Positions 1-64,000 of a stretch of 64,000 nucleotides of DNA are shown here, one piece after another. The notes under the pieces are model-generated. The model was not told the origin of the DNA. It was given only the letters and a program-made list of their open reading frames with translations, and did not search any database. Position numbers and translations under genes: made by a program. Position 1 is the stretch's first letter, and every line of letters starts with the position of its first letter. The stretch lies in assembly GCA_026982315.1 (NCBI GenBank), contig JALSHI010000026.1, positions 1 through 64,000 of the forward strand, written 5' to 3'. Origin of the DNA: Lysobacterales bacterium (GTDB taxonomy: Bacteria; Pseudomonadota; Gammaproteobacteria; Xanthomonadales; Marinicellaceae).

Positions 1-125
1 ATACGGGATTTCTGCGGATAGCAACGCTTTTGTCAATCCCGTTTCCCGCGGCATCATAGGTTCTCAGCTTGACCTTGACTCGAGCATAGGTGAACTCGGG
101 GGAGCCGGAGCCGGGCCAACGGCTG
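1..125 (-). pseudogene. Second-frame continuation of the left-edge secreted protein
   Basis: The reverse complement of positions 1 to about 125 is open in a frame different from that of the signal-peptide ORF. It encodes a natural-looking stretch (WPGSGSPEFTYARVKVK, then LRTYDAAGNGIDKSVAIRR) without a start codon of its own. It is best explained as the downstream part of the same gene displaced by one missing base. The gene would extend beyond the left edge. Family not recognised. Confidence 0.4.
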
Positions 126-495
126 TTTGCACACTGGCTGTGCCAGATAGCGTGGCAAAGCCCGCAGACAAGGTAAAGTCTGAAAATTGCAGAGTATCGA
201 ATGCCGTGCATAAAGTGGGTCCCTGTGTAAGCCCAGGGGCTCTGGTGTTTTGTTTTGAGGCGATGAGCTGGGCCTTTGCTGAATAGTTGTTTTCTGATGC
301 CTCGAGTGATTGTACTGCCTCGGCAGTTGTGGCGATTTCTACAATGTTCCCTCCCTCAGTGATGGTTGCATAAAGTCCTGGTGAGATTTCAGCATAATCA
401 GAGAGGTTCAGTGCCAATATGGCAGGGCTGAAGAAAAGCAGGGCTAACGTTAACCGCTTGCGGAAAACACGAAAAGTGTATGACAAGATTTTCAT
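64..495 (-). CDS. Secreted protein of unknown function, probably frameshifted
   Basis: The start at 495 is chosen because AAGGAG lies 8 nt upstream; an in-frame ATG at 570 has no such site. The product begins with a Sec-type signal (MKIL, basic stretch, then LALLFFSPAILAL). The mature part has no domain I recognise. The frame stops at 64-66 after a low-complexity Pro/Ala/Ser tail unlike the rest of the protein. A second minus-strand frame continues smoothly from about position 125 to the left edge (residues including PEFTYARVKVKLR and YDAAGNGID) and reads like real protein. A missing base near 120-125, natural or an assembly error, would join the two. The gene is therefore either a pseudogene or a longer exported protein running off the window. 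Confidence 0.55.
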   Translation of the reverse strand: MKILSYTFRVFRKRLTLALLFFSPAILALNLSDYAEISPGLYATITEGGNIVEIATTAEAVQSLEASENNYSAKAQLIASKQNTRAPGLTQGPTLCTAFDTLQFSDFTLSAGFATLSGTASVQTAVGPAPAPPSSPMLESRSS

Positions 496-522
496 GGCAA
501 ACTCCTTAAAAATGTGTGTGTT

Positions 523-537
523 TGGCGAATGTCGCCA
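523..537 (-). promoter_or_regulatory. Perfect inverted repeat TGGCGA-ATG-TCGCCA
   Basis: Six-base arms around a three-base centre lie 28 nt upstream of the start of the left-edge secreted protein. It could be an operator or a 5' UTR hairpin. No other copy was noticed in the window. Confidence 0.3.
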
Positions 538-618
538 TACGACACAGTACACAGAATTAAGGAGGGGCAATGAGCCGTGTTGGAGCCTGTGACATTGCCC
601 ACAAAATTCTGCCAGTAT

Positions 619-2810
<2,192 letters not shown>

Positions 2811-2811
2811 G

Positions 2812-3939
2812 TTAGCGGCCTCGATTCTGGCGGGAGCGATAGTCGCGCTCGCGGGTGTTATTGGACGGGGTTCCGGTGACAGTGGTCTTGCCCAGGTTGA
2901 TGACTTCGGGTGTCTTGGGTGCTTTTTTGAGCATGTCTTGCAAGGGCAGGTACATAAGGTTGTTGCCATTGCCGCTGGTGATGATTTTGGGGTTGCCCTG
3001 CAACACGGACTCCATGGTTTCCAGATAGAGTCTTTGGCGGGTGACTGTTGGCGCCTTTTCGTATTGTTGCCGGATCAGATCAAACTGTCTGGCGCGGCCT
3101 TCTGCTTCGGTGATGGTGGAGACTTTGTAAGCCTCGGCATTCTGGACGATTTGCAACGCCTGACCTTCGGCAATGGGCAGGGCCTTGCGGGCATACTGGT
3201 TGGCTTCGTTGATGTAGGTTTTCTGGTCTTCGCGGGCCTTGATAACGTCATCGAAAGCGGCCTTGACCTCCTCGGGTGGATGGACTTCGGTAATGTTGAA
3301 CTTGGTCACCTTGATGCCGGACTGGTAATCGTCCAGCATTTTTTGCAGGTTTTTCATCACCGACATAATGACGTCATTACGGTTTTCGTTAATGATGTGG
3401 TCCATGGTGCTGGTGCCAGCCACCTGGCGGACGGCACTTTCTGCGGCCTGGCGCACGGTGGTTTCCGGGTCGGCCAGTCGAAACAGGTAGTTGTTGACCT
3501 CATCCTCGCGCACAATGTATTGCACGGTGTAGTCCATATTCACCAGATTTTTGTCTTCGGTGAGCATTTCGCCGCTGTGCGCCATGGAGCGGATTTTCTG
3601 AACGTCTACCTTGTAAACCGTGCTGATGGGCGCCGGCCAGGTGATGTTCAGGCCAGGCTGCATGGTTTTGTGGTATTTGCCAAACAGCAGAACCACGCCG
3701 CGCTCGCCTTCGTTAATGGTCCAGACAGAATTCCACAGGGCAATGGCGCCAGCGCCGATGAGAACCAGGGCGGCGATTAATGCCATGTTGCCATTGCCGC
3801 CATTACCGCCAAAGAAGGCGGATAGTTTTTGTCCCAGTTGTTTCAGGATTTGTTCCAGATCTTGCGGGGGCTGTTTGCGGTTCCACGGGTCATTGGGCTT
3901 GTTGGGGCCGCTGCTTTTGCCAGGTTCATTCCAGGCCAT
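2812..3939 (-). CDS. hflK: HflK, SPFH-domain partner of HflC
   Basis: HflK pairs with HflC in the inner membrane to control FtsH. The start at 3939 (MAWNEPGK) follows GGAG at 8 nt. Features in order are a Gly/Pro-rich cytoplasmic N-terminus, a hydrophobic segment (ALIAALVLIGAGAIALW), a band-7 domain (NEGERGVVLLFGKY, QPGLNITWPAP) and a helical coil (EAEGRARQFDL). Its 375 residues compare with 419 in E. coli. The start lies 14 nt inside the end of hflX, so the two are probably translationally coupled. The C-terminus is Arg/Asn-rich and variable, as is usual in the family. Confidence 0.96.
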   Translation of the reverse strand: MAWNEPGKSSGPNKPNDPWNRKQPPQDLEQILKQLGQKLSAFFGGNGGNGNMALIAALVLIGAGAIALWNSVWTINEGERGVVLLFGKYHKTMQPGLNITWPAPISTVYKVDVQKIRSMAHSGEMLTEDKNLVNMDYTVQYIVREDEVNNYLFRLADPETTVRQAAESAVRQVAGTSTMDHIINENRNDVIMSVMKNLQKMLDDYQSGIKVTKFNITEVHPPEEVKAAFDDVIKAREDQKTYINEANQYARKALPIAEGQALQIVQNAEAYKVSTITEAEGRARQFDLIRQQYEKAPTVTRQRLYLETMESVLQGNPKIITSGNGNNLMYLPLQDMLKKAPKTPEVINLGKTTVTGTPSNNTRERDYRSRQNRGR

Positions 3940-5308
3940 GGGTTTTCTCCAAAATGGGATTGTTGGTGCCGGTGGGCACGGTTTCAAAAGGGGTGTCTTG
4001 GTTTTTTGCCGGCAAATGGCCGGCCAGTTGTTCACCAAGCCAGGTAGCGGCAGGTGATGAACCGGCGGCCAGTTGGCGCCATTTGCCTTCGGGTAACTCT
4101 ATCTGCATGCGCCAGCCGCCAGCCGGGTTGCCGGTTTCTCCGCGGACGGCATCCAGGGCGTAAAAACGCGCGCGCAATTTTCCGTATTCCGGCGGAAGAT
4201 GCAAGTCCACGGTGAGGTTCTGGCCGGTAAAGTGCTGCGCTATGATGCTCAATAAATCGTCAAGGCCTTCCCCGCTGTGGGCGGAAACAAAGACACGCGG
4301 CAAGCCCTCTTCCGTGTTGTGGAACACGCCGGGGCGGTGGCCGCTAAGATCGATTTTGTTCATGACTTCCAGTGTGGGAATGTGATCGGCGCCAATTTCG
4401 CGCAACACAGCCCGGACTTGCTGGATGTGCTCCAGCCGTTCAGGGTCGTTATGGTCGATAACATGGATTAACAAATCGGCTTCCCGGGCTTCTTGCAGGG
4501 TGGCGCGAAAGGCCGCCACCAGTTCATGGGGCAAGTCGCGAACAAACCCCACCGTATCGCTGATAACCAGTTCTTTGCCCTGAACACCGCGGAGCTGGCG
4601 CACAGTGGGGTCGAGGGTGGCGAATAGCTGGTCGGCCTGATAGACAGCGGCGTCTGTCAGGCGGTTAAAGAGCGTGGATTTGCCGGCATTGGTATAGCCC
4701 ACCAGGGCAATGCTGCCGGTGCCGCGCCGGTGCCGTTGCCGCCGCCCCTGCTCTCTCTGGCGCACCACGGCATCCAGCCGTTTACGCAGGGACTTGACCC
4801 GGGCCGCCAGCAACCGGCGGTCGGTTTCCAGTTGGGTTTCTCCAGGTCCGCGCAAGCCGATACCGCCTTTTTGCCGCTCCAGGTGCGTCCAGCCGCGTAC
4901 CAGCCGGGTGGACAAGTGACGCAATTGCGCCAGTTCCACTTGCAGCTTGCCTTCATGTGAGCGCGCCCGTTGCGAGAAAATATCCAGAATCAAGCCGGTG
5001 CGGTCCAGCACCCGGCACTGAATTTCCCGCTCGAGATTGCGTTCCTGAATGGGGGATAGCGGGGCGTCCACCAGCACCAGGTCAGCGCCCAGCGACTGTA
5101 CACGCTCGGCCAATTCTGCGGCCTTGCCCGAACCAATATAAAAGCGGGCGTCAGGGTGTTTGCGGCTGGTGGTGATAACATCCAGAACTTCGGCGCCAGC
5201 CGAGCGAGCCAGTTCGGTAAACTCCTGTAACTCCGCCGAGTCGGCCTGGCGGTCTTGCCGCGGGCACACAAGAATGGCGCGGTTGCCCCGTCGATTGCGT
5301 TCAAACAC
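3926..5308 (-). CDS. hflX: Ribosome-associated GTPase HflX
   Basis: HflX binds the 50S subunit and splits stalled or heat-stressed 70S ribosomes. The N-terminal HflX domain (RFYIGSGKAAEL near residue 56, then the Arg/Gly-rich GIGLRGPGETQLETDRR loop near 149) precedes a coiled linker. The G domain has P-loop GYTNAGKST at 204-212, SDTVGF as G3 and NKID as G4. The start is GTG (MFERNRRGN) with AGGA about 10 nt upstream. At 460 residues it is close to the E. coli length of 426. It sits between hfq and hflK in the usual order. Confidence 0.97.
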   Translation of the reverse strand: MFERNRRGNRAILVCPRQDRQADSAELQEFTELARSAGAEVLDVITTSRKHPDARFYIGSGKAAELAERVQSLGADLVLVDAPLSPIQERNLEREIQCRVLDRTGLILDIFSQRARSHEGKLQVELAQLRHLSTRLVRGWTHLERQKGGIGLRGPGETQLETDRRLLAARVKSLRKRLDAVVRQREQGRRQRHRRGTGSIALVGYTNAGKSTLFNRLTDAAVYQADQLFATLDPTVRQLRGVQGKELVISDTVGFVRDLPHELVAAFRATLQEAREADLLIHVIDHNDPERLEHIQQVRAVLREIGADHIPTLEVMNKIDLSGHRPGVFHNTEEGLPRVFVSAHSGEGLDDLLSIIAQHFTGQNLTVDLHLPPEYGKLRARFYALDAVRGETGNPAGGWRMQIELPEGKWRQLAAGSSPAATWLGEQLAGHLPAKNQDTPFETVPTGTNNPILEKTHGLE

Positions 5309-5345
5309 GCCGGTTCATCCTGTTTGCGAACCCGCCAGCGGCTTT

Positions 5346-5579
5346 TCAGTCATCGCTTTCCAGATTGTGAGTGCTGACATTGCGGGCCGGCACAATGGTG
5401 GAAATGGCATGTTTGTAAACCATTTGGTTGATGTTGTTGTTGAGTACGATGACAAACTGGTCAAAGGACTCGATGGTGCCTTGCAGCTTGATGCCGTTAA
5501 CCAGAAAAATGGCCACGGGAATGCGTTCTTTTCTCAGTGTGTTCAGGAAAGGTTCCTGTAATGAGTGTGATTTTGCCAT
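5346..5579 (-). CDS. hfq: RNA chaperone Hfq
   Basis: Hfq is the hexameric Sm-like protein that pairs small RNAs with mRNAs. The 77-residue product carries Sm1 ([19 protein letters not shown]) and Sm2 ([12 protein letters not shown], the signature YKHA). Within Sm1/Sm2 it reads LNNNINQMV where many relatives read LKNTVNQMV, a mild variation. The acidic C-terminal tail is very short (NLESDD). The usual upstream neighbour miaA is absent; a TusA-family gene on the same strand lies there instead, 125 bp away, leaving room for an hfq promoter. Confidence 0.98.
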
Positions 5580-5671
5580 GGTGCGTTCTCGTTTGTTGTT
5601 GTTGGGACAATCCGAGACGGTTAGACGCTTTCTGAATCCATCGGTTCAGCCGGAATCCATCCTCGGGGGTT

Positions 5672-5677
5672 ATTATA
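5672..5677 (-). promoter_or_regulatory. Probable -10 element upstream of hfq
   Basis: TATAAT on the minus strand lies 93 nt before the hfq start, between the TusA-family stop and hfq. No good -35 is found 16-18 nt upstream, so only the -10 is supported. The implied 5' UTR is about 85 nt. Confidence 0.35.
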
Positions 5678-5704
5678 GCCTACCCGCTCATGGCTCGCTG
5701 TGTC

Positions 5705-5968
5705 TCAGGGTTGTTTTTGGCCAATGACAATCCAGTACTCGTGCTGTGTGCCGATGATGCGCTGATGCGCCAGCTCATGGCCAAAACGCAGACACCAGGC
5801 TTCCAGATCCAGGCCCGTATGTTCATCGGTGCTGAGAACGCGCAACACCTGGCCGGGCGCAAGGCGTTTGGCCGCCTGTTTGGTCATCAGCAGTGGCACG
5901 GGGCAATCATGCCCGCTGGCATCCACTTCCAGATTGGCGTTTAAAGGAGTCGTATGCACATTTTTCAT
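5705..5968 (-). CDS. TusA/SirA-family sulfur carrier protein
   Basis: The 87-residue protein has the TusA fold hallmark GHDCPVPLLMTK with the persulfide-carrying Cys at position 22, followed by LAPGQVLRVLSTD and an HEYWIVI strand. TusA relays sulfur from IscS to TusBCDE for tRNA 2-thiouridine; other family members serve sulfur oxidation or molybdenum enzymes. No partner gene lies nearby, so the specific role is open. The start (MKNVHTTP) has AGGA 7 nt upstream and is divergent from mpl. Confidence 0.85.
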   Translation of the reverse strand: MKNVHTTPLNANLEVDASGHDCPVPLLMTKQAAKRLAPGQVLRVLSTDEHTGLDLEAWCLRFGHELAHQRIIGTQHEYWIVIGQKQP

Positions 5969-6052
5969 GGAGTTATCCTATCAAAACACCGCCATCGGTG
6001 GCGGAGAAAAACTGCAGGTGCAAAAGTCAGCCAGAAGCCGGGCCCAACACGG

Positions 6053-6066
6053 TAAAATGCCTGGCA
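6053..6066 (+). promoter_or_regulatory. -10-like hexamer placed for a leaderless mpl transcript
   Basis: TAAAAT at 6053-6058 is followed by exactly 7 nt and then the ATG at 6066. An in-frame ATG at 6057 overlaps the hexamer. No convincing -35 is seen, so this rests mainly on the same spacing recurring at three other genes in the window. Confidence 0.35.
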
Positions 6067-7457
6067 TGAAACATTCAGAACACATTCATGTGCTGGGCAT
6101 TTGTGGCACTTTTATGGGCGGGCTGGCGGCGTTGGCCCGTGAGGCCGGTTTTGTTGTCAGCGGGCAAGACCAGAATGTTTATCCGCCCATGAGCACCCAG
6201 TTACACAAGCTGGGCATCAGCATGCACCAAGGCTATGATGACACGCCTTTGCAGGAAAGTTATTACGACCAAGTTGTTGTGGGTAATGTGATGACCCGCG
6301 GCATGCCGGTGATTGAAACCCTGTTAAGCCGTAAGCTGCCTTTTACCTCAGGCCCCCAATGGTTGGGAGAGCGGATTTTACGACACCGGCAAGTGGCGGC
6401 GGTGGCTGGCACCCATGGGAAAACCAGCACGGCGGCCATGCTGGCGTGGATACTGGAGGCGAACGGGTTGCAGCCGGGTTTTCTGATTGGCGGTGTGCCC
6501 CGCAATTTTGATATTTCCGCCCGCTTGGGGCAGGGGCAGGCTTTTGTCATCGAAGCAGACGAGTATGACAGCGCCTTTTTCGACAAGCGCAGTAAATTCC
6601 TTCACTACCATGGGGATGTGGTGATTCTGAACAATCTGGAATACGACCACGCGGATATTTTCCCCGATCTGGAAGCCATCAAAACACAGTTTCATCATCT
6701 TGTACGCACCATTCCGGCCACCGGCCGCTTGGTGGTTAATGGTGAAGACGCCAATGTGAAAGATGTTCTGATGCGTGGCTGCTGGACACCGGTGACCACG
6801 TTTGGCCGCACCGCCGAGTATGATGTCTGGGCCGAAAAGGGCGATGCCGCCGGGCGGCACATTTGCTTGCATGCCGGTGCGCACAGCGCGGAATTCCAGT
6901 GGGACAACAGCGGCGATCACAATGTGATGAACGCCGCGGCCGCCGCCGCCGCTGCATTGGCCTATGGGGTTTCTTTGCCGCAATCGGCCCGGGCTTTGGC
7001 TGGTTTTGTGGGTGCTAAACGGCGCATGGAGAAAATGGGACAGGCGCAAGGCGTGTGTGTTTATGATGATTTTGCCCACCATCCCACAGCCATTGCCAGT
7101 ACCTTGCAGGGGGCGAAAAACGTAGTGGGCACGCAAGGTCGCCTGTTGGCGGTGTTCGAGCCTCGCAGCAATTCCATGCGCGCTGGTGTGCATGCGGCCC
7201 AATTGCCCGCGGCGCTGGCCACTGCCGATGTGGCTTTTGTGCTGATGGATCCGCAGTTGCGTTGGCAGGAAAGCGCTCGCCAGGCTGTGCTGGACTCACC
7301 CCTGCAGGTGGCCGAATCGGTTTCAGACTTGCTGCAAGCCGTGCGTCAGACCGTGCGTCCCGGTGACACGGTGGTGTTTATGAGCAACGGCGGGTTTGAC
7401 AATGCGCCACGCCGCTTTGTCGAATTGCTGACCGAAACGGATAAAGCTTCTGCATGA
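6066..7457 (+). CDS. mpl: UDP-N-acetylmuramate:L-Ala-gamma-D-Glu-meso-DAP ligase
   Basis: Mpl recycles the murein tripeptide by ligating it to UDP-MurNAc in the cytoplasm. The start at 6066 (MKHSEHIHVLGICGTFMGG) aligns with the known N-terminus of the family; an ATG 9 nt upstream is less likely. The Rossmann-like N-terminal motif GICGTFMGG, ATP loop GTHGKTST near residue 115, EADEYDSAFFDKRSKF, and the late YDDFAHHPTAI motif are typical of Mpl rather than MurC. At 463 residues it has normal length. There is no Shine-Dalgarno before the start. The stop overlaps the rluE start (ATGA). Confidence 0.97.
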   Translation: MKHSEHIHVLGICGTFMGGLAALAREAGFVVSGQDQNVYPPMSTQLHKLGISMHQGYDDTPLQESYYDQVVVGNVMTRGMPVIETLLSRKLPFTSGPQWLGERILRHRQVAAVAGTHGKTSTAAMLAWILEANGLQPGFLIGGVPRNFDISARLGQGQAFVIEADEYDSAFFDKRSKFLHYHGDVVILNNLEYDHADIFPDLEAIKTQFHHLVRTIPATGRLVVNGEDANVKDVLMRGCWTPVTTFGRTAEYDVWAEKGDAAGRHICLHAGAHSAEFQWDNSGDHNVMNAAAAAAAALAYGVSLPQSARALAGFVGAKRRMEKMGQAQGVCVYDDFAHHPTAIASTLQGAKNVVGTQGRLLAVFEPRSNSMRAGVHAAQLPAALATADVAFVLMDPQLRWQESARQAVLDSPLQVAESVSDLLQAVRQTVRPGDTVVFMSNGGFDNAPRRFVELLTETDKASA

Positions 7458-8089
7458 GTCGCTTGATAGCCTTGAACAAGCCATTTCGTGTGCTGAGCCA
7501 GTTCACCGATGCCAGTGGACGCGCCACTTTGGCGGATTTTGTGCCCGTGCCGGGGGTTTATCCGGCAGGCAGGCTTGATTATGACAGCGAGGGACTTTTG
7601 TTGCTGACCGATGACGGCCGTGTGCAGCACCATCTGGCCCATTCGAAAAACAAACTGCCCAAACACTACTGGGTGCAAGTGGAAGGGACGCCAAACAGCG
7701 AGCAACTGCGCGCCTTGCGTGAAGGCGTGATGCTCAAGGACGGCCCGGCCCGGGCCTTGTCTGTGCGGCAGTTGTCGACAGCCCCATCTGGGCTGTGGCC
7801 GCGTCAGCCGCCGGTGCGTTTTCGCAAAAGCGTGCCGGATACCTGGCTGGAATTGGTGATTGATGAAGGCCGCAATCGCCAGGTACGGCGAATGACGGCC
7901 GCTGTGGGCTTGCCGACGTTGCGTCTGATTCGTCACCGGATTGGCGATTATTCACTGGGTGGCCTGACGCCTGGGCAATGGCGGGAGGAAACATTGACGC
8001 CGGCGCTGGACAGCGCCACTCGCCGGGCGCGGACAGGAAAAAGATCAAGCCATCGCCAGCATCGTCGTGGCCCTGCTGGCTCGCGTTAG
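7454..8089 (+). CDS. rluE: 23S rRNA pseudouridine synthase, RluE type
   Basis: This is an RsuA-family pseudouridine synthase; RluE modifies U2457 of 23S rRNA. The catalytic motif is GRLDYDSEGLLLLT with Asp42. KHYWVQVEGTP and GRNRQVRRMTAAVGLPTLRL are the other family blocks. There is no N-terminal S4 domain, which fits RluE rather than RluB or RsuA. The C-terminal 30 residues are Arg-rich and probably disordered. It is translationally coupled to mpl by a 4-nt overlap. Assignment to RluE rather than another short RsuA-family member is by similarity of motifs. Confidence 0.88.
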   Translation: MSRLIALNKPFRVLSQFTDASGRATLADFVPVPGVYPAGRLDYDSEGLLLLTDDGRVQHHLAHSKNKLPKHYWVQVEGTPNSEQLRALREGVMLKDGPARALSVRQLSTAPSGLWPRQPPVRFRKSVPDTWLELVIDEGRNRQVRRMTAAVGLPTLRLIRHRIGDYSLGGLTPGQWREETLTPALDSATRRARTGKRSSHRQHRRGPAGSR

Positions 8090-8108
8090 CCGGCCGGCGC
8101 TGGTGTGG

Positions 8109-9035
8109 TTAGCCCAGCTTTTTCAGGACATACTCAATTTCGGGCAGCATGCGGCGTACACAGGCACGGCCTTCTTCAATGGCCTCGGCGCCACGGTCAA
8201 ACTCCATCAGACCAATGTGGGACAGCTTGGGGCTGAGCATGATATCCGGCGGGTCACCGGCCATGCGCGAGCGGGTGATGCGATCCTGGGCAATATTGAT
8301 CGAGCCGGCAATGGTGTCAAACAGGCCGGGTTGATATTTGCGCCCGCTGAGGTTGGGGAAGAAATTGCGTGACCACTCCTTGAGGGAACTAGGCAGGAAA
8401 TTGAAACGCCCCAGAAATTTTTCGCTGGCGTCGAGATTTTTAACAAAGTGCTTGCCGACAATATCGCCATTGAGGTTGACAGCAATGACAATGTCGGCAT
8501 TCATGGCCCGGCACAGGGATACCGGCACCGGGTTGACCAGGCCGCCATCGACAAACCATTGGTTATTCAGGTGATAAGGCGGGAACAGTCCTGGCAAAGC
8601 GATGGAGGCAAGGATGGCGTCTATCACGCGGCCTTCCTGAAACCAGGTTTCGCGGCCGTTCTCCAGGTTGGTGGCCACGGTGGAATAAGGCTTTGGCAGG
8701 TCTTCAATAAGGTGGTCGGACTCTACGACATAGCGATCAAAAAAAGTCACCAGTTTGTCAATGTTGACAAAACCGGTGCGGGTAAAGTTGATGTCCAAAA
8801 ATTTTGCCACGTCCATACGAGTGAGTGACAGCACCCACTGCTTCAGGTCATCCAGTTTGCCGGCGACATAGGAAGCGCCCACGATGGAACCGGCCGAACA
8901 TCCTGAAACGGTGGCCGGCTCAATGCCCAGTGCGGCCAGCTCTTCAAGGACGCCAATATGCGCCCAGCCGCGGGATGAGCCGCTACCCAGCGCGATGCCA
9001 ATGGATTTGCCGGTGGTCAGTGCTTTCAGGCTCAT
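8109..9035 (-). CDS. Patatin-like phospholipase, RssA family
   Basis: A bacterial patatin-like hydrolase with a Ser-Asp dyad. The oxyanion loop GSGSSRGWAHIG (17-28), nucleophile elbow GCSAGS with Ser47, and catalytic Asp163 in FVDGGLVNPVP are all present. The layout matches E. coli RssA (about 300 residues). No signal peptide or membrane segment is seen, so it is cytoplasmic or peripheral. The native substrate is unknown. It starts with AAGGA 7 nt upstream, 61 bp after anr on the same strand, and may share its transcript. Confidence 0.88.
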   Translation of the reverse strand: MSLKALTTGKSIGIALGSGSSRGWAHIGVLEELAALGIEPATVSGCSAGSIVGASYVAGKLDDLKQWVLSLTRMDVAKFLDINFTRTGFVNIDKLVTFFDRYVVESDHLIEDLPKPYSTVATNLENGRETWFQEGRVIDAILASIALPGLFPPYHLNNQWFVDGGLVNPVPVSLCRAMNADIVIAVNLNGDIVGKHFVKNLDASEKFLGRFNFLPSSLKEWSRNFFPNLSGRKYQPGLFDTIAGSINIAQDRITRSRMAGDPPDIMLSPKLSHIGLMEFDRGAEAIEEGRACVRRMLPEIEYVLKKLG

Positions 9036-9096
9036 GGTAAATCCTTAGACTACCTGGTTAGTGATTATCTAATTGGTTAGTTAGCGTTGACAAGTA

Positions 9097-9843
9097 CTAT
9101 CCTTCGCCTGCAAGAGCTTGCAGGGCGTCCATATCAAGTATTTTCAGATGATGGCGTTTATATTCCAGAATCCCCTGATTATGCAGTTTTTTCAACAAGC
9201 GGCTGAGGGTTTCTTCCGCCATGCCGAGGAAGTTGGCCATGTCGCGCTGGGAAATGGGCAGATCGAACTCCATGGGGGAAAAGCCGCGTTCGCGAAAACG
9301 CCGGGCCAGAGACAGAAAGAATGCGGCCAGTTTGGCCGGTGCGCTGAGTTCGCCATGCTGGCGCTCGCAGGAATTGAGGTTCTTACTCATCAGACGGAAT
9401 AGTTGTTTTTGCAGTTCCGGGTAGGATTGGGCGGCCTGAAGCAGGTCGCCAAATGGAATCTGGCAATAAGCGCCAGAATTTAACGCGGTGACTGTGGTCT
9501 GATACCGGGAATCGTAAATGCCGTCCAGCCCCACCACCTCTCCGGGCAGGTGAAACTGGATGATTTTTTCCTTGCCGCTTTTGTCCTCGATTGTGGATTT
9601 AAAAATGCCGGCATGCACCACATACAAGGCGTCAAAAGGATCACCGTTGCGAAACAGGGTTTGCCCTTTGTTGACGGTTTTGGATGACTGGATGATTTCA
9701 GCCAGGTGATCCAGTTCTTTTTGGTCCAGCCCTGACGGTAGGCAAATATTGTTCAGCGCGCATTTTTCGCACTGGTTTGCGGTTTTAGCCAGGGTGTTGA
9801 CCAGCTTGTGGAGTTGCTGGTGTTTAAAGGGTGCTGTATTCAT
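9097..9843 (-). CDS. anr: Anr/FNR-type oxygen-sensing transcription regulator
   Basis: An oxygen sensor that binds a [4Fe-4S] cluster and activates anaerobic and microaerobic genes as a dimer. The cluster Cys are C25, C28, C34 and C127. The cyclic-nucleotide-binding-like domain (KGQTLFRNGD, FHLPGEVVGLDGI) is followed by a dimer helix and a helix-turn-helix whose recognition helix reads AEETLSRLL. It keeps the Glu, Ser and Arg that read TTGAT-type half sites. At 248 residues it is FNR-like. It is divergent from ccoN, with an Anr-type site in the shared 190-bp gap. Confidence 0.95.
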   Translation of the reverse strand: MNTAPFKHQQLHKLVNTLAKTANQCEKCALNNICLPSGLDQKELDHLAEIIQSSKTVNKGQTLFRNGDPFDALYVVHAGIFKSTIEDKSGKEKIIQFHLPGEVVGLDGIYDSRYQTTVTALNSGAYCQIPFGDLLQAAQSYPELQKQLFRLMSKNLNSCERQHGELSAPAKLAAFFLSLARRFRERGFSPMEFDLPISQRDMANFLGMAEETLSRLLKKLHNQGILEYKRHHLKILDMDALQALAGEG

Positions 9844-9844
9844 A

Positions 9845-9857
9845 GGTGATGGTCACC
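9845..9857 (-). promoter_or_regulatory. Hairpin over the anr ribosome-binding site
   Basis: On the minus strand GGTGA-CCA-TCACC ends 1 nt before the anr ATG. The GGTGA arm is the only Shine-Dalgarno-like sequence. A perfect 5-bp stem would pair it with TCACC, so translation of anr may be restrained by this structure, or the repeat may be an operator. Confidence 0.35.
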
Positions 9858-9951
9858 AGAAGGCCGTGTGAGTGGTTCAGTATCGCGGCCAGAAAATCCG
9901 TTTTCTGTTTGCCCAGAGCCAGTTGTTAATCTCAGTGTATGATAACAAAAA

Positions 9952-9965
9952 TTGACGGGAGTCAA
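9952..9965 (+). promoter_or_regulatory. Anr/FNR binding site for ccoN
   Basis: TTGAC-GGGA-GTCAA is a perfect 5-4-5 palindrome of the FNR class (consensus TTGAT-N4-ATCAA). Its centre (9958.5) is 41.5 bp upstream of the start site predicted from the TATAAT at 9988-9993, the classic class II activator position. It lies 109 bp upstream of anr, so it may also affect anr. Confidence 0.82.
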
Positions 9966-9987
9966 AGTCATTATATTAGTGGTCGCT

Positions 9988-10009
9988 TATAATGATCGGT
10001 CAAATGACC
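9988..10009 (+). promoter_or_regulatory. ccoN -10 element and an inverted repeat at the start site
   Basis: Perfect -10 TATAAT at 9988-9993 predicts transcription from about 10000. There is no TTGACA-like -35, as expected for a class II FNR-dependent promoter. GGTCA-AA-TGACC at 9998-10009 straddles the start site and could be an operator for a second regulator. Confidence 0.65.
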
Positions 10010-10033
10010 CAACCTGTTTGAAGAGGAAACCCG

Positions 10034-11461
10034 ATGAATGAAGTGACTTATAACGACAAAGTTGTGCGGCAATTTGCTGTTATGACTTTGATCTGGGGAA
10101 TTGTGGGCATGCTGGTGGGCGTATGGATTGCCGGCCAGTTGGCGTGGCCCTCATGGAATTTTGATGGCCTGGTGCCATGGTTGAGTTTTAATCGCTTGCG
10201 ACCGCTGCATACCAACGCAGTGATTTTCGCCTTTGCCGGTTCGGCCTTGATTGGCACGTCCTTTTATGTGGTGCAGCGCACCAGTCATGTGCGATTGTTT
10301 TCGGACAAGTTGGCCGCTTTTGTGTTTTGGGGTTATCAATTGGTGATTGTCGGTGCGGTGCTGACCTTGCCTTTTGGCTACACCCAGAGCCGTGAATATG
10401 CCGAGCTGATCTGGCCGTTGGATGTTTTGCTGACCATTGTCTGGGTGGCTTATGCCGTCGTGTTTTTTGGCACCCTGGCCAAGCGCAAGGTCAAGCACAT
10501 TTACGTGGCCAACTGGTTTTATGCCGCTTTTATTATTACCATCGCCATTTTGCATGTTTTCAACAACTTGCAGATCCCGGTAAACTGGCATTTGTCCTAC
10601 TCAGTGTACTCTGGCGCTGTGGATGCGTTGGTGCAGTGGTGGTATGGCCATAACGCAGTGGGTTTCTTCCTGACAGCGGGTTTTCTGGGCATGATGTATT
10701 ATTTTGTGCCCAAGCAGGCTGGTCGCCCAATCTATTCCTATCGTTTGTCTATCGTTCACTTTTGGGCTTTGATTTCCTCGTATATGTGGGCCGGTCCGCA
10801 TCATTTGCATTACACGTCCCTGCCGGACTGGGCGCAATCTTTGGGCATGGTGTTTTCCCTGATCCTGCTGGCGCCGTCCTGGGGCGGCATGATTAACGGC
10901 ATCATGACCTTGTCCGGCGCCTGGCACAAATTGCGGGACGATCCCATTATCAAGTTTCTGATTGTTTCCTTGTCTTTTTATGGCATGTCGACTTTCGAAG
11001 GCCCGATGATGGCGGTGAAGACGGTGAATGCCATGAGCCACTATACAGACTGGACCATTGGCCATGTGCATTCCGGTGCTTTGGGCTGGGTGGCCATGAT
11101 GACACTGGGTTCACTGTATGTGTTGTTCCCGCGTCTGTATGGCCGCAAACAAATGTACTCCACCCAGTTGATTAATGTGCATTTCTGGGTGGCTACCCTG
11201 GGCATTGTGCTGTATATCGCCTCCATGTGGATTGCCGGGGTCATGCAGGGTCTGATGTGGCGTGATGTGAACCCCGATGGCACGTTGGTGTACTCATTCA
11301 TTGAAAGTATCAAGGCCACCTATCCATACTACATTGCCCGTTTTATTGGTGGACTGATGTTCCTGACAGGCATGTTCATCATGGCTTACAACGTGTGGAA
11401 AACCATTCGTGGTGATGAGCCGGCAGACTTGCCGCTGACTTACGGAGCGAAAACCGCATGA
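10034..11461 (+). CDS. ccoN: cbb3 cytochrome c oxidase subunit I
   Basis: CcoN is the heme-copper catalytic subunit of the high-affinity cbb3 oxidase in the inner membrane, reducing O2 to water at low oxygen. The 475-residue protein is almost entirely transmembrane and shows the His-bearing blocks [29 protein letters not shown] and [15 protein letters not shown]. These supply heme and copper ligands. GAGGAAA precedes the start. It is first of the ccoNOQP operon, with the next start overlapping its stop. Confidence 0.98.
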
Positions 11462-12078
11462 AACTGAATCACGAAGTCGTTGAAAAAAATGTGGGCCTCA
11501 TGGGCATATTGATTGCCGTGGTGGTCAGTGTTGCCGGTTTATTTGAAATTGTGCCGCTGATGTTTGATGCCAAGGCGGTCAAGCCGGTGCCCGGACTCAA
11601 GCCTTACACGGCGCTACAGCAGGCGGGGCGTGATGTATATGTGAGTGAAGGGTGTTATGTCTGCCATTCACAGCAGGTGCGCCCGTTTGTTTCCGAGGTG
11701 TTGCGCTATGGGCCTTACTCTCGGGCAGGTGAGTCGGTGTATGACCGGCCGTTCCAGTGGGGCTCCAAGCGCACCGGGCCGGATTTGGCGCGTGTGGGCG
11801 GTCTTTACTCCGACGAATGGCATGAGGTGCATTTGATGGATCCGCGCGCAGTGGTGCCTGAGTCTAATATGCCGGCGTTTCCATGGCTGGCCGAGGAAAT
11901 GGTTGATCCGGTGCAAACCCAAAAAAGCCTGAAGACCCTGCAGTGGATGGGGCATCCTTACACTGACGAAGAAGTGGCCAACGCCGCCAAGGAAGTGGAA
12001 GGCAAGACCAAGCTGGAAGCCCTGATTGCCTATCTGCAGGTGTTGGGCACCGCTGTGCCCAGGAGTTTGTCCCAATGA
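11458..12078 (+). CDS. ccoO: cbb3 oxidase membrane-bound monoheme cytochrome c subunit
   Basis: CcoO passes electrons from CcoP to CcoN. A single N-terminal membrane helix (about 13-35) anchors a periplasmic cytochrome c domain with CYVCH at 66-70. The Met ligand is probably in the [10 protein letters not shown] region. At 206 residues it is of family length. It overlaps both neighbours by 4 nt (ATGA), indicating translational coupling within the operon. Confidence 0.97.
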
Positions 12079-12230
12079 TTAGTGGAATTTTTATCATTAT
12101 TCTGATGATCCTCTTTTTTGCTGTGGTGTTTTGGGCCTGGAGCGATCGTCAGCAGCCGACTTTTAACCGCATGGCACAGCTTCCGCTGGAAGATGACCTG
12201 CCCCAAACCATGAAAGGAGATGAACGATGA
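12075..12230 (+). CDS. ccoQ: cbb3 oxidase small subunit CcoQ
   Basis: This 51-residue frame starts at an ATG overlapping the ccoO stop and ends overlapping the ccoP start, so all three are coupled. It encodes one hydrophobic helix (IFIIILMILFFAVVFWAW) followed by a polar tail with RQQPTFNRMAQLPLEDD, the standard CcoQ/FixQ architecture. CcoQ stabilises CcoP in the complex. Confidence 0.9.
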   Translation: MISGIFIIILMILFFAVVFWAWSDRQQPTFNRMAQLPLEDDLPQTMKGDER

Positions 12231-13123
12231 GCAATTCCTGGAGCATCTATATCATTATTGGGGTTATTGTTCAGATCATCGCTTATGCCTGGTTGCTGCT
12301 GGCCACCTCGAAGACAGAAGTAGAGGGTGCAGACCACGAAAATGATACCGGCCATGTGTGGGATGAGGACTTGCGGGAGCTGAATAATCCTTTGCCCAAA
12401 TGGTGGCTTAACCTGTTTATTCTCACCATTGTGTTTAGCCTGCTGTATCTGGTGTTGTACCCGGGCCTGGGCAACATTAAAGGTGTGCTGGGCTGGACTC
12501 AGGAAAAACAATTCAAGGAAGAGTATGCGCTGGTGCATGAAGCCCGCAAGGAATTTTTCAGCCAGTTTGCCGGCAAGCCGATTCCTGATCTGGCCAAAGA
12601 TCCGAAAGCCCTGAAGGTGGGTGGCAATATTTTTGCCAACCGTTGCGCGGTTTGTCATGGCTCTGATGCGCAAGGCGCGATAGGCTTTCCCAATCTCACC
12701 GATGAAGAATGGCTTTATGGCGGAGAGCCTCAGGATATCGTAACCTCTATCACCAACGGCCGTCACGGAGTGATGCCGCCATTTGCCCAGGTACTGGGAG
12801 AGGAAGGCATCAAGCAGGTAGCCACCTTTGTGCGCGCCACCTGGCATGGCAAGCCGGGTGACCCGGAAGCCGTGGCAGCCGGAAAGCAGAAATTTCAGAA
12901 TTTTTGCGCCGCGTGTCATGGTGTGGACGGCAAGGGCAATAAAGTCATTGGCGCCCCTGACCTGACCAATGAGATTTGGCTGCATGGCACTTCTGACGCG
13001 ATTATTGAGACCGTTTTGCATGAAGGGGCTTCAGGCACCATGCCGGCTCATCAAGGCGTTCTGGAGCCAGAAGCCATTCGATTGGTAGCGGCCTATGTTT
13101 ATTCCCTGAGCCACAAGCAATGA
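12227..13123 (+). CDS. ccoP: cbb3 oxidase diheme cytochrome c subunit
   Basis: CcoP is the electron entry point. It has an N-terminal helix (about 4-25), a second hydrophobic stretch (NLFILTIVFSLLYLVLYPG), then two cytochrome c domains with CAVCH at 140-144 and CAACH at 227-231. At 298 residues it is full length. An AAGGAG site within the end of ccoQ precedes the start. Its stop overlaps the start of the next small membrane gene. Confidence 0.97.
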   Translation: MSNSWSIYIIIGVIVQIIAYAWLLLATSKTEVEGADHENDTGHVWDEDLRELNNPLPKWWLNLFILTIVFSLLYLVLYPGLGNIKGVLGWTQEKQFKEEYALVHEARKEFFSQFAGKPIPDLAKDPKALKVGGNIFANRCAVCHGSDAQGAIGFPNLTDEEWLYGGEPQDIVTSITNGRHGVMPPFAQVLGEEGIKQVATFVRATWHGKPGDPEAVAAGKQKFQNFCAACHGVDGKGNKVIGAPDLTNEIWLHGTSDAIIETVLHEGASGTMPAHQGVLEPEAIRLVAAYVYSLSHKQ

Positions 13124-13416
13124 GCCAGATTCAGGAATACAACCAGCGACAGCTCAAGCGGATTTTTTACCGCCGGCTGTCGCTGGCCCTGTGGATCTCC
13201 TTTTTAACTGCGGCGGTGGAGACCATGGTGTTTTTCGCGGCTTTTGACCCGGATCTGCTGGCTGATATTATGACTTGGGAAAATGATTTTTCCATCATGC
13301 AAACCTACACCATTGGCTTTTTCTTTTTTTGGGTTTTTACGGCCATTGCCGCCATCATGGCGGGCGTGGTCATGGTGTTACCGCGCACCAAACTGGCCAA
13401 ACGCATAGACCGTTGA
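13120..13416 (+). CDS. Small membrane protein coupled to ccoP, function unknown
   Basis: A 98-residue protein whose ATG overlaps the ccoP stop (ATGA), so it belongs to the oxidase operon. After a basic N-terminus (RQLKRIFYRR) it has two probable membrane helices (about 20-42 and 65-88) and a short basic tail (RTKLAKRIDR). It is not CcoQ, CcoH or CcoS by motif. Position and coupling suggest an assembly or accessory subunit of the cbb3 oxidase, but no family was recognised. Confidence 0.75.
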   Translation: MSQIQEYNQRQLKRIFYRRLSLALWISFLTAAVETMVFFAAFDPDLLADIMTWENDFSIMQTYTIGFFFFWVFTAIAAIMAGVVMVLPRTKLAKRIDR

Positions 13417-13429
13417 ACAAGGTAGCGGC

Positions 13430-13460
13430 CTGACCCGGCCCAAAAAATGGCTCGGGCCAG
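13430..13460 (+). other. Stem-loop between the ccoNOQP block and ccoG
   Basis: CCTGACCCGGCC, an A-rich loop, and GGCTCGGGCCAG can pair with one mismatch and one bulge. There is no following T-run, so it is more likely an RNA-processing or partial attenuation element than a terminator. It could lower expression of ccoGHI relative to ccoNOQP. Confidence 0.3.
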
Positions 13461-13589
13461 CGCCAGCCGCGCTATTCTTGCCTGTTAACGTTCGCAGGAG
13501 CGACAACCCGAACCACACTGTTGCTGTACGCGCCGATATACAGGCGCATTCTCTTTTGATCTGACATGTGAAATCACAAGGCCATCGAT

Positions 13590-15008
13590 ATGGATAAAAA
13601 TCCTCAAGCTAGCGGCGAACCGAAAAAGGTCAAGCTGGAACTGTACAAGTCCAAGGAAAAGATTCACCCCCGGGAAGTCCGTGGGCGCTTCCAGACGTTA
13701 AGAGCGCTCGCTGTTTGGGTTTTGCTGGGACTGTTTTATGTGCTGCCCTGGTTAAACTGGAATGGCCATCAGGCGGTTCTTTTTGATTTGCCGCACCGGC
13801 GGTTTTATATTTTTGGGCTGACATTCTGGCCTCAGGACTTTATTTACCTGTCCTGGTTGTTGATTATTGCGGCGTTTTCGTTGTTCTTTTTTACTGCTTT
13901 GGCGGGTCGCTTGTGGTGTGGTTATGCTTGCCCACAAACCGTCTGGACAGAGCTTTTTATCTGGATCGAGCGCTGGGTGGAAGGCGACCGCAATAAACAA
14001 ATCAAGCTGGATAAAAGCCCCTGGACCCGCCAGAAAATCATCAAAAAGGCGCTTAAGCATACGCTTTGGATTGCACTGGCCTTGTGGACGGGCTATACCT
14101 TTGTGGGCTACTTTACGCCCATTCGGGAGCTGGGGCATAACCTCTTGCATGGGCAACTGGGTCCATGGGAAACCTTCTGGATTCTGTTCTATGCCCTGGC
14201 CACTTATGGCAATGCCGGTATCCTGCGGGAACAAGTGTGTCTTTATATGTGTCCTTACGCGCGCTTTCAAAGCGCCATGTTTGATCGCGACACCCTCATT
14301 ATCTCTTATGATGAGAAACGGGGTGAGCCCCGCATGAAAGGCCGCAAGCGGCGGGAAGAGGCGCTGGCCCGCGGTGAGCCGGTGGGCGATTGCATTGATT
14401 GCACCATGTGTGTACAGGTGTGCCCCACCGGGATTGATATTCGCGATGGTCTGCAATACGAGTGCATTGCCTGCGCTGCCTGTATCGATGCCTGTGACGA
14501 AGTCATGATCCGCGAAGGCAAGGAGCCGGGTCTGATTCGCTATACCACAGAAAACGCCCTGGAAGGCAAACCCACCCACATTTTGCGCCCACGAATGGTG
14601 TTTTACTTTGTGGTACTGATGGGCATGGTGGGTCTGTTCGTGTATTCGCTCACCCACCGCCAGAGTGTGCAAGTGGATGTGCTGCGTGATCGTAATGCCC
14701 TGTACCGGATTGTGGACAGTCACACCGTGGAAAATGTGTATACTTTGAAAGTGGCCAACAAGGGCGACAAACCCCTGCACTTCCAGGTGAGTGCCGAAGG
14801 GATCCCCGGTATACACGTACTGATCCCTGACCAGGACAAAAACAAAGAGGCCGCACCAGGCGAGCTGATTAACCTGACAGCCAAGGTGCGGGCGCCCATG
14901 GACAAGCTCAAGCGGATTCAAACCATTCGTTTGACGGTTCAGGGCATTGAAGACCCGCAAGCCAAGGACACGGAAAAAACCAAATACTTTGGACCGAGAA
15001 AACGATGA
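13590..15008 (+). CDS. ccoG: Cytochrome c oxidase accessory protein CcoG/RdxA
   Basis: CcoG is a membrane iron-sulfur protein needed for cbb3 biogenesis, with a reported role in copper reduction. After an N-terminal polar segment come several membrane helices, including the GRLWCGYACPQTVW motif. A ferredoxin-like double cluster domain starts near residue 268 (CIDCTMCVQVCP and CIACAACIDACDEVM). One further helix (FYFVVLMGMVGLFVY) precedes an Ig-like periplasmic C-terminal domain. Length 472 is normal. The stop overlaps ccoH by 4 nt. Confidence 0.96.
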   Translation: MDKNPQASGEPKKVKLELYKSKEKIHPREVRGRFQTLRALAVWVLLGLFYVLPWLNWNGHQAVLFDLPHRRFYIFGLTFWPQDFIYLSWLLIIAAFSLFFFTALAGRLWCGYACPQTVWTELFIWIERWVEGDRNKQIKLDKSPWTRQKIIKKALKHTLWIALALWTGYTFVGYFTPIRELGHNLLHGQLGPWETFWILFYALATYGNAGILREQVCLYMCPYARFQSAMFDRDTLIISYDEKRGEPRMKGRKRREEALARGEPVGDCIDCTMCVQVCPTGIDIRDGLQYECIACAACIDACDEVMIREGKEPGLIRYTTENALEGKPTHILRPRMVFYFVVLMGMVGLFVYSLTHRQSVQVDVLRDRNALYRIVDSHTVENVYTLKVANKGDKPLHFQVSAEGIPGIHVLIPDQDKNKEAAPGELINLTAKVRAPMDKLKRIQTIRLTVQGIEDPQAKDTEKTKYFGPRKR

Positions 15009-15217
15009 GAAACGCTTATCCCCGTGAGGACGATAAACCCTGGTACCAACAGTTCTGGCCCTGGTTTGTGATTTCCTTGCCAGCCATTGCGGTTGTTGCC
15101 GGACTGGCGACCGTTATGATTGCCATGAAGCACAAACCGCAGGTGATCCCGCATGATGATGCCTTCAGCGGTCCGGCCCGGCATGCGCCGATGAAGGAGA
15201 AGCCGCCGACGCCATGA
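15005..15217 (+). CDS. ccoH: CcoH/FixH-like protein, unusually short
   Basis: The 70-residue product keeps the FixH N-terminal signature (KPWYQQFWPWFVISLP) and its single membrane helix. It ends soon after VIPHDDAF, where relatives continue into a periplasmic domain of roughly 80-100 further residues. Both ends overlap neighbours by 4 nt (ATGA), so the short form looks native rather than the result of a frameshift. FixH-type proteins help mature cbb3, together with the copper ATPase CcoI encoded next. Confidence 0.8.
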   Translation: MRNAYPREDDKPWYQQFWPWFVISLPAIAVVAGLATVMIAMKHKPQVIPHDDAFSGPARHAPMKEKPPTP

Positions 15218-17742
15218 GCGTCACCATTGCTGACAAGGCCGCTGCCATTGACAAGGACAATCCGGCGTCCGCTTGCTTCCACTGTGGTGAGCCAATTCCC
15301 GCCGGTGTGGATATTCGTATGTCCATCAATGGCGAGCCACAAGCCTTCTGCTGCCATGGTTGCAAGGCGGTGGCCGAATTTATCAGCGCGGGAAACCACT
15401 GCGAATTCTATCAGTACCGGGGAGACGCCAAACCCGGTGAACGGGCTTTGCCTGACCCGGCGCAGTGGCGCACCTGGGATAACCCTGACACTTTCTCCCG
15501 GGTGTGTCAGCCATTGGCGGATGACTCCGATCGCTTCACCGCCTCGATTCGGATTGACGGCCTGTATTGCTCGGCGTGCGGTTGGCTGATTGACCGGCAG
15601 CTGCGGGACACGCCAGGTGTTCTGGATGTGCGATTGAACACCATCACCCGCCAGTTGCAGGTGGATTTTGATCGTCAACAGATACCCCTGAGCCAGATAC
15701 TGGCAGTGATCGATCAACTGGGTTATCACCCGATTTTGACACCGGTTAACGCAGATGACTTGCCGGAGCAAGAGCGCATCGCCAGTATGAAGCGCCTGAT
15801 GGTGGCCGGGCTGGGCATGATGCAGGTGATGATGTTTGCTGTGGCCTTGTATGGAGCGGACTTCCATGGCATGGACGCCACCTCCCGCCGTTTTTTTGCC
15901 CTGATCAGCATGCTGGTGGCCACCGCGGTCTATTTTTACGCCGGTTCGGTGTTTGTTAAAAACGCCCTGCGTGATGTGAAGAATCGTCACTTGGGCATGG
16001 ATGTACCAGTGGCCCTGTCGATCTCCCTGGCCTACTTTTTCAGTGTCTGGCATGTGCTACAGGGTGATACCCAGGGCATTTATTTTGACTCCATGGTCAT
16101 GTTTGTGTTTTTTCTGCTGGCCGGCCGTCATCTGGAAATGGGCGTGCGGCACAAGGGCATGAATGCCAGGGAGGCGCTGGCGTCCATGGTGCCGGTGGGT
16201 GTGCGCCGTTTGCAATCTGCTACCTCTGCGGCTGGACCAATGTCACAAGCAGAGCACGCATCCTGCGAAAATGTGCCGGTGGAAAATGTTTGTAAAGGCG
16301 ATGTTCTGCTGGTTCGCCAGAATGAAGTCATCGCCTGCGATGGAACAGTGCTGGCCGGAGAAGCGGAAATTGACGAGTCCCTGTTGACGGGAGAGTCCAC
16401 GCCGGTGGCAAAAAAAACCGGCGACACTGTGCTGGCGGGGGCGCGTATTCTCAGTGGCGAATTGCGCGTACGTTCCAGTGCCCTGGGGCGAGAAACCTTT
16501 TTGGGTACGCTCACCGATTTGCTGGAACAGGCCCAGATGCAGCGCCCCAAAAGCCTGCAACTGGTGGATCGGCTGGCCGGCTGGTTTGTGGCTGTGGTGC
16601 TGGTGCTGGCTTTGGTCACCGCTGGCTGGTATGCGCTGTACGACCCGGACAATATGCTGCCGGTGGTGCTGGCGGTATTGGTGGCCACCTGCCCGTGCGC
16701 CTTGTCCCTGGCGACGCCAGCAGCCCTGACCGCCGCCAGTGTTCGTCTGGTCAAAAATGGCGTGCTTATCAATCGGCTGGATGCTTTATCGGCCTTGCCT
16801 CAGTGCCAGGTGTGGGTTTTTGACAAGACTGGCACATTGACCGAATTTTCCATGCAAATTCAGTGTTGGTATCCAGCCAGTGAAATGCGTGAAAAAACGG
16901 CTTGTGCGCTGGTCGCTGCGTTGGAAAAAGACAACCATCACCCCATTGCCACGGCTTTTGATGGCTGCAGGGATCCGAATATCCAGGCCACAGAGGTGCA
17001 TTCCGTTCCCGGGCAAGGCATAGAAGGGCTGATTGGCCAGCGCCGCTGGCGTGCTGGCAAGCGCGACTGGGTTTTGGCCTTGTTGAATGAATCCCAGCGC
17101 CATCAGGCGCTGGATAAGATACCGAATGTCTCAGGCACCACCGTATGGTTGGGAAATGACCACGCCCTTGCCGGTGTCTTTCAATTGACCAGCCGGATTC
17201 GAACCGATGCCGCGGAAACACTTGAGGCCTTGCAGCAGGCAGGTATCCATTGCCAGATTGTCAGTGGCGACACGCCGGAAATGGTGGCCGAGGTCGCCCA
17301 ACAACTGGGCGTGGATGACTGGCACGGCGACTGCCGCCCCGAGCAGAAAATCAATCTGGTGCGCCACTGGCAACAGCAGGGCCAAAAAGTGGTCATGGTG
17401 GGAGACGGCATCAATGATGCGCCGGTGCTGGCGCAGGCGGATGTCTCTTTCAGCTTTAACCAGGGCGCGCATTTGGCGCGCTCGGCGGCGGATCTGGTGC
17501 TGATGGGCGGACGTTTGCGTGGACTTTTGGCGGCGCTTCAGGTCGCGAAAAAAACCGGCCGCATTATCCGTCAGAATATCTTTTGGGCCATTACTTATAA
17601 CCTGGCGGTCACGCCGCTTGCAGTGATGGGGCAACTACAGCCGTGGATGGCGGCCATTGGCATGTCTGCTTCCTCGGTGCTGGTGGTGCTCAATGCCCGC
17701 CGCATCCTGCATGCTGGTCGTCGTCAACAGGTGGCTGGTTGA
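15214..17742 (+). CDS. ccoI: Copper-exporting P-type ATPase of cbb3 assembly
   Basis: CcoI/FixI is a P1B ATPase that moves copper across the inner membrane for the CuB site of CcoN. In order: a Cys-rich N-terminal element (CFHCGEPIP, FCCHGCKAV), a heavy-metal domain with GLYCSACGW, membrane helices, the TGES actuator loop, the metal-site CPC at 493-495, phosphorylation Asp in DKTGTLT near 537, and GDGINDAP. Length 842 is usual for the CcoI group with the extra N-terminal domain. It ends the ccoGHI operon; ccoS does not follow, as the next gene is convergent. Confidence 0.96.
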   Translation: MSVTIADKAAAIDKDNPASACFHCGEPIPAGVDIRMSINGEPQAFCCHGCKAVAEFISAGNHCEFYQYRGDAKPGERALPDPAQWRTWDNPDTFSRVCQPLADDSDRFTASIRIDGLYCSACGWLIDRQLRDTPGVLDVRLNTITRQLQVDFDRQQIPLSQILAVIDQLGYHPILTPVNADDLPEQERIASMKRLMVAGLGMMQVMMFAVALYGADFHGMDATSRRFFALISMLVATAVYFYAGSVFVKNALRDVKNRHLGMDVPVALSISLAYFFSVWHVLQGDTQGIYFDSMVMFVFFLLAGRHLEMGVRHKGMNAREALASMVPVGVRRLQSATSAAGPMSQAEHASCENVPVENVCKGDVLLVRQNEVIACDGTVLAGEAEIDESLLTGESTPVAKKTGDTVLAGARILSGELRVRSSALGRETFLGTLTDLLEQAQMQRPKSLQLVDRLAGWFVAVVLVLALVTAGWYALYDPDNMLPVVLAVLVATCPCALSLATPAALTAASVRLVKNGVLINRLDALSALPQCQVWVFDKTGTLTEFSMQIQCWYPASEMREKTACALVAALEKDNHHPIATAFDGCRDPNIQATEVHSVPGQGIEGLIGQRRWRAGKRDWVLALLNESQRHQALDKIPNVSGTTVWLGNDHALAGVFQLTSRIRTDAAETLEALQQAGIHCQIVSGDTPEMVAEVAQQLGVDDWHGDCRPEQKINLVRHWQQQGQKVVMVGDGINDAPVLAQADVSFSFNQGAHLARSAADLVLMGGRLRGLLAALQVAKKTGRIIRQNIFWAITYNLAVTPLAVMGQLQPWMAAIGMSASSVLVVLNARRILHAGRRQQVAG

Positions 17743-17762
17743 AAAAGACCGGGGCGCTTGTA

Positions 17763-18641
17763 TCAGGCTTTCAGCAAGCGGGCATGGTGGGCCATGTGGT
17801 CACCCATAAAGGTGGCAATAAAGTAATAGCTGTGGTCATAGCCATCCTGCATGCGCAGGTTCACCGGCTGGCCGCGTTCTTCGCAGGCTTGCACAAACAG
17901 CTCCGGGCGTAATTGCTCACGCAAAAAATCATCGGCTGTGCCCTGGTCAATCAAAATGGGGGCATCAAAACGATGACCGGCCTTGATAAGCTCGGTGGCA
18001 TCATACTTTTTCCATGTTTCCTGATCCTCACCCAGATAGCCGTGAAAAGCCTTTTGCCCCCAGGGAACCTGCGTGGGGGCCACAATGGGCGCAAATGCCG
18101 AGACGCTGCGGTATTGCCGGGGATTGCGCAACGCGGCCACCAAGGCGCCATGGCCGCCCATGGAGTGGCCGAAAATGCCGCTTCGATCGGTATCGGCCGG
18201 GAAATTGGCGGCGATGACCCGGGGCAATTCCTCTGTTACATAACTGTACATGCGGTAGCTTTCATGCCACGGCGGTTGGGTGGCATCCACATAAAAGCCG
18301 GCGCCACTGCCAAAGTCATAACTGTCATCCTCGCCGGGATAACCCTTTCCCCGCGGGCTGGTATCCGGGCAGACAACAATCAGGCCATGCTCGGCGGCAT
18401 GGCGCTGAAAGCCTCCTTTGGTGGTGACATTATCCTGGGTGCATGTCAGCCCGGACAGGTAGTAAACCACGGGCAGGCGTGCGCCAGGTTGCCGATTGGG
18501 CGGCAGGTATACGCTGAACTCCATTGGCCCATCGGCGAGCCGGGAGAAGTGGCGAAAGACGCCTTGTGTGCCGCCAAATGACTTGTGTTTCTCAATGGTT
18601 TCCAGTGTGTTGGGGTCTGTGGGTGCAAGGCTCATGGTCAA
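17763..18641 (-). CDS. fghA: S-formylglutathione hydrolase
   Basis: FghA hydrolyses S-formylglutathione to formate and glutathione, completing glutathione-dependent formaldehyde detoxification. It is an alpha/beta hydrolase of the esterase D group with nucleophile Ser160 in GHSMGGHG. Further family blocks are [16 protein letters not shown] and [12 protein letters not shown] with the catalytic His; the acid is probably in DQGTADDF. Length is 292. The start overlaps the frmA stop by 4 nt (ATGA). A second ATG 6 nt downstream is an alternative. Confidence 0.96.
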
Positions 18642-19747
18642 AACTCGATAACAGTGCGGATGCTTTCACCGGCGTGCATCAGCTCAAAGGCTTTGTTAAT
18701 GTCTTCCAGTGGCATTTTGTGGGTAATCAGGTCATCGATATTGAGTTTGCCGTTCATATACCAGTCAACAATCTTGGGCACGTCGGTGCGGCCACGGGCA
18801 CCGCCAAATGCAGAGCCACGCCAAACCCGGCCGGTCACCAGCTGAAAAGGCCGGGTGCGGATTTCCTGGCCGGCGCCGGCCACGCCGATAATAACGCTTT
18901 CGCCCCAGCCTTTGTGGCAACACTCAAGCGCGGTGCGCATCACATCGACATTGCCAATGCACTCAAAGCTGTAATCGGCACCGCCATCGGTCAATTCCAC
19001 GAGGTGCGCCACCAGATCGCCTGCCACTTCCTTGGGATTGACAAAGTGAGTCATGCCAAACTGCTCGGCAATTTCCTTGCGGGCCGGATTGATATCGACA
19101 CCGATGATTTTATCCGCCCCAACCATTTTTGCCCCCTGGATAACGTTCAGGCCGATACCGCCGAGGCCAAATACCACCACATTGGATCCAGGTTCGACCT
19201 TGGCATCGAAAGCCACGGCGCCTACACCGGTCGTGACGCCACAGCCGATGTAGCAAATTTTGTCAAAAGGCGCTTTCGGGTTGACTTTGGCCACGGCAAT
19301 TTCCGGCAGCACGGTATGGTTGGCGAAGGTTGACGTGCCCATGTAGTGGTAAACCGGTTTGCCTTGATAAGAAAACCGGGTGGTGCCGTCAGGCATTAAG
19401 CCCTGCCCCTGGGTGGCGCGAATGGCCTGGCATAAATTGGTTTTCGGGTTCAGACAGTACTCGCACTCCCGGCATTCAGGTGTGTACAGGGGAATCACAT
19501 GATCGCCAGGCTTAACGGAGGTCACGCCCTCCCCCACTTCCAGTACGACCCCCGCACCTTCATGCCCCAGCACGGCGGGAAAAATACCTTCAGGATCGTC
19601 TCCTGAGAGTGTAAAAGCATCCGTATGGCACACGCCGGTGGCCTTGATTTCCACCAGCACTTCACCGGCTTTTGGGCCGTCGAGATCCAGCTCCACGATT
19701 TCCAGCGGTTTGCCCGGTTCAAATGCCACTGCGGCTTTGGTTTTCAT
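18638..19747 (-). CDS. frmA: S-(hydroxymethyl)glutathione dehydrogenase, class III ADH
   Basis: A zinc- and NAD-dependent enzyme oxidising the spontaneous formaldehyde-glutathione adduct to S-formylglutathione. Catalytic zinc motifs [12 protein letters not shown] and GHEGAGVV, the four-Cys structural zinc loop (ECRECEYC with NLC), and the NAD site [14 protein letters not shown] are all present. Its 369 residues are standard. AAGGGGA precedes the start. It forms an operon with fghA, under the promoter at 19792-19820 that contains a TetR-type operator. Also called adhC. Confidence 0.97.
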
Positions 19748-19791
19748 AGCGAGTTTCCCCTTGTTGATGGTTGTTGCAAGCGATAATGGTA

Positions 19792-19820
19792 AGATTAGAA
19801 TGAATGTTCATTTCTGTCAA
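19792..19820 (-). promoter_or_regulatory. frmA-fghA promoter with operator in the spacer
   Basis: On the minus strand a perfect -35 TTGACA (19815-19820) is 17 nt from TAATCT (19792-19797), a weak -10. The inverted repeat AATGAA-TG-TTCATT (19799-19812) fills the spacer, where a bound repressor would block RNA polymerase. The adjacent TetR-family gene is the obvious candidate regulator. Confidence 0.7.
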
Positions 19821-19915
19821 GGAGCGTCCTTTAAAGAAAAGGCTTTTCATCACCTGTGCCTGGCCAGCAACACAGCAGCGTGGATTTTGGGACAGAGATG
19901 AATCCTGCAGGCGGG

Positions 19916-20527
19916 TTATGGCGGGGCTGGTGTGCTGTTTTTCAAGCCGTGCCACAGGCAGGCGAAAAAATCACGTTCACGACTTTGCAGCGGCTCTTTG
20001 ATAACGCCATCCAGTCTTTGTTGAATCAACTGGGCGGCGCTGCCAAAAATCAGGGCGTTGGCGATGACAGGGTCCATTTTCTGCAATTCGCCCTGGGCGA
20101 TGCCTGCGCAAACAATCTGTTTCATTTTGGTAAAAGCCGCGGCATCGCTGAGTGAAGCATGATCGGGCAGAAAGTCGGCATGTTTGGCATGAAAAACATA
20201 GCCGATAATGTCCGGGTGGGTTTCAGTGTGGGCAAATAGCGCCGAAATGATGCCTTCACAACGGGCAATGGCTGAAGGCTGGCGCGCCATGTGCGCGTCC
20301 ACAAGTTGCTCAATCTCGCCGAGAATATGTGTATACAGCGCCTTGGCGATGCCCTCCTTGCCGCCGAAATAATTGTAGATAGAACCAATGCTGACCCGGG
20401 CTTTCTGCTGGATTTCATGCACCGAGGTGTTGTGATAACCCTTGTCCCGAAACAGCTTCAGCGCTGCAGTAAGAATGCGGCAATCCAATGGTTCAGGGTG
20501 TGGTACAACTCGGTTCAGGTATGGCAT
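19916..20527 (-). CDS. TetR/AcrR-family regulator, likely of formaldehyde oxidation
   Basis: A 203-residue TetR-family protein. The N-terminal helix-turn-helix spans ILTAALKLFRDKGY to VSIGSIYNYFGGKEGI; the C-terminal helical domain is ligand-binding and variable. It lies directly upstream of frmA-fghA on the same strand, with a 14-bp operator in the intervening promoter. It probably represses that operon and responds to formaldehyde or its glutathione adduct; this is inferred from position only. Its own promoter is at 20555-20583, so it can be expressed when the operon is off. Confidence 0.85.
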   Translation of the reverse strand: MPYLNRVVPHPEPLDCRILTAALKLFRDKGYHNTSVHEIQQKARVSIGSIYNYFGGKEGIAKALYTHILGEIEQLVDAHMARQPSAIARCEGIISALFAHTETHPDIIGYVFHAKHADFLPDHASLSDAAAFTKMKQIVCAGIAQGELQKMDPVIANALIFGSAAQLIQQRLDGVIKEPLQSRERDFFACLWHGLKNSTPAPP

Positions 20528-20554
20528 GGCCAGCGATGGACGACAGGAAAGAAG

Positions 20555-20583
20555 ATTCTAGGACAACTGTTCAAGCAGCGCAA
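20555..20583 (-). promoter_or_regulatory. Promoter of the TetR gene
   Basis: On the minus strand TTGCGC (20578-20583), a 17-nt spacer and TAGAAT (20555-20560) form a reasonable sigma-70 promoter 28 nt upstream of the TetR start. It lies in the short gap after the flavoprotein gene. Confidence 0.5.
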
Positions 20584-20599
20584 GGCAGCCGACTGGTTG

Positions 20600-21949
20600 C
20601 TAGACAACCTGGCGCTGCTGCGTGGTTTTTTTGCTGGCCAGCGTAAAGCGTGGATGCGTGGCCTGGCGTGCACCGGTGATCAGATCAGCCATGTATTCCC
20701 CCACCACCGGCCCATGCTTGAAACCATGTCCGGAGCCGCCACCGGCCAGCCAGACGCCATCCATGTGCGGGTGACGGTCCAGCAAAAAGTCCCCGTTGGA
20801 GGTGTTTTCATACTGGCAGACACGCACGCTACGCAATGGTGCTGTGGCCAGTTCGGGAAACCGTTTGTGCAAATAGGCGCGTATTTCCGCCTCGGCGGTG
20901 GCGCTCATGTGGCGATTGGCTGTGTCCGGGTTGATGGGCGGGCCGTGTTTGTCATGGGCGATTTTGAAGCCGTAACCGGAAACATCCGGTATGCCATAAA
21001 ACACATCGCCGTCATTAAAGTCGGCCCATACCGGGAAATGGTTGGCCGAGTAAGGGTTCTTGCCCGGTGGAAATGCTTGACGGCTATCCAGATAAAAAAC
21101 CTCTTGCCGGGTGGGCACAATACGGCGACTGAGAATATCGGGAAAAATATAAGGCAGCCAGGCACCACAGGCGTAAACCACCTGACGGGCTACGATGCTG
21201 TCGGCGCTTTTTGCCAGTGGCACACGCCACAGTTTTTGCTGGTGACGCAATACTGGTTGCGGCTGCCCGGCGTGACCATGGCGCCAGTGAACACCGGCTG
21301 CCTGGGCCTCGGCGGCCACATGCCTGACAGCCAGGCGCGCCGCCAGTGCGCCGCTGTTGTTTTCCAGAAAGCCATATTCCACACCTTGCAGATGCAGGGC
21401 CGGGAAAGCCGCGGCCAGCGTCTGGCGCCGTTCAAACAGTCGGTGAGGCACCTTTTGTTGGCGTAAATAATCCAGGCTGGTATCAAAATAACGATTGCGG
21501 TGGCCGCTCATCCATAACACGCCCAGTGGATAGAACAAGGGCGCTCCCCCGCTGGCGCGTGAGCGCTGATCCAGAGCGCGCCACTGGGGCAAAGCCTGTA
21601 GCACCCAGTCAGAATAAAGGGTATCGGGCCCGTAAGCCACGCGGATCACCCGGGTTTCGCCACCGGAGCTGGACAAGCCATTGCCCGGCTCATAAGCATC
21701 CACCAGCGCCACGCTCAGGCCGCGCCTGGCCAGATGCCAGGCAATCCAGCTGCCGAACACACCCGCGCCAATGATTGCGACATCGAATATCCGCTGGCCC
21801 GTACGCACAGACTGGCCGCCCCAAACCAGTGGACTTGCCAGCATGCCGATCAACATCGAGCGGCGGGAAATCGAAGCCCGGGATGACCCGGCAGACAGTG
21901 GTTGCTCGTCAGGCGGGAGACGCACCGGTTTAAATAAGGTGTTTTCCAT
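20600..21949 (-). CDS. FAD-dependent oxidoreductase of the sarcosine oxidase/SolA group, Tat-type signal
   Basis: A DAO-superfamily flavoprotein of 449 residues. A twin-Arg signal (SRRSMLIG at 29-36, hydrophobic run to about 44) precedes the FAD loop AIIGAGVFGSWIAWHLA (58-74) and SSGGETRVIR. C378 in RVCQYENT aligns with the Cys that covalently holds FAD in monomeric sarcosine oxidase. The C-terminal GGGSGHGFKHGP block also fits. Relatives demethylate N-methyl amino acids, giving formaldehyde and H2O2, which fits the adjacent formaldehyde genes. The substrate is unknown, and export of such an enzyme is unusual. Confidence 0.85.
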   Translation of the reverse strand: MENTLFKPVRLPPDEQPLSAGSSRASISRRSMLIGMLASPLVWGGQSVRTGQRIFDVAIIGAGVFGSWIAWHLARRGLSVALVDAYEPGNGLSSSGGETRVIRVAYGPDTLYSDWVLQALPQWRALDQRSRASGGAPLFYPLGVLWMSGHRNRYFDTSLDYLRQQKVPHRLFERRQTLAAAFPALHLQGVEYGFLENNSGALAARLAVRHVAAEAQAAGVHWRHGHAGQPQPVLRHQQKLWRVPLAKSADSIVARQVVYACGAWLPYIFPDILSRRIVPTRQEVFYLDSRQAFPPGKNPYSANHFPVWADFNDGDVFYGIPDVSGYGFKIAHDKHGPPINPDTANRHMSATAEAEIRAYLHKRFPELATAPLRSVRVCQYENTSNGDFLLDRHPHMDGVWLAGGGSGHGFKHGPVVGEYMADLITGARQATHPRFTLASKKTTQQRQVV

Positions 21950-22075
21950 ATTGTGTCAACAAAGCCCGCGTTAAGGCAAAAAGGACTGATGCCTTTGCCA
22001 ATGAATGATTCAGCCCGGTACCGCTCTTTTCTATCGCAAAAAGCCTTTTGTGTAAAGTCATGTGCGCTTAAGTGG

Positions 22076-22104
22076 TTGTTTGCGGGTAGTAGCTATGCTA
22101 TACC
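22076..22104 (+). promoter_or_regulatory. Probable promoter of the repeat-protein gene
   Basis: TTGTTT (22076-22081), a 17-nt spacer and TATACC (22099-22104) predict a start near 22111, just before the first of three hairpins. Both hexamers are imperfect. TAGC-TAT-GCTA (22090-22100) lies within the spacer. Confidence 0.4.
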
Positions 22105-22110
22105 ACAATT

Positions 22111-22230
22111 CCGGTCATACATTTTTGTATGACTTAGTGCGTCATTTTACGCACATGGGGCAATTCAGCCCCGCTTTTACATTGTTAACCACACACAATA
22201 TTTCATTGAACCAGACAAGAGGACACTCTC
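22111..22230 (+). ncRNA. Structured 5' leader with three consecutive perfect stem-loops
   Basis: Three inverted repeats are packed end to end: GTCATACA-TTTT-TGTATGAC (22114-22133), GTGCGT-CATTTT-ACGCAC (22137-22154) and GGGGC-AATTCA-GCCCC (22157-22172). They occupy the 5' half of a predicted 120-nt leader. A clean AAGAGGA ribosome site follows at 22217. No known riboswitch or leader family was recognised. They may instead be operators, or form a small RNA ending near the third hairpin. Confidence 0.45.
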
Positions 22231-22515
22231 ATGAAAAAGATTATCGCTATGGCTTTTATTATTGCTTTTACTCCCGCTGCCCAGGCAGGCTGGTTTGGCC
22301 TGAATACCGAGGACTGCCTGGCACAAAAGGTCCAGCAGGAAGGCACTGACAACAAGGTCCAGCAGGAAGGTACCGACAACAAGGTCGAACAGGAAGGTAC
22401 CGACAACAAGGTCGAACAGGAAGGTACCGACAACAAGGTCGAACAGGAAGGTACCGACGATAAAAGTCTGAATTGCGGCTTTCGTTTCTCTGTAAGGGAC
22501 TGGCTGGCGCTTTAA
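22231..22515 (+). CDS. Small secreted tandem-repeat protein, unknown function
   Basis: The 94-residue product has a clear Sec signal (MKKIIAMAF to AQA, cleavage before Gly20). A short head with WFGLNTEDC is followed by five 9-residue repeats KVQQEGTDN or KVEQEGTDN (33-77) and a tail with a second Cys (SLNCGFRF). The two mature Cys (C29, C82) flank the repeats and could form a disulfide closing the array. The repeats are highly polar and acidic. AAGAGGA precedes the ATG and a strong terminator follows, so it is a monocistronic gene. I recognise no family; binding or structural roles are both possible. Confidence 0.7.
   Translation: MKKIIAMAFIIAFTPAAQAGWFGLNTEDCLAQKVQQEGTDNKVQQEGTDNKVEQEGTDNKVEQEGTDNKVEQEGTDDKSLNCGFRFSVRDWLAL
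22327..22461 (+). repeat. Five 27-bp tandem repeats within the small secreted protein
   Basis: Five in-frame 27-bp units beginning AAGGTC, each encoding KV(Q/E)QEGTDN. Units 3 and 4 are identical and the others differ by a few bases, with the last ending in Asp instead of Asn. The near-identity suggests recent expansion by slippage or unequal recombination, so copy number may vary between strains. Confidence 0.95.
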
Positions 22516-22533
22516 AAAAGCCTTTAACCCGCA

Positions 22534-22577
22534 TTCCCTGTGCTTGGGGCTTCAGCTTCAGGCACAGGGATTTTTTT
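22534..22577 (+). terminator. Intrinsic terminator after the repeat-protein gene
   Basis: TCCCTGTGC (22535-22543) pairs with GCACAGGGA (22562-22570), followed by seven T residues. This is a strong factor-independent terminator 19 nt after the stop. Confidence 0.88.
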
Positions 22578-22661
22578 GTCTAAAAAAATCATTTTGGCTT
22601 GCGAGATTCCATGAATTTTGGTAATTATGAGGTATCCACAATAGCGCACAAGAGATGAACA

Positions 22662-23504
22662 ATGAACAGAACGGCCGGTAAACTCCCCGCGAATCACGCT
22701 GCTGATGAGGTTAAGGTCCGATCTTATCAGCGGGTTGTGAGTGCTTTGGGCACCAGCATTGCCCGCTTGATGCAGGTGGCGAACAAGCCGGTGCTGGAAT
22801 TTATTCCCAGCTTCAAGGCCGGGCTGATTGATGCTCTGCTGGCGGAAAACCCGCGCATGCCCATTAGCGAACTGGCCATTCGCACCGGTATCGATCGGCG
22901 TCACGTCAGTGCCTATTTGCGAAAACACCGTTTGCCAGCACGAAGAAGGCGCAATAAAATCGCGATGATTCTGAGCCACCTGGCAAGGGAAGCGCAGCAT
23001 ACGCCTGACGGCCTTATTGCTTGCAAGGGAGGCCCTCACAGTTTCGAAGCCATTTGCAAACGCTATGCCAGTGGTGACTATAGCCCCGGGGCGGTATTGA
23101 AAGAGCTGAAACGCCAGGGATGTGTTACCGAAGAAGCCGGGCATATTCGGTTATTGCGCCCTTATTTTCGGGCGCATGAAGACGACATGGCATTTCTTGG
23201 TTATGTGGTTTGGGTGATAAGGGAGTTGGTTAATACGGCTTTGCATAATCATCGTACCCCTGCCAAGGCGAACAGAAAGTTTCAGCGGAGTATCTATTCC
23301 TCGCAGATCCCTTTTGAAAAACGCGCCCAGGTGGAAAGGCAGTTAAAAGAATTGCTGGAGAAACAGTACGCTGAAATTTACCAGGTACTCAAGCAAAACG
23401 AAATCGATGTGGCGGTGGGAACATTTGAGCCAGTTGGGGTCAGCATGTTTCAATTCGGACCGTCAGAGTCGCTGGGGCATCACACTCAGCAAAAAGTCGA
23501 CTAA
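22662..23504 (+). CDS. DUF6502-like protein with a predicted helix-turn-helix
   Basis: A 280-residue soluble protein. Residues about 60-95 (MPISELAIRTGIDRRHVSAYLRKHRL) form a probable winged or simple helix-turn-helix. Then come SFEAICKRYASGDYSPGAVLKELKRQGCV and a helical C-terminal half with a basic KANRKFQRS stretch. The arrangement resembles the DUF6502 family of proteobacterial proteins of unknown role. It is probably DNA-binding. It stands alone between the repeat-protein terminator and rnpB, with AAGAGATGA before the start. Confidence 0.75.
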   Translation: MNRTAGKLPANHAADEVKVRSYQRVVSALGTSIARLMQVANKPVLEFIPSFKAGLIDALLAENPRMPISELAIRTGIDRRHVSAYLRKHRLPARRRRNKIAMILSHLAREAQHTPDGLIACKGGPHSFEAICKRYASGDYSPGAVLKELKRQGCVTEEAGHIRLLRPYFRAHEDDMAFLGYVVWVIRELVNTALHNHRTPAKANRKFQRSIYSSQIPFEKRAQVERQLKELLEKQYAEIYQVLKQNEIDVAVGTFEPVGVSMFQFGPSESLGHHTQQKVD

Positions 23505-23626
23505 CATGGGCGCATGACCGGCCCTTTTTGTGGTGATGGAGAGCCGGGCATCCACCAGCTATTTGCGCCTAATACGCCCTTTAGTTTTTATTTATGGGCC
23601 GTGTGCGTTTATTGGCTACGCCAGAC

Positions 23627-23656
23627 TTGATTTTTTTATAAAAACCCCCACAATAT
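23627..23656 (+). promoter_or_regulatory. Promoter of rnpB
   Basis: TTGATT (23627-23632), an 18-nt spacer and CAATAT (23651-23656) place transcription at about 23663-23666, matching the predicted 5' end of RNase P RNA. The spacer is T- and C-rich. Confidence 0.5.
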
Positions 23657-23665
23657 GCATTAACT

Positions 23666-24040
<375 letters not shown>

Positions 24041-24059
24041 AGCCATTTGACTTCCCAGC

Positions 24060-26228
24060 ATGAGACCACTCCCAGGCGATCTTCAGGAATGGTGGGCGAC
24101 CCAACAAACCGCTTACCCACCAGAGCGACATCACAGCATTCAGAAAGCGCTGCGTTTGTGCCAGCCCCTTTCTACCGACCTGCCTTTTCGCCAGTTTGTT
24201 TCCCCAAACCACCTCATTCACCAGCTTGAGGTATTGACTCAATTGCACGCCGATGATGAGGTGATGACCGCGGCTTTGCTGTTTCATGCCTGGCGCCGAC
24301 GTAGCAATCCCGAATCCCCTGAGGCGTTGTTTCATGGCTTTTCCGATAAGGTGCGTTTTTTGTTGCAAGAATTGCAGCGGGTCTCGGCGTTGGAGTGGCT
24401 GAATAGCGCCGAGGCCAGCCGCGGCGATGCCGAAAGCTTGCGGCGCTTGTTGTTTGCCATGATCAAAGACGTGCGTCTGGTGTTGATTTTGCTGGCGGAC
24501 CAGTTGGTATTACTGCGGGCGGCCACAAATTTTGATGCGCACACCCGCCGATTACTGGGGCACACCACCATGACCTTGCATGCGCCCTTGGCCAATCGCC
24601 TGGGTGTGTGGCAAATCAAATGGGAGCTGGAAGACCTGGCGTTTCGTTATCTGGAGCCGGAAAAGTATCGGCAAATCGCCAGTTTACTGGCCGAGCGGCG
24701 CGCAGATCGAGAGGCTTTTATTGCCGAGTGCACAGCGCAACTTAAGGCCAAGCTGGACGATGTGGGCATTGCCGCGGACATTGCTGGACGGCCCAAGCAT
24801 ATTTACAGCATTTACAAGAAAATGCAGCGCAAGAACCTCACCTTTGAGGGTCTGTACGACATTCGCGCCATTCGCGTGCTTACCGACACAGTCACCAATT
24901 GTTACGCCATTCTTGGCTTTGTGCATGCCTTGTGGAAGCACATTCCCCGGGAGTTTGACGATTACATCGCCACGCCCAAGGGCAATATGTACCAGTCGCT
25001 GCATACGGTGGTGATAGGCCCGCAGGGAAAAACCCTGGAAGTGCAAATACGAACGCACCAAATGCATGAACACGCCGAGCTGGGGGTGGCTGCGCATTGG
25101 CGTTACAAGGACGGCAGCCGCCAGGACCCGGGGTTCGACAACAAGGTGAACTGGATGCGGCAATTATTGGCCGCCAGTGAAAGCGGGGATGACAGTCTGC
25201 TGGAGCAGTTTCAGGCGGAAACGGAAGATGAGCGCATTTATGTGTTTACACCCAGTGGGGACGTGATTGATTTGCCCGCTGGCGCCACGGTGGTGGACTT
25301 TGCCTACCATGTACATACCGAAGTTGGCCATCGGTGCCGGGGCGCCAAGGTCAACGGCCGGATTGTGCCACTGACGCACCAACTGGAAACCGGTGACCGT
25401 GTGGAAATTCTGACCGGAAAACAGGCTCAACCCAGCCGGGACTGGTTGAGTGAACAGGCCGGCTACTTGAAAAGCGGCCGCGCCCGGGCCAAGGTTCGCC
25501 ACTGGTTTCGGGAACGCGACTTCGAACAAAACCTGACTGCGGGCAAGGAGATACTGGACAAGGAGCTGAAAAAATTCGCGCTGGAATCGGTGGATCTGGA
25601 TGCCTTGTTGCCGCGTTTCAACCTCAAGGAACGAGACAAACTCTATGCCATGATCGCCACGGGTGATGTGTCTTTGAACCAGTTGCTGCGCCTGGCTGAA
25701 GAACAGGTGCGGCCTGCGGCAAAAAACGCGCTGAAAGTCAGCGCCAAGCCATCGTCAGACAAGCACTCGGATACCGGCGGTGATCGCTTTGTGGTGGATG
25801 GATTGGTGAATGTGCTGGCCACGCCAGCCCAGTGCTGCGCCCCGATTCCCGGTGATGCCGTGGGTGGTTTTATCACCCGTGGCCGTGGCATCAGTGTCCA
25901 TCGGGCCGATTGCGAAAACTTCGTTCGTCTGATTAGCGAGCAACCAGGTCGCCATATCCCGGTTCGCTGGAACCACGATCATACCGGCGCCATTACCGTG
26001 ACGCTTGCGATCACCGCCTTGGATCGCAAAAGTTTTATCAAGGATTTAAGCGCCGTATTGGCCAATCAGCAGGCCAATATTGAATATTTTCACACCGAAC
26101 AGGATCCAGACTCAGGGCTTAACCACTTACAGGTGGCCATTCGTATTCGTGATTTTGATCATTTAAGCGCGATTTTGAATCGCGTGAGCAGTATTGAGCA
26201 TGTGCTGGATGTGCAGCGGCTGGCCTGA
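24060..26228 (+). CDS. relA: GTP pyrophosphokinase (ppGpp synthetase I)
   Basis: RelA makes (p)ppGpp on stalled ribosomes. The N-terminal HD-like region lacks the HD pair (ALLFHAWRRR), so hydrolase activity is not expected. The synthetase domain has HIYSIYKKMQ, EFDDYIATPK at about 298 (the acidic EXDD form of RelA rather than RXKD) and VQIRTHQMHEHAELGVAAHW. A TGS domain (VFTPSGDVIDLPAGATVVDFAY), a Cys-containing zinc-finger region (QCCAPIPGD) and a C-terminal ACT domain follow. Length 722 compares with 744 in E. coli. The start has no evident Shine-Dalgarno and is 20 nt from rnpB. Confidence 0.96.
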   Translation: MRPLPGDLQEWWATQQTAYPPERHHSIQKALRLCQPLSTDLPFRQFVSPNHLIHQLEVLTQLHADDEVMTAALLFHAWRRRSNPESPEALFHGFSDKVRFLLQELQRVSALEWLNSAEASRGDAESLRRLLFAMIKDVRLVLILLADQLVLLRAATNFDAHTRRLLGHTTMTLHAPLANRLGVWQIKWELEDLAFRYLEPEKYRQIASLLAERRADREAFIAECTAQLKAKLDDVGIAADIAGRPKHIYSIYKKMQRKNLTFEGLYDIRAIRVLTDTVTNCYAILGFVHALWKHIPREFDDYIATPKGNMYQSLHTVVIGPQGKTLEVQIRTHQMHEHAELGVAAHWRYKDGSRQDPGFDNKVNWMRQLLAASESGDDSLLEQFQAETEDERIYVFTPSGDVIDLPAGATVVDFAYHVHTEVGHRCRGAKVNGRIVPLTHQLETGDRVEILTGKQAQPSRDWLSEQAGYLKSGRARAKVRHWFRERDFEQNLTAGKEILDKELKKFALESVDLDALLPRFNLKERDKLYAMIATGDVSLNQLLRLAEEQVRPAAKNALKVSAKPSSDKHSDTGGDRFVVDGLVNVLATPAQCCAPIPGDAVGGFITRGRGISVHRADCENFVRLISEQPGRHIPVRWNHDHTGAITVTLAITALDRKSFIKDLSAVLANQQANIEYFHTEQDPDSGLNHLQVAIRIRDFDHLSAILNRVSSIEHVLDVQRLA

Positions 26229-26291
26229 GCCGGGAGACTGGATCTGTTGCGTAATAAACAGGCGGTATCACTGCTTTAGGGAGGTGTTTTT

Positions 26292-27101
26292 ATGAAAAAA
26301 ATATGGATTGTGGCCCTGCTTGCATTGTTGCTGAGCGCCTGTGCCACCTCGCCCACCGGTCGCAAACAGTTCATCATTGTTGGCGACCAACAGATGAACC
26401 AGATGGGCATTGCGTCATTTCAGCAGATGAAAACAGCCAAAAAAGTCTCGCATGATCCGAAAACCAATGCTTATGTACGATGTGTCGCCGACGCCATTAT
26501 CCAGCAATTGCCCCAGAAATGGCGACAACAGCCGTGGGAAGTGGTGGTGTTTACCGATGACAGCGCCAATGCTTTCGCCTTGCCTGGAGGCAAGATCGGT
26601 GTGCATGCAGGCCTGCTGAAAGTGGCCAAAACGCCGGACCAACTGGCGGCGGTGCTGGGCCATGAAGTGGCGCATGTTTTGGCGCGCCATGGCGCAGAAA
26701 GGGTTTCCCAGACCTTGGGCACGCAGGTGGCTTTGCAGGTGGCGAATGAAATTTCCCAGCGGAAAATGGAGAATCCCGGCAAACAAAAGGTCCTTATGTC
26801 AGCCCTGGGCCTGGGCGCGCAAGTGGGAGTTTTGTTGCCCTTTAGCCGCACCCATGAAAGCGAGGCAGATGTCTATGGTCTGGATTTGATGGCCAGGGCC
26901 GGTTTCGATCCGCGCCATAGCGTAAATTTATGGAAAAACATGGAAGCGGCCAGCCGCGGGCGCCGCCCGCCGCAATTTCTTTCCACGCACCCTGAACCGG
27001 CCAATCGCATCAAGAAACTGCAACAGCACTTGCCTCAGGCGCTGGTGTTGATGCAACAGGCCCGCCAGCAAGGGCGCCAGCCACGCTGCCTGCAGCCATG
27101 A
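26292..27101 (+). CDS. M48-family metalloprotease lipoprotein (LoiP/YggG-like)
   Basis: A zinc protease anchored in the envelope. The lipobox LLSAC puts the lipid on Cys17. Zinc motif HEVAHVLARH (H124, E125, H128) and the third ligand Glu191 in ESEADVYG are intact. STHPEPANRIKKL is typical of this group. At 269 residues it matches LoiP-type proteases, which handle outer-membrane protein quality control. GGAGG stands 8 nt before the start. It is coupled to the following VOC gene by an ATGA overlap. Confidence 0.93.
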   Translation: MKKIWIVALLALLLSACATSPTGRKQFIIVGDQQMNQMGIASFQQMKTAKKVSHDPKTNAYVRCVADAIIQQLPQKWRQQPWEVVVFTDDSANAFALPGGKIGVHAGLLKVAKTPDQLAAVLGHEVAHVLARHGAERVSQTLGTQVALQVANEISQRKMENPGKQKVLMSALGLGAQVGVLLPFSRTHESEADVYGLDLMARAGFDPRHSVNLWKNMEAASRGRRPPQFLSTHPEPANRIKKLQQHLPQALVLMQQARQQGRQPRCLQP

Positions 27102-27505
27102 ATCTGAATCAGGTGACTGTCACGGTGTCCAGCATACCGGAGGCCGTGGCGTTTTACCGAACCCTGGGCCTGCAGCAGATTGTGGATTCACCGCATTATG
27201 CGCGGTTTTTATGTACCCCGGGCGATACCACCTTTTCTGTGCATATCGGCCAGGTGGCTCCAGCCACCAATGCCGTCATTTATTTCGAAAGCGCCAGTGA
27301 ACAGGCGTTATATGCCCAGGTGAGGCGTTTGCAGCAGGCGGGTGTGGTTTTCGACGAGGAGCCAGTGGCGCAGCGTTGGGGCTGGGTTGAGGCTCGTTTG
27401 CGCGATCCGGACGAAAATCGCCTGGTGTTGTACTGGGCCGGCGAGTATCGACTCAACCCGCCCTGGCGCATACCGGATGAACCGGCCGGTCAAGCGCCTG
27501 ATTGA
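27098..27505 (+). CDS. VOC-superfamily protein (glyoxalase/bleomycin-resistance fold)
   Basis: A 135-residue single-domain vicinal-oxygen-chelate protein. It begins with a typical first strand and AVAFYRTLGLQQI, and ends with RLRDPDENRLVLYWAGE, where the Asp-Pro-Asp-Glu-Asn turn is a family mark. The expected N-terminal metal ligand position is not obviously His, so metal binding is uncertain. Substrate unknown. Its 3' end overlaps that of the convergent PqqD-like gene by 16 nt. Confidence 0.8.
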   Translation: MNLNQVTVTVSSIPEAVAFYRTLGLQQIVDSPHYARFLCTPGDTTFSVHIGQVAPATNAVIYFESASEQALYAQVRRLQQAGVVFDEEPVAQRWGWVEARLRDPDENRLVLYWAGEYRLNPPWRIPDEPAGQAPD

Positions 27506-27777
27506 ATCAGGCCGGCTTGTTGCAGTGCGTTCAGAAAAGCCAGCGTGTCTTCTGTGGCCTGGGTTTTGTCGCAGTCATATTCAGCCATAAGCTGATCGAC
27601 AATGGCGGCGGGGGAGAGGCCTTGCTGTAAGCCTTGCAATATCGTCGCGCCAGTGGCGTTAACCGAAAAATACAAGCCTTTTTCACTGTTCAGCAACACC
27701 GCGCTGTCTTCCAGGTGCGCACAATGCAGCGCATTGTTCAGGCGCACAGTAGCGGGCAATGTGGTGAAGGGTTTCAT
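27490..27777 (-). CDS. PqqD-like RRE-domain protein in an ECF sigma operon
   Basis: PqqD-type proteins are small winged-helix chaperones that bind leader peptides of ribosomally made, modified peptides. The 95-residue product shows the family pattern: ALHCAHLEDSAVLLNSEKGLYFSVNATGATILQGL and a helical end with VDQLMAEYDCD and FLNALQQAGLI. The ATG at 27777 has GGA upstream; a TTG at 27804 overlapping the previous stop is an alternative. There is no radical SAM enzyme, precursor peptide or other PQQ gene in view. It is the last gene of the operon running from 29557. Confidence 0.75.
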   Translation of the reverse strand: MKPFTTLPATVRLNNALHCAHLEDSAVLLNSEKGLYFSVNATGATILQGLQQGLSPAAIVDQLMAEYDCDKTQATEDTLAFLNALQQAGLIQSGA

Positions 27778-27800
27778 GCTTAAATCCGATGATAAGTCGC

Positions 27801-28385
27801 TCAAGGGGTCTGTGCAAGATTGTTTTGCGCCGGGGCGGAGTTATTCGCGCCCGGGCCTGTCTCCTGCTTATTGTGGCCTTGGGAACGACTTTTTTCAAAT
27901 TGCTTGCGCAATGCCTGGCGTTTTTCCGGCGGCAAGCGGTGAAACTGACGCCAGACCTTAATCAGCCGTGCGCGCTCAGCCGGGGGCAGTTGCCGAAACA
28001 TGCGCCAGCGTTTTTTCAGTTGGCGGCGTTTTTCCGGCGGCAAATGCTGCCAGCGTCGCCAGTGCTTTTTTATGACCCTTTTTTGCGCCGGGCCTGACGC
28101 ATGCATTTTTTGGCGGTTTTTCAGCAATCGCCAACGCTGGCGCGGCGGCAAGTGATTCCAGCGATTTTCGAACCGTTTGAGCTGCTGTTGTTGGTCAGGC
28201 GTGAGCGCTTGCCACGGCGGCGCACTGCGTTGCATGGGTTCCGGCTGGTTGCCCGGGCGCGACTGACTTTTTTCAGCCGTTTGCGCGCCACCAGCCACCA
28301 GGCTCCACAACACGAGCAGTATGGCGCAACATACCTGAGGCCACTGTCGGTTGTGATGGATGGAATGGATTTTGAATGGTTTCAT
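27801..28385 (-). CDS. Exported DUF3106-like protein with basic repeats
   Basis: A 194-residue protein with an N-terminal hydrophobic signal or anchor (CCAILLVLWSLVAGG). The body contains four degenerate repeats around LPP: W..LPPRQRWRLLKN, W..LPPEKRRQLKKRW, F..LPPAERARLIKVW and F..LPPEKRQALRKQF. Basic and aromatic residues alternate, and the tail is polar. The pattern is that of DUF3106 proteins, which in betaproteobacteria accompany an ECF sigma factor and a small membrane protein, as here. Function unknown; envelope-associated by its signal. Confidence 0.75.
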   Translation of the reverse strand: MKPFKIHSIHHNRQWPQVCCAILLVLWSLVAGGAQTAEKSQSRPGNQPEPMQRSAPPWQALTPDQQQQLKRFENRWNHLPPRQRWRLLKNRQKMHASGPAQKRVIKKHWRRWQHLPPEKRRQLKKRWRMFRQLPPAERARLIKVWRQFHRLPPEKRQALRKQFEKSRSQGHNKQETGPGANNSAPAQNNLAQTP

Positions 28386-28412
28386 GATTTTTGAAAGAGT
28401 GCTGTGGGTTGC

Positions 28413-28886
28413 TTACGATGATTGGGTTGTATCCAGGGTGTCCATATGCTGATCCAGCCAGCGATAGAACGCCAGGTTTTCCAGTAAATCCAACTGTTCT
28501 TCATCCGGTATTTCCATAATCGTGGTATTGGCGATGTCTACCAGCTCATCTGCCGGGGGGGGGTGGGTTTCAGTCAATGATGCCGGTGGCGGATTCTGAA
28601 AGGGTTGCTTCTGGATCAGAGTGGGTAACCACAAGGCGCACAGAATGGTTGTGGCCACGGCAGGAACCAGCCAGCGATTGTGCCGGATGCTGAAACCGGA
28701 AGTTTCCGGCATCGCACGGCGTATGGCTTGCAAGCGGCTTTCTACCAGCGATTGCTGAATGCTTGTTGGCAGATTTTCAGTGCTGACATCCAGGTAGTTC
28801 AGTACCTGTTGGACGCAATCATCAGCGGCCTTGTCCCGTGTGGTTGCCGCTGGTTCGTGCTCTGGGCTTTTGTTCATGTTGTTCAT
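28413..28886 (-). CDS. Single-pass membrane protein, probable anti-sigma factor
   Basis: A 157-residue protein with a cytoplasmic N-terminal helical part (about 1-65, including CVQQVLNYLDVSTENLP), one membrane helix (WLVPAVATTILCALWLP) and an acidic periplasmic tail (IPDEEQLDLLENLAFYRWLDQ). The start overlaps the sigma factor stop (ATGA). Order, topology and coupling fit an anti-sigma factor, resembling the DUF3619-type partner of DUF3106. No zinc His-x3-Cys-x2-Cys motif is seen. Confidence 0.7.
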   Translation of the reverse strand: MNNMNKSPEHEPAATTRDKAADDCVQQVLNYLDVSTENLPTSIQQSLVESRLQAIRRAMPETSGFSIRHNRWLVPAVATTILCALWLPTLIQKQPFQNPPPASLTETHPPPADELVDIANTTIMEIPDEEQLDLLENLAFYRWLDQHMDTLDTTQSS

Positions 28887-29557
28887 GTTTTTGCCTCTGC
28901 ATCGGCTGCTTCAAAATGTGTTTTGCGGAGACCTGTCAGGCGTGCCCGTAAAGCGTGAATCGCCCGGGATGTATGTGTTTTGACGCTTCCGCCGCTGCAC
29001 CCCATAACCTGGGCTGTTTCAGCCACGCTCATGCCATACCAGCATCGCAACAGAAAAGCCTGCCGTTGGCGCAGGGGCAGTTCCCTGAGGGCGTGCTCGA
29101 TATGCTCGCCGAATTCCTGGTTTTCCAGCACAGCTTGGGGTTGGTAGCGGTCTTCGGCGGGCATGTTTTCGACCCTCTGCGGGTTGTTATGGTGTTTGTC
29201 TCCCCCCTCGGGACGGGAATCACGGCTAAACCAGCCAAACAGCCACGCTTGTTTTTGGTGCTGCCGGTGATAATCGATAATGCGGTGGTGCAACATGCGG
29301 TAAAACAGTTTTGGCCACTGATTTTGGGGCTTTTTTGCGTATTTTTCTATGAATTTCAGCATCACATCCTGTACGGTGTCCAGTGCCGCCTCCTGGTCTT
29401 GCAGAGATAACATGGCCATGCGAAAAGCGCGCTTTTCGTGGGCGATGAAAAAATCACTCAAAAGTTGATGCAATAGCATGGCATGAGGCTGGTCGGGGCT
29501 ACCATGGACGTTTATGGTGCACCAGGGTTGTACAAGAGAATGATGTTTCATACACAC
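28883..29557 (-). CDS. ECF-type RNA polymerase sigma factor
   Basis: Region 2 (LSDFFIAHEKRAFRMAMLSLQDQEAALDTVQDVMLKFIEKY) and region 4 (LRELPLRQRQAFLLRCWYGMSVAETAQVMGCSGGSVKTHTSRAI) are clear, joined by a His/Asn-rich linker. There are no regions 1 or 3, so it is an ECF sigma factor. The long frame gives 224 residues; an ATG at 29479 (MLLHQLLSDFF) would start directly at region 2 and may be the true start. It heads a four-gene coupled operon: anti-sigma-like, DUF3106-like, PqqD-like. Target promoters are unknown. Confidence 0.88.
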   Translation of the reverse strand: MCMKHHSLVQPWCTINVHGSPDQPHAMLLHQLLSDFFIAHEKRAFRMAMLSLQDQEAALDTVQDVMLKFIEKYAKKPQNQWPKLFYRMLHHRIIDYHRQHQKQAWLFGWFSRDSRPEGGDKHHNNPQRVENMPAEDRYQPQAVLENQEFGEHIEHALRELPLRQRQAFLLRCWYGMSVAETAQVMGCSGGSVKTHTSRAIHALRARLTGLRKTHFEAADAEAKT

Positions 29558-29954
29558 TGCACAGTCAGGGAAAATGCACGCCGGCGGTGTCGGTCAATGC
29601 CCGCCGGGTTCGGGTTTTGCGCCTTCCATTATCCGGCGCAGAGTTACATACAATAACGCAACGCATGACAAACGGTTGACAGGGTCAGGAAAAACATTTG
29701 GAAGCGCCCTTAACGCCTCAAGATGTGTGACATTCTTTTACGCTTTGGGGGGGAATGGCATATTTACTCACAAGTCGAGATAAAGGGCCCTGATGAAATA
29801 CCTTGGCGCTGATTTTTGCGGATTTACATGGCTTGTTTTTCTTTAAGCCATTGATTTATATGCGATTTTGTTATGTGGTTAATCATTAACCGTTTTGCAG
29901 GAACCGTTGCTATACCGGGAATTTTTCCTGGTTGCAACCGGAGTTATTAACACA

Positions 29955-29979
29955 GTTATCCACAGCTTGTGTGGATAAC
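29955..29979. promoter_or_regulatory. Two perfect DnaA boxes in an inverted repeat
   Basis: TTATCCACA (29956-29964) and its reverse complement TGTGGATAA (29970-29978) are separated by 5 bp; both match the DnaA consensus exactly and sit in a perfect 10-bp-arm palindrome. A third, one-mismatch box TGTGGTTAA is at 29874-29882. The context is not that of a usual oriC, so a DnaA-titrating, DnaA-reactivating or DnaA-controlled regulatory site is more likely. Confidence 0.6.
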
Positions 29980-30163
29980 GCCATTATTTTCCAGCAAAAC
30001 AAATACTTAGCGCATTTTGCCCACAAAGGTTGTTAACTCACAGGGCTAAAACGCAGGGTTTTCTCTCCACGGGGAGCGGCCAGCCCGTTGAAACAAGCGG
30101 ATGCACAGTGGCCTGGATGCTTGAACTTGTAATAGAGAAAAAGCCGCTAAAGGCAGTTTTTTG

Positions 30164-30192
30164 TTGCGATTTTTTTGACAAATCCATATGAT
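30164..30192 (+). promoter_or_regulatory. Possible promoter of the kinase-porin operon
   Basis: TTGCGA (30164-30169), a 17-nt spacer and TATGAT (30187-30192) predict transcription from about 30199, giving a 23-nt leader. TTGACA at 30175-30180 is not at a useful distance from any -10. Confidence 0.35.
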
Positions 30193-30221
30193 GAAAGGAC
30201 TCGCCTGTTTGTCTTTCTGCT

Positions 30222-32039
30222 ATGCACAAAAAACCTGCCAGAATTGGTCGTTTCTCTATCATCGACACCCTCGGTGTGGGTGGTATGGGCGTGGTCTATC
30301 TTGGCAAAGATCCAGACATCGGGCGGAAGGTGGCCATTAAGGTCTTGCACTCGGTGGGCGACCCGGTCACGCTCGATCGTTTCAAGAATGAAGCCCGTAC
30401 GGTGGGTGATCTGACCCATCCCAATATCGTCACACTGCTGGAATACGGGGTGGAAAATAATCAACCGTTTTTGGTGATGGAGTATTTGCCCGGCAGTTCC
30501 CTGGAAAATTGGAAAAACAGCCCGCACACCCTGTTTGAGCATAAAAAGGTGTTGCTGGGTTTGTGTGATGCATTGGATTACGCGCATCAGAAAGGGGTGC
30601 TACACCGGGATCTAAAGCCGGGCAATGTTCAAGTCTTGCCTGGCGGGCATGCCAAGTTACTCGATTTTGGCATAGCCAGATCGGAGAATTCCGGGTTGAC
30701 GGCGACAGGTTTCTTCATTGGCACGCCCAAATACCTGGCGCCAGAGTTGTTGACCGGCGAGCCCCATAGCATTTCTTCGGACAACTACTCACTGGCCTTG
30801 ATGGCTTATAGTGCGCTCAGTGGTCATAATCCGTTTGACGCTGAGCAGTTTGAAGCGGTGATGACCAAAAAACTGACATTGGTGCCAACGCCATTACATC
30901 AGCTTAATTCCGCCATTCCCCAATCCTTGTCCGACACCATCTCTGCCTATTTGGCGAAAAACCCGGAAAGCCGGCCAGAAGGTGTGCAGCCGCTAAAGCA
31001 TGCGCTGGAAAAACTGATAGAGGAAAAAATCCTGTCCCGGCATATTCAGCCGTTACAAAAAGACAAAGCCGAAACCTTGTCCGGCACCACGGTGCTGGAA
31101 AATACGCCGGGCCGATCCCGTACGGGACTCAGGCGCAAAACTGGCGCCATCGCCATGATAGGGCTTGTGCTGGCCGGTACGCTGTTGTGGTTTGTTACAC
31201 AACAACCGTCCCAGGACAAGGTCATGGTTGACACTGGTATGAAACCGGTGGCGATTGACAGCCAGAAACGTGTTTCGGTGACAGATAAAGAGCCGGTTTT
31301 GCCTGAAAAACAAAATGACGAAGCCCTGGCTGGTGATGCATTACCACCTGAAAGCGACACCAGGGAAAATCTGGATCAGGCCAATGGGGATGACTCCGAG
31401 CGTCAGCAAACTGTTCCGGCAAATGACACCATTCGTATGGCCGACCATAAGCCTGAGGATACAGCCACCGAAAAACAGCCACCAAAGCCGGCGGGCACAT
31501 CAATAAAACACCGTGCGGCAGAGCCGGTGGCAGCCACGCCGAAACCCGTGCCGTCACACCGAAAAGCAGAGACAAATAAACCTCAAGTGGCCAAAAAGGC
31601 GGCGCCATCGAACCCGCCTGTAAGCCAACAACCGGAAGCCGGTAACAACACCATCGCTGCCATTGAGGATACCTTGTTTGCCCGGAAACCACAGTCCAGG
31701 CCGAAACCCGTATTGGCAAAGCCGAATTTGCCTTCATTTTCCACGCAAAACAGTGGTTTGTTGCCGTTGCAGGCGCTCACCAGTACAGTTTTGCCGCGGG
31801 GGCGCGCCTCCCGATTGCTGCTCAAATTGCCGCAAGGCCGGCCTTTGGACGAGTTGAAGGTATTGCGTGGCCGCCGCCCTGCCGAACAAATATCCATTCT
31901 GAAGCAAAAACCATTGGCCAATGGCCGTCTACAAGTCAGCGTGTATGTGGAACCTAACGCCGTATTGGGGGAATACACCCTGGTTGGCTGGCGGGATGGC
32001 AAAAAAACCAGTCCTTTGACCCTGGAGGTTACTTTATGA
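30222..32039 (+). CDS. Membrane Ser/Thr protein kinase with extracytoplasmic Ig-like domain
   Basis: A Hanks-type kinase of 605 residues. The cytoplasmic domain has glycine loop LGVGGMGVVY, Lys40 in VAIKVL, catalytic HRDLKPGN with Asp130, and DFG at 148-150. A single membrane helix lies at about 309-327. Next is a long Pro/Ala/Lys-rich periplasmic linker (about 330-520), long enough to cross much of the periplasm. The C-terminal 75 residues (LLLKLPQGRPLDELKVLRG to GEYTLVGWRDGK) look like an all-beta Ig or TIG-type domain. It overlaps the porin gene by 4 nt. No PP2C phosphatase is nearby. Confidence 0.92.
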   Translation: MHKKPARIGRFSIIDTLGVGGMGVVYLGKDPDIGRKVAIKVLHSVGDPVTLDRFKNEARTVGDLTHPNIVTLLEYGVENNQPFLVMEYLPGSSLENWKNSPHTLFEHKKVLLGLCDALDYAHQKGVLHRDLKPGNVQVLPGGHAKLLDFGIARSENSGLTATGFFIGTPKYLAPELLTGEPHSISSDNYSLALMAYSALSGHNPFDAEQFEAVMTKKLTLVPTPLHQLNSAIPQSLSDTISAYLAKNPESRPEGVQPLKHALEKLIEEKILSRHIQPLQKDKAETLSGTTVLENTPGRSRTGLRRKTGAIAMIGLVLAGTLLWFVTQQPSQDKVMVDTGMKPVAIDSQKRVSVTDKEPVLPEKQNDEALAGDALPPESDTRENLDQANGDDSERQQTVPANDTIRMADHKPEDTATEKQPPKPAGTSIKHRAAEPVAATPKPVPSHRKAETNKPQVAKKAAPSNPPVSQQPEAGNNTIAAIEDTLFARKPQSRPKPVLAKPNLPSFSTQNSGLLPLQALTSTVLPRGRASRLLLKLPQGRPLDELKVLRGRRPAEQISILKQKPLANGRLQVSVYVEPNAVLGEYTLVGWRDGKKTSPLTLEVTL

Positions 32040-33361
32040 ATATTCGTTCGTCTGCCGTTCGCTTGATGATGTGGCTTGTCCTGCTTGCGCCTTCGGGTTT
32101 GGCGGCAGCGCAGCAAAGCGTCCAACAAAAGCTGTCCGTGCTGGAGCGGAATATCCAAGTATTGCAGCAGCAGATCGTGCAGCTGAAGCAAGAGATGGAC
32201 AAAGACGCCTCTGATGAGCACACGCGTCGTCTGGCGGAACTGGAGGCCTATGCGGTGCAACTGCACGATGTGCTAACCGAATTGCGTGACAAGGTAGAAG
32301 ACAACAGTGTGGAATTGTCCCGTATGGCCAAGATAGAAAGCCATAAAACCGGTATTAAGGTTTATGGAACGGTTGTCGCCGGTAAGCAACAAGGACGTAA
32401 CAGCATTATCGATGGACAATCCTTTGAGCTGGTATTGAGCGGTCAGCCCCACGAGCGACTGAGTTTTTTTACTGAATTGGAATTTGAAAGGGCGGCCACT
32501 GTGGGTGGCGAGCGTGGTGGAGAGGTACTGCTGGAACAGGCCTATACCGACTTGAGTTTCACGCCCGCATTGAACTTTCGTGCAGGTGTACTGCTGATGC
32601 CATTTGGCAATATTGAACGCGATCATTTTGCGCCGTTGCGTGACGTGATTTCCACGCCATTCACCAGCTATGTATTGGCGCCTTCGGACTGGACCGATAA
32701 CGGCCTGGGTTTCAATGGCCGGTTTTTACTCGGTGAGAGCTGGTTTGCCGATTATCAAACCTATGTTGTGGCGGGTTTGGGCAACGGCATGTCCACGCGT
32801 GGTTTGCGTAACACTCGCCAGGGCTTTGGAGAGGACAATAATAACAACAAGGCTTTTGTGGGCAAGGTGTCGCTGCAAAACACCAATGGCTTTACCGTTG
32901 GTTTTAGTGGCTATCATGGCGCCTGGAATGATGCGTCCGACCGCTATATCACCGGATATAACATTGACCTGGACTGGCCCATTGGCTGGTTGGAACTGGT
33001 GGCTGAGTACACGAACATGGATGTGGACAGAGAAGTGGCCGGGTCGGCGCGTATGGATGGCTATTATCTGCGCGGCATTGTCAACCTGTCACACTTTTTC
33101 ATGCCCGGCTGGTTGGGCCAGTCTTTTCCCCATGCCCGGCTCAATCTGGTATGGCAGCGTGACTCGGTGACCATCGAAAACTTTTTCGACCCGGCAATCG
33201 CGGATAAGCACGAAGAGCGCTACACGTTGGGGTTTCAGTTGCGCCCCACTCCTTCCTGGGTGACCAATATCAACTATGAATCAGCCAACGGCGATGACAT
33301 TGACCCCATTTTGCTGGGCAATGATTCCCGCTGGCTGTTTTCCATTGGTTACCTGTTTTAG
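32036..33361 (+). CDS. Outer-membrane porin with N-terminal coiled coil, phosphate-porin-like
   Basis: A 441-residue exported protein. The signal peptide (LMMWLVLLAPSGLAAA) is followed by a coiled coil (QKLSVLERNIQVLQQQIVQL to DVLTELRDKVEDNSVE, about 28-97). The rest alternates short strands typical of a beta-barrel (IKVYGTVVAG, ALNFRAGVLLMPFGN) and ends in a terminal Phe (FSIGYLF), the outer-membrane insertion signal. It resembles the OprP/OprO-like porin family. Translation is coupled to the kinase gene, suggesting a functional pair. Solute unknown. Confidence 0.85.
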   Translation: MNIRSSAVRLMMWLVLLAPSGLAAAQQSVQQKLSVLERNIQVLQQQIVQLKQEMDKDASDEHTRRLAELEAYAVQLHDVLTELRDKVEDNSVELSRMAKIESHKTGIKVYGTVVAGKQQGRNSIIDGQSFELVLSGQPHERLSFFTELEFERAATVGGERGGEVLLEQAYTDLSFTPALNFRAGVLLMPFGNIERDHFAPLRDVISTPFTSYVLAPSDWTDNGLGFNGRFLLGESWFADYQTYVVAGLGNGMSTRGLRNTRQGFGEDNNNNKAFVGKVSLQNTNGFTVGFSGYHGAWNDASDRYITGYNIDLDWPIGWLELVAEYTNMDVDREVAGSARMDGYYLRGIVNLSHFFMPGWLGQSFPHARLNLVWQRDSVTIENFFDPAIADKHEERYTLGFQLRPTPSWVTNINYESANGDDIDPILLGNDSRWLFSIGYLF

Positions 33362-33392
33362 ACCCGATTTTTCACACCCACAGCCACCGGCG

Positions 33393-33421
33393 CTGACAGG
33401 CTGATGGCTTTGGGCGATAAT
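33393..33421 (+). promoter_or_regulatory. priA promoter placed for a leaderless transcript
   Basis: CTGACA (33393-33398), a 17-nt spacer and GATAAT (33416-33421) each match the sigma-70 consensus at 5 of 6 bases. The predicted start site, about 33428, is one base before the ATG at 33429. The in-frame ATG at 33420 lies inside the -10. Confidence 0.6.
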
Positions 33422-33428
33422 GGCGCCA

Positions 33429-35651
33429 ATGAAAACCCCGGATGCTACTGGTCCGGCCGCCGCTGTTGCCCAAGTGGCGGTGCCGGTGCCATTTGCCGAT
33501 ACCCTCAGTTACCGCTGTTTGCCCGGCACGTTGCCGTGCCCAGGCGCACGGGTGGCTGTGCGCGTTAACAACCGGCCGCTGGTGGGCGTGGTAACGGCGG
33601 TTTACAAGAACGCTGCTGAATGCGGCCGGGCTGTTTCGCCACAGCGACTTAAAAGCCTTGAGGCGGTGCTGGATGTGCAACCTTTCTTGCCACCGGAAAG
33701 CCTGGCATTTTTACACAAAGTAGCGCGTTATTATCTGGCTCCACTGGGGGAAGTGGTGGCCACAGCCATACCAGGCTGGTTTCGGCGCTTGCCAGCGAAG
33801 CCGCCGCCGGTTGAGCGCTGGTGGACTGTGACAAGGCCGTTAACCCGGGCGGAACAGGAGAGTCTGGCCAAGCGCGCTCCGCGCCAATGGGTGATCTGGC
33901 AGGCTGTGAATGAGGCGGGTGTGATCCTTGGCAAAGAGCTGGCCGCGACCCATCCGCAAGCTGCGAATGTGTGTCGCCAGTTAGAAAAGAAAGGCTTGTT
34001 GAAGGCTCAGGATAGCTGTGTTCTGGAAAATCAGCAGCCTCAACAGCCGGATTTTGATCTGACCTGTGGCCAGCAGACGGCCTTGGAAAAGATTCAGCAA
34101 CAAGAGGCATTTGCGGTGAATTTGCTGGATGGCATTACCGGCTCGGGCAAAACCGAGGTTTATATCCGAGTCATCCAACAGCAATTGTCCCGGGGCAAAA
34201 AGGTTTTGGTGCTGGTGCCGGAAATTGGCCTGACACCACAGTTGTTTGGAGAAATCGCCCGTCGGATAAAAGGCCGGGTGGCGGTGTTACATTCGGGGCT
34301 ATCCGATGGCGCCCGCGCGCGGGAATGGAACCATGCCCGTTATGGGCAGGTGGATGTGCTGGTTTCCACCCGTTCGGGAATTTTTGCCCCCATGGAAAAT
34401 CTTGGCCTGATTATTGTGGACGAAGAACACGATAGCAGCTTCAAACAGCAGGACGGCCTGCGTTACAACGCGCGTGATTTGGCCGTATTGCGGGGGAAAA
34501 TGGAAAATGTGCCAGTCATTCTTGGCTCGGCGACTCCCTCTCTTGAAAGCCTGCACAATGCACAGCAGGGGAAATATCATTGGCTAAAACTGCGCCAACG
34601 CACCAATAAATCGCCTTTGCCGCGTGTTCGGGTGCTGAATATGCAAAACAAAAATGTGACAGGTGGTTTGGCGCAGGATGTGCTGGATCAGATCCATCAG
34701 GAATTCACAGCCGGGAATCAGGTGCTGGTTTTTCTGAACCGGCGAGGCTGGGCGCCGGCTATATTGTGTCATGGTTGTGGCTGGGTGGCGGATTGCCGCC
34801 ATTGTGATGTTAAGTTGACCTACCATAAAGGCATCCACCGGTTGCGCTGCCATCACTGCCAGCGCCATTATCCGCTGCCGGAGTTTTGTCCCCAGTGTGG
34901 TTCCCAAGCCATTCAACCCTTGGGCGAAGGCACGGAAAGGCTGGGCGATACCCTGCAAGCGGTGGTGGGTGTGGACAATGTGGTGCGGGTGGATAGAGAC
35001 ACGGTGCGCACCGCGGCGCAATGGAAAAAAACCTTAAGCCGCATACGCACGGGTGCGCCATGTGTCATGGTGGGCACGCAAATGCTGTCCAAAGGGCATG
35101 ACTTTCCCAATTTGACGCTGGTGGTGGTGGTGAATGTGGATGCGAATTTTTATTCGTTGGACTTCCGGGCGCCGGAGAAGCTGGCTCAGTTACTGGTGCA
35201 AGTGGCCGGTCGGGCCGGTCGCAAGGATCGCCCCGGCGAGGTGGTGATACAGACCCACAGCCCGCAGCAACCCTTGTTCGCCCAACTTTTTGGCCAGGGA
35301 TATGAGACTTTTGCCGCCGCCGAGCTGGAACAGCGCCGCGCCGCCGGGTTTCCCCCGGCTTCCAGTATGGCTATTGTGCGCGCCCGCAGCCGCGATGCCG
35401 AACACCTGGATGACTTTTTGCAGGCTGTGGCCGCCGCTGTGCCTGCCGATCCGGCGGTGGCCGTGATGGGGCCGGTGCCCGCGCCTGTTTTTCGCAAGGG
35501 CGACCAATACCACATGCAACTGTTGTTCAATAGCCAACAGCGGCCGGCCTTGCGGCGATTATTGCGTCAGTTATTGAGCCTTGCAGAGGTGAAAAGGCCG
35601 CCGTCCGGTATTCACTGGAGCCTGGATATTGACCCGCAGGATCTGGCCTAA
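33429..35651 (+). CDS. priA: Primosomal replication restart helicase PriA
   Basis: PriA rebuilds replication forks after collapse, acting as a 3'-to-5' helicase that loads DnaB. The N-terminal DNA-binding domain (VAVPVPFADTLSYRCL) precedes the helicase with Walker A GITGSGKTEVY near 235 and the DEEH box (IIVDEEHDSSFKQQ). A Cys-rich zinc insert (CHGCGW, CRHC, CHHC, CPQCGS) and the late VAGRAGRKDRPGEVVIQT block follow. It gives 740 residues, as expected. The start at 33429 (MKTPDATG) is preferred because the upstream in-frame ATG lies in the promoter. The gene ends 3 bp from the convergent pepQ. Confidence 0.96.
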   Translation: MKTPDATGPAAAVAQVAVPVPFADTLSYRCLPGTLPCPGARVAVRVNNRPLVGVVTAVYKNAAECGRAVSPQRLKSLEAVLDVQPFLPPESLAFLHKVARYYLAPLGEVVATAIPGWFRRLPAKPPPVERWWTVTRPLTRAEQESLAKRAPRQWVIWQAVNEAGVILGKELAATHPQAANVCRQLEKKGLLKAQDSCVLENQQPQQPDFDLTCGQQTALEKIQQQEAFAVNLLDGITGSGKTEVYIRVIQQQLSRGKKVLVLVPEIGLTPQLFGEIARRIKGRVAVLHSGLSDGARAREWNHARYGQVDVLVSTRSGIFAPMENLGLIIVDEEHDSSFKQQDGLRYNARDLAVLRGKMENVPVILGSATPSLESLHNAQQGKYHWLKLRQRTNKSPLPRVRVLNMQNKNVTGGLAQDVLDQIHQEFTAGNQVLVFLNRRGWAPAILCHGCGWVADCRHCDVKLTYHKGIHRLRCHHCQRHYPLPEFCPQCGSQAIQPLGEGTERLGDTLQAVVGVDNVVRVDRDTVRTAAQWKKTLSRIRTGAPCVMVGTQMLSKGHDFPNLTLVVVVNVDANFYSLDFRAPEKLAQLLVQVAGRAGRKDRPGEVVIQTHSPQQPLFAQLFGQGYETFAAAELEQRRAAGFPPASSMAIVRARSRDAEHLDDFLQAVAAAVPADPAVAVMGPVPAPVFRKGDQYHMQLLFNSQQRPALRRLLRQLLSLAEVKRPPSGIHWSLDIDPQDLA

Positions 35652-35654
35652 CCT

Positions 35655-36947
35655 TCAGGCCACAGAGCGGGTCAGATTATAGGCTTCATGGGTGCCGACG
35701 CGCACATTGTCTTCAATGCGAATGCCGCCATAGGGCAAAAAGTGCTCGACGGTGTTCCAGTGAATGTGTTTCCCCAGCGCATTGTCGCGGGCGGCATCCA
35801 GCAGCAAGGGAATAAAGTAAATACCCGGTTCGATGGTCAGCACATGGCCGGCTTCCAGAGTACGCAACAGGCGCAGGTAGGGATGTTTTTCCGGCTGGGG
35901 GATCGGCGTGCCGTGGGGGTCGGCCTGTTTGCCGCCCACATCATGGACCTGCAAACCGAGGAAGTGGCCCAGACCATGGGGGAAAAAGACCTGGGTCAGG
36001 CCCATTTCGGCGGCTTCCTGGCCGGGCACCTTGATAACTTCGAAATCGTGCAGAATATCGCCAATATGCACATGCGCTTCTTCATGCAGGGCAATGTAGG
36101 ACTGTCCGGCCACGGCCTGGTTGACCAGTTGTTGCTGAGCGGTATCCAGTGCCTGGATCATGTCATCGAAGGGGGACTCATTCCAGGCATAGGTGCGAGT
36201 AATATCCGCTGCATACCCATGCTGACAGGCGCCTGCGTCAATCAAGAAAGAGTAACGGGCAAACTCGGGGAAAGGCTCTCTCAATAACTGCTGGTAATGC
36301 AATATTGCGCCATTGGCGTTTTGGGCAATGATGTTTCCGTAAGGCAGTTCCGCTTCGGTGTGCGCGGTGGCGCGCAGGTAATCCAGATGTGTTTCACACT
36401 CGCTTTTGCCGGCGTAAAAGGCGTCCCGGGCGGCTTGATGACCTTTCAGGGCTCGCTTGTTGGCGGCAAGAATTTGTTCAACTTCATAACCGGTTTTGTA
36501 GGAACGTCCCCAGTGCAGGGGGTTTAACACAGCCTCCGGGTTGGTCTGGTTAGCGTCCAGTGGAGAGACTTCTGGCTGGCCAATATAGGCATGGTTTTTC
36601 AGCAAAGAAAAATCCGGCAGTTCGCTGTGGTCGGCAAAAGGGCGAATGTCAAACAGACTGGCCCATTCCCCTTGGGGCGCCGTGGGTACAGAATGCCAGT
36701 AGTCCCGGGGCTGGTACAAATAAAGAACAGGCTGGCGGCCGGGCTGGTAATGCAGGAAACTACGGGGATAGTTAGCGGCTTCCGGCACCCACCAGGCAAA
36801 ATGCGGATTGGGCCGGTAAGGCCATGGCATGTCATCCAGAAAATAGTTGTGGGGATGATTGGCGTAAATCAGCACGCCGTCATGGCCGCTGGCGGCCAAA
36901 GCGTTATCAGTGTGTTGCTGGACAATCTCAAGATGTTGACTGAACAT
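35655..36947 (-). CDS. pepQ: Xaa-Pro dipeptidase (prolidase)
   Basis: PepQ cleaves dipeptides with C-terminal proline; E. coli PepQ also hydrolyses organophosphates. It is an M24 creatinase-fold enzyme. The metal-ligand motifs in order are DAGACQHGYAADITRTY (two Asp), HGLGHFLGLQVHD (His), TIEPGIYFIP (Glu) and YGGIRIEDNV (Glu). The N-terminal domain with FAWWVPE is typical of bacterial prolidase. Length is 430 versus 443 in E. coli. AGGG lies 9 nt before the start. Confidence 0.94.
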   Translation of the reverse strand: MFSQHLEIVQQHTDNALAASGHDGVLIYANHPHNYFLDDMPWPYRPNPHFAWWVPEAANYPRSFLHYQPGRQPVLYLYQPRDYWHSVPTAPQGEWASLFDIRPFADHSELPDFSLLKNHAYIGQPEVSPLDANQTNPEAVLNPLHWGRSYKTGYEVEQILAANKRALKGHQAARDAFYAGKSECETHLDYLRATAHTEAELPYGNIIAQNANGAILHYQQLLREPFPEFARYSFLIDAGACQHGYAADITRTYAWNESPFDDMIQALDTAQQQLVNQAVAGQSYIALHEEAHVHIGDILHDFEVIKVPGQEAAEMGLTQVFFPHGLGHFLGLQVHDVGGKQADPHGTPIPQPEKHPYLRLLRTLEAGHVLTIEPGIYFIPLLLDAARDNALGKHIHWNTVEHFLPYGGIRIEDNVRVGTHEAYNLTRSVA

Positions 36948-37038
36948 GACGGTACCCTTTGAGTGGTTGGCAAAAGCCTCTGATGCAGGGGCGATTGTAA
37001 CACCAGCGGCGATTGTTTCACCGTTGCCCGGGACAAGC

Positions 37039-37052
37039 TATAATGCCGGCCA
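37039..37052 (+). promoter_or_regulatory. -10 element placed for a leaderless transcript of the DUF4442 gene
   Basis: A perfect TATAAT at 37039-37044 is followed by 7 nt and the ATG at 37052; the first AAT is shared with an in-frame ATG at 37043. The -35 region (TTTCAC at 17 nt) is poor. Confidence 0.4.
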
Positions 37053-37552
37053 TGAGCCAACAAACAGAACAATGCCCACGGCGTAACGAATCCCCCGGAC
37101 AGCGGCTTTTGCAACTGTGGCGCCAGAGCCATAACAAACCCTTCGGCAAGCGCATTTTCAGCCGCATAATAGGGCAGATGGTGCCTTATTCCGGGAGCAT
37201 CAAGGCCGTGGTGGAGACACTGGAGCCCGGATACGCCAAAATTTCAGTGGCGGATCGCCGCGCGATTCGCAACCATTTGCGCAGTGTGCACGCCGTGGCA
37301 CTGATTAACATTGGGGAACTGGTCAGCGGGCTGGCCATGCTGGTGGGGTTGCCTGAGGGAATTCGCGGCATTGTGACCCACCTGGAAGCCGACTATCACA
37401 AAAAAGCCCGGGGAAAACTCACAGCTGAATGCCGGACTGATATTCCAGAAGTGACTGAGCAGGCCGTGGAGTATCCGGTAGAGGCGCATATTTTTAACGC
37501 CGACGGACAACAGGTGGCCACTGTGCGTGCCGTGTGGCATTTGTCGCGGTAG
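37052..37552 (+). CDS. DUF4442 hotdog-fold protein, possible acyl-CoA thioesterase
   Basis: A 166-residue protein of the DUF4442 group, related to PaaI-type hotdog thioesterases. YSGSIKAVVETLEPGYAKISVADRRAIRNHLRSVHAVALINIGELVSGLAM holds the HAVALINIGE helix characteristic of the fold, and a beta-rich end follows. The start at 37052 (MSQQTEQ) is chosen for its fit to the -10; no Shine-Dalgarno is seen for either ATG. It lies 53 bp upstream of paaZ on the same strand. A role in removing CoA from acyl intermediates is inferred. Confidence 0.8.
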   Translation: MSQQTEQCPRRNESPGQRLLQLWRQSHNKPFGKRIFSRIIGQMVPYSGSIKAVVETLEPGYAKISVADRRAIRNHLRSVHAVALINIGELVSGLAMLVGLPEGIRGIVTHLEADYHKKARGKLTAECRTDIPEVTEQAVEYPVEAHIFNADGQQVATVRAVWHLSR

Positions 37553-37605
37553 CCAATCACGAACCGCTTTTACTCACATAAATAATCAATCGGGGACTCA
37601 ACGCT

Positions 37606-39696
37606 ATGAATACCTTGCAATCCTATGCCAAAGGACAGTGGTACAGTGCCAATGATGGTTTTCGGGAATGCCACAATGCCATTACCGGTGCGCCCATTGC
37701 GCGCATTTCTTCTCAAGGACTGGATTTTGCCGGTATGCTGGACTATGCCAAATCCACAGGCGGACCGGCGTTAAGGGCCATGACTTTTCATGAGCGCGCC
37801 AGCATGCTCAAGGAGCTGGCGATTGAATTGCTGGCGCATAAAAAAGAATTTTATGACTTGTCGTGGGCCACCGGCGCCACTCGCACGGATTCCTGGATTG
37901 ATATCGAAGGCGGTATTGGCACTTTGTTTGTCTATGCGGGCAAGGGCCGCCGGGAAATGCCCGATCACACCCTGTACATTGACGGCAACCCCGAACACAT
38001 CAGTAAAGGCGGTAGCTTCTTGGGTCAGCATATTTGTTCTTCCCTGCGGGGTGTTGGCTTGCATATCAATGCCTTCAATTTCCCGGTATGGGGCATGCTG
38101 GAAAAACTTGGCCCGACGCTGCTGGCGGGCGTTCCGGCCATTGTCAAACCGGCTTCCAATACGGCATATCTGACTGAGCGGGTGTTTCGCCGCATGGTGG
38201 AATCAGGTATTGTTCCTGAAGGGGCGCTGCAGTTGATTTGCGGTTCCACCGGTGATCTTTTTGACCACCTGGGTTGCCAGGATGTGGTGGCCTTTACCGG
38301 TTCGGCGGCCACCGGAAAAATGCTGAAAAGCCACCCCAATGTGCTGGAAAACTCCGTGCGGTTTACCATGGAGGCCGATAGCCTGAACTGCTCCATTTTG
38401 ACCCCGGACGCAGTGCCGGGAACGCCGGAATTTGACCTCTACGTCAAAGAGATCGTCAATGAAATGACCACCAAGTGCGGCCAGAAATGCACCGCTATCC
38501 GGCGCGCCATTGTACCGCGTGAGTTGTTGCCCGCCGTGGCGGATGCTGTGGCGGCGCGACTGGATACAATCACCATTGGCGACCCTCAGGCGGAAGGCGT
38601 GCGCATGGGCGCCCTGGCGTCCCGGGCCCAGCGGGAAGAAGTGCGTCAACGGGTGGCGGAATTGTCCACATGCTGCGAGGTTTTGTATGGCGATCCCTAC
38701 CAGGTATCGGTGACCGGGGCGGACGCCGAAGCCGGGGCCTTTATGTCGCCGATTCTGCTGGCGTGTGAACAGCCAGTGGAAAAAACCGCCGTGCATGATA
38801 TTGAGGCCTTCGGCCCGGTGAGCACCCTGATGCCTTATGACAGCCTGGAACAGGCGGCCGAACTGGCCAATCAGGGTCAGGGCTCGCTGGTGGGTTCTGT
38901 TTTTGGCGCGGATGATACCCAGGTGGCCGAACTGGTCAATTTAACCGCCAGCCATCATGGCCGTCTGGTACTGATTAATCGGGATTCGGCGGCCGAGTCC
39001 ACAGGCCATGGTTCGCCTTTGCCCCATTTGACCCACGGCGGCCCCGGACGCGCCGGTGGCGGGGAGGAAATGGGCGGGGTGCGCGGTGTTTTGCATTATA
39101 TGCAGCGCACGGCCTTGCAGGGTTCCCCAACCACATTGACGCATATTTGTCAGAAATATCTGCCCGGCGCCAAAACTTTCCACGGCCCGGCGCATCCGTT
39201 CCGACGGCATTTTGAGGACTTGGCCATTGGCGAAACCCTGGTGGCCGGACCTCGCACGGTGACACTGGCGGATATTGAGCGGTTTGCCGATTTGAGTGGC
39301 GATCATTTCTATGCCCATATGGACGAAGAAGCCGCGGCAGCCAATCCGTTTTTCGATGGTCGCGTGGCCCATGGCTATTTTGTGGTGTCCATGGCCGCAG
39401 GTTTATTCGTTCAGCCGGATCCGGGCCCGGTGCTGGCTAACTACGGCTTGGATGATTTGCGCTTTGTGGAGCCGGTGTATCCGGGTGACGACTTGACCGT
39501 GCGTTTGACCTGCAAACAGAAATCCTACCGCCGTGGCAAGGGCTATGGCGAGGTGCGCTGGGATGTGGAAGTGACCAATCAGGACGATGAAACTGTGGCG
39601 CAATACGATATTCTGACCCTGGTGGCGTCGAAAAACGAACCAGTGGTGCCGCCGGAAAAAAAGGAAAACAAAAAACGCTTCAAAAAGCCGGCATGA
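37606..39696 (+). CDS. paaZ: PaaZ, bifunctional oxepin-CoA hydrolase / semialdehyde dehydrogenase
   Basis: In phenylacetate breakdown PaaZ opens oxepin-CoA and oxidises the resulting semialdehyde. The N-terminal aldehyde dehydrogenase domain (about 1-520) has the nucleophile Cys295 in KCGQKCTAIRR and general base Glu in FTMEADSLNC. The C-terminal MaoC-like hydratase (about 536-680) carries the Asp566/His571 pair in SGDHFYAHMDEE. Its 696 residues are typical. No other paa genes lie in the window, so its role here may be scavenging or a different aldehyde. It is coupled to the following acyltransferase by a 4-nt overlap. Confidence 0.92.
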   Translation: MNTLQSYAKGQWYSANDGFRECHNAITGAPIARISSQGLDFAGMLDYAKSTGGPALRAMTFHERASMLKELAIELLAHKKEFYDLSWATGATRTDSWIDIEGGIGTLFVYAGKGRREMPDHTLYIDGNPEHISKGGSFLGQHICSSLRGVGLHINAFNFPVWGMLEKLGPTLLAGVPAIVKPASNTAYLTERVFRRMVESGIVPEGALQLICGSTGDLFDHLGCQDVVAFTGSAATGKMLKSHPNVLENSVRFTMEADSLNCSILTPDAVPGTPEFDLYVKEIVNEMTTKCGQKCTAIRRAIVPRELLPAVADAVAARLDTITIGDPQAEGVRMGALASRAQREEVRQRVAELSTCCEVLYGDPYQVSVTGADAEAGAFMSPILLACEQPVEKTAVHDIEAFGPVSTLMPYDSLEQAAELANQGQGSLVGSVFGADDTQVAELVNLTASHHGRLVLINRDSAAESTGHGSPLPHLTHGGPGRAGGGEEMGGVRGVLHYMQRTALQGSPTTLTHICQKYLPGAKTFHGPAHPFRRHFEDLAIGETLVAGPRTVTLADIERFADLSGDHFYAHMDEEAAAANPFFDGRVAHGYFVVSMAAGLFVQPDPGPVLANYGLDDLRFVEPVYPGDDLTVRLTCKQKSYRRGKGYGEVRWDVEVTNQDDETVAQYDILTLVASKNEPVVPPEKKENKKRFKKPA

Positions 39697-40304
39697 TGCC
39701 GAAAAACGGCGCCCGGCTTACCGTCAGGCAGCGATTGGCATGCTGGTTGCTGGATTTGTGGGGCTGGCGACTCGATGACAGCCGGCCGCCGGCGGATTCC
39801 TATGTGATTATCGCCGCGCCCCACACCAGCAACTGGGATTTTCCCGTGGGTATTCTGGCCAAGTGGGCCCTGGGGCTGGATTTCAAGTGGCTGGGCAAAC
39901 ACACCTTGTTCACGCCGCCTTATGGCTGGTTTTTCCGCGCGCTGGGCGGCATTCCGGTGGATCGCCGCCAGCGTGACAATCTCAGCCGGCAAATGGCCGC
40001 TTATTTCGCCAGCCACCCTGGCACTGTGTTGGCGCTGACACCAGAAGGCACACGCTCATGGACCCCTTACTGGAAAAGCGGTTTTTATCACATTGCCCGC
40101 CAGGCAGGCGTGCCGGTGGCTTTGGGGCATTTGGACTTTGGCCGCAAGCGCGTGGGTATCGGCGGATATATAGAGCTTTCGGGCGATTGCCAGCGCGATA
40201 TGCAGAAAATTGCCGACTATTATGCCAGCGTAACCGGCAAGCGCCCGGAGAAACAGGGGCCGGTGCGGTTGCGGCAGAATCATGCGCCAGAGACGGTTTG
40301 CTAA
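39693..40304 (+). CDS. 1-acyl-glycerol-3-phosphate acyltransferase-like (PlsC family)
   Basis: A 203-residue acyltransferase. The catalytic box is APHTSNWDF (an H-x4-D motif), and TPEGTRSWTPYWKSGFYHIA supplies the EGTR phosphate-binding block. It is shorter than PlsC and lacks obvious membrane helices other than a weak N-terminal one (ACWLLDLWGW). Small relatives of this kind are widespread and their lipid substrate is undetermined. It ends the thioesterase-paaZ-acyltransferase set, followed by a terminator. Confidence 0.85.
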   Translation: MMPKNGARLTVRQRLACWLLDLWGWRLDDSRPPADSYVIIAAPHTSNWDFPVGILAKWALGLDFKWLGKHTLFTPPYGWFFRALGGIPVDRRQRDNLSRQMAAYFASHPGTVLALTPEGTRSWTPYWKSGFYHIARQAGVPVALGHLDFGRKRVGIGGYIELSGDCQRDMQKIADYYASVTGKRPEKQGPVRLRQNHAPETVC

Positions 40305-40350
40305 ATCTGCGAGTGCCGGGTTTGTCTATGATATAGTCAATGTGGGCATC

Positions 40351-40380
40351 AAAAAGGCCGCTGACGCGGCCTTTTGTTTG
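40351..40380. terminator. Bidirectional terminator between the acyltransferase gene and pckG
   Basis: AAAAAGGCCGC-TGAC-GCGGCCTTTTGTTT forms a strong stem with A and T runs on both sides, so it can serve both convergent genes. Confidence 0.9.
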
Positions 40381-40392
40381 TTGAAAACGGCC

Positions 40393-42138
40393 CTAGGCCA
40401 GCTTTTGTCGTGTTGTTTCCAGTTCAACCCGAATTTCTTCAGGCACGCGGTCGCCATATTCAGCCAGAAAGTCATCAATATCGGCCACTTCCTGGCGCCA
40501 GCCTTCGCTATCCACAGTGAACAGGGCGGCCAGCGTGTCAGCGTCAATGTCCAGGTCGTCAGTATTCAGGTCGCCGGTTTTTGGCATAAAACCAATGGGG
40601 GTGGACTCGGCCTCCACCTGGCCTTCAATGCGTTTGATAATCCATTCCAGCACGCGCATGTTGTCGCCAAAGCCAGGCCACATAAAACGGCCGTCGGTGT
40701 CTTTGCGGAACCAGTTGACGGTAAACACCTTGGGCAGATTTTTCGCTTTCTCCTGCATGTTGACCCAGTGCTGGAAATAGTCCCCGAAGTGATAGCCGCA
40801 AAAGGGTTTCATGGCCATGGGGTCACGGCGAACCACGCCCACCTTCCCGGTGGCCGCGGCCGTGGTTTCCGAGGCCACAGTGGCGCCCATGAGCACCCCA
40901 TGGTTCCAGTTGCGCGCCTCATTGACTAGTGGTACCAGGGTGGCGCGGCGGCCGCCGAAAATAATCGCGTCAATGGGCACGCCTTGCGGATCTTCGGCTT
41001 TCTCGGAATAACTGGGACAGCGTTTGAGGGCCACGGTAAAGCGGGAATTGGGGTGTGCCGCCGGGCCGTTGTCCGGGTTGTAGGGCTGGCCTTTCCAGTC
41101 TGTGACCGGCACTTGATCGTCCTTGCCTTCCCACCATGGCTGGTTGTCGGCCGTGACAGCCACATTGGTGAAAATGGCGTCTTTGTCGAGCATGGCCAGG
41201 GCATTGGGGTTGGTGGTGGCTGAAGTGCCCGGCGTCACGCCAAAAAAACCGGCTTCGGGGTTGATGGCCCAGAGCCGGCCGTCTTCACCAGGTCGCATCC
41301 AGCAAATGTCATCGCCCACAGTGGTGATTTTCCAGCCTTTGTATTCCTGGGGCGGTATCAGCATGGCCAGATTGGTTTTGCCACAGGCCGAGGGAAAGGC
41401 CGCGGCAATATGATATTGTTTGCCTTCGGGGCTTTCCAGGCCCAGAATCAGCATGTGCTCGGCCAGCCAGCCTTCATTGCGGGCCTGATGGGAGGCAATG
41501 CGTAAGGCATGGCATTTTTTTCCCAGCAAGGCATTGCCGCCATAGCCTGAGCCGTAGCTTTTTATGGTTAATTCCTCAGGAAAATGCATGATAAAGCGGC
41601 GTTCCGGGTCCAGTTCGCCGATGGAGTGCAGTCCTTTGACAAAATCGCCGTTTTCCGCCTCGATACGACGCAAAGCGGGCGTACCCATGCGTGTCATCAA
41701 TCGCATGTTTTGTACCACATAAGGGCTGTCGGTGATTTCCACGCCGCAACGGGATAAAGGCGAGTCAATGGGGCCCATGCAGTAGGGAATGACATACATG
41801 GTTCGGCCCTGCATGCAGCCGTCAAACAACGCGTCCATTTTGGCGTGGGCCTCGTCTGGCGCCATCCAATGATTGTTTGGCCCGGCATCCTCTTTTTCAG
41901 GCGTGCAGATAAAGGTCAGATGCTCTACCCGCGCCACATCCTGTGGATCAGAGCGATGCAGATAGCATCCGGGGTGGGTTTCCTGGTTCAGTTCGATAAA
42001 TTCGCCTTTTTCCAGCATCAGGCGCGTCAGGGCATCGGCTTCCTCAGGGCTGCCGGTGCACCAGTGAATGATATCGGGACGGGTCAGGCGGGCGACTTCA
42101 TCGACCCAGCGGGCCAGCTCAGGGTGAGTGGTAGGCAT
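40393..42138 (-). CDS. pckG: GTP-dependent phosphoenolpyruvate carboxykinase
   Basis: Converts oxaloacetate and GTP to PEP, the first step of gluconeogenesis. It is the GTP-type enzyme: FPSACGKTNLAML carries the kinase loop and reactive Cys, with SYGSGYGGNALLGKKC and TTVGDDICWMRPGEDG as further signatures, and FGGRRATLVPLV. The start at 42138 (MPTTHPELARW) matches the family N-terminus and gives 581 residues; the longer frame adds an unrelated 24-residue lead. Many gammaproteobacteria use the ATP-type PckA instead. Confidence 0.96.
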   Translation of the reverse strand: MPTTHPELARWVDEVARLTRPDIIHWCTGSPEEADALTRLMLEKGEFIELNQETHPGCYLHRSDPQDVARVEHLTFICTPEKEDAGPNNHWMAPDEAHAKMDALFDGCMQGRTMYVIPYCMGPIDSPLSRCGVEITDSPYVVQNMRLMTRMGTPALRRIEAENGDFVKGLHSIGELDPERRFIMHFPEELTIKSYGSGYGGNALLGKKCHALRIASHQARNEGWLAEHMLILGLESPEGKQYHIAAAFPSACGKTNLAMLIPPQEYKGWKITTVGDDICWMRPGEDGRLWAINPEAGFFGVTPGTSATTNPNALAMLDKDAIFTNVAVTADNQPWWEGKDDQVPVTDWKGQPYNPDNGPAAHPNSRFTVALKRCPSYSEKAEDPQGVPIDAIIFGGRRATLVPLVNEARNWNHGVLMGATVASETTAAATGKVGVVRRDPMAMKPFCGYHFGDYFQHWVNMQEKAKNLPKVFTVNWFRKDTDGRFMWPGFGDNMRVLEWIIKRIEGQVEAESTPIGFMPKTGDLNTDDLDIDADTLAALFTVDSEGWRQEVADIDDFLAEYGDRVPEEIRVELETTRQKLA

Positions 42139-42222
42139 ATCAGGTCTCAGTGCATAAACAAAGGCAATAAAACAGGCCGCAACCTTACTCCTGCGCGATA
42201 GAAAAATCAACCCAAAACAGAT

Positions 42223-42840
42223 TCAGGCAGGCTTTTGTGATGTTTGTTTTGGCATGAGTTGTTCAGCCACATATTGGGCGTATTTTTCAATGGCTTCGCT
42301 GTCTTGCAAGCGACCGTGGAGGGTTTTTGCCATGTGCAGGTAACCCACATAGACCGAGTAGGCCAGCAAGGCCTGTTGACGCGCTTGTTCCGGTTCATAA
42401 CCCAGATCCCGGTAAGCCTGTTGCAGGTGCGCCAGCCGTTCCACGGTGATTTCTTTCAGGGTTTTGGCCACCACAGGATGTTGGCGATCAGCCAATAATG
42501 TGCTGTAAATAAGGTGTGAGCGTAAGGGCTGGGCGCTCAGATTGAACCAGGCTTTCAGGCGTTTTAACGGGTCTTCAATACTGAGAATGTCCCGCTCGAT
42601 AATGGACCGGTCTGACTCCCGCCAGCGCTTCAAGGCGGCTTTGAGCAAATCCAGCCGGTTGGAAAAATGCCAGTAAAAACTGCCTTTGGTAACCCCGAGT
42701 AACTTGGCCAGCGGCTCAACGGCCACCTGGGAAATGCCCTGATGGGCAATGACATCCAGGGCGGCTTCTTCCCAGTCGGCGGTGGAAAGGGATTTTTTTT
42801 GTTTTTCTGATTTTCTGGCAGCGTTTTGGCGTTTATTCAT
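42223..42840 (-). CDS. TetR-family regulator, likely repressor of fadE
   Basis: A 205-residue TetR-family protein with a Lys-rich start, then a helix-turn-helix (EEAALDVIAHQGISQVAVEPLAKLLGVTKGSFYWHFSNR). The C-terminal domain would bind a ligand, plausibly a long-chain acyl-CoA. It is divergent from fadE. Two similar operator sequences flank the fadE promoter, and one also overlaps the -35 of this gene (TGGAAA, with -10 TATACT at 42876-42881), implying autoregulation. It lies 84 bp upstream of pckG on the same strand. Confidence 0.85.
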   Translation of the reverse strand: MNKRQNAARKSEKQKKSLSTADWEEAALDVIAHQGISQVAVEPLAKLLGVTKGSFYWHFSNRLDLLKAALKRWRESDRSIIERDILSIEDPLKRLKAWFNLSAQPLRSHLIYSTLLADRQHPVVAKTLKEITVERLAHLQQAYRDLGYEPEQARQQALLAYSVYVGYLHMAKTLHGRLQDSEAIEKYAQYVAEQLMPKQTSQKPA

Positions 42841-42902
42841 AAGCAGGCTGTCATTATTTATCGGCTGTGACGGTCAGTATAGGGGAATTGCCCCAAAATT
42901 TC

Positions 42903-42918
42903 CATACGGTGGCGTATT
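42903..42918 (+). promoter_or_regulatory. TetR-type operator 1 upstream of fadE
   Basis: CATACGGTGGCGTATT contains the inverted repeat ATACG-GTGG-CGTAT. It overlaps the fadE -35 by two bases and the -35 of the divergent regulator gene. It matches operator 2 at 12 of 16 positions. Confidence 0.6.
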
Positions 42919-42944
42919 GACTGGCTAGGGAATTTGACTATACT
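42917..42944 (+). promoter_or_regulatory. fadE promoter
   Basis: TTGACT (42917-42922), a 16-nt spacer and TATACT (42939-42944) each match consensus at 5 of 6 bases. Transcription is predicted from about 42951, giving a 38-nt leader with a GGAGAG ribosome site. Confidence 0.7.
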
Positions 42945-42950
42945 CTAAGC

Positions 42951-42966
42951 CGTACGCAACAGTATG
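42951..42966 (-). promoter_or_regulatory. TetR-type operator 2 at the fadE start site
   Basis: On the minus strand CATACTGTTGCGTACG repeats operator 1 with four differences, in opposite orientation. It begins at the predicted transcription start, where binding would block initiation. The two centres are 48 bp apart. Confidence 0.55.
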
Positions 42967-42988
42967 TTGGCTAATCTGGAGAGAACTC

Positions 42989-45454
42989 ATGAATTTTTTG
43001 TTGCTTATCGGGGCGGTGGTGCTGGTGTCATTCGTATGCGCCTACCTGAAAACTTCTTTGAAAACCTGGACCATTGCCAGTGCCGTGGTGTTATTGGTTC
43101 TGTCCTGGTATACGGATGCCGGCTGGTTTTCTATTTTGCTGGCCTGGCTGGCCTTTGCGGCGCTGGCTTTTGTTTTGTTGCACAAGCCCACGCGCCAGCA
43201 ATATCTGACAAAACCTTTTCTGGTGTTTTACAAAAAATCTTTGCCAAAGCTTTCTGATACCGAGCGCGTGGCGCTGGAGACCGGTGATGTGGGCTGGGAT
43301 GGTGAAATTTTCAGCGGCAAGCCCAACTTTGACAAGCTGCACCAGATACCTGCGCCCAAGCTCAGTGCAGAAGAGCAAGCCTTTATGGATGGGCCAGTGC
43401 GCGAGTTATGCGCCATGATCGATGATTGGGAAATCTGCTACGAAAAAGGCGATATGCCTCCTGAAATGTGGGACTTTATCAAAAAGAACAAGTTTTTCGG
43501 CATGATTATTCCCAAAGAATATGGCGGGCTGGAATTTTCCGCTGTGGCGCATTCGGCGGTGTTGCAGAAGCTGGCCAGTCGTTCCACTGTTGTGGCTTCT
43601 CATGTGGCCGTACCCAACTCTCTCGGCCCTGCGGAATTGCTCAAGGAGTATGGCACCGAAGAACAAAAAAATTATTACTTGCCGCGTTTGGCCGTGGGTG
43701 AAGAAATTCCCTGTTTCGCCCTGACCGCGCCCACAGCGGGATCTGATGCGACCTCCATTCCTGATACCGGCGTGGTCTGCAAGCAGACAATCGATGGTCA
43801 GGAAGTTTTAGGCATCCGGCTGAATTTTGACAAGCGTTACATTACTCTGGCGCCGGTGGCCACGGTCATTGGCCTGGCTTTTCAGCTCGAGGACCCGGAT
43901 GGCTTGCTGGGGGGTGAAAAATACCTCGGCATTACCCTGGCGCTGATTCCGCGCGATACCGAGGGCCTGGAAGTGGGTAACCGGCATTTGCCGCTGGATG
44001 TGCCGTTCCAAAATGGCACCGTGCGAGGCAAGGATGTTTTCATCCCCATGGACTACTTGATTGGTGGCGAAAAAATGGTGGGCGAAGGCTGGCGCATGCT
44101 GGTGGAGCAGTTATCTGTGGGTCGTTCAATCTCCCTGCCTTCCAATGCCACAGGCGGCGCCAAAATGGCGGTTTACGCCACTGGCGCCTATGCCCGTATC
44201 CGTAAGCAGTTCAATATGCCCATTGGTCGCTTTGAAGGTGTTGAAGAAGCCCTGGCCCGTATTGTGGGCTACACGTATTCCAGTGCTGCCTTGTCCAGTA
44301 TGACCGCCTTGGCGGTGGATCAGGGCATGCGTCCGGCGGTGCCTTCAGCCATCGCCAAATACCATACCACTGAAATGGGTCGGGCAGTGGCCCGTGATGC
44401 CATGGATATTCATGGTGGCAAAGGCATTCAAATGGGGCCAAAAAACTATCTGGGCCGTGGCTGGATGAGCGCGCCCATTGCCATTACCGTAGAAGGCGCC
44501 AATATCCTGACTCGCAGCATGATTATCTTTGGCCAGGGTGCGATTCGCTGTCATCCGTACGTACTCAAGGAAATGGAAGCGGCCAATATCGAAGACCCGC
44601 AGCAGCGGCTGGAAAAATTTGACGAGGTGCTGTGGCAGCATATTGGTTACAGTTACAGCAATGCCGTTCGCTCTTTCTTCCAGGGGCTGGGCACCTGGCG
44701 CCTGGAGCAGGTGCCAGGCGATGGCTTCAGCCGGCGGTTTTATGCCAAAATCACCCGCTATAGCGCGGCCTTTGGTTTGGCGGCTGATGTGGCCATGCTG
44801 ACCCTTGGCGGTGCGTTGAAGAAAAAGGAAAAAACCTCGGCCCGCCTGGGCGATGTGCTGAGCCATTTGTATATGGCCTCGGCCGTGTTAAAACGTTACC
44901 GCGACCAGGGTGAGCAAAAAGCCGACCAGCCCATTGTGGCTTGGGCCTTGCATCATCATTTTTACGAAATTGAGCAGGCTTTGAAGCTGCTGAGCTGGAA
45001 TTTTCCCAACAAAGCGGTGGGCTTTGTTTTGCGGCGGATTATCTTCCCGCTGGGCACCCATGAGCTGCCGCCGGGAGATCGTTTGGGGCATAAAGTCGCC
45101 TCATTGGTGTTGAACCCGAATGAAGCGCGCAAGCGATTAACCGACGGCTGTGATAAAGATGTCTCTCCGCATAACCAGGTGGCTTTCCTGAATCAGGTAC
45201 TGGAGGAAGTGATTGAAACCGAGCCTTTGGAACGCCGAATTTACAAGGCGGCTAAAGCCGGTGACATTATGTCCCTGCATCCGTTGAAGCAACTGGATGA
45301 GGCGCTGGACAAAGGCGTGATCAATCCACAAGAGTATGACCAGTTGAAGCAAGTGCGAGAGCACGTCATGGAGGTTGTTGCTGTGGATGAGTTTCCCTTC
45401 GACTACTTTAACCGCGAGGCGTGTCGTCTGGCAGCCGGTGACAAGGCAGCATAA
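42989..45454 (+). CDS. fadE: Acyl-CoA dehydrogenase FadE
   Basis: FadE performs the first oxidation of fatty-acid beta-oxidation using FAD. The 821-residue protein has two N-terminal membrane segments (about 1-22 and 33-64), a long FadE-specific linker, the acyl-CoA dehydrogenase core (MIIPKEYGGLEFS, ALTAPTAGSDATSI, ATGAYARIRKQFNMPIGRFEG, AMDIHGGKGIQMGPKN) and a C-terminal extension of about 300 residues. Length fits E. coli FadE (814). It is monocistronic with its own terminator, under a promoter flanked by two probable TetR operators. Confidence 0.96.
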   Translation: MNFLLLIGAVVLVSFVCAYLKTSLKTWTIASAVVLLVLSWYTDAGWFSILLAWLAFAALAFVLLHKPTRQQYLTKPFLVFYKKSLPKLSDTERVALETGDVGWDGEIFSGKPNFDKLHQIPAPKLSAEEQAFMDGPVRELCAMIDDWEICYEKGDMPPEMWDFIKKNKFFGMIIPKEYGGLEFSAVAHSAVLQKLASRSTVVASHVAVPNSLGPAELLKEYGTEEQKNYYLPRLAVGEEIPCFALTAPTAGSDATSIPDTGVVCKQTIDGQEVLGIRLNFDKRYITLAPVATVIGLAFQLEDPDGLLGGEKYLGITLALIPRDTEGLEVGNRHLPLDVPFQNGTVRGKDVFIPMDYLIGGEKMVGEGWRMLVEQLSVGRSISLPSNATGGAKMAVYATGAYARIRKQFNMPIGRFEGVEEALARIVGYTYSSAALSSMTALAVDQGMRPAVPSAIAKYHTTEMGRAVARDAMDIHGGKGIQMGPKNYLGRGWMSAPIAITVEGANILTRSMIIFGQGAIRCHPYVLKEMEAANIEDPQQRLEKFDEVLWQHIGYSYSNAVRSFFQGLGTWRLEQVPGDGFSRRFYAKITRYSAAFGLAADVAMLTLGGALKKKEKTSARLGDVLSHLYMASAVLKRYRDQGEQKADQPIVAWALHHHFYEIEQALKLLSWNFPNKAVGFVLRRIIFPLGTHELPPGDRLGHKVASLVLNPNEARKRLTDGCDKDVSPHNQVAFLNQVLEEVIETEPLERRIYKAAKAGDIMSLHPLKQLDEALDKGVINPQEYDQLKQVREHVMEVVAVDEFPFDYFNREACRLAAGDKAA

Positions 45455-45475
45455 ACTTTGTTGTGGCGTCTCTGT

Positions 45476-45503
45476 AAATCCCCGCGTCAGCGGGGATTTT
45501 TTT
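45476..45503. terminator. Terminator between convergent fadE and PBP1B genes
   Basis: AATCCCCGC-GTCA-GCGGGGATT followed by seven T residues is a strong intrinsic terminator for fadE. The A-run on the other strand is short, so it serves mrcB less well. Confidence 0.9.
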
Positions 45504-45524
45504 GCCCGGAAAATCTGGGTGGTG

Positions 45525-47654
45525 CTAACGGCTTTCCTGGAGCGCGAGCATGCTTTCGGCCCATACCGGCAAGGCGGCTTTGGCTCCGGTCAGCCCGGTG
45601 GGCTTGTTGTCATCACGCCCCACCCAAACGGTGAGCAGATAGCGTGGGTTGAAGCCGGCAAACCAGTTATCGCGGCCTCCATTGGTGGTGCCCGTTTTTC
45701 CGAACAGCGGGCCTTGTAATTCTGGCCATTTTTGAAGGCTGGCAGCAGTGCCTGAGAAGGTGATTTGGTGCAGGACCCGCAAAATCTGCTGCAGATGTTC
45801 AGGCTTGAGTATTGGCGGTTTGGATGGTTTCATGCGTAACAGGGGGCGGCCGTGCGTATCGGTGACCGCTCGCAAAGCCACGGTTTTGTTTTGGCTGCCC
45901 CGGGAGGCGAGCAATTGATAAAGCTGCGTCACTTCCAGCGGGCTGAGATCTATTGCCCCCAAAAACAGGGAGGGATGCACCTGCCGGGGTGTTTGCAGCC
46001 CCAGGTGCTGGAGAAAGTCGGCCAAAGGCTTTAGCCCGATTCTCAACCCCAGGTGCACCGTGGCCAGGTTCCAGGAGTGCAGTAAGGCCTCCCGGGCTGG
46101 CGCCGTGCCATGACTGCGTCTGGAAAAATTGGCTGGCCGCCAAGATGTGCCCTGGCCGGTGGAAACAGCGACCGGTTCATCCGCCAGGGGCGAATCCAGG
46201 CTGAAATCCGGCAACAGTTCCAGTCCCGCCAGATAAATAAAAGGTTTGATAAGCGAACCGATCTGGCGCCGGGCTAAAAGAGCGCGATTAAAGCCGGAGA
46301 TGCGCCGCGCATCACCATCCAGCGCCAGAATTTCGCCGCTTTGGGCCTGAGTCAGCACAGCCGCTGCCTGTAATCCAGCCCCGGCTTTGGGCACCTGGCG
46401 GGCTAGGGTTTCGTTGAGCTGGTGCTGGGCCCAGGGTTCCAGAGTGGTAAAGATTCGCAGGCCGGCATTTTGCAACTGTCCGGGTCGAAAACGCTGCTGC
46501 AATCGCTGGTTGACCAACTGCAGGAAATCGCTGTAAAGACCGGTGTTTATGTGCCCGATGGCCGTAACCCCCAGGGGTTTTTTAACCGCCTTGGTGCGGG
46601 CTGACTCACTGATAATGCCCGTATCAGCCATGAGCCGTAAAACCAGGTTGCGGCGTTGTAATGCGCGCTCAGGGTGTTTCCGGGGGTTATACCAGGAAGG
46701 CCCTTTGACAAGGCCAATTAACAGGGCTTGTTCAGCCAAATCCAGTTGCTCGGGAGACGTGCCAAAGTAATACTCGACCGCTTCGGCAATACCATGAATC
46801 GCCAGTTTACCGTTTTGTCCCCAATAGGCCTCGTTAAGATAATCCTCGAGAATGGCGCCCTTGTCCAGATGTTGCTCCAGCAACACAGCCAACATGGCTT
46901 CATTGATTTTTCGGCGCCAGCTGCGTTGTGGAGTGCGCAAGCGGTTTTTGACCAGTTGCTGGGTGATGGTGCTGCCGCCTTGCACCACTTTTCCCGCTTT
47001 CAGGTTGTGCCAGGCTGCCCGTAAAATGCCAGCCAGATTGATACCGTGATGGTGTTTGAACTGCCGGTCTTCCACCGCCTGGATTCCCTGGATCAGCGTG
47101 GTAGGCAGTTGCGACAAGGTGACAGGCTGCCGTTGCTCACCAGTGGCGGAATAAAACCCGCCCAGGCGCACCGGCTCCAGGGTTAATACATTGGCGCCCT
47201 GCAGGGATTCGACCTGCCATGGGGTATCAGGTGTTGCTTTTTCCAGGCGTAAACGCACCTGTTGAGGGGCCTGCGGACCTTCGGCAAAGCGAAAGCCGCG
47301 AGTATGGATTTCCCATGCGTGACCGGTGTTTGTTCGCCAATGACGGTACTGGCCGGGTGCGTCCGGTTTGGTTTTTACAGATTGATAACCCAGTTGGCGC
47401 AAGTGATATTGCAGCCGTTCAGGGCTGAGCGTCATGCCCTGGTAGGAGTTGAGTGGTGCGGCATACACCTGGGATGGCGTTTGCCACCGGTGGTGGATGA
47501 ACGCCGTTTTGACCAAATAATCGAGATAAGCCAGCCAAGGCACTCCCACACCAATGGCCACCCCGATAATAAACCATGGCCAGCGGCGCCGATGAGCGCG
47601 ACGAACGGACTGGCGACGGTTTTTTTTGGCCGTTCTGGTGGTCTTCTTGCTCAA
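45525..47654 (-). CDS. mrcB: Penicillin-binding protein 1B
   Basis: A bifunctional peptidoglycan synthase anchored in the inner membrane. A basic cytoplasmic N-terminus and one helix (FIIGVAIGVGVPWLAYL) precede a UB2H-like region and the glycosyltransferase domain with catalytic Glu195 in EDRQFKHHHG and GGSTITQQLVKN. The transpeptidase has Ser467 in SLIK, SWN at 527-529 and FGKTGTTNG. Length is 709. The start codon is TTG with AAGAG upstream; no ATG is available in frame nearby. PBP1B rather than PBP1A is supported by the region between helix and glycosyltransferase. Confidence 0.94.
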   Translation of the reverse strand: MSKKTTRTAKKNRRQSVRRAHRRRWPWFIIGVAIGVGVPWLAYLDYLVKTAFIHHRWQTPSQVYAAPLNSYQGMTLSPERLQYHLRQLGYQSVKTKPDAPGQYRHWRTNTGHAWEIHTRGFRFAEGPQAPQQVRLRLEKATPDTPWQVESLQGANVLTLEPVRLGGFYSATGEQRQPVTLSQLPTTLIQGIQAVEDRQFKHHHGINLAGILRAAWHNLKAGKVVQGGSTITQQLVKNRLRTPQRSWRRKINEAMLAVLLEQHLDKGAILEDYLNEAYWGQNGKLAIHGIAEAVEYYFGTSPEQLDLAEQALLIGLVKGPSWYNPRKHPERALQRRNLVLRLMADTGIISESARTKAVKKPLGVTAIGHINTGLYSDFLQLVNQRLQQRFRPGQLQNAGLRIFTTLEPWAQHQLNETLARQVPKAGAGLQAAAVLTQAQSGEILALDGDARRISGFNRALLARRQIGSLIKPFIYLAGLELLPDFSLDSPLADEPVAVSTGQGTSWRPANFSRRSHGTAPAREALLHSWNLATVHLGLRIGLKPLADFLQHLGLQTPRQVHPSLFLGAIDLSPLEVTQLYQLLASRGSQNKTVALRAVTDTHGRPLLRMKPSKPPILKPEHLQQILRVLHQITFSGTAASLQKWPELQGPLFGKTGTTNGGRDNWFAGFNPRYLLTVWVGRDDNKPTGLTGAKAALPVWAESMLALQESR

Positions 47655-47781
47655 TGTAGTGACTCTTTTGCCCGATTTTTTGAGTTTGTTGCGTTTATAT
47701 GGGTGACACTGGCGCTCAGCGCCGGTAGTGGCCGGTCTTGTTTTTTGACCAGAGCGTATTATCAGTCAGAGGGGGTATCCA

Positions 47782-48576
47782 ATGAAACAAAATAATTTTT
47801 CTCCGAGCGTATTATGGGCCATGGTGTTCCTGGTGTCTGGTTTCGGCTTTATGGCTCAGGCCGATACCACCCTGGAATTTAGTAGTGATGAGGGCAGTCG
47901 CCATATTTACCTGACGCCCAGGGGAGTGCGGATGGATATATCAGGAAAAGACGGCAAACCAGGTAGCATCATTTTTGACAGCGACAAAAACCAGTACATG
48001 GTGCTTGCCCATGAGGACAAGGAATATGTGGTGATGACCGAAAAGGATATTCAGGCCATTGGTCAAATGCGTGAGCAGATGATGCAGAAACTGGAAGCCC
48101 AGTTGGCACAGATGCCCCCGGCGCAGCGCGAACAAATGCGGCAAATGATGATACAAAGAATGGGAGGCGGGATGGGTGGCGAGGATGCGGACAAGCCGGT
48201 TATCCGGTATGTGGATAGCGGCAGAAAAGAGCAGGTTATGGGACATCACTGTGCAATTTACGAATTGCGGATGAACCAACGCCATGAAGGTGAAGTGTGC
48301 CTGGCTCCCATCGATGAACTGGGCATTGCGCCGGAAGACTACGCCAGCTTTGCCCGCATGATGGATTTGATGCACAAAATCGTCAAAGCCGCCGGGGTGA
48401 GCTCAGATGGCATGATGGCCGGGATGCCCAAAAACATGGCGCCGGTGCGGTATGAAAGCAATGGCACAGAAGTGACCCTGAAGGCGATTCACACCAAGTC
48501 CCTGGATCCAGCCTTGTTTGCGCCGCCTGCCGGGTATCAACGTCATAGTCTTGATATACAAAAATTGCCGCGTTAA
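47782..48576 (+). CDS. Exported protein of unknown function, DUF4412-like
   Basis: A 264-residue protein with a Sec signal (VLWAMVFLVSGFGFMAQA). The mature part starts with strands (TTLEFSSDEGSRHIYLTPRGVRMDI), then a Met/Gln-rich helix (QMREQMMQKLEAQLAQMPPAQREQMRQMM, about 95-125). A second half with HHCAIYELR and EVCLAP contains two Cys that may form a disulfide. The arrangement resembles DUF4412 periplasmic proteins, but I could not confirm this. A GAGGGGG ribosome site precedes the start; it is divergent from mrcB. Confidence 0.75.
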   Translation: MKQNNFSPSVLWAMVFLVSGFGFMAQADTTLEFSSDEGSRHIYLTPRGVRMDISGKDGKPGSIIFDSDKNQYMVLAHEDKEYVVMTEKDIQAIGQMREQMMQKLEAQLAQMPPAQREQMRQMMIQRMGGGMGGEDADKPVIRYVDSGRKEQVMGHHCAIYELRMNQRHEGEVCLAPIDELGIAPEDYASFARMMDLMHKIVKAAGVSSDGMMAGMPKNMAPVRYESNGTEVTLKAIHTKSLDPALFAPPAGYQRHSLDIQKLPR

Positions 48577-48696
48577 TGTCTGTGGCTCACCTTTTTTCCC
48601 TGCCGGACAGGATTGCTCTGGCAGGGGACCGGTATGGTCATTGGCGAGACAGTCGCTTGGGTGTAGAATAGGCCGTCACCAATCACGTCCTGGCCC

Positions 48697-51600
48697 ATGA
48701 CACATCCTGCGTCGCTTGACGATCAGCATACCCATATTTTTCTTTTTCATTTATCCCCGGACTGGTTGAGCAACCCTGATCGCCAGAGGTTGCTGGCCGC
48801 CTTGAATTTACCCCAGGACTGGTCCGGCCGGATAACGCCGCTGGCAGCCCCCCGGCTCACGGAGCTGGACCTGACGGTTATCCAGCAACAATTGGCGCCG
48901 GATACCCGGTTTGCGGTGTTTGTGGATGCTGAAAGTGCTTTCGGCCCCCACTGGTTGCCGCGCTTGCGCGCCGGACTGCCAGAAAACAGCCACTATGACA
49001 TCAGCTCGGCGCTCACCACCGGGGTTTATGAATTATCTCCGGTGCCTGAGGGCGTGCGGTTTGGCAACGCCTTTCAGCAGTTGGACAATCTGCTGTTTTT
49101 GCATCAAAAAACCTCGCCTTATCAATCGGTTTCAGTCATCAGCCCCCATGCAATCGTGGTGCGTGTGCACAATGGTCGTCTGGCCGTCCATGATTTTTCC
49201 TGTTTGCCTGCGTCCCGGGCTTCGGCGGCCACCACGGTATTTTTGCAGCCACCAGGTCTATTGCGTTGCCAAAACGTGCCTAAAGTGGGGGATCAGCGTC
49301 CTTTGCCGGCGCATCCCATGCGAAGTTTTCACGAGTGGTTGCAGACCCGTTTGCCGGAATTGGAAGGCGACACCGGCGCCATGCCGGAATGGCCAACCGG
49401 TTTCCCCGGGCTGGATGGCAAGCCGGTGATGTTGCATATCACCATGGACTGGGGAGGCGGAGTCAACAAATGGATCAACGAGTACATTCGTCAGGAACGC
49501 GACTATCACCATCTGGTTCTGGCCAGTGAAGGTGAATTCTTCCGGCGCCGTTTTGGGGAAGCCTTGAACCTTCACTGGGGCGCGACAAATGGCTTGTCAT
49601 TGCGGCGCTTTGAGCTTGGCGCGCCCATCCGGGTTATGGCGGATGACCATGTGGAATATACGGCCCTGCTTGAGTCTGTGGTTACGGCTTTTGGGGTTGA
49701 GCGGGTTTTGGTGTCCTCCGTGATTGGCCATGGGCTGGCATGTCTGCGTACCGGTCTGCCAACCATGCGCGTGTTCCATGACTATTTCCCGCACTGGCCG
49801 TTGCTGAATGCGCGCCTGAACGGGTGCCCACCCGATGAATCGGCCTGGCAAGCGGCCTGGGACGAGAGTCGCCAGGACGTGTTTGGTGGCATCACCGCTG
49901 ATGCACATCAGCAGTGGCATCAGGCGCTGATCCGGGCCTACCAGGCGGACAATGTGGTCTTGCTGGCGCCTTCTGACAGTGCGATGAAAAATCTTCAGGC
50001 GCTGGGTGTGCCCGCGGCTGGCAAAGTCATTCACAAGGTGCCGCATGCCATGCCGCCGTGGCCGGACATGGCGACCGCCAGAAAGGATGACAACGAGCCT
50101 GAGGAGACAACGAATCCAGCATCAGCCTTGACAGTTCTGCTGCCTGGTCGTGTGAATGCGGTCAAGGGGCAAGAGGTTCTGGAAGCGTTACTGGATGAAT
50201 GGGAGCAGCACATACCGGATGCACGGCTGATATTGCTGGGCGCTGGCCGTCAGGGACGTAAGTTCGCCCACAGACCGCAGGTGCGTGTCATTGAAGATTA
50301 CCGCAATGAGGAATTGCCGGCATGGTTGCAGAAGCTGCGCCCGCATGTGGCCTTGTTGCTTTCCCAGGCCGCCGAAACATTTAGCTACACCCTGAGTGAA
50401 ATGCAACAAGCCGGCATACCGGTTATTGCCACGGATATCGGCGCTTTGGGTGAACGCGTGCGGGACGGGGAAACCGGATTGCTGGTGACACCTGGGGATC
50501 CACAAAAACAGGCCAGAGAAGTGCTGATGCACCTGAAAAGCCTGCGTGACAACCCGGACCTGATACAAAAAATGCGCCATAACAGCCGTCGGCTCAGTCA
50601 CATGAATTTTGCCCAGGCGCACCAGTCCTACCGGCGTTTGTGGCAAAAAATCAGCGGGCAGAAAAGCGCCAGAACCCCAGAAAACCGTGATAATGCAACG
50701 GATATCAAGATCCGTCATCAGGCGTTGCCGGTGTTCTTGTGGCCGCGTTATGGGGAGCGCCAGCTGGCCGAGCGAAGCACGCACCAGCGGCGGACAATTC
50801 AGCAATTGCAGCAACGTCTGCAAGCCAGTGAGTCGCTTACCGAGGAGCGCACCCAGTGGGCCTGGCAATTACAAAAGCACATCACCCTGCTGGAAGAAGC
50901 CATTGATGATCTCAAGAAGCACCAGGTCGAGTTGCAGCACACCATTGCCGAGCGGGAAAAACACATTGCCGCCGAACAGGCCGAGGTGGAGCATCTGAAG
51001 CAGGTCATTCATGCAGAGCAGGCCCGGCTTGGGGAAGAAATACGCCGTCTGCAAAGTGAGCTGGCGGCGGTATACAACAGCACATCCTGGCGCATCACCA
51101 AACCATTGCGATTTGTTCGTCGCGGTGTGCAAAATGGCCGGGCCCGGCTGGCCTACCGGTTGCGTCAGGCCGCCGGATTGCCGGTGCGGTTTTCCCGCAG
51201 TTTGAAAACCCGTGGCTGGCGCGGCACCATCGACATGGTTCGCCAGCGTCTGCGGGCTGATTTTCAGGGTGAACACGCACCAGGCGCAGACGCAGACGCG
51301 GTGGCGGTGATGGAAACCACTTTTTCTCCCATAGTCGTCAAGACCGCAACAGATACGCCCCCGCGGGTTTCCGTCATCATTCCGGTGTATAACCACTTTG
51401 AACACACCTGGAACTGCCTGAATTCCATCGCCGGAATAAAAACCGCCGTGCCCTTTGAAGTCATAGTCGTGGATGATGCGTCCACAGATGAAACAAAAGA
51501 AAAAATGGCGTTGATCTCTGGTGTTCGTTATCACCGCCAGCCGCATAATGGCGGCTTTATTGAGTCCTGTAACACCGGCGCGGCGCTGGCCGCTGGCGAG

Positions 51601-53274
51601 TACCTGCTGTTTCTCAATAATGACACCATGGTTAGGGATGACTGGCTGGATGCGTTACTGGATATTTTTCAGAGCCACCCGGATGCTGGTGTGGCAGGCA
51701 GCCAGTTATTGTACCCGGACGGTCGATTGCAAGAAGCCGGGGGAATTGTCTTCAGCGATGCCAGTGGTTGGAACTATGGCCGCAACCAGAACCCGCAGGC
51801 GCCGGAGTGTAACCATGTGCGGGCGGTGGATTATTGTTCCGGCGCCAGCATCATGATTCCCAAAGCCCTGTTTGACCACCTGGGTGGTTTCGACACCCGC
51901 TATAAACCCGCCTATTACGAAGACACGGATTTGGCCTTTGCCGTGCGCCAGGCCGGCAAGAGCGTCTATTACCAGCCGGCATCGCAGGTGGTACATTTTG
52001 AAGGTGTCTCCTCGGGCACGGACATTACCAGCGGGACCAAGCGTTTCCAGGCGATTAACCAGAAAAAATTTGCCGAAAAGTGGGCGCAGGCCCTGGCGCG
52101 GCAGCCGGCGCCAGGCAGTGATATCGAATGGGCCCGCATTCATGGCCAACCGCCGCGGGTGCTGATTGCCGATGCCACCACACCGACACCGGATCAGGAT
52201 TCCGGCAGCTTGCGGATGATGAATTTAATCCGTATCTTGCGTGAACTGGGTTACCACGTGATATTCATGCCGGAGAATCTGGCGCATGCCGGGGCCTATA
52301 CCCGGCAGCTACAGCACATGGGCGTGGAGTGTCTGTATCACCCCTTTGTGCGAAATCCCATGGATTATCTGCGTGACAAGGGAACATTGCTGGATGCGGT
52401 GATTCTCAGCCGCTACTACGTGGCCGAGCCCTTGTTGCCGCTGGTGCGGCATTATGCGCCCCAGGCTCAGGTGATTTTCGATACGGTGGATTTGCACTAT
52501 GTGCGGGAAGCCCGCCAGGCGGAACTGGCTGATAATCCCAAGCTGGCGCGTCTGGCGGAGAAAACCCGTTTGCGGGAACAATCCTGCATCAAGCAGGCGG
52601 ATGTGACCTGGGTGGTCAGCCCTTATGAGCAGCAATTACTGGAAAAGGCGCTACCGGCAGCCCGCGTTGATGTCCTGTCCAATATCCATGAAATTCCCGG
52701 ATGCAGACGGCCTTTTGACCAACGGCGTGATGTGATGTTTGTGGGTGGATTCCAGCATACGCCCAATGTGGATGCGGCCTTATGGTTTGTCAAAGAGATA
52801 TGGCCACGGATTCGCAAGCAACTGCCGCAGATGCGCTTTCATTTGATTGGCTCCAAGGCGCCCGACGAAATTCGTGCCTTGGGTGCGGAAGAAGGCGTGG
52901 TGTTTCACGGCTTTGTGCCGGATCTGGCGCCGTTTCTGGACGGTTGCCGTCTGGCGGTGGCGCCTTTGCGTTTTGGCGCTGGCGTCAAGGGCAAGGTCAA
53001 TTTGAGCATGTCATACGGTCAGCCGGTGGTGGCCACCGGTGTGGCCACCGAAGGCATGCATACGGCGCATGAAACGGATGTGCTGAACGCGGAAACACCA
53101 GCGGATTTCGCCGCTGCCGTGGTGCGGCTGTATCAGGATCAGGCGCTGTGGGAAAAACTCTCGGCCAATGGGCTGAAAAATGTCGAGCAGTGGTTTTCCT
53201 TCGCCGCCGCGCGCCGCAGTGTGCAGCAGGCTTTGCAGAAACAGGCCGCCGGCGTGATTGACCAGCAGGCCTGA
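48697..53274 (+). CDS. Very large three-module glycosyltransferase
   Basis: A 1525-residue cytoplasmic protein without membrane helices. Residues 1-230 are unassigned. A first GT4-like module spans about 243-660 (HITMDWGGGVNKWI; LPGRVNAVKGQEVLEALL at 479; EMQQAGIPVIATDIGALGE). A coiled coil lies at about 691-798. A GT2 module starts at 889 (VSVIIPVYNHFEHTWNCL, VVDDASTDET, EDTDLAFAVRQ). A second GT4-like module spans about 1151-1515 (ADATTPTPDQDSGSLRMMN, FVGGFQHTPNVDAALWF). Such fusions build O-antigen or other surface polysaccharides. The sugar products are unknown. Confidence 0.88.
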   Translation: MTHPASLDDQHTHIFLFHLSPDWLSNPDRQRLLAALNLPQDWSGRITPLAAPRLTELDLTVIQQQLAPDTRFAVFVDAESAFGPHWLPRLRAGLPENSHYDISSALTTGVYELSPVPEGVRFGNAFQQLDNLLFLHQKTSPYQSVSVISPHAIVVRVHNGRLAVHDFSCLPASRASAATTVFLQPPGLLRCQNVPKVGDQRPLPAHPMRSFHEWLQTRLPELEGDTGAMPEWPTGFPGLDGKPVMLHITMDWGGGVNKWINEYIRQERDYHHLVLASEGEFFRRRFGEALNLHWGATNGLSLRRFELGAPIRVMADDHVEYTALLESVVTAFGVERVLVSSVIGHGLACLRTGLPTMRVFHDYFPHWPLLNARLNGCPPDESAWQAAWDESRQDVFGGITADAHQQWHQALIRAYQADNVVLLAPSDSAMKNLQALGVPAAGKVIHKVPHAMPPWPDMATARKDDNEPEETTNPASALTVLLPGRVNAVKGQEVLEALLDEWEQHIPDARLILLGAGRQGRKFAHRPQVRVIEDYRNEELPAWLQKLRPHVALLLSQAAETFSYTLSEMQQAGIPVIATDIGALGERVRDGETGLLVTPGDPQKQAREVLMHLKSLRDNPDLIQKMRHNSRRLSHMNFAQAHQSYRRLWQKISGQKSARTPENRDNATDIKIRHQALPVFLWPRYGERQLAERSTHQRRTIQQLQQRLQASESLTEERTQWAWQLQKHITLLEEAIDDLKKHQVELQHTIAEREKHIAAEQAEVEHLKQVIHAEQARLGEEIRRLQSELAAVYNSTSWRITKPLRFVRRGVQNGRARLAYRLRQAAGLPVRFSRSLKTRGWRGTIDMVRQRLRADFQGEHAPGADADAVAVMETTFSPIVVKTATDTPPRVSVIIPVYNHFEHTWNCLNSIAGIKTAVPFEVIVVDDASTDETKEKMALISGVRYHRQPHNGGFIESCNTGAALAAGEYLLFLNNDTMVRDDWLDALLDIFQSHPDAGVAGSQLLYPDGRLQEAGGIVFSDASGWNYGRNQNPQAPECNHVRAVDYCSGASIMIPKALFDHLGGFDTRYKPAYYEDTDLAFAVRQAGKSVYYQPASQVVHFEGVSSGTDITSGTKRFQAINQKKFAEKWAQALARQPAPGSDIEWARIHGQPPRVLIADATTPTPDQDSGSLRMMNLIRILRELGYHVIFMPENLAHAGAYTRQLQHMGVECLYHPFVRNPMDYLRDKGTLLDAVILSRYYVAEPLLPLVRHYAPQAQVIFDTVDLHYVREARQAELADNPKLARLAEKTRLREQSCIKQADVTWVVSPYEQQLLEKALPAARVDVLSNIHEIPGCRRPFDQRRDVMFVGGFQHTPNVDAALWFVKEIWPRIRKQLPQMRFHLIGSKAPDEIRALGAEEGVVFHGFVPDLAPFLDGCRLAVAPLRFGAGVKGKVNLSMSYGQPVVATGVATEGMHTAHETDVLNAETPADFAAAVVRLYQDQALWEKLSANGLKNVEQWFSFAAARRSVQQALQKQAAGVIDQQA

Positions 53275-53284
53275 TGGCGATTGT

Positions 53285-54256
53285 TCAGCGGTCGTTATCC
53301 GCCGGCTGTATCGACTCCACCAGATACAAGGGGCGTTGCTTGGTTTCGCTGAACATGCGGCCCAGGTATTCGCCAATCACGCCAAGGGCCATGAGCTGAA
53401 TGCCGCCAAGAAACAAAATCACTGTCATCAGCGAAGGATAGCCGGGCACGTCGCTGCCATGAAGCAGGGTTTTAATGATAATAATCAGCCCGTACACAAA
53501 GGCGAACAGCGCAACGCCCAGGCCGATCCAGGTGGCAAAGCGCAAAGGCACGGTGGAAAAGGCGGTAATGCCATCCATGGCGAAGCGCCAGAGTTTGCCA
53601 AAATTCCACTTGCTGTGACCGGCGGCCCGCGGCTGGCGGTCGAACAGCACGCTGGTTTGCGGATAGCCAATCCAGGCGTATAAACCTTTCATAAAACGGT
53701 TACGTTCCCGCAGTTGCCGCAAGGCCGCCACCGCGCGGCGTGACAGCAAGCGAAAATCGCCGGTATCCCGGGGAATGGGAATTTCCCCCAGGCGATTCAT
53801 CAGCCGGTAAAAACCATGGGCGGTGGCCTTTTTCAGGGCCGACTCGCCATGGCGCTCGCGGCGGGTGGCATAGACCACATCAAAGCCGTTACGCCACTGG
53901 CTCAGCATCTCGGGAATCAGCTCCGGCGGATCTTGTAAATCCACATCCATAATCACCACCGCATCCGCATCGCACAGATCCAGACCGGCGGTCATGGCGT
54001 GTTCTTTGCCGAAATTGCGGCTCAGGTTGATATAGCCCACGCGCTTGTCTTGCTGGTTCAGACGTTGTAATTGCTGCAAGGTGTCATCAGTCGAGCCGTC
54101 ATTGACAAAAAGCACACTCCAGTTGATTGGCTCATGGTCCAGCACGCCATGCAGGCGCTGCATAAAAGCGGGTATGACCGCTTGCTCATTGTAGACCGGT
54201 ACGATGATTTGTAATTTACCGCCGCTGGCAGGCGGGGTGGATTTGGCTGCATTCAT
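53285..54256 (-). CDS. GtrB/DPM1-like polyprenyl-phosphate glycosyltransferase
   Basis: A GT2 enzyme of 323 residues that would load a sugar on undecaprenyl phosphate at the inner membrane. The catalytic domain has IIVPVYNEQAVIPAF, FVNDGSTDDTL, the metal motif MDVDLQDPPELI and DTGDFRLLSRRAV. Two C-terminal helices (GLGVALFAFVYGLIIIIKTLL and LMTVILFLGGIQLMALGVI) end with GEYLGRMFSETKQRP, typical of GtrB. The start is placed at 54256 (MNAAKST); an ATG at 54265 overlaps a TACAAT hexamer. It is downstream of the VanZ-like gene and ends 10 bp from the large glycosyltransferase. Confidence 0.9.
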   Translation of the reverse strand: MNAAKSTPPASGGKLQIIVPVYNEQAVIPAFMQRLHGVLDHEPINWSVLFVNDGSTDDTLQQLQRLNQQDKRVGYINLSRNFGKEHAMTAGLDLCDADAVVIMDVDLQDPPELIPEMLSQWRNGFDVVYATRRERHGESALKKATAHGFYRLMNRLGEIPIPRDTGDFRLLSRRAVAALRQLRERNRFMKGLYAWIGYPQTSVLFDRQPRAAGHSKWNFGKLWRFAMDGITAFSTVPLRFATWIGLGVALFAFVYGLIIIIKTLLHGSDVPGYPSLMTVILFLGGIQLMALGVIGEYLGRMFSETKQRPLYLVESIQPADNDR

Positions 54257-54269
54257 GGCAGGCATTGTA
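54256..54269 (-). promoter_or_regulatory. -10-like hexamer placed for a leaderless gtrB-like transcript
   Basis: On the minus strand TACAAT (54264-54269) is followed by 7 nt and ATG. The upstream -35 region is only T-rich, so this is supported mainly by the shared spacing with mpl, priA and the DUF4442 gene. Confidence 0.3.
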
Positions 54270-54298
54270 ACGTGGTTTTTACAAGAAAAAAGCGGGGT

Positions 54299-54685
54299 TT
54301 AGCGGCGCGGCGATTGTTGCTCGGAGAATAACCAGGTGGCCAGGCGGGTGGCCGCAACCAGCGGCAATAACCACCAGGCGGTGAGTGCGCCACTGCCATT
54401 GGCGGCAAAATCCAGCCAGTCGCCGCTGCGATAGGTGGTGAAAGACTGGGCCACTTCCAGCAGTCCGCTGATGGTTATCAGGGCGGCCAGCCAGTACAGG
54501 TGGTACGAACGGGCCAATAGCAGAAACCAGAGGCTGACTACCGCCCAGGCAAAGAAGTGAGCCAATTTGTCCGAGCCAGGGATGGCCAGCGTGTTGGCGG
54601 GCAATGGCGCCAGAGAAAGCCAAATGATGCCAGCCAGCATCGCCCAGCCCAGTGCCCATAAAATTGTACGACGCAAACTTATCAT
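54299..54685 (-). CDS. VanZ-like membrane protein
   Basis: A 128-residue protein with four predicted membrane helices. The VanZ family mark SDKLAHFFAWAVVSLWFLLL and GLLEVAQSFTTYRSGDWLDFAANGSGALTAWW are clear. VanZ-like proteins are poorly understood; the prototype gives low-level teicoplanin resistance. The start at 54685 (MISLRRTIL) overlaps the stop of the methyltransferase gene by one base (TAATG), so it is coupled. The longer in-frame start lies inside that gene and is rejected. Confidence 0.85.
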   Translation of the reverse strand: MISLRRTILWALGWAMLAGIIWLSLAPLPANTLAIPGSDKLAHFFAWAVVSLWFLLLARSYHLYWLAALITISGLLEVAQSFTTYRSGDWLDFAANGSGALTAWWLLPLVAATRLATWLFSEQQSPRR

Positions 54686-55860
54686 TACAGGGTGTAAAGC
54701 AAATCTGACGAAAATCCGGGGATCCGGGCGGATTCTTCGGAATCCAGGCCCGCAGATGCCCATATGACCTTGAATTTCTCGCCCATTTCCGACGGCAGCA
54801 CCAGCTGTTTCAGCTCGCTGGCGCGCTGGTAGTACTGGCTGTAATGTGCTGAGTCGGCCGAACCAAGGTTGGCTTGAATGCTATTTTCCAGCAAGAAAGC
54901 GCCTTGGGTGGTAAAGCCTTCCACACCCAGATTCGCACCATCCAGCGCCTCGGCCACGGCGGTAAAGTCCACAAATGCCGTGATGTCCTGTAGACCAATC
55001 TGCTGATAGGGGTCGAAATTGGCCTGGTGGCGATGGTGACAAACCAGTGTGCCGCAAGCCCGGTCAGGGTGGTAAAAATCCCGGCGGCTGTAGCCATAGT
55101 CCACCAAAAAAACGCCGCCTTTGCGTAACTGGGCAGTGATGGCCTGGATCCAGGGCGCCAGTTGCGGCAGAAACTCCGAGCGATAACCATCATCCAGCGC
55201 CTGGCACAGTTCAGGTATCTGGGCGGCCAGGTTTTTGTCCATGGGCAGCCAGTGATCGCCAAACCCAGAGTCGGTCAGTTGGACATGCAGGCGTTCATAG
55301 CCATTGGCGCACTGGCGGTTTCGCCGAAAGACCTCAACAGGCAAGGCGTCGATGACCTCATTGGCGAAAACAATGCCTTCAAACGCTTCCTGGGGCGGTG
55401 TATCCAGCCAGTGAACACGGCGGCGCAAGTCAGCGGGCAAAGTGCTTAAGTTGTCTTTTTGCACCTGGCGCAAATGCGCGCTGGTTTCCAGAATCCAGTA
55501 GTGTTCTGGCAGTGTATCTTGCGCCTGCAGCGCCACCAGGACATCGCGCGCAAAAGCGCCGCTGCCTGCGCCCACCTCAACAATGACTGGCTGGCGCAGC
55601 ATGGATAACAGCGGGGAAAAGGCATTGGCAAAGCCATTGGCGAAAAGCGGACCCAACTCCGGGGCGGTGATAAAATCGCCAGCGGCACCCAGTTTTGGCA
55701 AGCCGGCGGAATAGTAGCCCAGCGTAGGCTCGTACAGGGCCATGTGCATGAAGCGGGAAAAAGGTATGGAGCCGTCTTGGCGAATCTGGTGTTGTATCCG
55801 TTCACGCAATGCTACACTCAGGGCTTTGACATCAGCAGGAACTTCATGGGTAGTCATCAT
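54685..55860 (-). CDS. SAM-dependent methyltransferase, MidA/NDUFAF7 family
   Basis: A 391-residue class I methyltransferase of the DUF185 group. The human member methylates an arginine of complex I subunit NDUFS2; bacterial roles are unclear. IPFSRFMHMALYEPTLGYY is the family N-terminal mark, VEVGAGSGAFARDVL is the SAM motif, and VFANEVIDALPVEVF follows. The double ATG at 55857-55860 lies inside the first codons of the divergent SDR gene. It heads the methyltransferase-VanZ-GtrB run. Confidence 0.9.
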   Translation of the reverse strand: MMTTHEVPADVKALSVALRERIQHQIRQDGSIPFSRFMHMALYEPTLGYYSAGLPKLGAAGDFITAPELGPLFANGFANAFSPLLSMLRQPVIVEVGAGSGAFARDVLVALQAQDTLPEHYWILETSAHLRQVQKDNLSTLPADLRRRVHWLDTPPQEAFEGIVFANEVIDALPVEVFRRNRQCANGYERLHVQLTDSGFGDHWLPMDKNLAAQIPELCQALDDGYRSEFLPQLAPWIQAITAQLRKGGVFLVDYGYSRRDFYHPDRACGTLVCHHRHQANFDPYQQIGLQDITAFVDFTAVAEALDGANLGVEGFTTQGAFLLENSIQANLGSADSAHYSQYYQRASELKQLVLPSEMGEKFKVIWASAGLDSEESARIPGFSSDLLYTL

Positions 55861-56631
55861 CAGATATCCGAAGGCAAGGCGCGGTCACCGGCACCGGTGG
55901 CGCTGGTGACCGGTTCGGCGCGACGTTTGGGGTCGGCCATCGCCCGCTATTTGCATGACAAAGGTTATGACGTGGTGCTGCATTATCGGCAATCGAAGGC
56001 GCAAACGCAAGCGCTGCTGGCAGCACTCAATACACAGCGGCCTGGCAGTGCCCATGCCATTCAGGCCCCTTTAAGCCTGCACACCGACTATCAGGCGCTG
56101 ATGGACTCGGTCATGACAGCCGCCGGACGGCTGGATCTGCTGGTCAACAATGCCTCGGCATTTTTTCCAACGCCAGTGGGTCAAATCAGCGTTGATGATT
56201 TTCAGCAATTATTTGACAGCAATGTGGCCGGCCCCCTGTTACTTTCCCAGGCCGCTGGGGATGAACTGGCCAGACATCGTGGCAGTATTGTGAACCTGGT
56301 CGACATTCATGCGGACAAGCCGCTGAAGGGCTATCCGGTGTACTCCATGGCCAAAGCCGCCAATGCCATGATGGTCAAATCCCTGGCCAAGGAACTGGCG
56401 CCGCATGTGCGGGTCAATGGTGTGGCGCCGGGGTGTATTTTGTGGCCGGAAGAAAGCAACGCTAACACGGAATTGACAGATCAGAGCCAACAAGACATAT
56501 TAAGCCGCATCGCCCTGGGCCGCACAGGCTCGCCCCAGGACATTGCCGAAGCAGTTTATTTTTTGGCCACTGCCGAGTATGTCACTGGCCATATTCTGGT
56601 TGTGGATGGCGGACGCAGCCTGAACATGTAA
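55846..56631 (+). CDS. Short-chain dehydrogenase, pteridine reductase-like
   Basis: A 261-residue SDR. The NADP loop reads TGSARRLGSAIA, the Arg-containing TGxxRR form of pteridine reductases and FolM. NNASAFFPT, the Asp-containing VNLVDIHADKPLKGYPVYSMAKAA (catalytic Tyr and Lys) and a C-terminal VDGGRSLNM follow. It may reduce dihydropteridines or supply tetrahydromonapterin. The start at 55846 follows AGGA at 7 nt; it overlaps the divergent methyltransferase start by 15 bp, so the two genes share their 5' ends. Confidence 0.88.
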   Translation: MGSHHQISEGKARSPAPVALVTGSARRLGSAIARYLHDKGYDVVLHYRQSKAQTQALLAALNTQRPGSAHAIQAPLSLHTDYQALMDSVMTAAGRLDLLVNNASAFFPTPVGQISVDDFQQLFDSNVAGPLLLSQAAGDELARHRGSIVNLVDIHADKPLKGYPVYSMAKAANAMMVKSLAKELAPHVRVNGVAPGCILWPEESNANTELTDQSQQDILSRIALGRTGSPQDIAEAVYFLATAEYVTGHILVVDGGRSLNM

Positions 56632-56653
56632 ACAAACGGAAAGGAAAACCAGC

Positions 56654-57358
56654 ATGGAACAGCAAGTTCAACAGGCGCGCAGTAGTAGCCGGTCATCCTC
56701 GCCACGGCTTGAAATCACTTCGACGGCGCTTACTTGTCAACGACACCCTTGCTTGTGTATACATCAGCCGGGCCCCGTAAAAGACCTGCACCAGGCGCGC
56801 CGCGCCGGACGGCAGTGGATGCGGCAACAACTGGCGCGGATCACCAGCCAGCCGATGGCGGATGACGCCATTGTGTATTCGGCCAATGGCAAACCGCAAT
56901 GGTCTGGCGTGAACTGGGGCTTCTCCTATACCCATAGCCAGGGACATTTGGCGCTGCTGGTGGCGCCGGGGCAAACCGATGTGGGGCTGGATATGGAGAA
57001 AGTTCAGTCCCGTCGCCCTTTAATGAAAATCGCGCGTCGCTATTTTTCTCCGGTGGAGACAGCCGCTTTGGCAAGGCTAAGAGGTACAGACCAGACACTG
57101 GCGTTTTATGCCTTGTGGACAGCAAAGGAAGCCATGACCAAACGGCACGGTGGACGTTTGTGGTTGTCATTGCAAAAACCGGTACCCGTTGCGATCGAGG
57201 AAGCCATGGTGGAAAGCGGACCTGCAGAGACCCTGATCTGGCTCTATGAGAATAACCAGCAGTTGATGTTGTGCCTGCATCTAACCCAGGCCGTCGACAA
57301 CCTGGTTGTGGTGGCGCCGCCACACTGGCGGTTGACAACATGGTACTGGCCGGTATGA
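56654..57358 (+). CDS. 4'-phosphopantetheinyl transferase (Sfp/AcpT type)
   Basis: Transfers the phosphopantetheine arm of CoA to a carrier protein. The metal-binding motif GLDMEKVQ (about 112-119) and WTAKEAMTKRHG (about 155-166) are the two signature blocks; GKPQWSGVNWGFSYTHSQGHLALLV is also typical. The 234-residue length fits the Sfp/HetI group. AAGGA precedes the start. No polyketide or non-ribosomal peptide gene is in view, so the carrier protein is unknown. Its stop overlaps the next gene (ATGA). Confidence 0.92.
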   Translation: MEQQVQQARSSSRSSSPRLEITSTALTCQRHPCLCIHQPGPVKDLHQARRAGRQWMRQQLARITSQPMADDAIVYSANGKPQWSGVNWGFSYTHSQGHLALLVAPGQTDVGLDMEKVQSRRPLMKIARRYFSPVETAALARLRGTDQTLAFYALWTAKEAMTKRHGGRLWLSLQKPVPVAIEEAMVESGPAETLIWLYENNQQLMLCLHLTQAVDNLVVVAPPHWRLTTWYWPV

Positions 57359-59112
57359 ATTCTCTGGCGACTCGCTACAGTCAATGGGCGACCGTGTTAC
57401 TCATTGTCGTCGTGCTTTCTGCCTGTCACCAGTCACCGGCGTTTCTCAAGCGGGTGGATGAAACCATGCAGATTGCCAAAGGCGCTGACAGCAGTTGCCC
57501 GGCCGCTGATGCCAGGCGGTGCGCGCTGGATACGCCACTGGAACAGCTATGGCGCGATTACCAGTACGATGGCCGCCCGCGAGTGGTTTTGCTGGAAAAA
57601 GGCACGGATGCCTTGTTATTGCGTCTGCACCTGATTAAAGCGGCCCAGCGTCGCATTGATATCCAAACATTTATCTGGGTGGATGACGAAGCCGGTCATC
57701 TGGTGTTGCAGGAGTTGCTGGCCGCCGCCCGCCGGGGTGTCCAGGTCAATGTCATCATCGACCAGTTGTTTTCCATGGACAATACCTGGCTGTTGTCGGA
57801 GCTGGCGACACTCCATAAAAACCTTCGTATCAAGCTGTTTAACCCGGTGTTCCGGGAAGCGCATACCTCCAAGTTTGACTTTTTCAGCGCACTGGCTTGC
57901 TGCCTCTCCAGCCTTAACCGACGCATGCATAACAAGGTTTTTCTGGTGGACGGACGCTACGGCATCACCGGCGGGCGTAATTATCAGGACCGCTACTTTG
58001 ACTGGGATCCGGCCTTTAATTACCGGGATCGGGATGCACTGGTGGTGGGTGCGGCGGCCGCGCAAGTGCAAGAGTCCTTTGATGAATTTTGGGCTCACCC
58101 CTACAGCGTTGCGCTGGAACATCTGGATGATGTCAGCCAGCGAATCCTGAACGGCCAGCGCAATCATTCGGAATGGAACACACCCCTGGCGCCGCATGCC
58201 CGTCAAATGGTGATTCAGACTTTTGACTATGCCCTCATCCGCCAAAAATTTGTCGATACCGCCTTGCGGGCTGATTCAGTTCGTTATTTTAGCGACTCGC
58301 CGGACAAGGTGGTTCGCAGTCGCAGTGGCAAACAGGCCAACAAGGCCCTGAGCAGGGAGATTCGCGACCTGATGCTTTCGGCACGGCAGGAAGTCATTAT
58401 GCAAACCCCTTATCTGGTGCTGAGCCGCAAGGCCTACCGGGCCTTGAAAAAATTGCGCCGTCAACACCCGGATATTCGTTTGCTGGTGTCGACCAACAGT
58501 CTGGCCTCTACGGACGCCTTTTATGTGTATGCCATTTCCTTCAAACACAAGCGGCGTTATCTCAAGCGGCTGGGTTTGCTGATCTACGAGTACAAGCCCA
58601 AACCCGGCTACTGGCGTGAGATGTTCGCCTCACCGGTGGTGAATGAAAATACCCGTTTTGGCCTGCATGCGAAATCTTTTGTCATTGACAATTACCTGTC
58701 TTTGATTGGCTCGCACAATTTTGATCACCGTTCAGATACCCTGAATACGGAAGCGGGTTTGATTATCAGGTCAGCGGCCGTGGCGCAGGCGCTGAAAACC
58801 GCCATCAAACGCGATACCGATCCGGAAAACAGCTGGGTGGTGGCGCCTAAGCAACAAGTGCCGTTGTGGAGCGCCTTCAGCGGATTGATTGCCAGCCTGT
58901 CACGCGCCTTGCCGGTCTTTGATGTGTGGCCTTTTCGCTATTCCAGCAGCTACGAATTATTGTCACCTTACCCGGCGGTGGAGCCTGGACACCCGGATTT
59001 TTATCGAAACTACCGGCCAGTGGGCAGTTTTCCGGGTGTGAATTTGTCATCCAAGCAGATTCAGACCATAATTATCAGCGCTTTTGCCGGTTTTGCCGAG
59101 CCGGTCATGTAG
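57355..59112 (+). CDS. Phospholipase D-family lipoprotein, cardiolipin synthase C-like
   Basis: A 585-residue protein with two HKD motifs, MHNKVFLVDG near 190 (with GGRNYQDRYF after it) and LHAKSFVIDN near 437 (with GSHNFDHRS). The spacing and the GGRN block resemble ClsC, which makes cardiolipin from phosphatidylglycerol and phosphatidylethanolamine. An N-terminal lipobox (VVLSAC) indicates a lipoprotein exposed to the periplasm, unlike E. coli ClsC. The start at 57355 overlaps the transferase stop. No YmdB-type partner is adjacent. Confidence 0.88.
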   Translation: MNSLATRYSQWATVLLIVVVLSACHQSPAFLKRVDETMQIAKGADSSCPAADARRCALDTPLEQLWRDYQYDGRPRVVLLEKGTDALLLRLHLIKAAQRRIDIQTFIWVDDEAGHLVLQELLAAARRGVQVNVIIDQLFSMDNTWLLSELATLHKNLRIKLFNPVFREAHTSKFDFFSALACCLSSLNRRMHNKVFLVDGRYGITGGRNYQDRYFDWDPAFNYRDRDALVVGAAAAQVQESFDEFWAHPYSVALEHLDDVSQRILNGQRNHSEWNTPLAPHARQMVIQTFDYALIRQKFVDTALRADSVRYFSDSPDKVVRSRSGKQANKALSREIRDLMLSARQEVIMQTPYLVLSRKAYRALKKLRRQHPDIRLLVSTNSLASTDAFYVYAISFKHKRRYLKRLGLLIYEYKPKPGYWREMFASPVVNENTRFGLHAKSFVIDNYLSLIGSHNFDHRSDTLNTEAGLIIRSAAVAQALKTAIKRDTDPENSWVVAPKQQVPLWSAFSGLIASLSRALPVFDVWPFRYSSSYELLSPYPAVEPGHPDFYRNYRPVGSFPGVNLSSKQIQTIIISAFAGFAEPVM

Positions 59113-59186
59113 CCTTGTCACCGGTTGAGTTGCCGTCACTCGTCGCGTGACGCCTTGTCAGCTTTTGGAGAGCGCTAGTCAGCACC

Positions 59187-60542
59187 ATGTTAACCACCTT
59201 AAAAAAAATCTTTGCAGGCCTTATCGTTCTGGCCGTTGTCGTGTTTGCCCTGTCCCTGTGGCAGTCCAACAAGCGGGCCTCCATTCTGGTGGACAACCTG
59301 GCTGAAACGGCATCAGCCGCTGGCCAGTGGGACTGGTCGAGTATCAGCAGTGACACCGAAGGCACGGTTCACATCCGGGATGTGAGCTTTCAGCCGGCGG
59401 GTTTCCGTCAGCGTGTGGAAATCGATGACATTACCTTAAGTTTGGACCCGCTGTTTCTGTTCAAGGCCAGTCTTGATGAATTGCGTCACTATTTGCCCCG
59501 GCATATGAACATCAAGCTGGAAGGGGTGCGCCTGCAACCCCATGGGCCTCAGGATTTTCAGCAAGCCTTGATAGAGCGGGGTTACTGGCCAGCTGTGGTG
59601 GGCTATCTGGGCGCGCCTGGTTGTGGTGACAATGCGCCCTGGGCTTTTAGCCTGTCCCAATGGCAAGCCATTATGCAGGGTGAACCGGTGACTTATAACC
59701 TGAATTTTTTCTACGAACACAATGGCGATGACAGCATTGATTTTCAGGCGGATACGGAAGCGGAGAATCTGTGGATGTCCTCCTGGTCAGGGCAAATGAA
59801 ATCAGCGGTGGGTCGCAACGAGTTTTCCTTTGAGGACTTTTTACTCAAGGACTTGTTTTATTATCACCAGGACAACGGTTTTAATGAACGTCGCAATCAA
59901 CTGTGTGCCCAGCGCTATCAGGGCTCATTTGGCGCTTATCGGAAAAACAGCGCGCAAATCGTACAAAACCTGATACGAACCTTGGCGGGCAAGGAACTGC
60001 CAGACAAGCTGCTGAACTGGTATCAGCGCACCTTGTTGCCCAAGGCAGAGTTTTTTGCCGAGTTTCATTTGGGGAAAACCATTTATCTGGATGAACTGTT
60101 CTCCATGCCGCAAAATGTGTTCCTTGCCCAGTCGGACATTGCCGTGGGTTTGGGCGAAAGCGACCCGGAACCCGTTCACTTGCAGCCCATTTCTTACGAC
60201 AAGGTGGATGCTGATGTTCTGGTTCAGGCCTATCGCGAGGATGTTCTTCGGCAGAAGCAAGCCAGACAACAGCACGCAAGCAAGGCCAAAGACAAGCATC
60301 GTTTAACGGTTAAAAAGGTGATTGGCGGCACAGTGGCGCGGTACCGCCGTGTGGATGACCTGACTGAGGCTGTAGGGCGAAAAGCCCGTCTGCGGACACG
60401 CAAGGGGCGGGTGATTAACGGTGTGGTGCGGCAGGTGACCGGTGACACGGTGATTGTGGAAGTGCATTATGTTACCGGCATGGCGGAGTTCAATCTGGCC
60501 CGTCGAGACATTACCAGTGTTGAGGTGTTAATTGCCCGGTGA
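59187..60542 (+). CDS. Membrane-anchored protein of unknown function
   Basis: A 451-residue protein with one N-terminal helix (IFAGLIVLAVVVFALSLW) and a large extracytoplasmic part. It contains beta-rich segments such as VEIDDITLSLDPLFLF, a region with two Cys (GAPGCGD and NQLCAQRY), and a basic linker (RQKQARQQHASKAKDKHR). A separate C-terminal domain (about 395-450; GRKARLRTRKGRVINGVV, TGDTVIVEVHYVTG) resembles an SH3- or Sm-like barrel. I recognise no family for the main part. It lies 74 bp after the phospholipase gene and 5 bp before the ABC permease gene. Confidence 0.75.
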   Translation: MLTTLKKIFAGLIVLAVVVFALSLWQSNKRASILVDNLAETASAAGQWDWSSISSDTEGTVHIRDVSFQPAGFRQRVEIDDITLSLDPLFLFKASLDELRHYLPRHMNIKLEGVRLQPHGPQDFQQALIERGYWPAVVGYLGAPGCGDNAPWAFSLSQWQAIMQGEPVTYNLNFFYEHNGDDSIDFQADTEAENLWMSSWSGQMKSAVGRNEFSFEDFLLKDLFYYHQDNGFNERRNQLCAQRYQGSFGAYRKNSAQIVQNLIRTLAGKELPDKLLNWYQRTLLPKAEFFAEFHLGKTIYLDELFSMPQNVFLAQSDIAVGLGESDPEPVHLQPISYDKVDADVLVQAYREDVLRQKQARQQHASKAKDKHRLTVKKVIGGTVARYRRVDDLTEAVGRKARLRTRKGRVINGVVRQVTGDTVIVEVHYVTGMAEFNLARRDITSVEVLIAR

Positions 60543-60547
60543 AGCCC

Positions 60548-61507
60548 ATGCTGCGTTTGGGTTTAATATTCGTTGTGCTGGTCATGCTGGTGCCTGCGGC
60601 ACTGTTGTGGGGTGGAGACGGGTTTTCCCATCCGACGGTGTTATGGACCTCGAACACGAACCACACAACGGCGGCCATTATCTGGCAGTTACGCTGGCCG
60701 CGGGTGGTGACAGCCGTTAATGTGGGCGCACTGCTGGCTGTGGCCGGTGTGGTGGTGCAGAATCTTTTCAAGAATCCTCTGGCGGACCCCTATATTCTCG
60801 GAGTGTCTTCCGGGGCGGCCCTGAGCTATTTGCTGGCCAGCGCCTTGGGCTTGACGGTGCCGGTTATGCTGGCCAGCCTGGCAGGCGCTGCCCTGGCGTT
60901 GTTTGCATTGCTGGTTTTATCCTGGCGATATTTGCGGCACATTGAGCGGGTTTTGCTCAATGGTGTCATGCTTTCATTCGGATTTTCGGCGCTCATCAGT
61001 ATTATCCTGGTGCTGTCAAAGCAAACATTAACGCAATCCTTGCTGTTTTGGCTGATGGGTGATTTATCACATAGCCCCCTGCGCTGGTGGCCACTGGCGC
61101 TGGTGATTCTGGTTGTGCTGGGCCTTGGCCGGGGCTGGCGCGAACTGGATGTATTGGCGCGCGGCAATCGTTTTGCAGAAAAAACCGGCGTGTCTGTGGC
61201 GGCGCTGAACCTGACTTTACTGTTCACGGCCGCCGTTCTGGTGGCCGCAGCGGTGAGTCTGTCAGGCCCCATTGGTTTTGTGGGTTTGATGGTGCCACAT
61301 ATTTCTCGCCAACTGGTGGGTTTTTCCCATCGCTATTTGTTGCCCGCCGTTGCCATGAATGGCGCTATTGTTGTCCTGCTGGCTGACACCCTGGCGCGCA
61401 GCATGGCAGCGCCGGTGCAATTACCGGCCGGCGCCATCACCGCCTTGCTGGGCGTGGTGTTTTTTATGCTGTTGCAACGCAGGAAAAGCGGATGGCAGCA
61501 CTTCTGA
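60548..61507 (+). CDS. ABC transporter permease, BtuC/FecCD type
   Basis: An inner-membrane permease for vitamin B12, ferric siderophore or heme-type substrates. About nine to ten membrane helices are seen, with family motifs WPRVVTAVNVGALLAVAGVVVQ, FKNPLADPYILGVSSGAAL and SGPIGFVGLMVPHISRQLVG. The ATG at 60548 has GGTGA at 5 nt; a GTG at 60539 is an alternative. It gives 319 residues. It overlaps the ATPase gene by 16 nt. No binding protein or TonB receptor gene is adjacent and no cobalamin riboswitch is seen, so the substrate stays open. Confidence 0.93.
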   Translation: MLRLGLIFVVLVMLVPAALLWGGDGFSHPTVLWTSNTNHTTAAIIWQLRWPRVVTAVNVGALLAVAGVVVQNLFKNPLADPYILGVSSGAALSYLLASALGLTVPVMLASLAGAALALFALLVLSWRYLRHIERVLLNGVMLSFGFSALISIILVLSKQTLTQSLLFWLMGDLSHSPLRWWPLALVILVVLGLGRGWRELDVLARGNRFAEKTGVSVAALNLTLLFTAAVLVAAAVSLSGPIGFVGLMVPHISRQLVGFSHRYLLPAVAMNGAIVVLLADTLARSMAAPVQLPAGAITALLGVVFFMLLQRRKSGWQHF

Positions 61508-62232
61508 AAACGCGCAAGCTGCAAGTAAAGCGTGCCCACAAGGCGCTTTTTGAGCCCTTGGACTGGCACGTGCAAACCGGCCAGTTCTGGCTTTTGGCCG
61601 GGGCCAATGGTTGTGGCAAAAGCACCCTGCTGGAAACCGTGGCCGGCTTGCATGCGGACTTTACCGGTGACCTTGAGCTGGCAGGCCGTCCTTTGAAACA
61701 TTGGCGCAGCCGTGGCCGGGCGCGACAGGTGAGTTATTTGCCACAGTCCCAGGAAGCCACGCCGCCATGTAGTGTGGCTGAAGCCTTGCACATGGGCAGC
61801 TATGCCTGGGGCAGTCAGGCATCTGAGCAGTGGCAACAAATCGTGATTCAGGCTTTGGGCTTGTCCGCATGGCTCCATCGGCCTCTGGCCCATTTGTCCG
61901 GTGGCCAGCGGCGGGCGGTGGAACTGGCGACCAGCCTGATTCAGGATTCCCCTTTGTTGCTGCTGGATGAACCGTTGGGCCAGTTTGATATGGCTTTTCG
62001 CTTGCGGGTGCTGGAGTTTTTGCGCCAGCAATCGCACAAGGCCATCATCATGGCCAGCCATGACCTTGTGTTGACACCGGAATACGCCACTCACGGCTTG
62101 CTGATTTTTGCCGATAGTCACACCCGGCAAGGCAAAATTGCTGATATGATGAAGCCGGATCAATTGATGGCCTTACTTGACTGGCCGCACACGGAGACAT
62201 TGAATCGATTATGGGAAAGTCGCAGGCTGTAA
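61492..62232 (+). CDS. ABC transporter ATPase, BtuD/FecE type
   Basis: A 246-residue ATPase for the preceding permease. Walker A GANGCGKST, the Q-loop region (YLPQSQEATPP), signature HLSGGQRRAVELA, Walker B LLLLDEP and switch His in MASHDLVL are intact. HTRQGKIADMM resembles the end of BtuD/FecE proteins. The start lies 16 nt inside the permease gene; GGA precedes it. Its 3' end overlaps the PilB/GspE-like gene by 22 nt. Confidence 0.94.
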   Translation: MAALLKTRKLQVKRAHKALFEPLDWHVQTGQFWLLAGANGCGKSTLLETVAGLHADFTGDLELAGRPLKHWRSRGRARQVSYLPQSQEATPPCSVAEALHMGSYAWGSQASEQWQQIVIQALGLSAWLHRPLAHLSGGQRRAVELATSLIQDSPLLLLDEPLGQFDMAFRLRVLEFLRQQSHKAIIMASHDLVLTPEYATHGLLIFADSHTRQGKIADMMKPDQLMALLDWPHTETLNRLWESRRL

Positions 62233-63980
62233 ATCAGTGGCTGGAGTGGGCAGCACGGGAAATGTATCGTGATGGCCTGCTCAGCAAGGATGATGCGCGA
62301 CAGCTGTTACGCAATGCCGCCAAACCGGCCAGTGCTTCTGTCCACCCTTATGTGTCGCTGGCCGATTACGGCATGATTAACCAGAAAACCGGAAAGCCAT
62401 TGACGGTGGAAGCCATCACCCGCTGGGTGGCGGGCAAACACCGGCTCGATTACCTGAAAATCGACCCCACCAGCATTGATGTGGGCAATGTGCCTGAAGT
62501 GGTTTCCCAGGCTTATGCCAGCAAGCATAAAATCCTGCCGGTCGCCGTCGACGGCCAGCAAATTACCTTTGCCGTGGCCGATCCGGACAATGATGAATGG
62601 GTAGAGGAGTTGCAACGTTTGTTGCGAGCGGATATTCGCAGGGTACACGCCAATCCGTTGGATATTCAGCGCTATCTGTTCGAGTTTTACGGTGTCAATC
62701 GATCCATACAACATGCCAAGGCGCAACATCAAAGCCGGCGGCTGGATCCTCTTCTCAATTTGGAACAAATGGTGCAGCTGGGCGCCAGGGGCGAGCTCAC
62801 GGCGGATGACCAGCATGTCATCAATATTGTGGACTGGCTGCTGCAGTATGCCTTTGAGCAACGCGCCAGCGATATTCATCTGGAGCCCAAGCGAAACGAA
62901 TCCCTGGTGCGATTTCGCATTGACGGCAAGCTGCACCAGGTATACACCCTGCCAACTCCGGTGATGGCGGCGGTGGTCAGCCGCATAAAAATCCTTTCGC
63001 GCATGGATGTGACGGAAAAACGCAAACCCCAGGATGGCCGCATTAAAACCTTGTCGGGCAAAAACCGCGAAGTGGAGCTGCGGGTTTCCACCATGCCCAC
63101 GGCTTTTGGTGAAAAGTGTGTGCTGCGCATATTTGATCCGGATGCGGTCTCCAAGACTTACCGCGATTTGGGCTTTGGCGAAAACGAAGAAGCGACCTGG
63201 GAGGCCATGATCAATCGCCCGCATGGCATTGTGCTGGTCACCGGCCCCACCGGTTCGGGAAAGACCACCACACTTTATGCCACCTTGCGCCGTCTGGCCA
63301 CAGGCGAGGTGAATGTGTCCACGGTGGAAGACCCCATCGAGATGGTGTTTCCTGAACTTAACCAGATGCAGATAAACCCGAAAATTGGGCTGAACTTCGC
63401 GGATGGCATTCGGACTTTGATGCGGCAGGACCCGGACATTATCATGGTGGGCGAAATCCGCGACCTGGAAACCGCGCAGATGGCGGTGCAGGCGTCCCTG
63501 ACCGGTCATTTGGTGCTGTCCACCCTACACACCAATTCCGCCCCCGGCGCCATTAACCGGTTGCTGGATTTAGGTGTGCCTGACTATCTGCTGCGCAGCA
63601 CGCTGGCAGGCGTAGTCGCCCAGCGGCTGGCGCGCAAGCTGTGTGTGCATTGCAAGCGGGAAGAGGCCACCAATATGGCCGCCTGGCAGGCGTTGGTACA
63701 GCCCTTCGACCTGTCAGCACCGGCACGGGTGTACGAGAAAACCGGTTGTATCGAATGCCGCAATACCGGCTATCACGGGCGTTTGGGGGTGTATGAGATG
63801 ATGCCGGTCACAGAATCATTACGCTCTTGTATCCAGGCCAACACGCCTTCGGAAAAAATTACCGAAATGGCCATCAAGGAAGGCATGAAACCCTTGCGGC
63901 TGGCACTGGCGGAACATATTATTGGCGGACAAGTCTCCCTAGAGGAAGCCATCAAATTAACGCCTTTGATGTATCAATGA
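62211..63980 (+). CDS. Type IV pilus / type II secretion assembly ATPase (PilB/GspE family)
   Basis: A hexameric cytoplasmic ATPase driving pilus or pseudopilus assembly. The N-terminal part (about 60-160; ILPVAVDGQQITFAVADPDN) is a GspE-N-like domain. It is followed by SDIHLEPKRNESLVRFRIDG, Walker A GPTGSGKTTT near 345, the Asp box VEDPIEM, Walker B IIMVGEIRDLETA and the His box GHLVLSTLHTN. A four-Cys zinc element (CVHC, CIEC) is present. Length is 589. A minor-pilin or PilC-like gene would be expected next; the following ATG overlaps the stop. Confidence 0.92.
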   Translation: MGKSQAVNQWLEWAAREMYRDGLLSKDDARQLLRNAAKPASASVHPYVSLADYGMINQKTGKPLTVEAITRWVAGKHRLDYLKIDPTSIDVGNVPEVVSQAYASKHKILPVAVDGQQITFAVADPDNDEWVEELQRLLRADIRRVHANPLDIQRYLFEFYGVNRSIQHAKAQHQSRRLDPLLNLEQMVQLGARGELTADDQHVINIVDWLLQYAFEQRASDIHLEPKRNESLVRFRIDGKLHQVYTLPTPVMAAVVSRIKILSRMDVTEKRKPQDGRIKTLSGKNREVELRVSTMPTAFGEKCVLRIFDPDAVSKTYRDLGFGENEEATWEAMINRPHGIVLVTGPTGSGKTTTLYATLRRLATGEVNVSTVEDPIEMVFPELNQMQINPKIGLNFADGIRTLMRQDPDIIMVGEIRDLETAQMAVQASLTGHLVLSTLHTNSAPGAINRLLDLGVPDYLLRSTLAGVVAQRLARKLCVHCKREEATNMAAWQALVQPFDLSAPARVYEKTGCIECRNTGYHGRLGVYEMMPVTESLRSCIQANTPSEKITEMAIKEGMKPLRLALAEHIIGGQVSLEEAIKLTPLMYQ

Positions 63981-64000
63981 GCACCACCCACAATCCACCC
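63977..64000 (+). CDS. Start of a further gene, cut by the window edge
   Basis: An ATG at 63977 overlaps the stop of the PilB/GspE-like gene (ATGA) and opens eight codons (MSTTHNPP) before the edge. By context a PilC/GspF-type inner-membrane protein would be expected, but eight residues cannot show this. Confidence 0.5.

Follow-up and report, generated by a model that had tools for sequence, protein, structure and literature searches.

The closest described arrangement to the locus studied here is the pairing of a DUF6502 regulator (PF20112) with an exported DUF5666 protein (PF18914), which had been presumed before it was tested in this work. DUF5666 is mentioned in only four papers of the full-text literature searched, and neither DUF6502 nor the string GGIGGTGI was found there, although most subscription journals lie outside the scope of that literature and the absence is not proof. 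The RRNPP systems of Gram-positive bacteria are pheromone/receptor pairs in which a small exported protein is matched with a cytosolic DNA-binding regulator, the receptor being of the TPR type. RTX repeats have a period of nine residues, are Gly/Asp-rich with the pattern GGxGxDxUx, and belong to proteins that are exported, typically by type I secretion. The RTX nonapeptide repeats are the subject of a review (PMC3034196).

Our analysis of the window, the whole stretch of 64,000 nucleotides, identifies a two-gene module made up of a small repeat gene and a regulator gene, of which no description was found in the literature searched. Its features, with strand, are:

22099-22104, plus: extended -10-like box TGC-TATACC, predicted from the sequence; in the other same-genus pairs, the inverted repeat likewise follows a TATA box of this kind
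22114-22133, no strand: inverted repeat GTCATACA-TTTT-TGTATGAC, taken to be the operator on which the paired regulator acts, and the same element as leader hairpin 1; present upstream of all five same-genus pairs
22137-22154, plus: leader hairpin 2, GTGCGT..ACGCAC, which relatives do not share
22157-22172, plus: leader hairpin 3, GGGGC..GCCCC, not conserved in relatives
22217-22223, plus: AAGAGGA, resembling a ribosome-binding site (sequence)
22231-22515, plus: exported nonapeptide-repeat protein of 94 residues (ORF translation, relatives)
22231-22287, plus: putative signal peptide, residues 1-19, MKKIIAMAFIIAFTPAAQA, judged by eye; arrangement alike in relatives
22315-22317, plus: Cys29, kept in every one of the 11 small relatives aligned
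22327-22461, plus: five 9-residue units, KVQQEGTDN twice, KVEQEGTDN twice and KVEQEGTDD once (sequence, Tandem Repeats Finder)
22474-22476, plus: Cys82, the conserved closing Cys (alignment of small relatives)
22535-22570, plus: intrinsic terminator between the repeat gene and the regulator gene, 16 pairs followed by T7
22662-23504, plus: winged-helix regulator of the DUF6502 type, with which the repeat gene is always paired (tblastn, HMM, alignment, structure model)

The initial annotation proposed a monocistronic gene with a clean ribosome site and a strong terminator, encoding a 94-residue exported protein with five near-identical repeats bracketed by two Cys. The ORF, the Tandem Repeats Finder result and a signal-peptide-like start, from which export is predicted, confirm the protein, and the ribosome site and the terminator are both as described. 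The gene is nonetheless one half of a conserved pair with the regulator. The protein reads MKKIIAMAFIIAFTPAAQA, GWFGLNTEDC, LAQ, five units, KSLNC and a hydrophobic tail, the units following the pattern KV[QE]QEGTD[ND] and all lying between Cys29 and Cys82. At the DNA level, the array is a 27-bp repeat (22325-22458, 5.0 copies, 95% matches) whose near-identical units carry GGTACC palindromes, and it is the sole array of the 64 kb reported by Tandem Repeats Finder, which lists it under both period 27 and period 54. The window's genome holds no second copy of the repeat gene. An NCBIfam search gave nothing convincing, PADLOC (anti-phage defence) gave no match to the repeat protein, and no relative of it was found among solved structures.

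The array resembles RTX repeats in its period of nine, its Gly/Asp-rich composition and its predicted export. However, neither the GG pair nor the D-x-U spacing is found in KVEQEGTDN, a signal peptide takes the place of type I secretion, and a Pfam search of the window protein returned no RTX family. The encoding of a small exported protein beside a cytosolic DNA-binding regulator recalls RRNPP, but the window pair belongs to a Gram-negative host, its exported partner is a Cys-bracketed array, and a TPR-type receptor is missing, with no TPR family in Pfam for the regulator and no TPR protein among the PDB fold matches listed. The likeness to the DUF6502 and DUF5666 pair extends to a regulator of the same family beside an exported G-[TS]-G protein that carries the peptide near its mature start. 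Here, the window protein differs in having the peptide amplified into a bare array bracketed by Cys, without DUF5666 domains, for which Pfam gave no match in it or in its small relatives. An exported neighbour of DUF6502 with a G-[TS]-G-type peptide is found at 20/20 array loci whose flanks are intact, with the qualification that the window units read G-T-D and not G-T-G. Large DUF6502 partners in eight genomes of the same order (G006, G010, G020, G004, G024, G077, G160 and G112) likewise have exported 9-residue arrays with the same core; unlike the window protein, they add flanking domains and repeats of 7-13 residues in a tail before the signal anchor.

The pairing itself is seen at every one of these 20 array loci, which range from the window's genus to other families in the order (two further array genes, cut by contig ends, were left out of this count). 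The adjoining regulators are about 250-310 residues long and are encoded on the strand of the array gene, the repeat gene coming first in the window's genus and the regulator first elsewhere. In Pfam, the window regulator passes the cut-off for HTH_24 only, and does not pass that of PF20112. It is, however, homologous to the regulators of G006 and G010 (tblastn E 4e-13 and 2e-15), the former of which matches PF20112 at 3e-26, and it aligns over its length with the canonical DUF6502 protein L071, which is part of a DUF6502 and DUF5666 pair in the window's own genome. An HMM built without the divergent regulators recovered the neighbours in divergent small pairs at E 1e-16 to 1e-28 and those in other families at 1e-30 to 1e-43, and matched no other ORF of those loci. 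A helix–turn–helix core is indicated by HTH_24 and by model helices 68-75 and 79-88; the AlphaFold model is confident and helical (pLDDT 83.9), with helices at this site. Its best partial matches among PDB folds are of the MarR and CRP/PrfA types, mostly winged-helix and none significant, and no peptide-binding domain was recognised in this fold comparison. Solved relatives amount to short, weak matches, mostly over the helix–turn–helix region.

A role of the regulator in anti-phage defence was considered and set aside, as its weak PADLOC match (mad1, residues 64-101) covers the helix–turn–helix alone, and a plasmid search gave no match that would suggest spread of the regulator by plasmids. 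Two DUF6502-type regulators stand in tandem behind the repeat gene in both genus mates, G001 and G002 (L021 3562-5353 and L023 3426-5220), where the window has one. RNase P RNA (class A, Rfam) lies directly downstream of the regulator in the window (23666 onward; L001 2936-3282) and likewise in two genus mates. In another genus (g3; L008, L027, L036, L038 and L039), the pair directly follows a gene that by eye is EAL-domain-like and faces a mazG-like gene, a context in which a link to cyclic-di-GMP is possible. One DUF6502 protein (L112, 578-1519, minus strand) has a C-terminal tandem repeat of its own, (NEFP)n.

Among 101 relatives, the repeat protein has clear homologues in its own genus (G001 and G002, each with two separate loci) and in two further genera of its family, and additional relatives were gained with a repeat-only query and a repeat profile. 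The 20 array loci have 3-7 units of period 9 with the consensus K-x-x-x-[DE]-G-[TS]-[GDE]-[NQS]. All small relatives share the order signal peptide, Cys, n units of nine residues, Cys, where n ranges between 3 and 7; one of them (L047) has just two recognisable units, and in some the mature protein starts with one extra copy. Their units include KVEQAGTDS, KVTEDAIGN, KVENSGSGN, KVGGTGTGN, KVGGDGTGN, KVGNDGSDS, KAEDGTGQN and KANDGTGQG. Larger relatives carry units such as KATENGTGN, KSSDDGTGN, KSVSDGTGD, VVGNGTGDK, VEGDGTGIA and VAGSGTGIE between other domains, and short repeats (AETEGTGI, SESEGTGI, IERNGTG, IERDGTG, IEKAGSG) in the tail ahead of the signal anchor. The suggestion in the initial annotation that this is a real gene for an undescribed exported factor thus gains support, since signal peptide, frame, repeats and both Cys are kept in relatives, and its expectation of variable array length agrees with the spread in copy number among them. 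A SASSATGDQ array in G505 was rejected as a member, being a different repeat and not beside DUF6502; it belongs to an unrelated large SASSATG(D/Y/G)(Q/R) repeat protein (L113, 1039-2220) that also has period 9.

Purifying selection at the protein level maintains the array units. Between units within one gene, pS is 0.33-0.91 and pN 0-0.20 (14 genes). In G030, for example, the three KAEDGTGQ(N/G) units are written AAG GCG GAA GAT GGT ACC GGT CAA AAT, AAG GCC GAA GAT GGT ACT GGT CAG AAC and AAA GCA GAA GAC GGT ACA GGG CAG GGT, and synonymous codons vary as well among the cytosolic-tail copies of the larger partners. As synonymous sites vary freely and residues barely, selection acts on the peptide and not on the DNA. 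Units that are near-identical within a protein and different between proteins are as expected of a recognition sequence. The recent expansion read from the near-identical 27-bp units suits the window copy, the youngest of the set (pS 0.33), better than its relatives, whose units are old at the DNA level (pS 0.42-0.91).

On a broader scale, DUF6502 was found in 73/200 genomes of the order, 99/369 sampled genomes of the class and 11/200 genomes of the phylum sample. Its neighbours across the family are predicted exported proteins, often with DUF5666 domains, and again with G-[TS]-G peptides: ERGMGGTGM and like copies five times in the partner at L082, DRGIGGTGI and like copies four times at L086, AQGGTGY/F twice at L063, L067 and L075, and SISGTGG at L062 and L066. 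The DUF5666-type start FGSIxVNG occurs in an ORF at 25 of the 30 highest-scoring canonical DUF6502 loci and is preceded at 17 of these 25 by a motif such as GGIGGTGI within 40 residues, and canonical partners match DUF5666 at 1e-39 to 1e-11. A heptamer-repeat test, whose thresholds were set after examples had been seen, was positive for 20/51 ORFs beside DUF6502, 5/52 other ORFs of those loci and 0/51 window ORFs of at least 90 residues. Only 2/30 loci of the canonical set were positive, their partners being mostly single-copy, and repetition is therefore not universal among DUF6502 partners. In this light, the window protein resembles the DUF6502 module with its peptide amplified and every domain gone.

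The region upstream of the repeat gene suggests how the pair may be regulated. The transcript probably starts near 22111, judging from the -10-like box, which a consensus promoter scan did not call. Just after the -10 and beside a TATA(C/T) box, TCATACA-N4-TGTATGA or a version with one mismatch is present at 5/5 same-genus pairs. A whole-genome scan allowing at most one mismatch found two sites each in G001 and G002 and no others, every one of them at these genes, and in the window's genome (G000) the window site is the only one below two mismatches. Autoregulation by the paired regulator is the natural reading of this candidate operator. In three small pairs of genus g3, the corresponding position before the regulator is taken by another palindrome, TGCATA-N4-TATGCA, and no equivalent was found in the remaining pairs outside these and the window's genus. 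The three-hairpin leader noted previously does fold (22110-22233, -34.5 kcal/mol, z = -5.1, 0/200 shuffles as good), but just hairpin 1 is kept in relatives, and as it tolerates mismatches, it reads better as a DNA inverted repeat. The leaders of the repeat genes have no match in Rfam, and no terminator equivalent was called in the three other same-genus pairs scanned. Elsewhere, three genomes (L025, L026, L028) share a well-conserved hairpin stretch upstream of the regulator (CACAACCGTGGAGTTGTGC ... ACTCGCGTCGTAGCATTTACCCACGAG), also without an Rfam match.

Our preferred reading, to which we give a probability of roughly one half, is that the module produces a DUF6502-controlled, exported, disordered and multivalent peptide, as a stripped-down form of the DUF6502 and G-[TS]-G pairing. 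The cytosolic DUF6502-type protein (22662-23504) most likely controls the small repeat protein, and it would do so by binding TCATACA-N4-TGTATGA, overlapping the start of the repeat-gene transcript, and setting its output, with both the binding and its sign putative. The product would be exported through its signal peptide as an unstructured chain of 3-7 nonapeptide copies between two Cys, which may close the chain into a loop or join it to another chain. Each unit could then serve as a short recognition peptide and the whole protein as a ligand with several binding sites, either in the envelope or extracellularly, the module being a reduced form of the widespread pairing of DUF6502 with exported G-[TS]-G proteins. 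Against this stands the apparent restriction of the operator to the window's genus, with a different palindrome in another genus and a different gene order. The score of the window protein against DUF3060 (PF11259; 25.9 bits against a cut-off of 23.1) would also speak against disorder and suggest a folded solenoid. Period 9 and a similar G-x-x-N-x-V rhythm in DUF3060 would suit a structural protein built as a short beta-solenoid of stacked units, resembling DUF3060 or RTX and perhaps metal-binding, with the Cys capping or polymerising it. We regard this as improbable. The window member alone passes the DUF3060 cut-off, as 2/11 small relatives match at E<=1 and the second falls below it, and membership in that family was rejected. 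The family appears to lack a hydrophobic core and is predicted to be disordered: many units have no large hydrophobic residue (KSSDDGTGN, KAEDGTGQN) and hence offer no solenoid core, and the AlphaFold model of the repeat protein, drawn from 11 sequences, has no structure and no beta, with pLDDT 36-40 in the repeats, although such low confidence may reflect sparse data instead of disorder. The same motif, moreover, sits in cytosolic tails. That the repeat acts as DNA or RNA, a binding-site array or a mobile repeat with the protein incidental, might be suggested by the near-identical 27-bp units and their GGTACC palindromes in the window, but is scarcely credible and largely refuted by relatives in which codons vary freely while residues are fixed (pS far above pN in 14 genes).

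Two further explanations give the peptide a cytosolic reader. The array could be a multi-copy pheromone precursor, by analogy with RRNPP: cleavage at its lysines would release nonapeptides, which would return into the cell to bind the regulator encoded next to it. A small exported protein adjoining a cytosolic DNA-binding regulator, copies that are near-identical within a protein and differ between species, and the Lys that marks every unit boundary of most arrays all agree with this. Yet a simple precursor has no need of two conserved bracketing Cys, several arrays have no Lys (SNSDGTGGE, VEGDGTGIA), the motif of some partners lies in a cytosolic tail and so probably never leaves the cell, DUF5666 partners mostly hold one copy inside a large protein, and the regulator model has a helix plan different from that of a TPR-type receptor, so we consider a pheromone quite unlikely. 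Alternatively, DUF6502 may itself recognise the G-[TS]-G peptide before export, so that unexported precursor or the cytosolic tail shifts its hold on the operator and matches synthesis to export, the repeats lending avidity toward a dimeric regulator. The sole feature common to DUF6502 partners of unrelated architecture is this peptide, and the eight larger partners have repeats in both the pre-anchor tail, where copies vary in synonymous codons, and the exported part, both of which a cytosolic reader would see. The match of tail and exported units in the real pairing is reached by 8/40320 permutations, all ties with the maximum, but this test ignores phylogeny, and within one genus 8/120 permutations reach the observed value; phylogeny alone could make the units alike within one protein. 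The regulator has no recognised peptide-binding domain and the small proteins have no cytosolic tail. Putative recognition of the peptide by DUF6502 is plausible, and a regulator that reads it would account for the persistence of the motif beside DUF6502 across unrelated architectures and on both sides of the membrane, as well as for the likeness of tail and exported units. We hold self-monitoring of this kind only as a tentative alternative, one that is probably wrong.

Returning to the DUF6502-controlled exported peptide, the link between regulator and peptide makes DUF6502 and DUF5666, two families of unknown function, open to experiment, since the regulator is small and soluble, the nonapeptide can be synthesised and the DNA site is a defined 18 bp, with KVEQEGTDNKVEQEGTDN and the tail peptide IERDGTG as candidate ligands. 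A bolder and still doubtful generalisation is that DUF6502 proteins form a large class of regulators in proteobacteria, each binding directly to a short G-[TS]-G peptide of its neighbour, be it single, in an exported array or in a cytosolic tail. The window gene would be the purest form, an exported array of species-specific recognition peptides bracketed by Cys. If the peptide were the ligand of the regulator, Gram-negative bacteria would have a new way of sensing peptides, and a DUF6502 that reads it would define an undescribed peptide-sensing or self-monitoring regulatory system in these organisms.

Follow-up and report, generated by a model that had tools for sequence, protein, structure and literature searches.

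The locus analysed here raises the question of whether two proteins encoded by overlapping genes, a transmembrane Ser/Thr kinase and an outer-membrane porin, work as one unit across the cell envelope, and whether they might do so by touching each other. The window (the whole stretch of DNA that was analysed, 64,000 nucleotides) contains the following features at this locus:

30164..30192, + strand: candidate sigma-70-like promoter TTGCGA-17-TATGAT upstream of the kinase gene (consensus scan, 9/12 matches; weak evidence)
30222..32039, + strand: transmembrane Hanks-type Ser/Thr kinase, 605 aa (ORF, Pfam, orthologues)
30249..31025, + strand: cytoplasmic kinase domain (Pfam Pkinase, orthologue alignment)
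31143..31199, + strand: single transmembrane helix, residues 308-326, preceded on the cytoplasmic side by RTGLRRK (hydropathy)
31200..31751, + strand: periplasmic low-complexity linker, 184 aa
31752..32036, + strand: C-terminal periplasmic Ig-like (E-set) beta-sandwich of the kinase, 95 aa (AlphaFold, fold search)
32024..32028, + strand: GGAGG Shine-Dalgarno sequence of the porin, inside the kinase ORF, where it encodes part of the kinase C-terminal EVTL
32036..32039, + strand: ATGA stop/start overlap of kinase and porin, the same in 10/10 loci
32036..33361, + strand: outer-membrane porin, 441 aa, predicted OprP/OprO-like barrel with a C-terminal Phe
32114..32350, + strand: periplasmic coiled coil of the porin, residues 27-105, with a conserved RLAxLEAYAVQLxxVL patch

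The initial annotation had reported that the kinase stop and the porin start overlap in an ATGA, and this was confirmed at positions 32036-32039, with both ORFs on the + strand. The porin ATG is located 7 nt downstream of the GGAGG sequence, within the last kinase codons. The accompanying statement that the two proteins are made together stands in so far as the overlap implies translational coupling, but equal amounts of both proteins are not implied. The 4-base overlap is exact in all ten homologous loci despite kinase C-terminal domains that are as little as 33% identical, which indicates that the kinase-porin junction is more than chance. Since the invariant EVTL terminus of the kinase overlaps the ribosome-binding site of the porin, part of this conservation may serve porin translation.

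The kinase is a Hanks-type enzyme according to Pfam Pkinase (PF00069; E=8e-47, 160.3 bits vs a cut-off of 31.7), and VAIK (K40), E57, HRDLKPxN, DFG and APE are invariant in 10/10 orthologues. The linker that follows the transmembrane helix had been described as long and Pro-rich. Its length was borne out; the Pro content is 14%. It is Pro-rich only in part, and its counterpart in the second genus is rich in Lys and Glu and contains runs like those of TonB/TolA. Among the orthologues the linker measures 130-203 aa and shares 16-24% identity with the window linker; given this low identity and limited range, length rather than sequence seems to be kept. The kinases of loci L069-L074 have a Lys/Glu-rich stretch, probably helical, followed by a TonB-like Pro/Lys run (KPKKKPVKVV...EEEYKPPVIVYQKPKKKV), which is very unlike the window linker. 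Between genera, divergence is faster in the C-terminal domain and linker (33-37% identity) than in the kinase domain (64-67%), which counts against the reading, set out below, that the Ig-like domain reads the porin stalk.

The terminal beta domain that had been proposed for the kinase was recovered by AlphaFold as an all-beta, eight-strand sandwich of 95 residues with a mean pLDDT of 94.7. Pfam has no family for it at a useful score. Structural comparison with VIA-align gave Z values of 9-9.7 for the Ig-like domains of SusA, cyclomaltodextrinase and galactose oxidase, and of about 8 for filamin repeats, all of which we take to be E-set folds. The E-set/Ig fold is common for protein binding, and a shared fold by itself shows no function.

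Features of the porin are a signal peptide, two predicted N-terminal helices (residues 21-56 and 60-102), barrel strands and the C-terminal Phe, in agreement with the periplasmic coiled coil that the initial annotation had placed at its start. The nearest family is Porin_O_P (PF07396), below its threshold (15.8 bits vs a cut-off of 20.9), and weak matches to it were obtained in 4/10 of the porins from kinase-porin pairs. The top Foldseek matches were OprP and OprO; the porin model is poor (mean pLDDT 52), so this fold match is indicative only. The closest relatives of the porin elsewhere are other porins, one of them a paralogue in the same genome, and several precede FMN_bind and PepSY genes. 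One such operon, on contig C24 of genome G000 (positions 1244-3823, locus L076), encodes a stalked OprP-like porin, an FMN_bind protein and a PepSY-TM protein. The same arrangement is present at L077, L078, L109, L111, L114-L116 and L119 and in many gamma-proteobacterial genomes, with the Pfam names taken from one member.

The conservation of the pair in relatives, on which the initial annotation had staked its proposal, was then assessed. A search of 61 related genomes gave strong matches to the kinase and the porin in one and the same set of 10, at adjacent positions. Hence the proposal survives, with perfect co-occurrence in two genera and with different flanks; all the cases belong to one family and come mostly from MAGs, which leaves few independent evolutionary comparisons. 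The pair is present in 10 of the 33 genomes of the family: 3/3 from the genus of the window (g1) and 7/11 from a second genus (g4), while it is absent from 18/18 g3 genomes and from the one g2 genome. The kinase C-terminal domain and the close porin are confined to these 10 genomes among the 299 searched in the order, and neither was found alone.

Outside the family, no convincing relative of the C-terminal domain was detected in 369 genomes of the class and 398 of the phylum; two matches (E about 0.007) were discarded, as the ORFs of their contigs are not kinases. For the nearest porins beyond the family, the surroundings, where read, are FMN_bind/PepSY operons or other contexts, and the 27 porin loci scanned for distant pairs, with flanks of only about 1.5-6 kb, contained no kinase. 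A kinase of G005 located 1.6 kb from a paralogous porin was also rejected as an instance of the pair. Two ORFs lie between them, and this kinase resembles those of the family that adjoin an aspartyl-tRNA-synthetase-like ORF, so that this is not the same pair. In three MAGs (L066, L069 and L074) the contig ends 6-213 bp from the 3' end of the porin gene, perhaps because the assembly broke at a repetitive or variable stretch beside the pair.

The surroundings of the pair were informative. In g1 it lies between a leftward ECF-sigma operon and the rightward priA gene. In five g4 genomes (G005, G007, G009, G015 and G021) the sigma gene directly adjoins priA at a distance of about 0.5 kb, without the pair between them, and in most of these genomes the pair is found elsewhere with other flanks. 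In G007 and G015 it lies on the same contig about 15 kb from the sigma-priA junction, beside DUF5666/DUF6502 genes and near a gene read by eye as putA. The sigma gene and priA thus stay together without the pair, and the pair stays together without them, indicating that the kinase is linked to the porin and not to its surroundings. Of the evidence obtained, this change of flanks with the pair retained argues most strongly for a functional unit of kinase and porin. A role for the neighbouring ECF sigma factor was considered and then dropped, given that its gene also adjoins priA where the pair is missing between them. Between G000 and G007, PriA is 52%, the kinase domain 65% and the porin barrel 59% identical, values that fit genes inherited at the same rate as the rest of the genome. 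In the window, PqqD-like, DUF3106, DUF3619-like and ECF sigma genes (27490-29557, - strand) form a block with priA (33420-35651, + strand). This block recurs in the second genus (PqqD and DUF3106 judged there by eye) and is apparently an independent conserved neighbourhood.

On this evidence the kinase and the porin very probably share one pathway. Our main reading, to which we assign a probability of roughly 0.5, is that they would form a single envelope-spanning signalling unit in which the Ig-like domain reads the porin stalk. The porin would be an OprP-like channel in the outer membrane, probably trimeric, and its N-terminal coiled coil would extend as a stalk into the periplasm. The kinase would be anchored in the inner membrane, its catalytic domain on the cytoplasmic side, and its flexible linker would let the Ig-like domain reach through the periplasm and dock on the stalk or read it in some other way. 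Binding to a trimeric stalk would cluster the kinase and lead to trans-autophosphorylation; whether the porin is present, assembled or occupied would thereby be conveyed to cytoplasmic substrates by Ser/Thr phosphorylation. The docking, the activation by a trimer, the signal and the substrates are proposed parts of this model, and what the kinase would sense may be either the state of the porin or solute flow. For direct contact between the kinase C-terminal domain and the stalk, the chances appear about even. A more specific version is doubtful: the porin itself would be the receptor of the kinase, its stalk directly binding and clustering the Ig-like domain and so converting channel state at the cell surface into cytoplasmic phosphorylation with two proteins only, and this would be the first such case.

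Part of the evidence counted for stalk contact is that, at equal barrel divergence, the coil is more conserved in the paired porins than in their paralogues. At a barrel identity of 0.50-0.65, the identity of the N-terminal coil was 0.46 for the paired porins (22 comparisons, which are non-independent and represent essentially two deep splits) against 0.28 for the controls (173 comparisons among 24 paralogous porins, several from FMN_bind/PepSY operons). In helix 2 the RLAxLEAYAVQLxxVL patch is nearly invariant, including A67, A71, V74 and Q75, which take outward-facing b, c or f places in the heptad, and E88, further along the helix, is also invariant and outward. Such an outward conserved stripe could come from a partner, from packing of a helical hairpin or from peptidoglycan. 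Geometry allows contact, as the initial annotation had supposed in stating that linker and domain are long enough to approach the outer membrane. By our own estimate, a linker of 130-200 residues would span roughly 7-10 nm as a random coil, the domain about 4 nm and a 75-residue helix of the stalk up to 11 nm, which together are of the order of the width of the periplasm. Distances for the kinase domain, the C-terminal domain and the porin are correlated at 0.97-0.99, a result of shared ancestry that says nothing specific.

Kinase and porin could also serve the same pathway without touching, if the Ig-like domain bound peptidoglycan or a soluble ligand admitted by the co-expressed porin; the signal would then come by way of the porin and be read by the kinase. 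The co-inheritance of the two genes fits this equally well, the paralogues of the porin are solute channels in FMN_bind/PepSY operons, and the fold comparison of the C-terminal domain puts accessory domains of carbohydrate-active enzymes and of galactose oxidase first, shortly followed by filamins. However, it leaves unexplained why the periplasmic coil is under added constraint in the paired porins, and we regard this arrangement as possible but rather unlikely. Still less probable is a form of quality or biogenesis control, in which the kinase would monitor the porin as it crosses the periplasm or tune envelope synthesis to porin load, instead of sensing a channel at work. A likeness can be drawn to DegS, which reads porin C-termini; porin C-termini ending in Phe are assembly signals, and the kinase is translated just ahead of the porin in one unit. 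Such control would nevertheless not need a dedicated porin partner, and related paralogous porins occur in the same genomes without a kinase partner.

The restriction of the pair to one family and two genera might also be taken to mean that the genes are merely adjacent, in a neighbourhood frozen in a few related genomes. This is largely refuted, and we consider it very improbable, since the flanks have changed around a junction that is identical to the base and neither the kinase C-terminal domain nor the porin occurs alone in the 299 genomes of the order.

The kinase and the porin are each of a known kind; it is the pairing that is new. The initial annotation had named no described system of this type, and likewise no kinase-porin operon was found in the literature searched (a non-exhaustive search of open-licence papers). 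To our knowledge, the inputs of Gram-negative Ser/Thr kinases with periplasmic domains are mostly unknown, and the pair offers a defined candidate input for one of them that can be tested in the laboratory. If the proteins touch, two genes would be enough to carry a signal from the outer membrane to the phosphorylation of cytoplasmic proteins. Even without contact, the locus is a clean conserved bicistron whose kinase has a periplasmic domain outside any Pfam family.

Several known systems resemble the proposed unit of kinase and porin in part. In signalling by TonB-dependent receptors and FecR, an outer-membrane barrel uses its N-terminal periplasmic extension to contact a single-pass regulator of the inner membrane at the regulator's periplasmic end. 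There the barrel has 22 strands and the output is a sigma factor, whereas the pair consists of a porin with a kinase output, and Pfam detected neither a TonB-dependent receptor nor a FecR domain in it. The Stk1/PknB PASTA kinases are, like the window kinase, single-pass Hanks-type enzymes with an extracytoplasmic C-terminal sensor region; they differ in carrying PASTA domains, and the window kinase is Gram-negative with a porin partner. The Stk1/PknB model NF033483 (NCBIfam) matched residues 9-285 only, with 236.8 bits, below its cut-off of 450, and no PASTA repeat was matched by Pfam in the window kinase.

PpkA, with TagQRST in Pseudomonas aeruginosa and with RtkS in Serratia, is another transmembrane Ser/Thr kinase; partners in the envelope activate it through its periplasmic domain, which gives a precedent for activating such a kinase from the side of the outer membrane. 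In P. aeruginosa a direct interaction with TagR is presumed to activate PpkA, and in Serratia RtkS binds the periplasmic domain of PpkA directly (PMC6082577). The partner in those systems is the TagQRST complex (TagR being outer-membrane-associated) or the periplasmic RtkS, with no porin, and the genes lie in a T6SS cluster; no T6SS context and no tag or fha partners were seen beside the pair in the neighbourhoods read, where genes were identified largely by eye. OmpM is a porin trimer whose coiled-coil stalk extends into the periplasm, similar to the coil predicted for the paired porin, and its stalk tethers the outer membrane to peptidoglycan (PMC10628300). Unlike OmpM, the paired porin has no SLH domain and is linked to a kinase; by analogy, peptidoglycan binding could be an alternative role for its coil.

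Elsewhere in the window, an ORF at 48697-53274 (+ strand) encodes a 1525-aa protein in which glycosyltransferase group 1 matches flank a family 2 domain in one chain.
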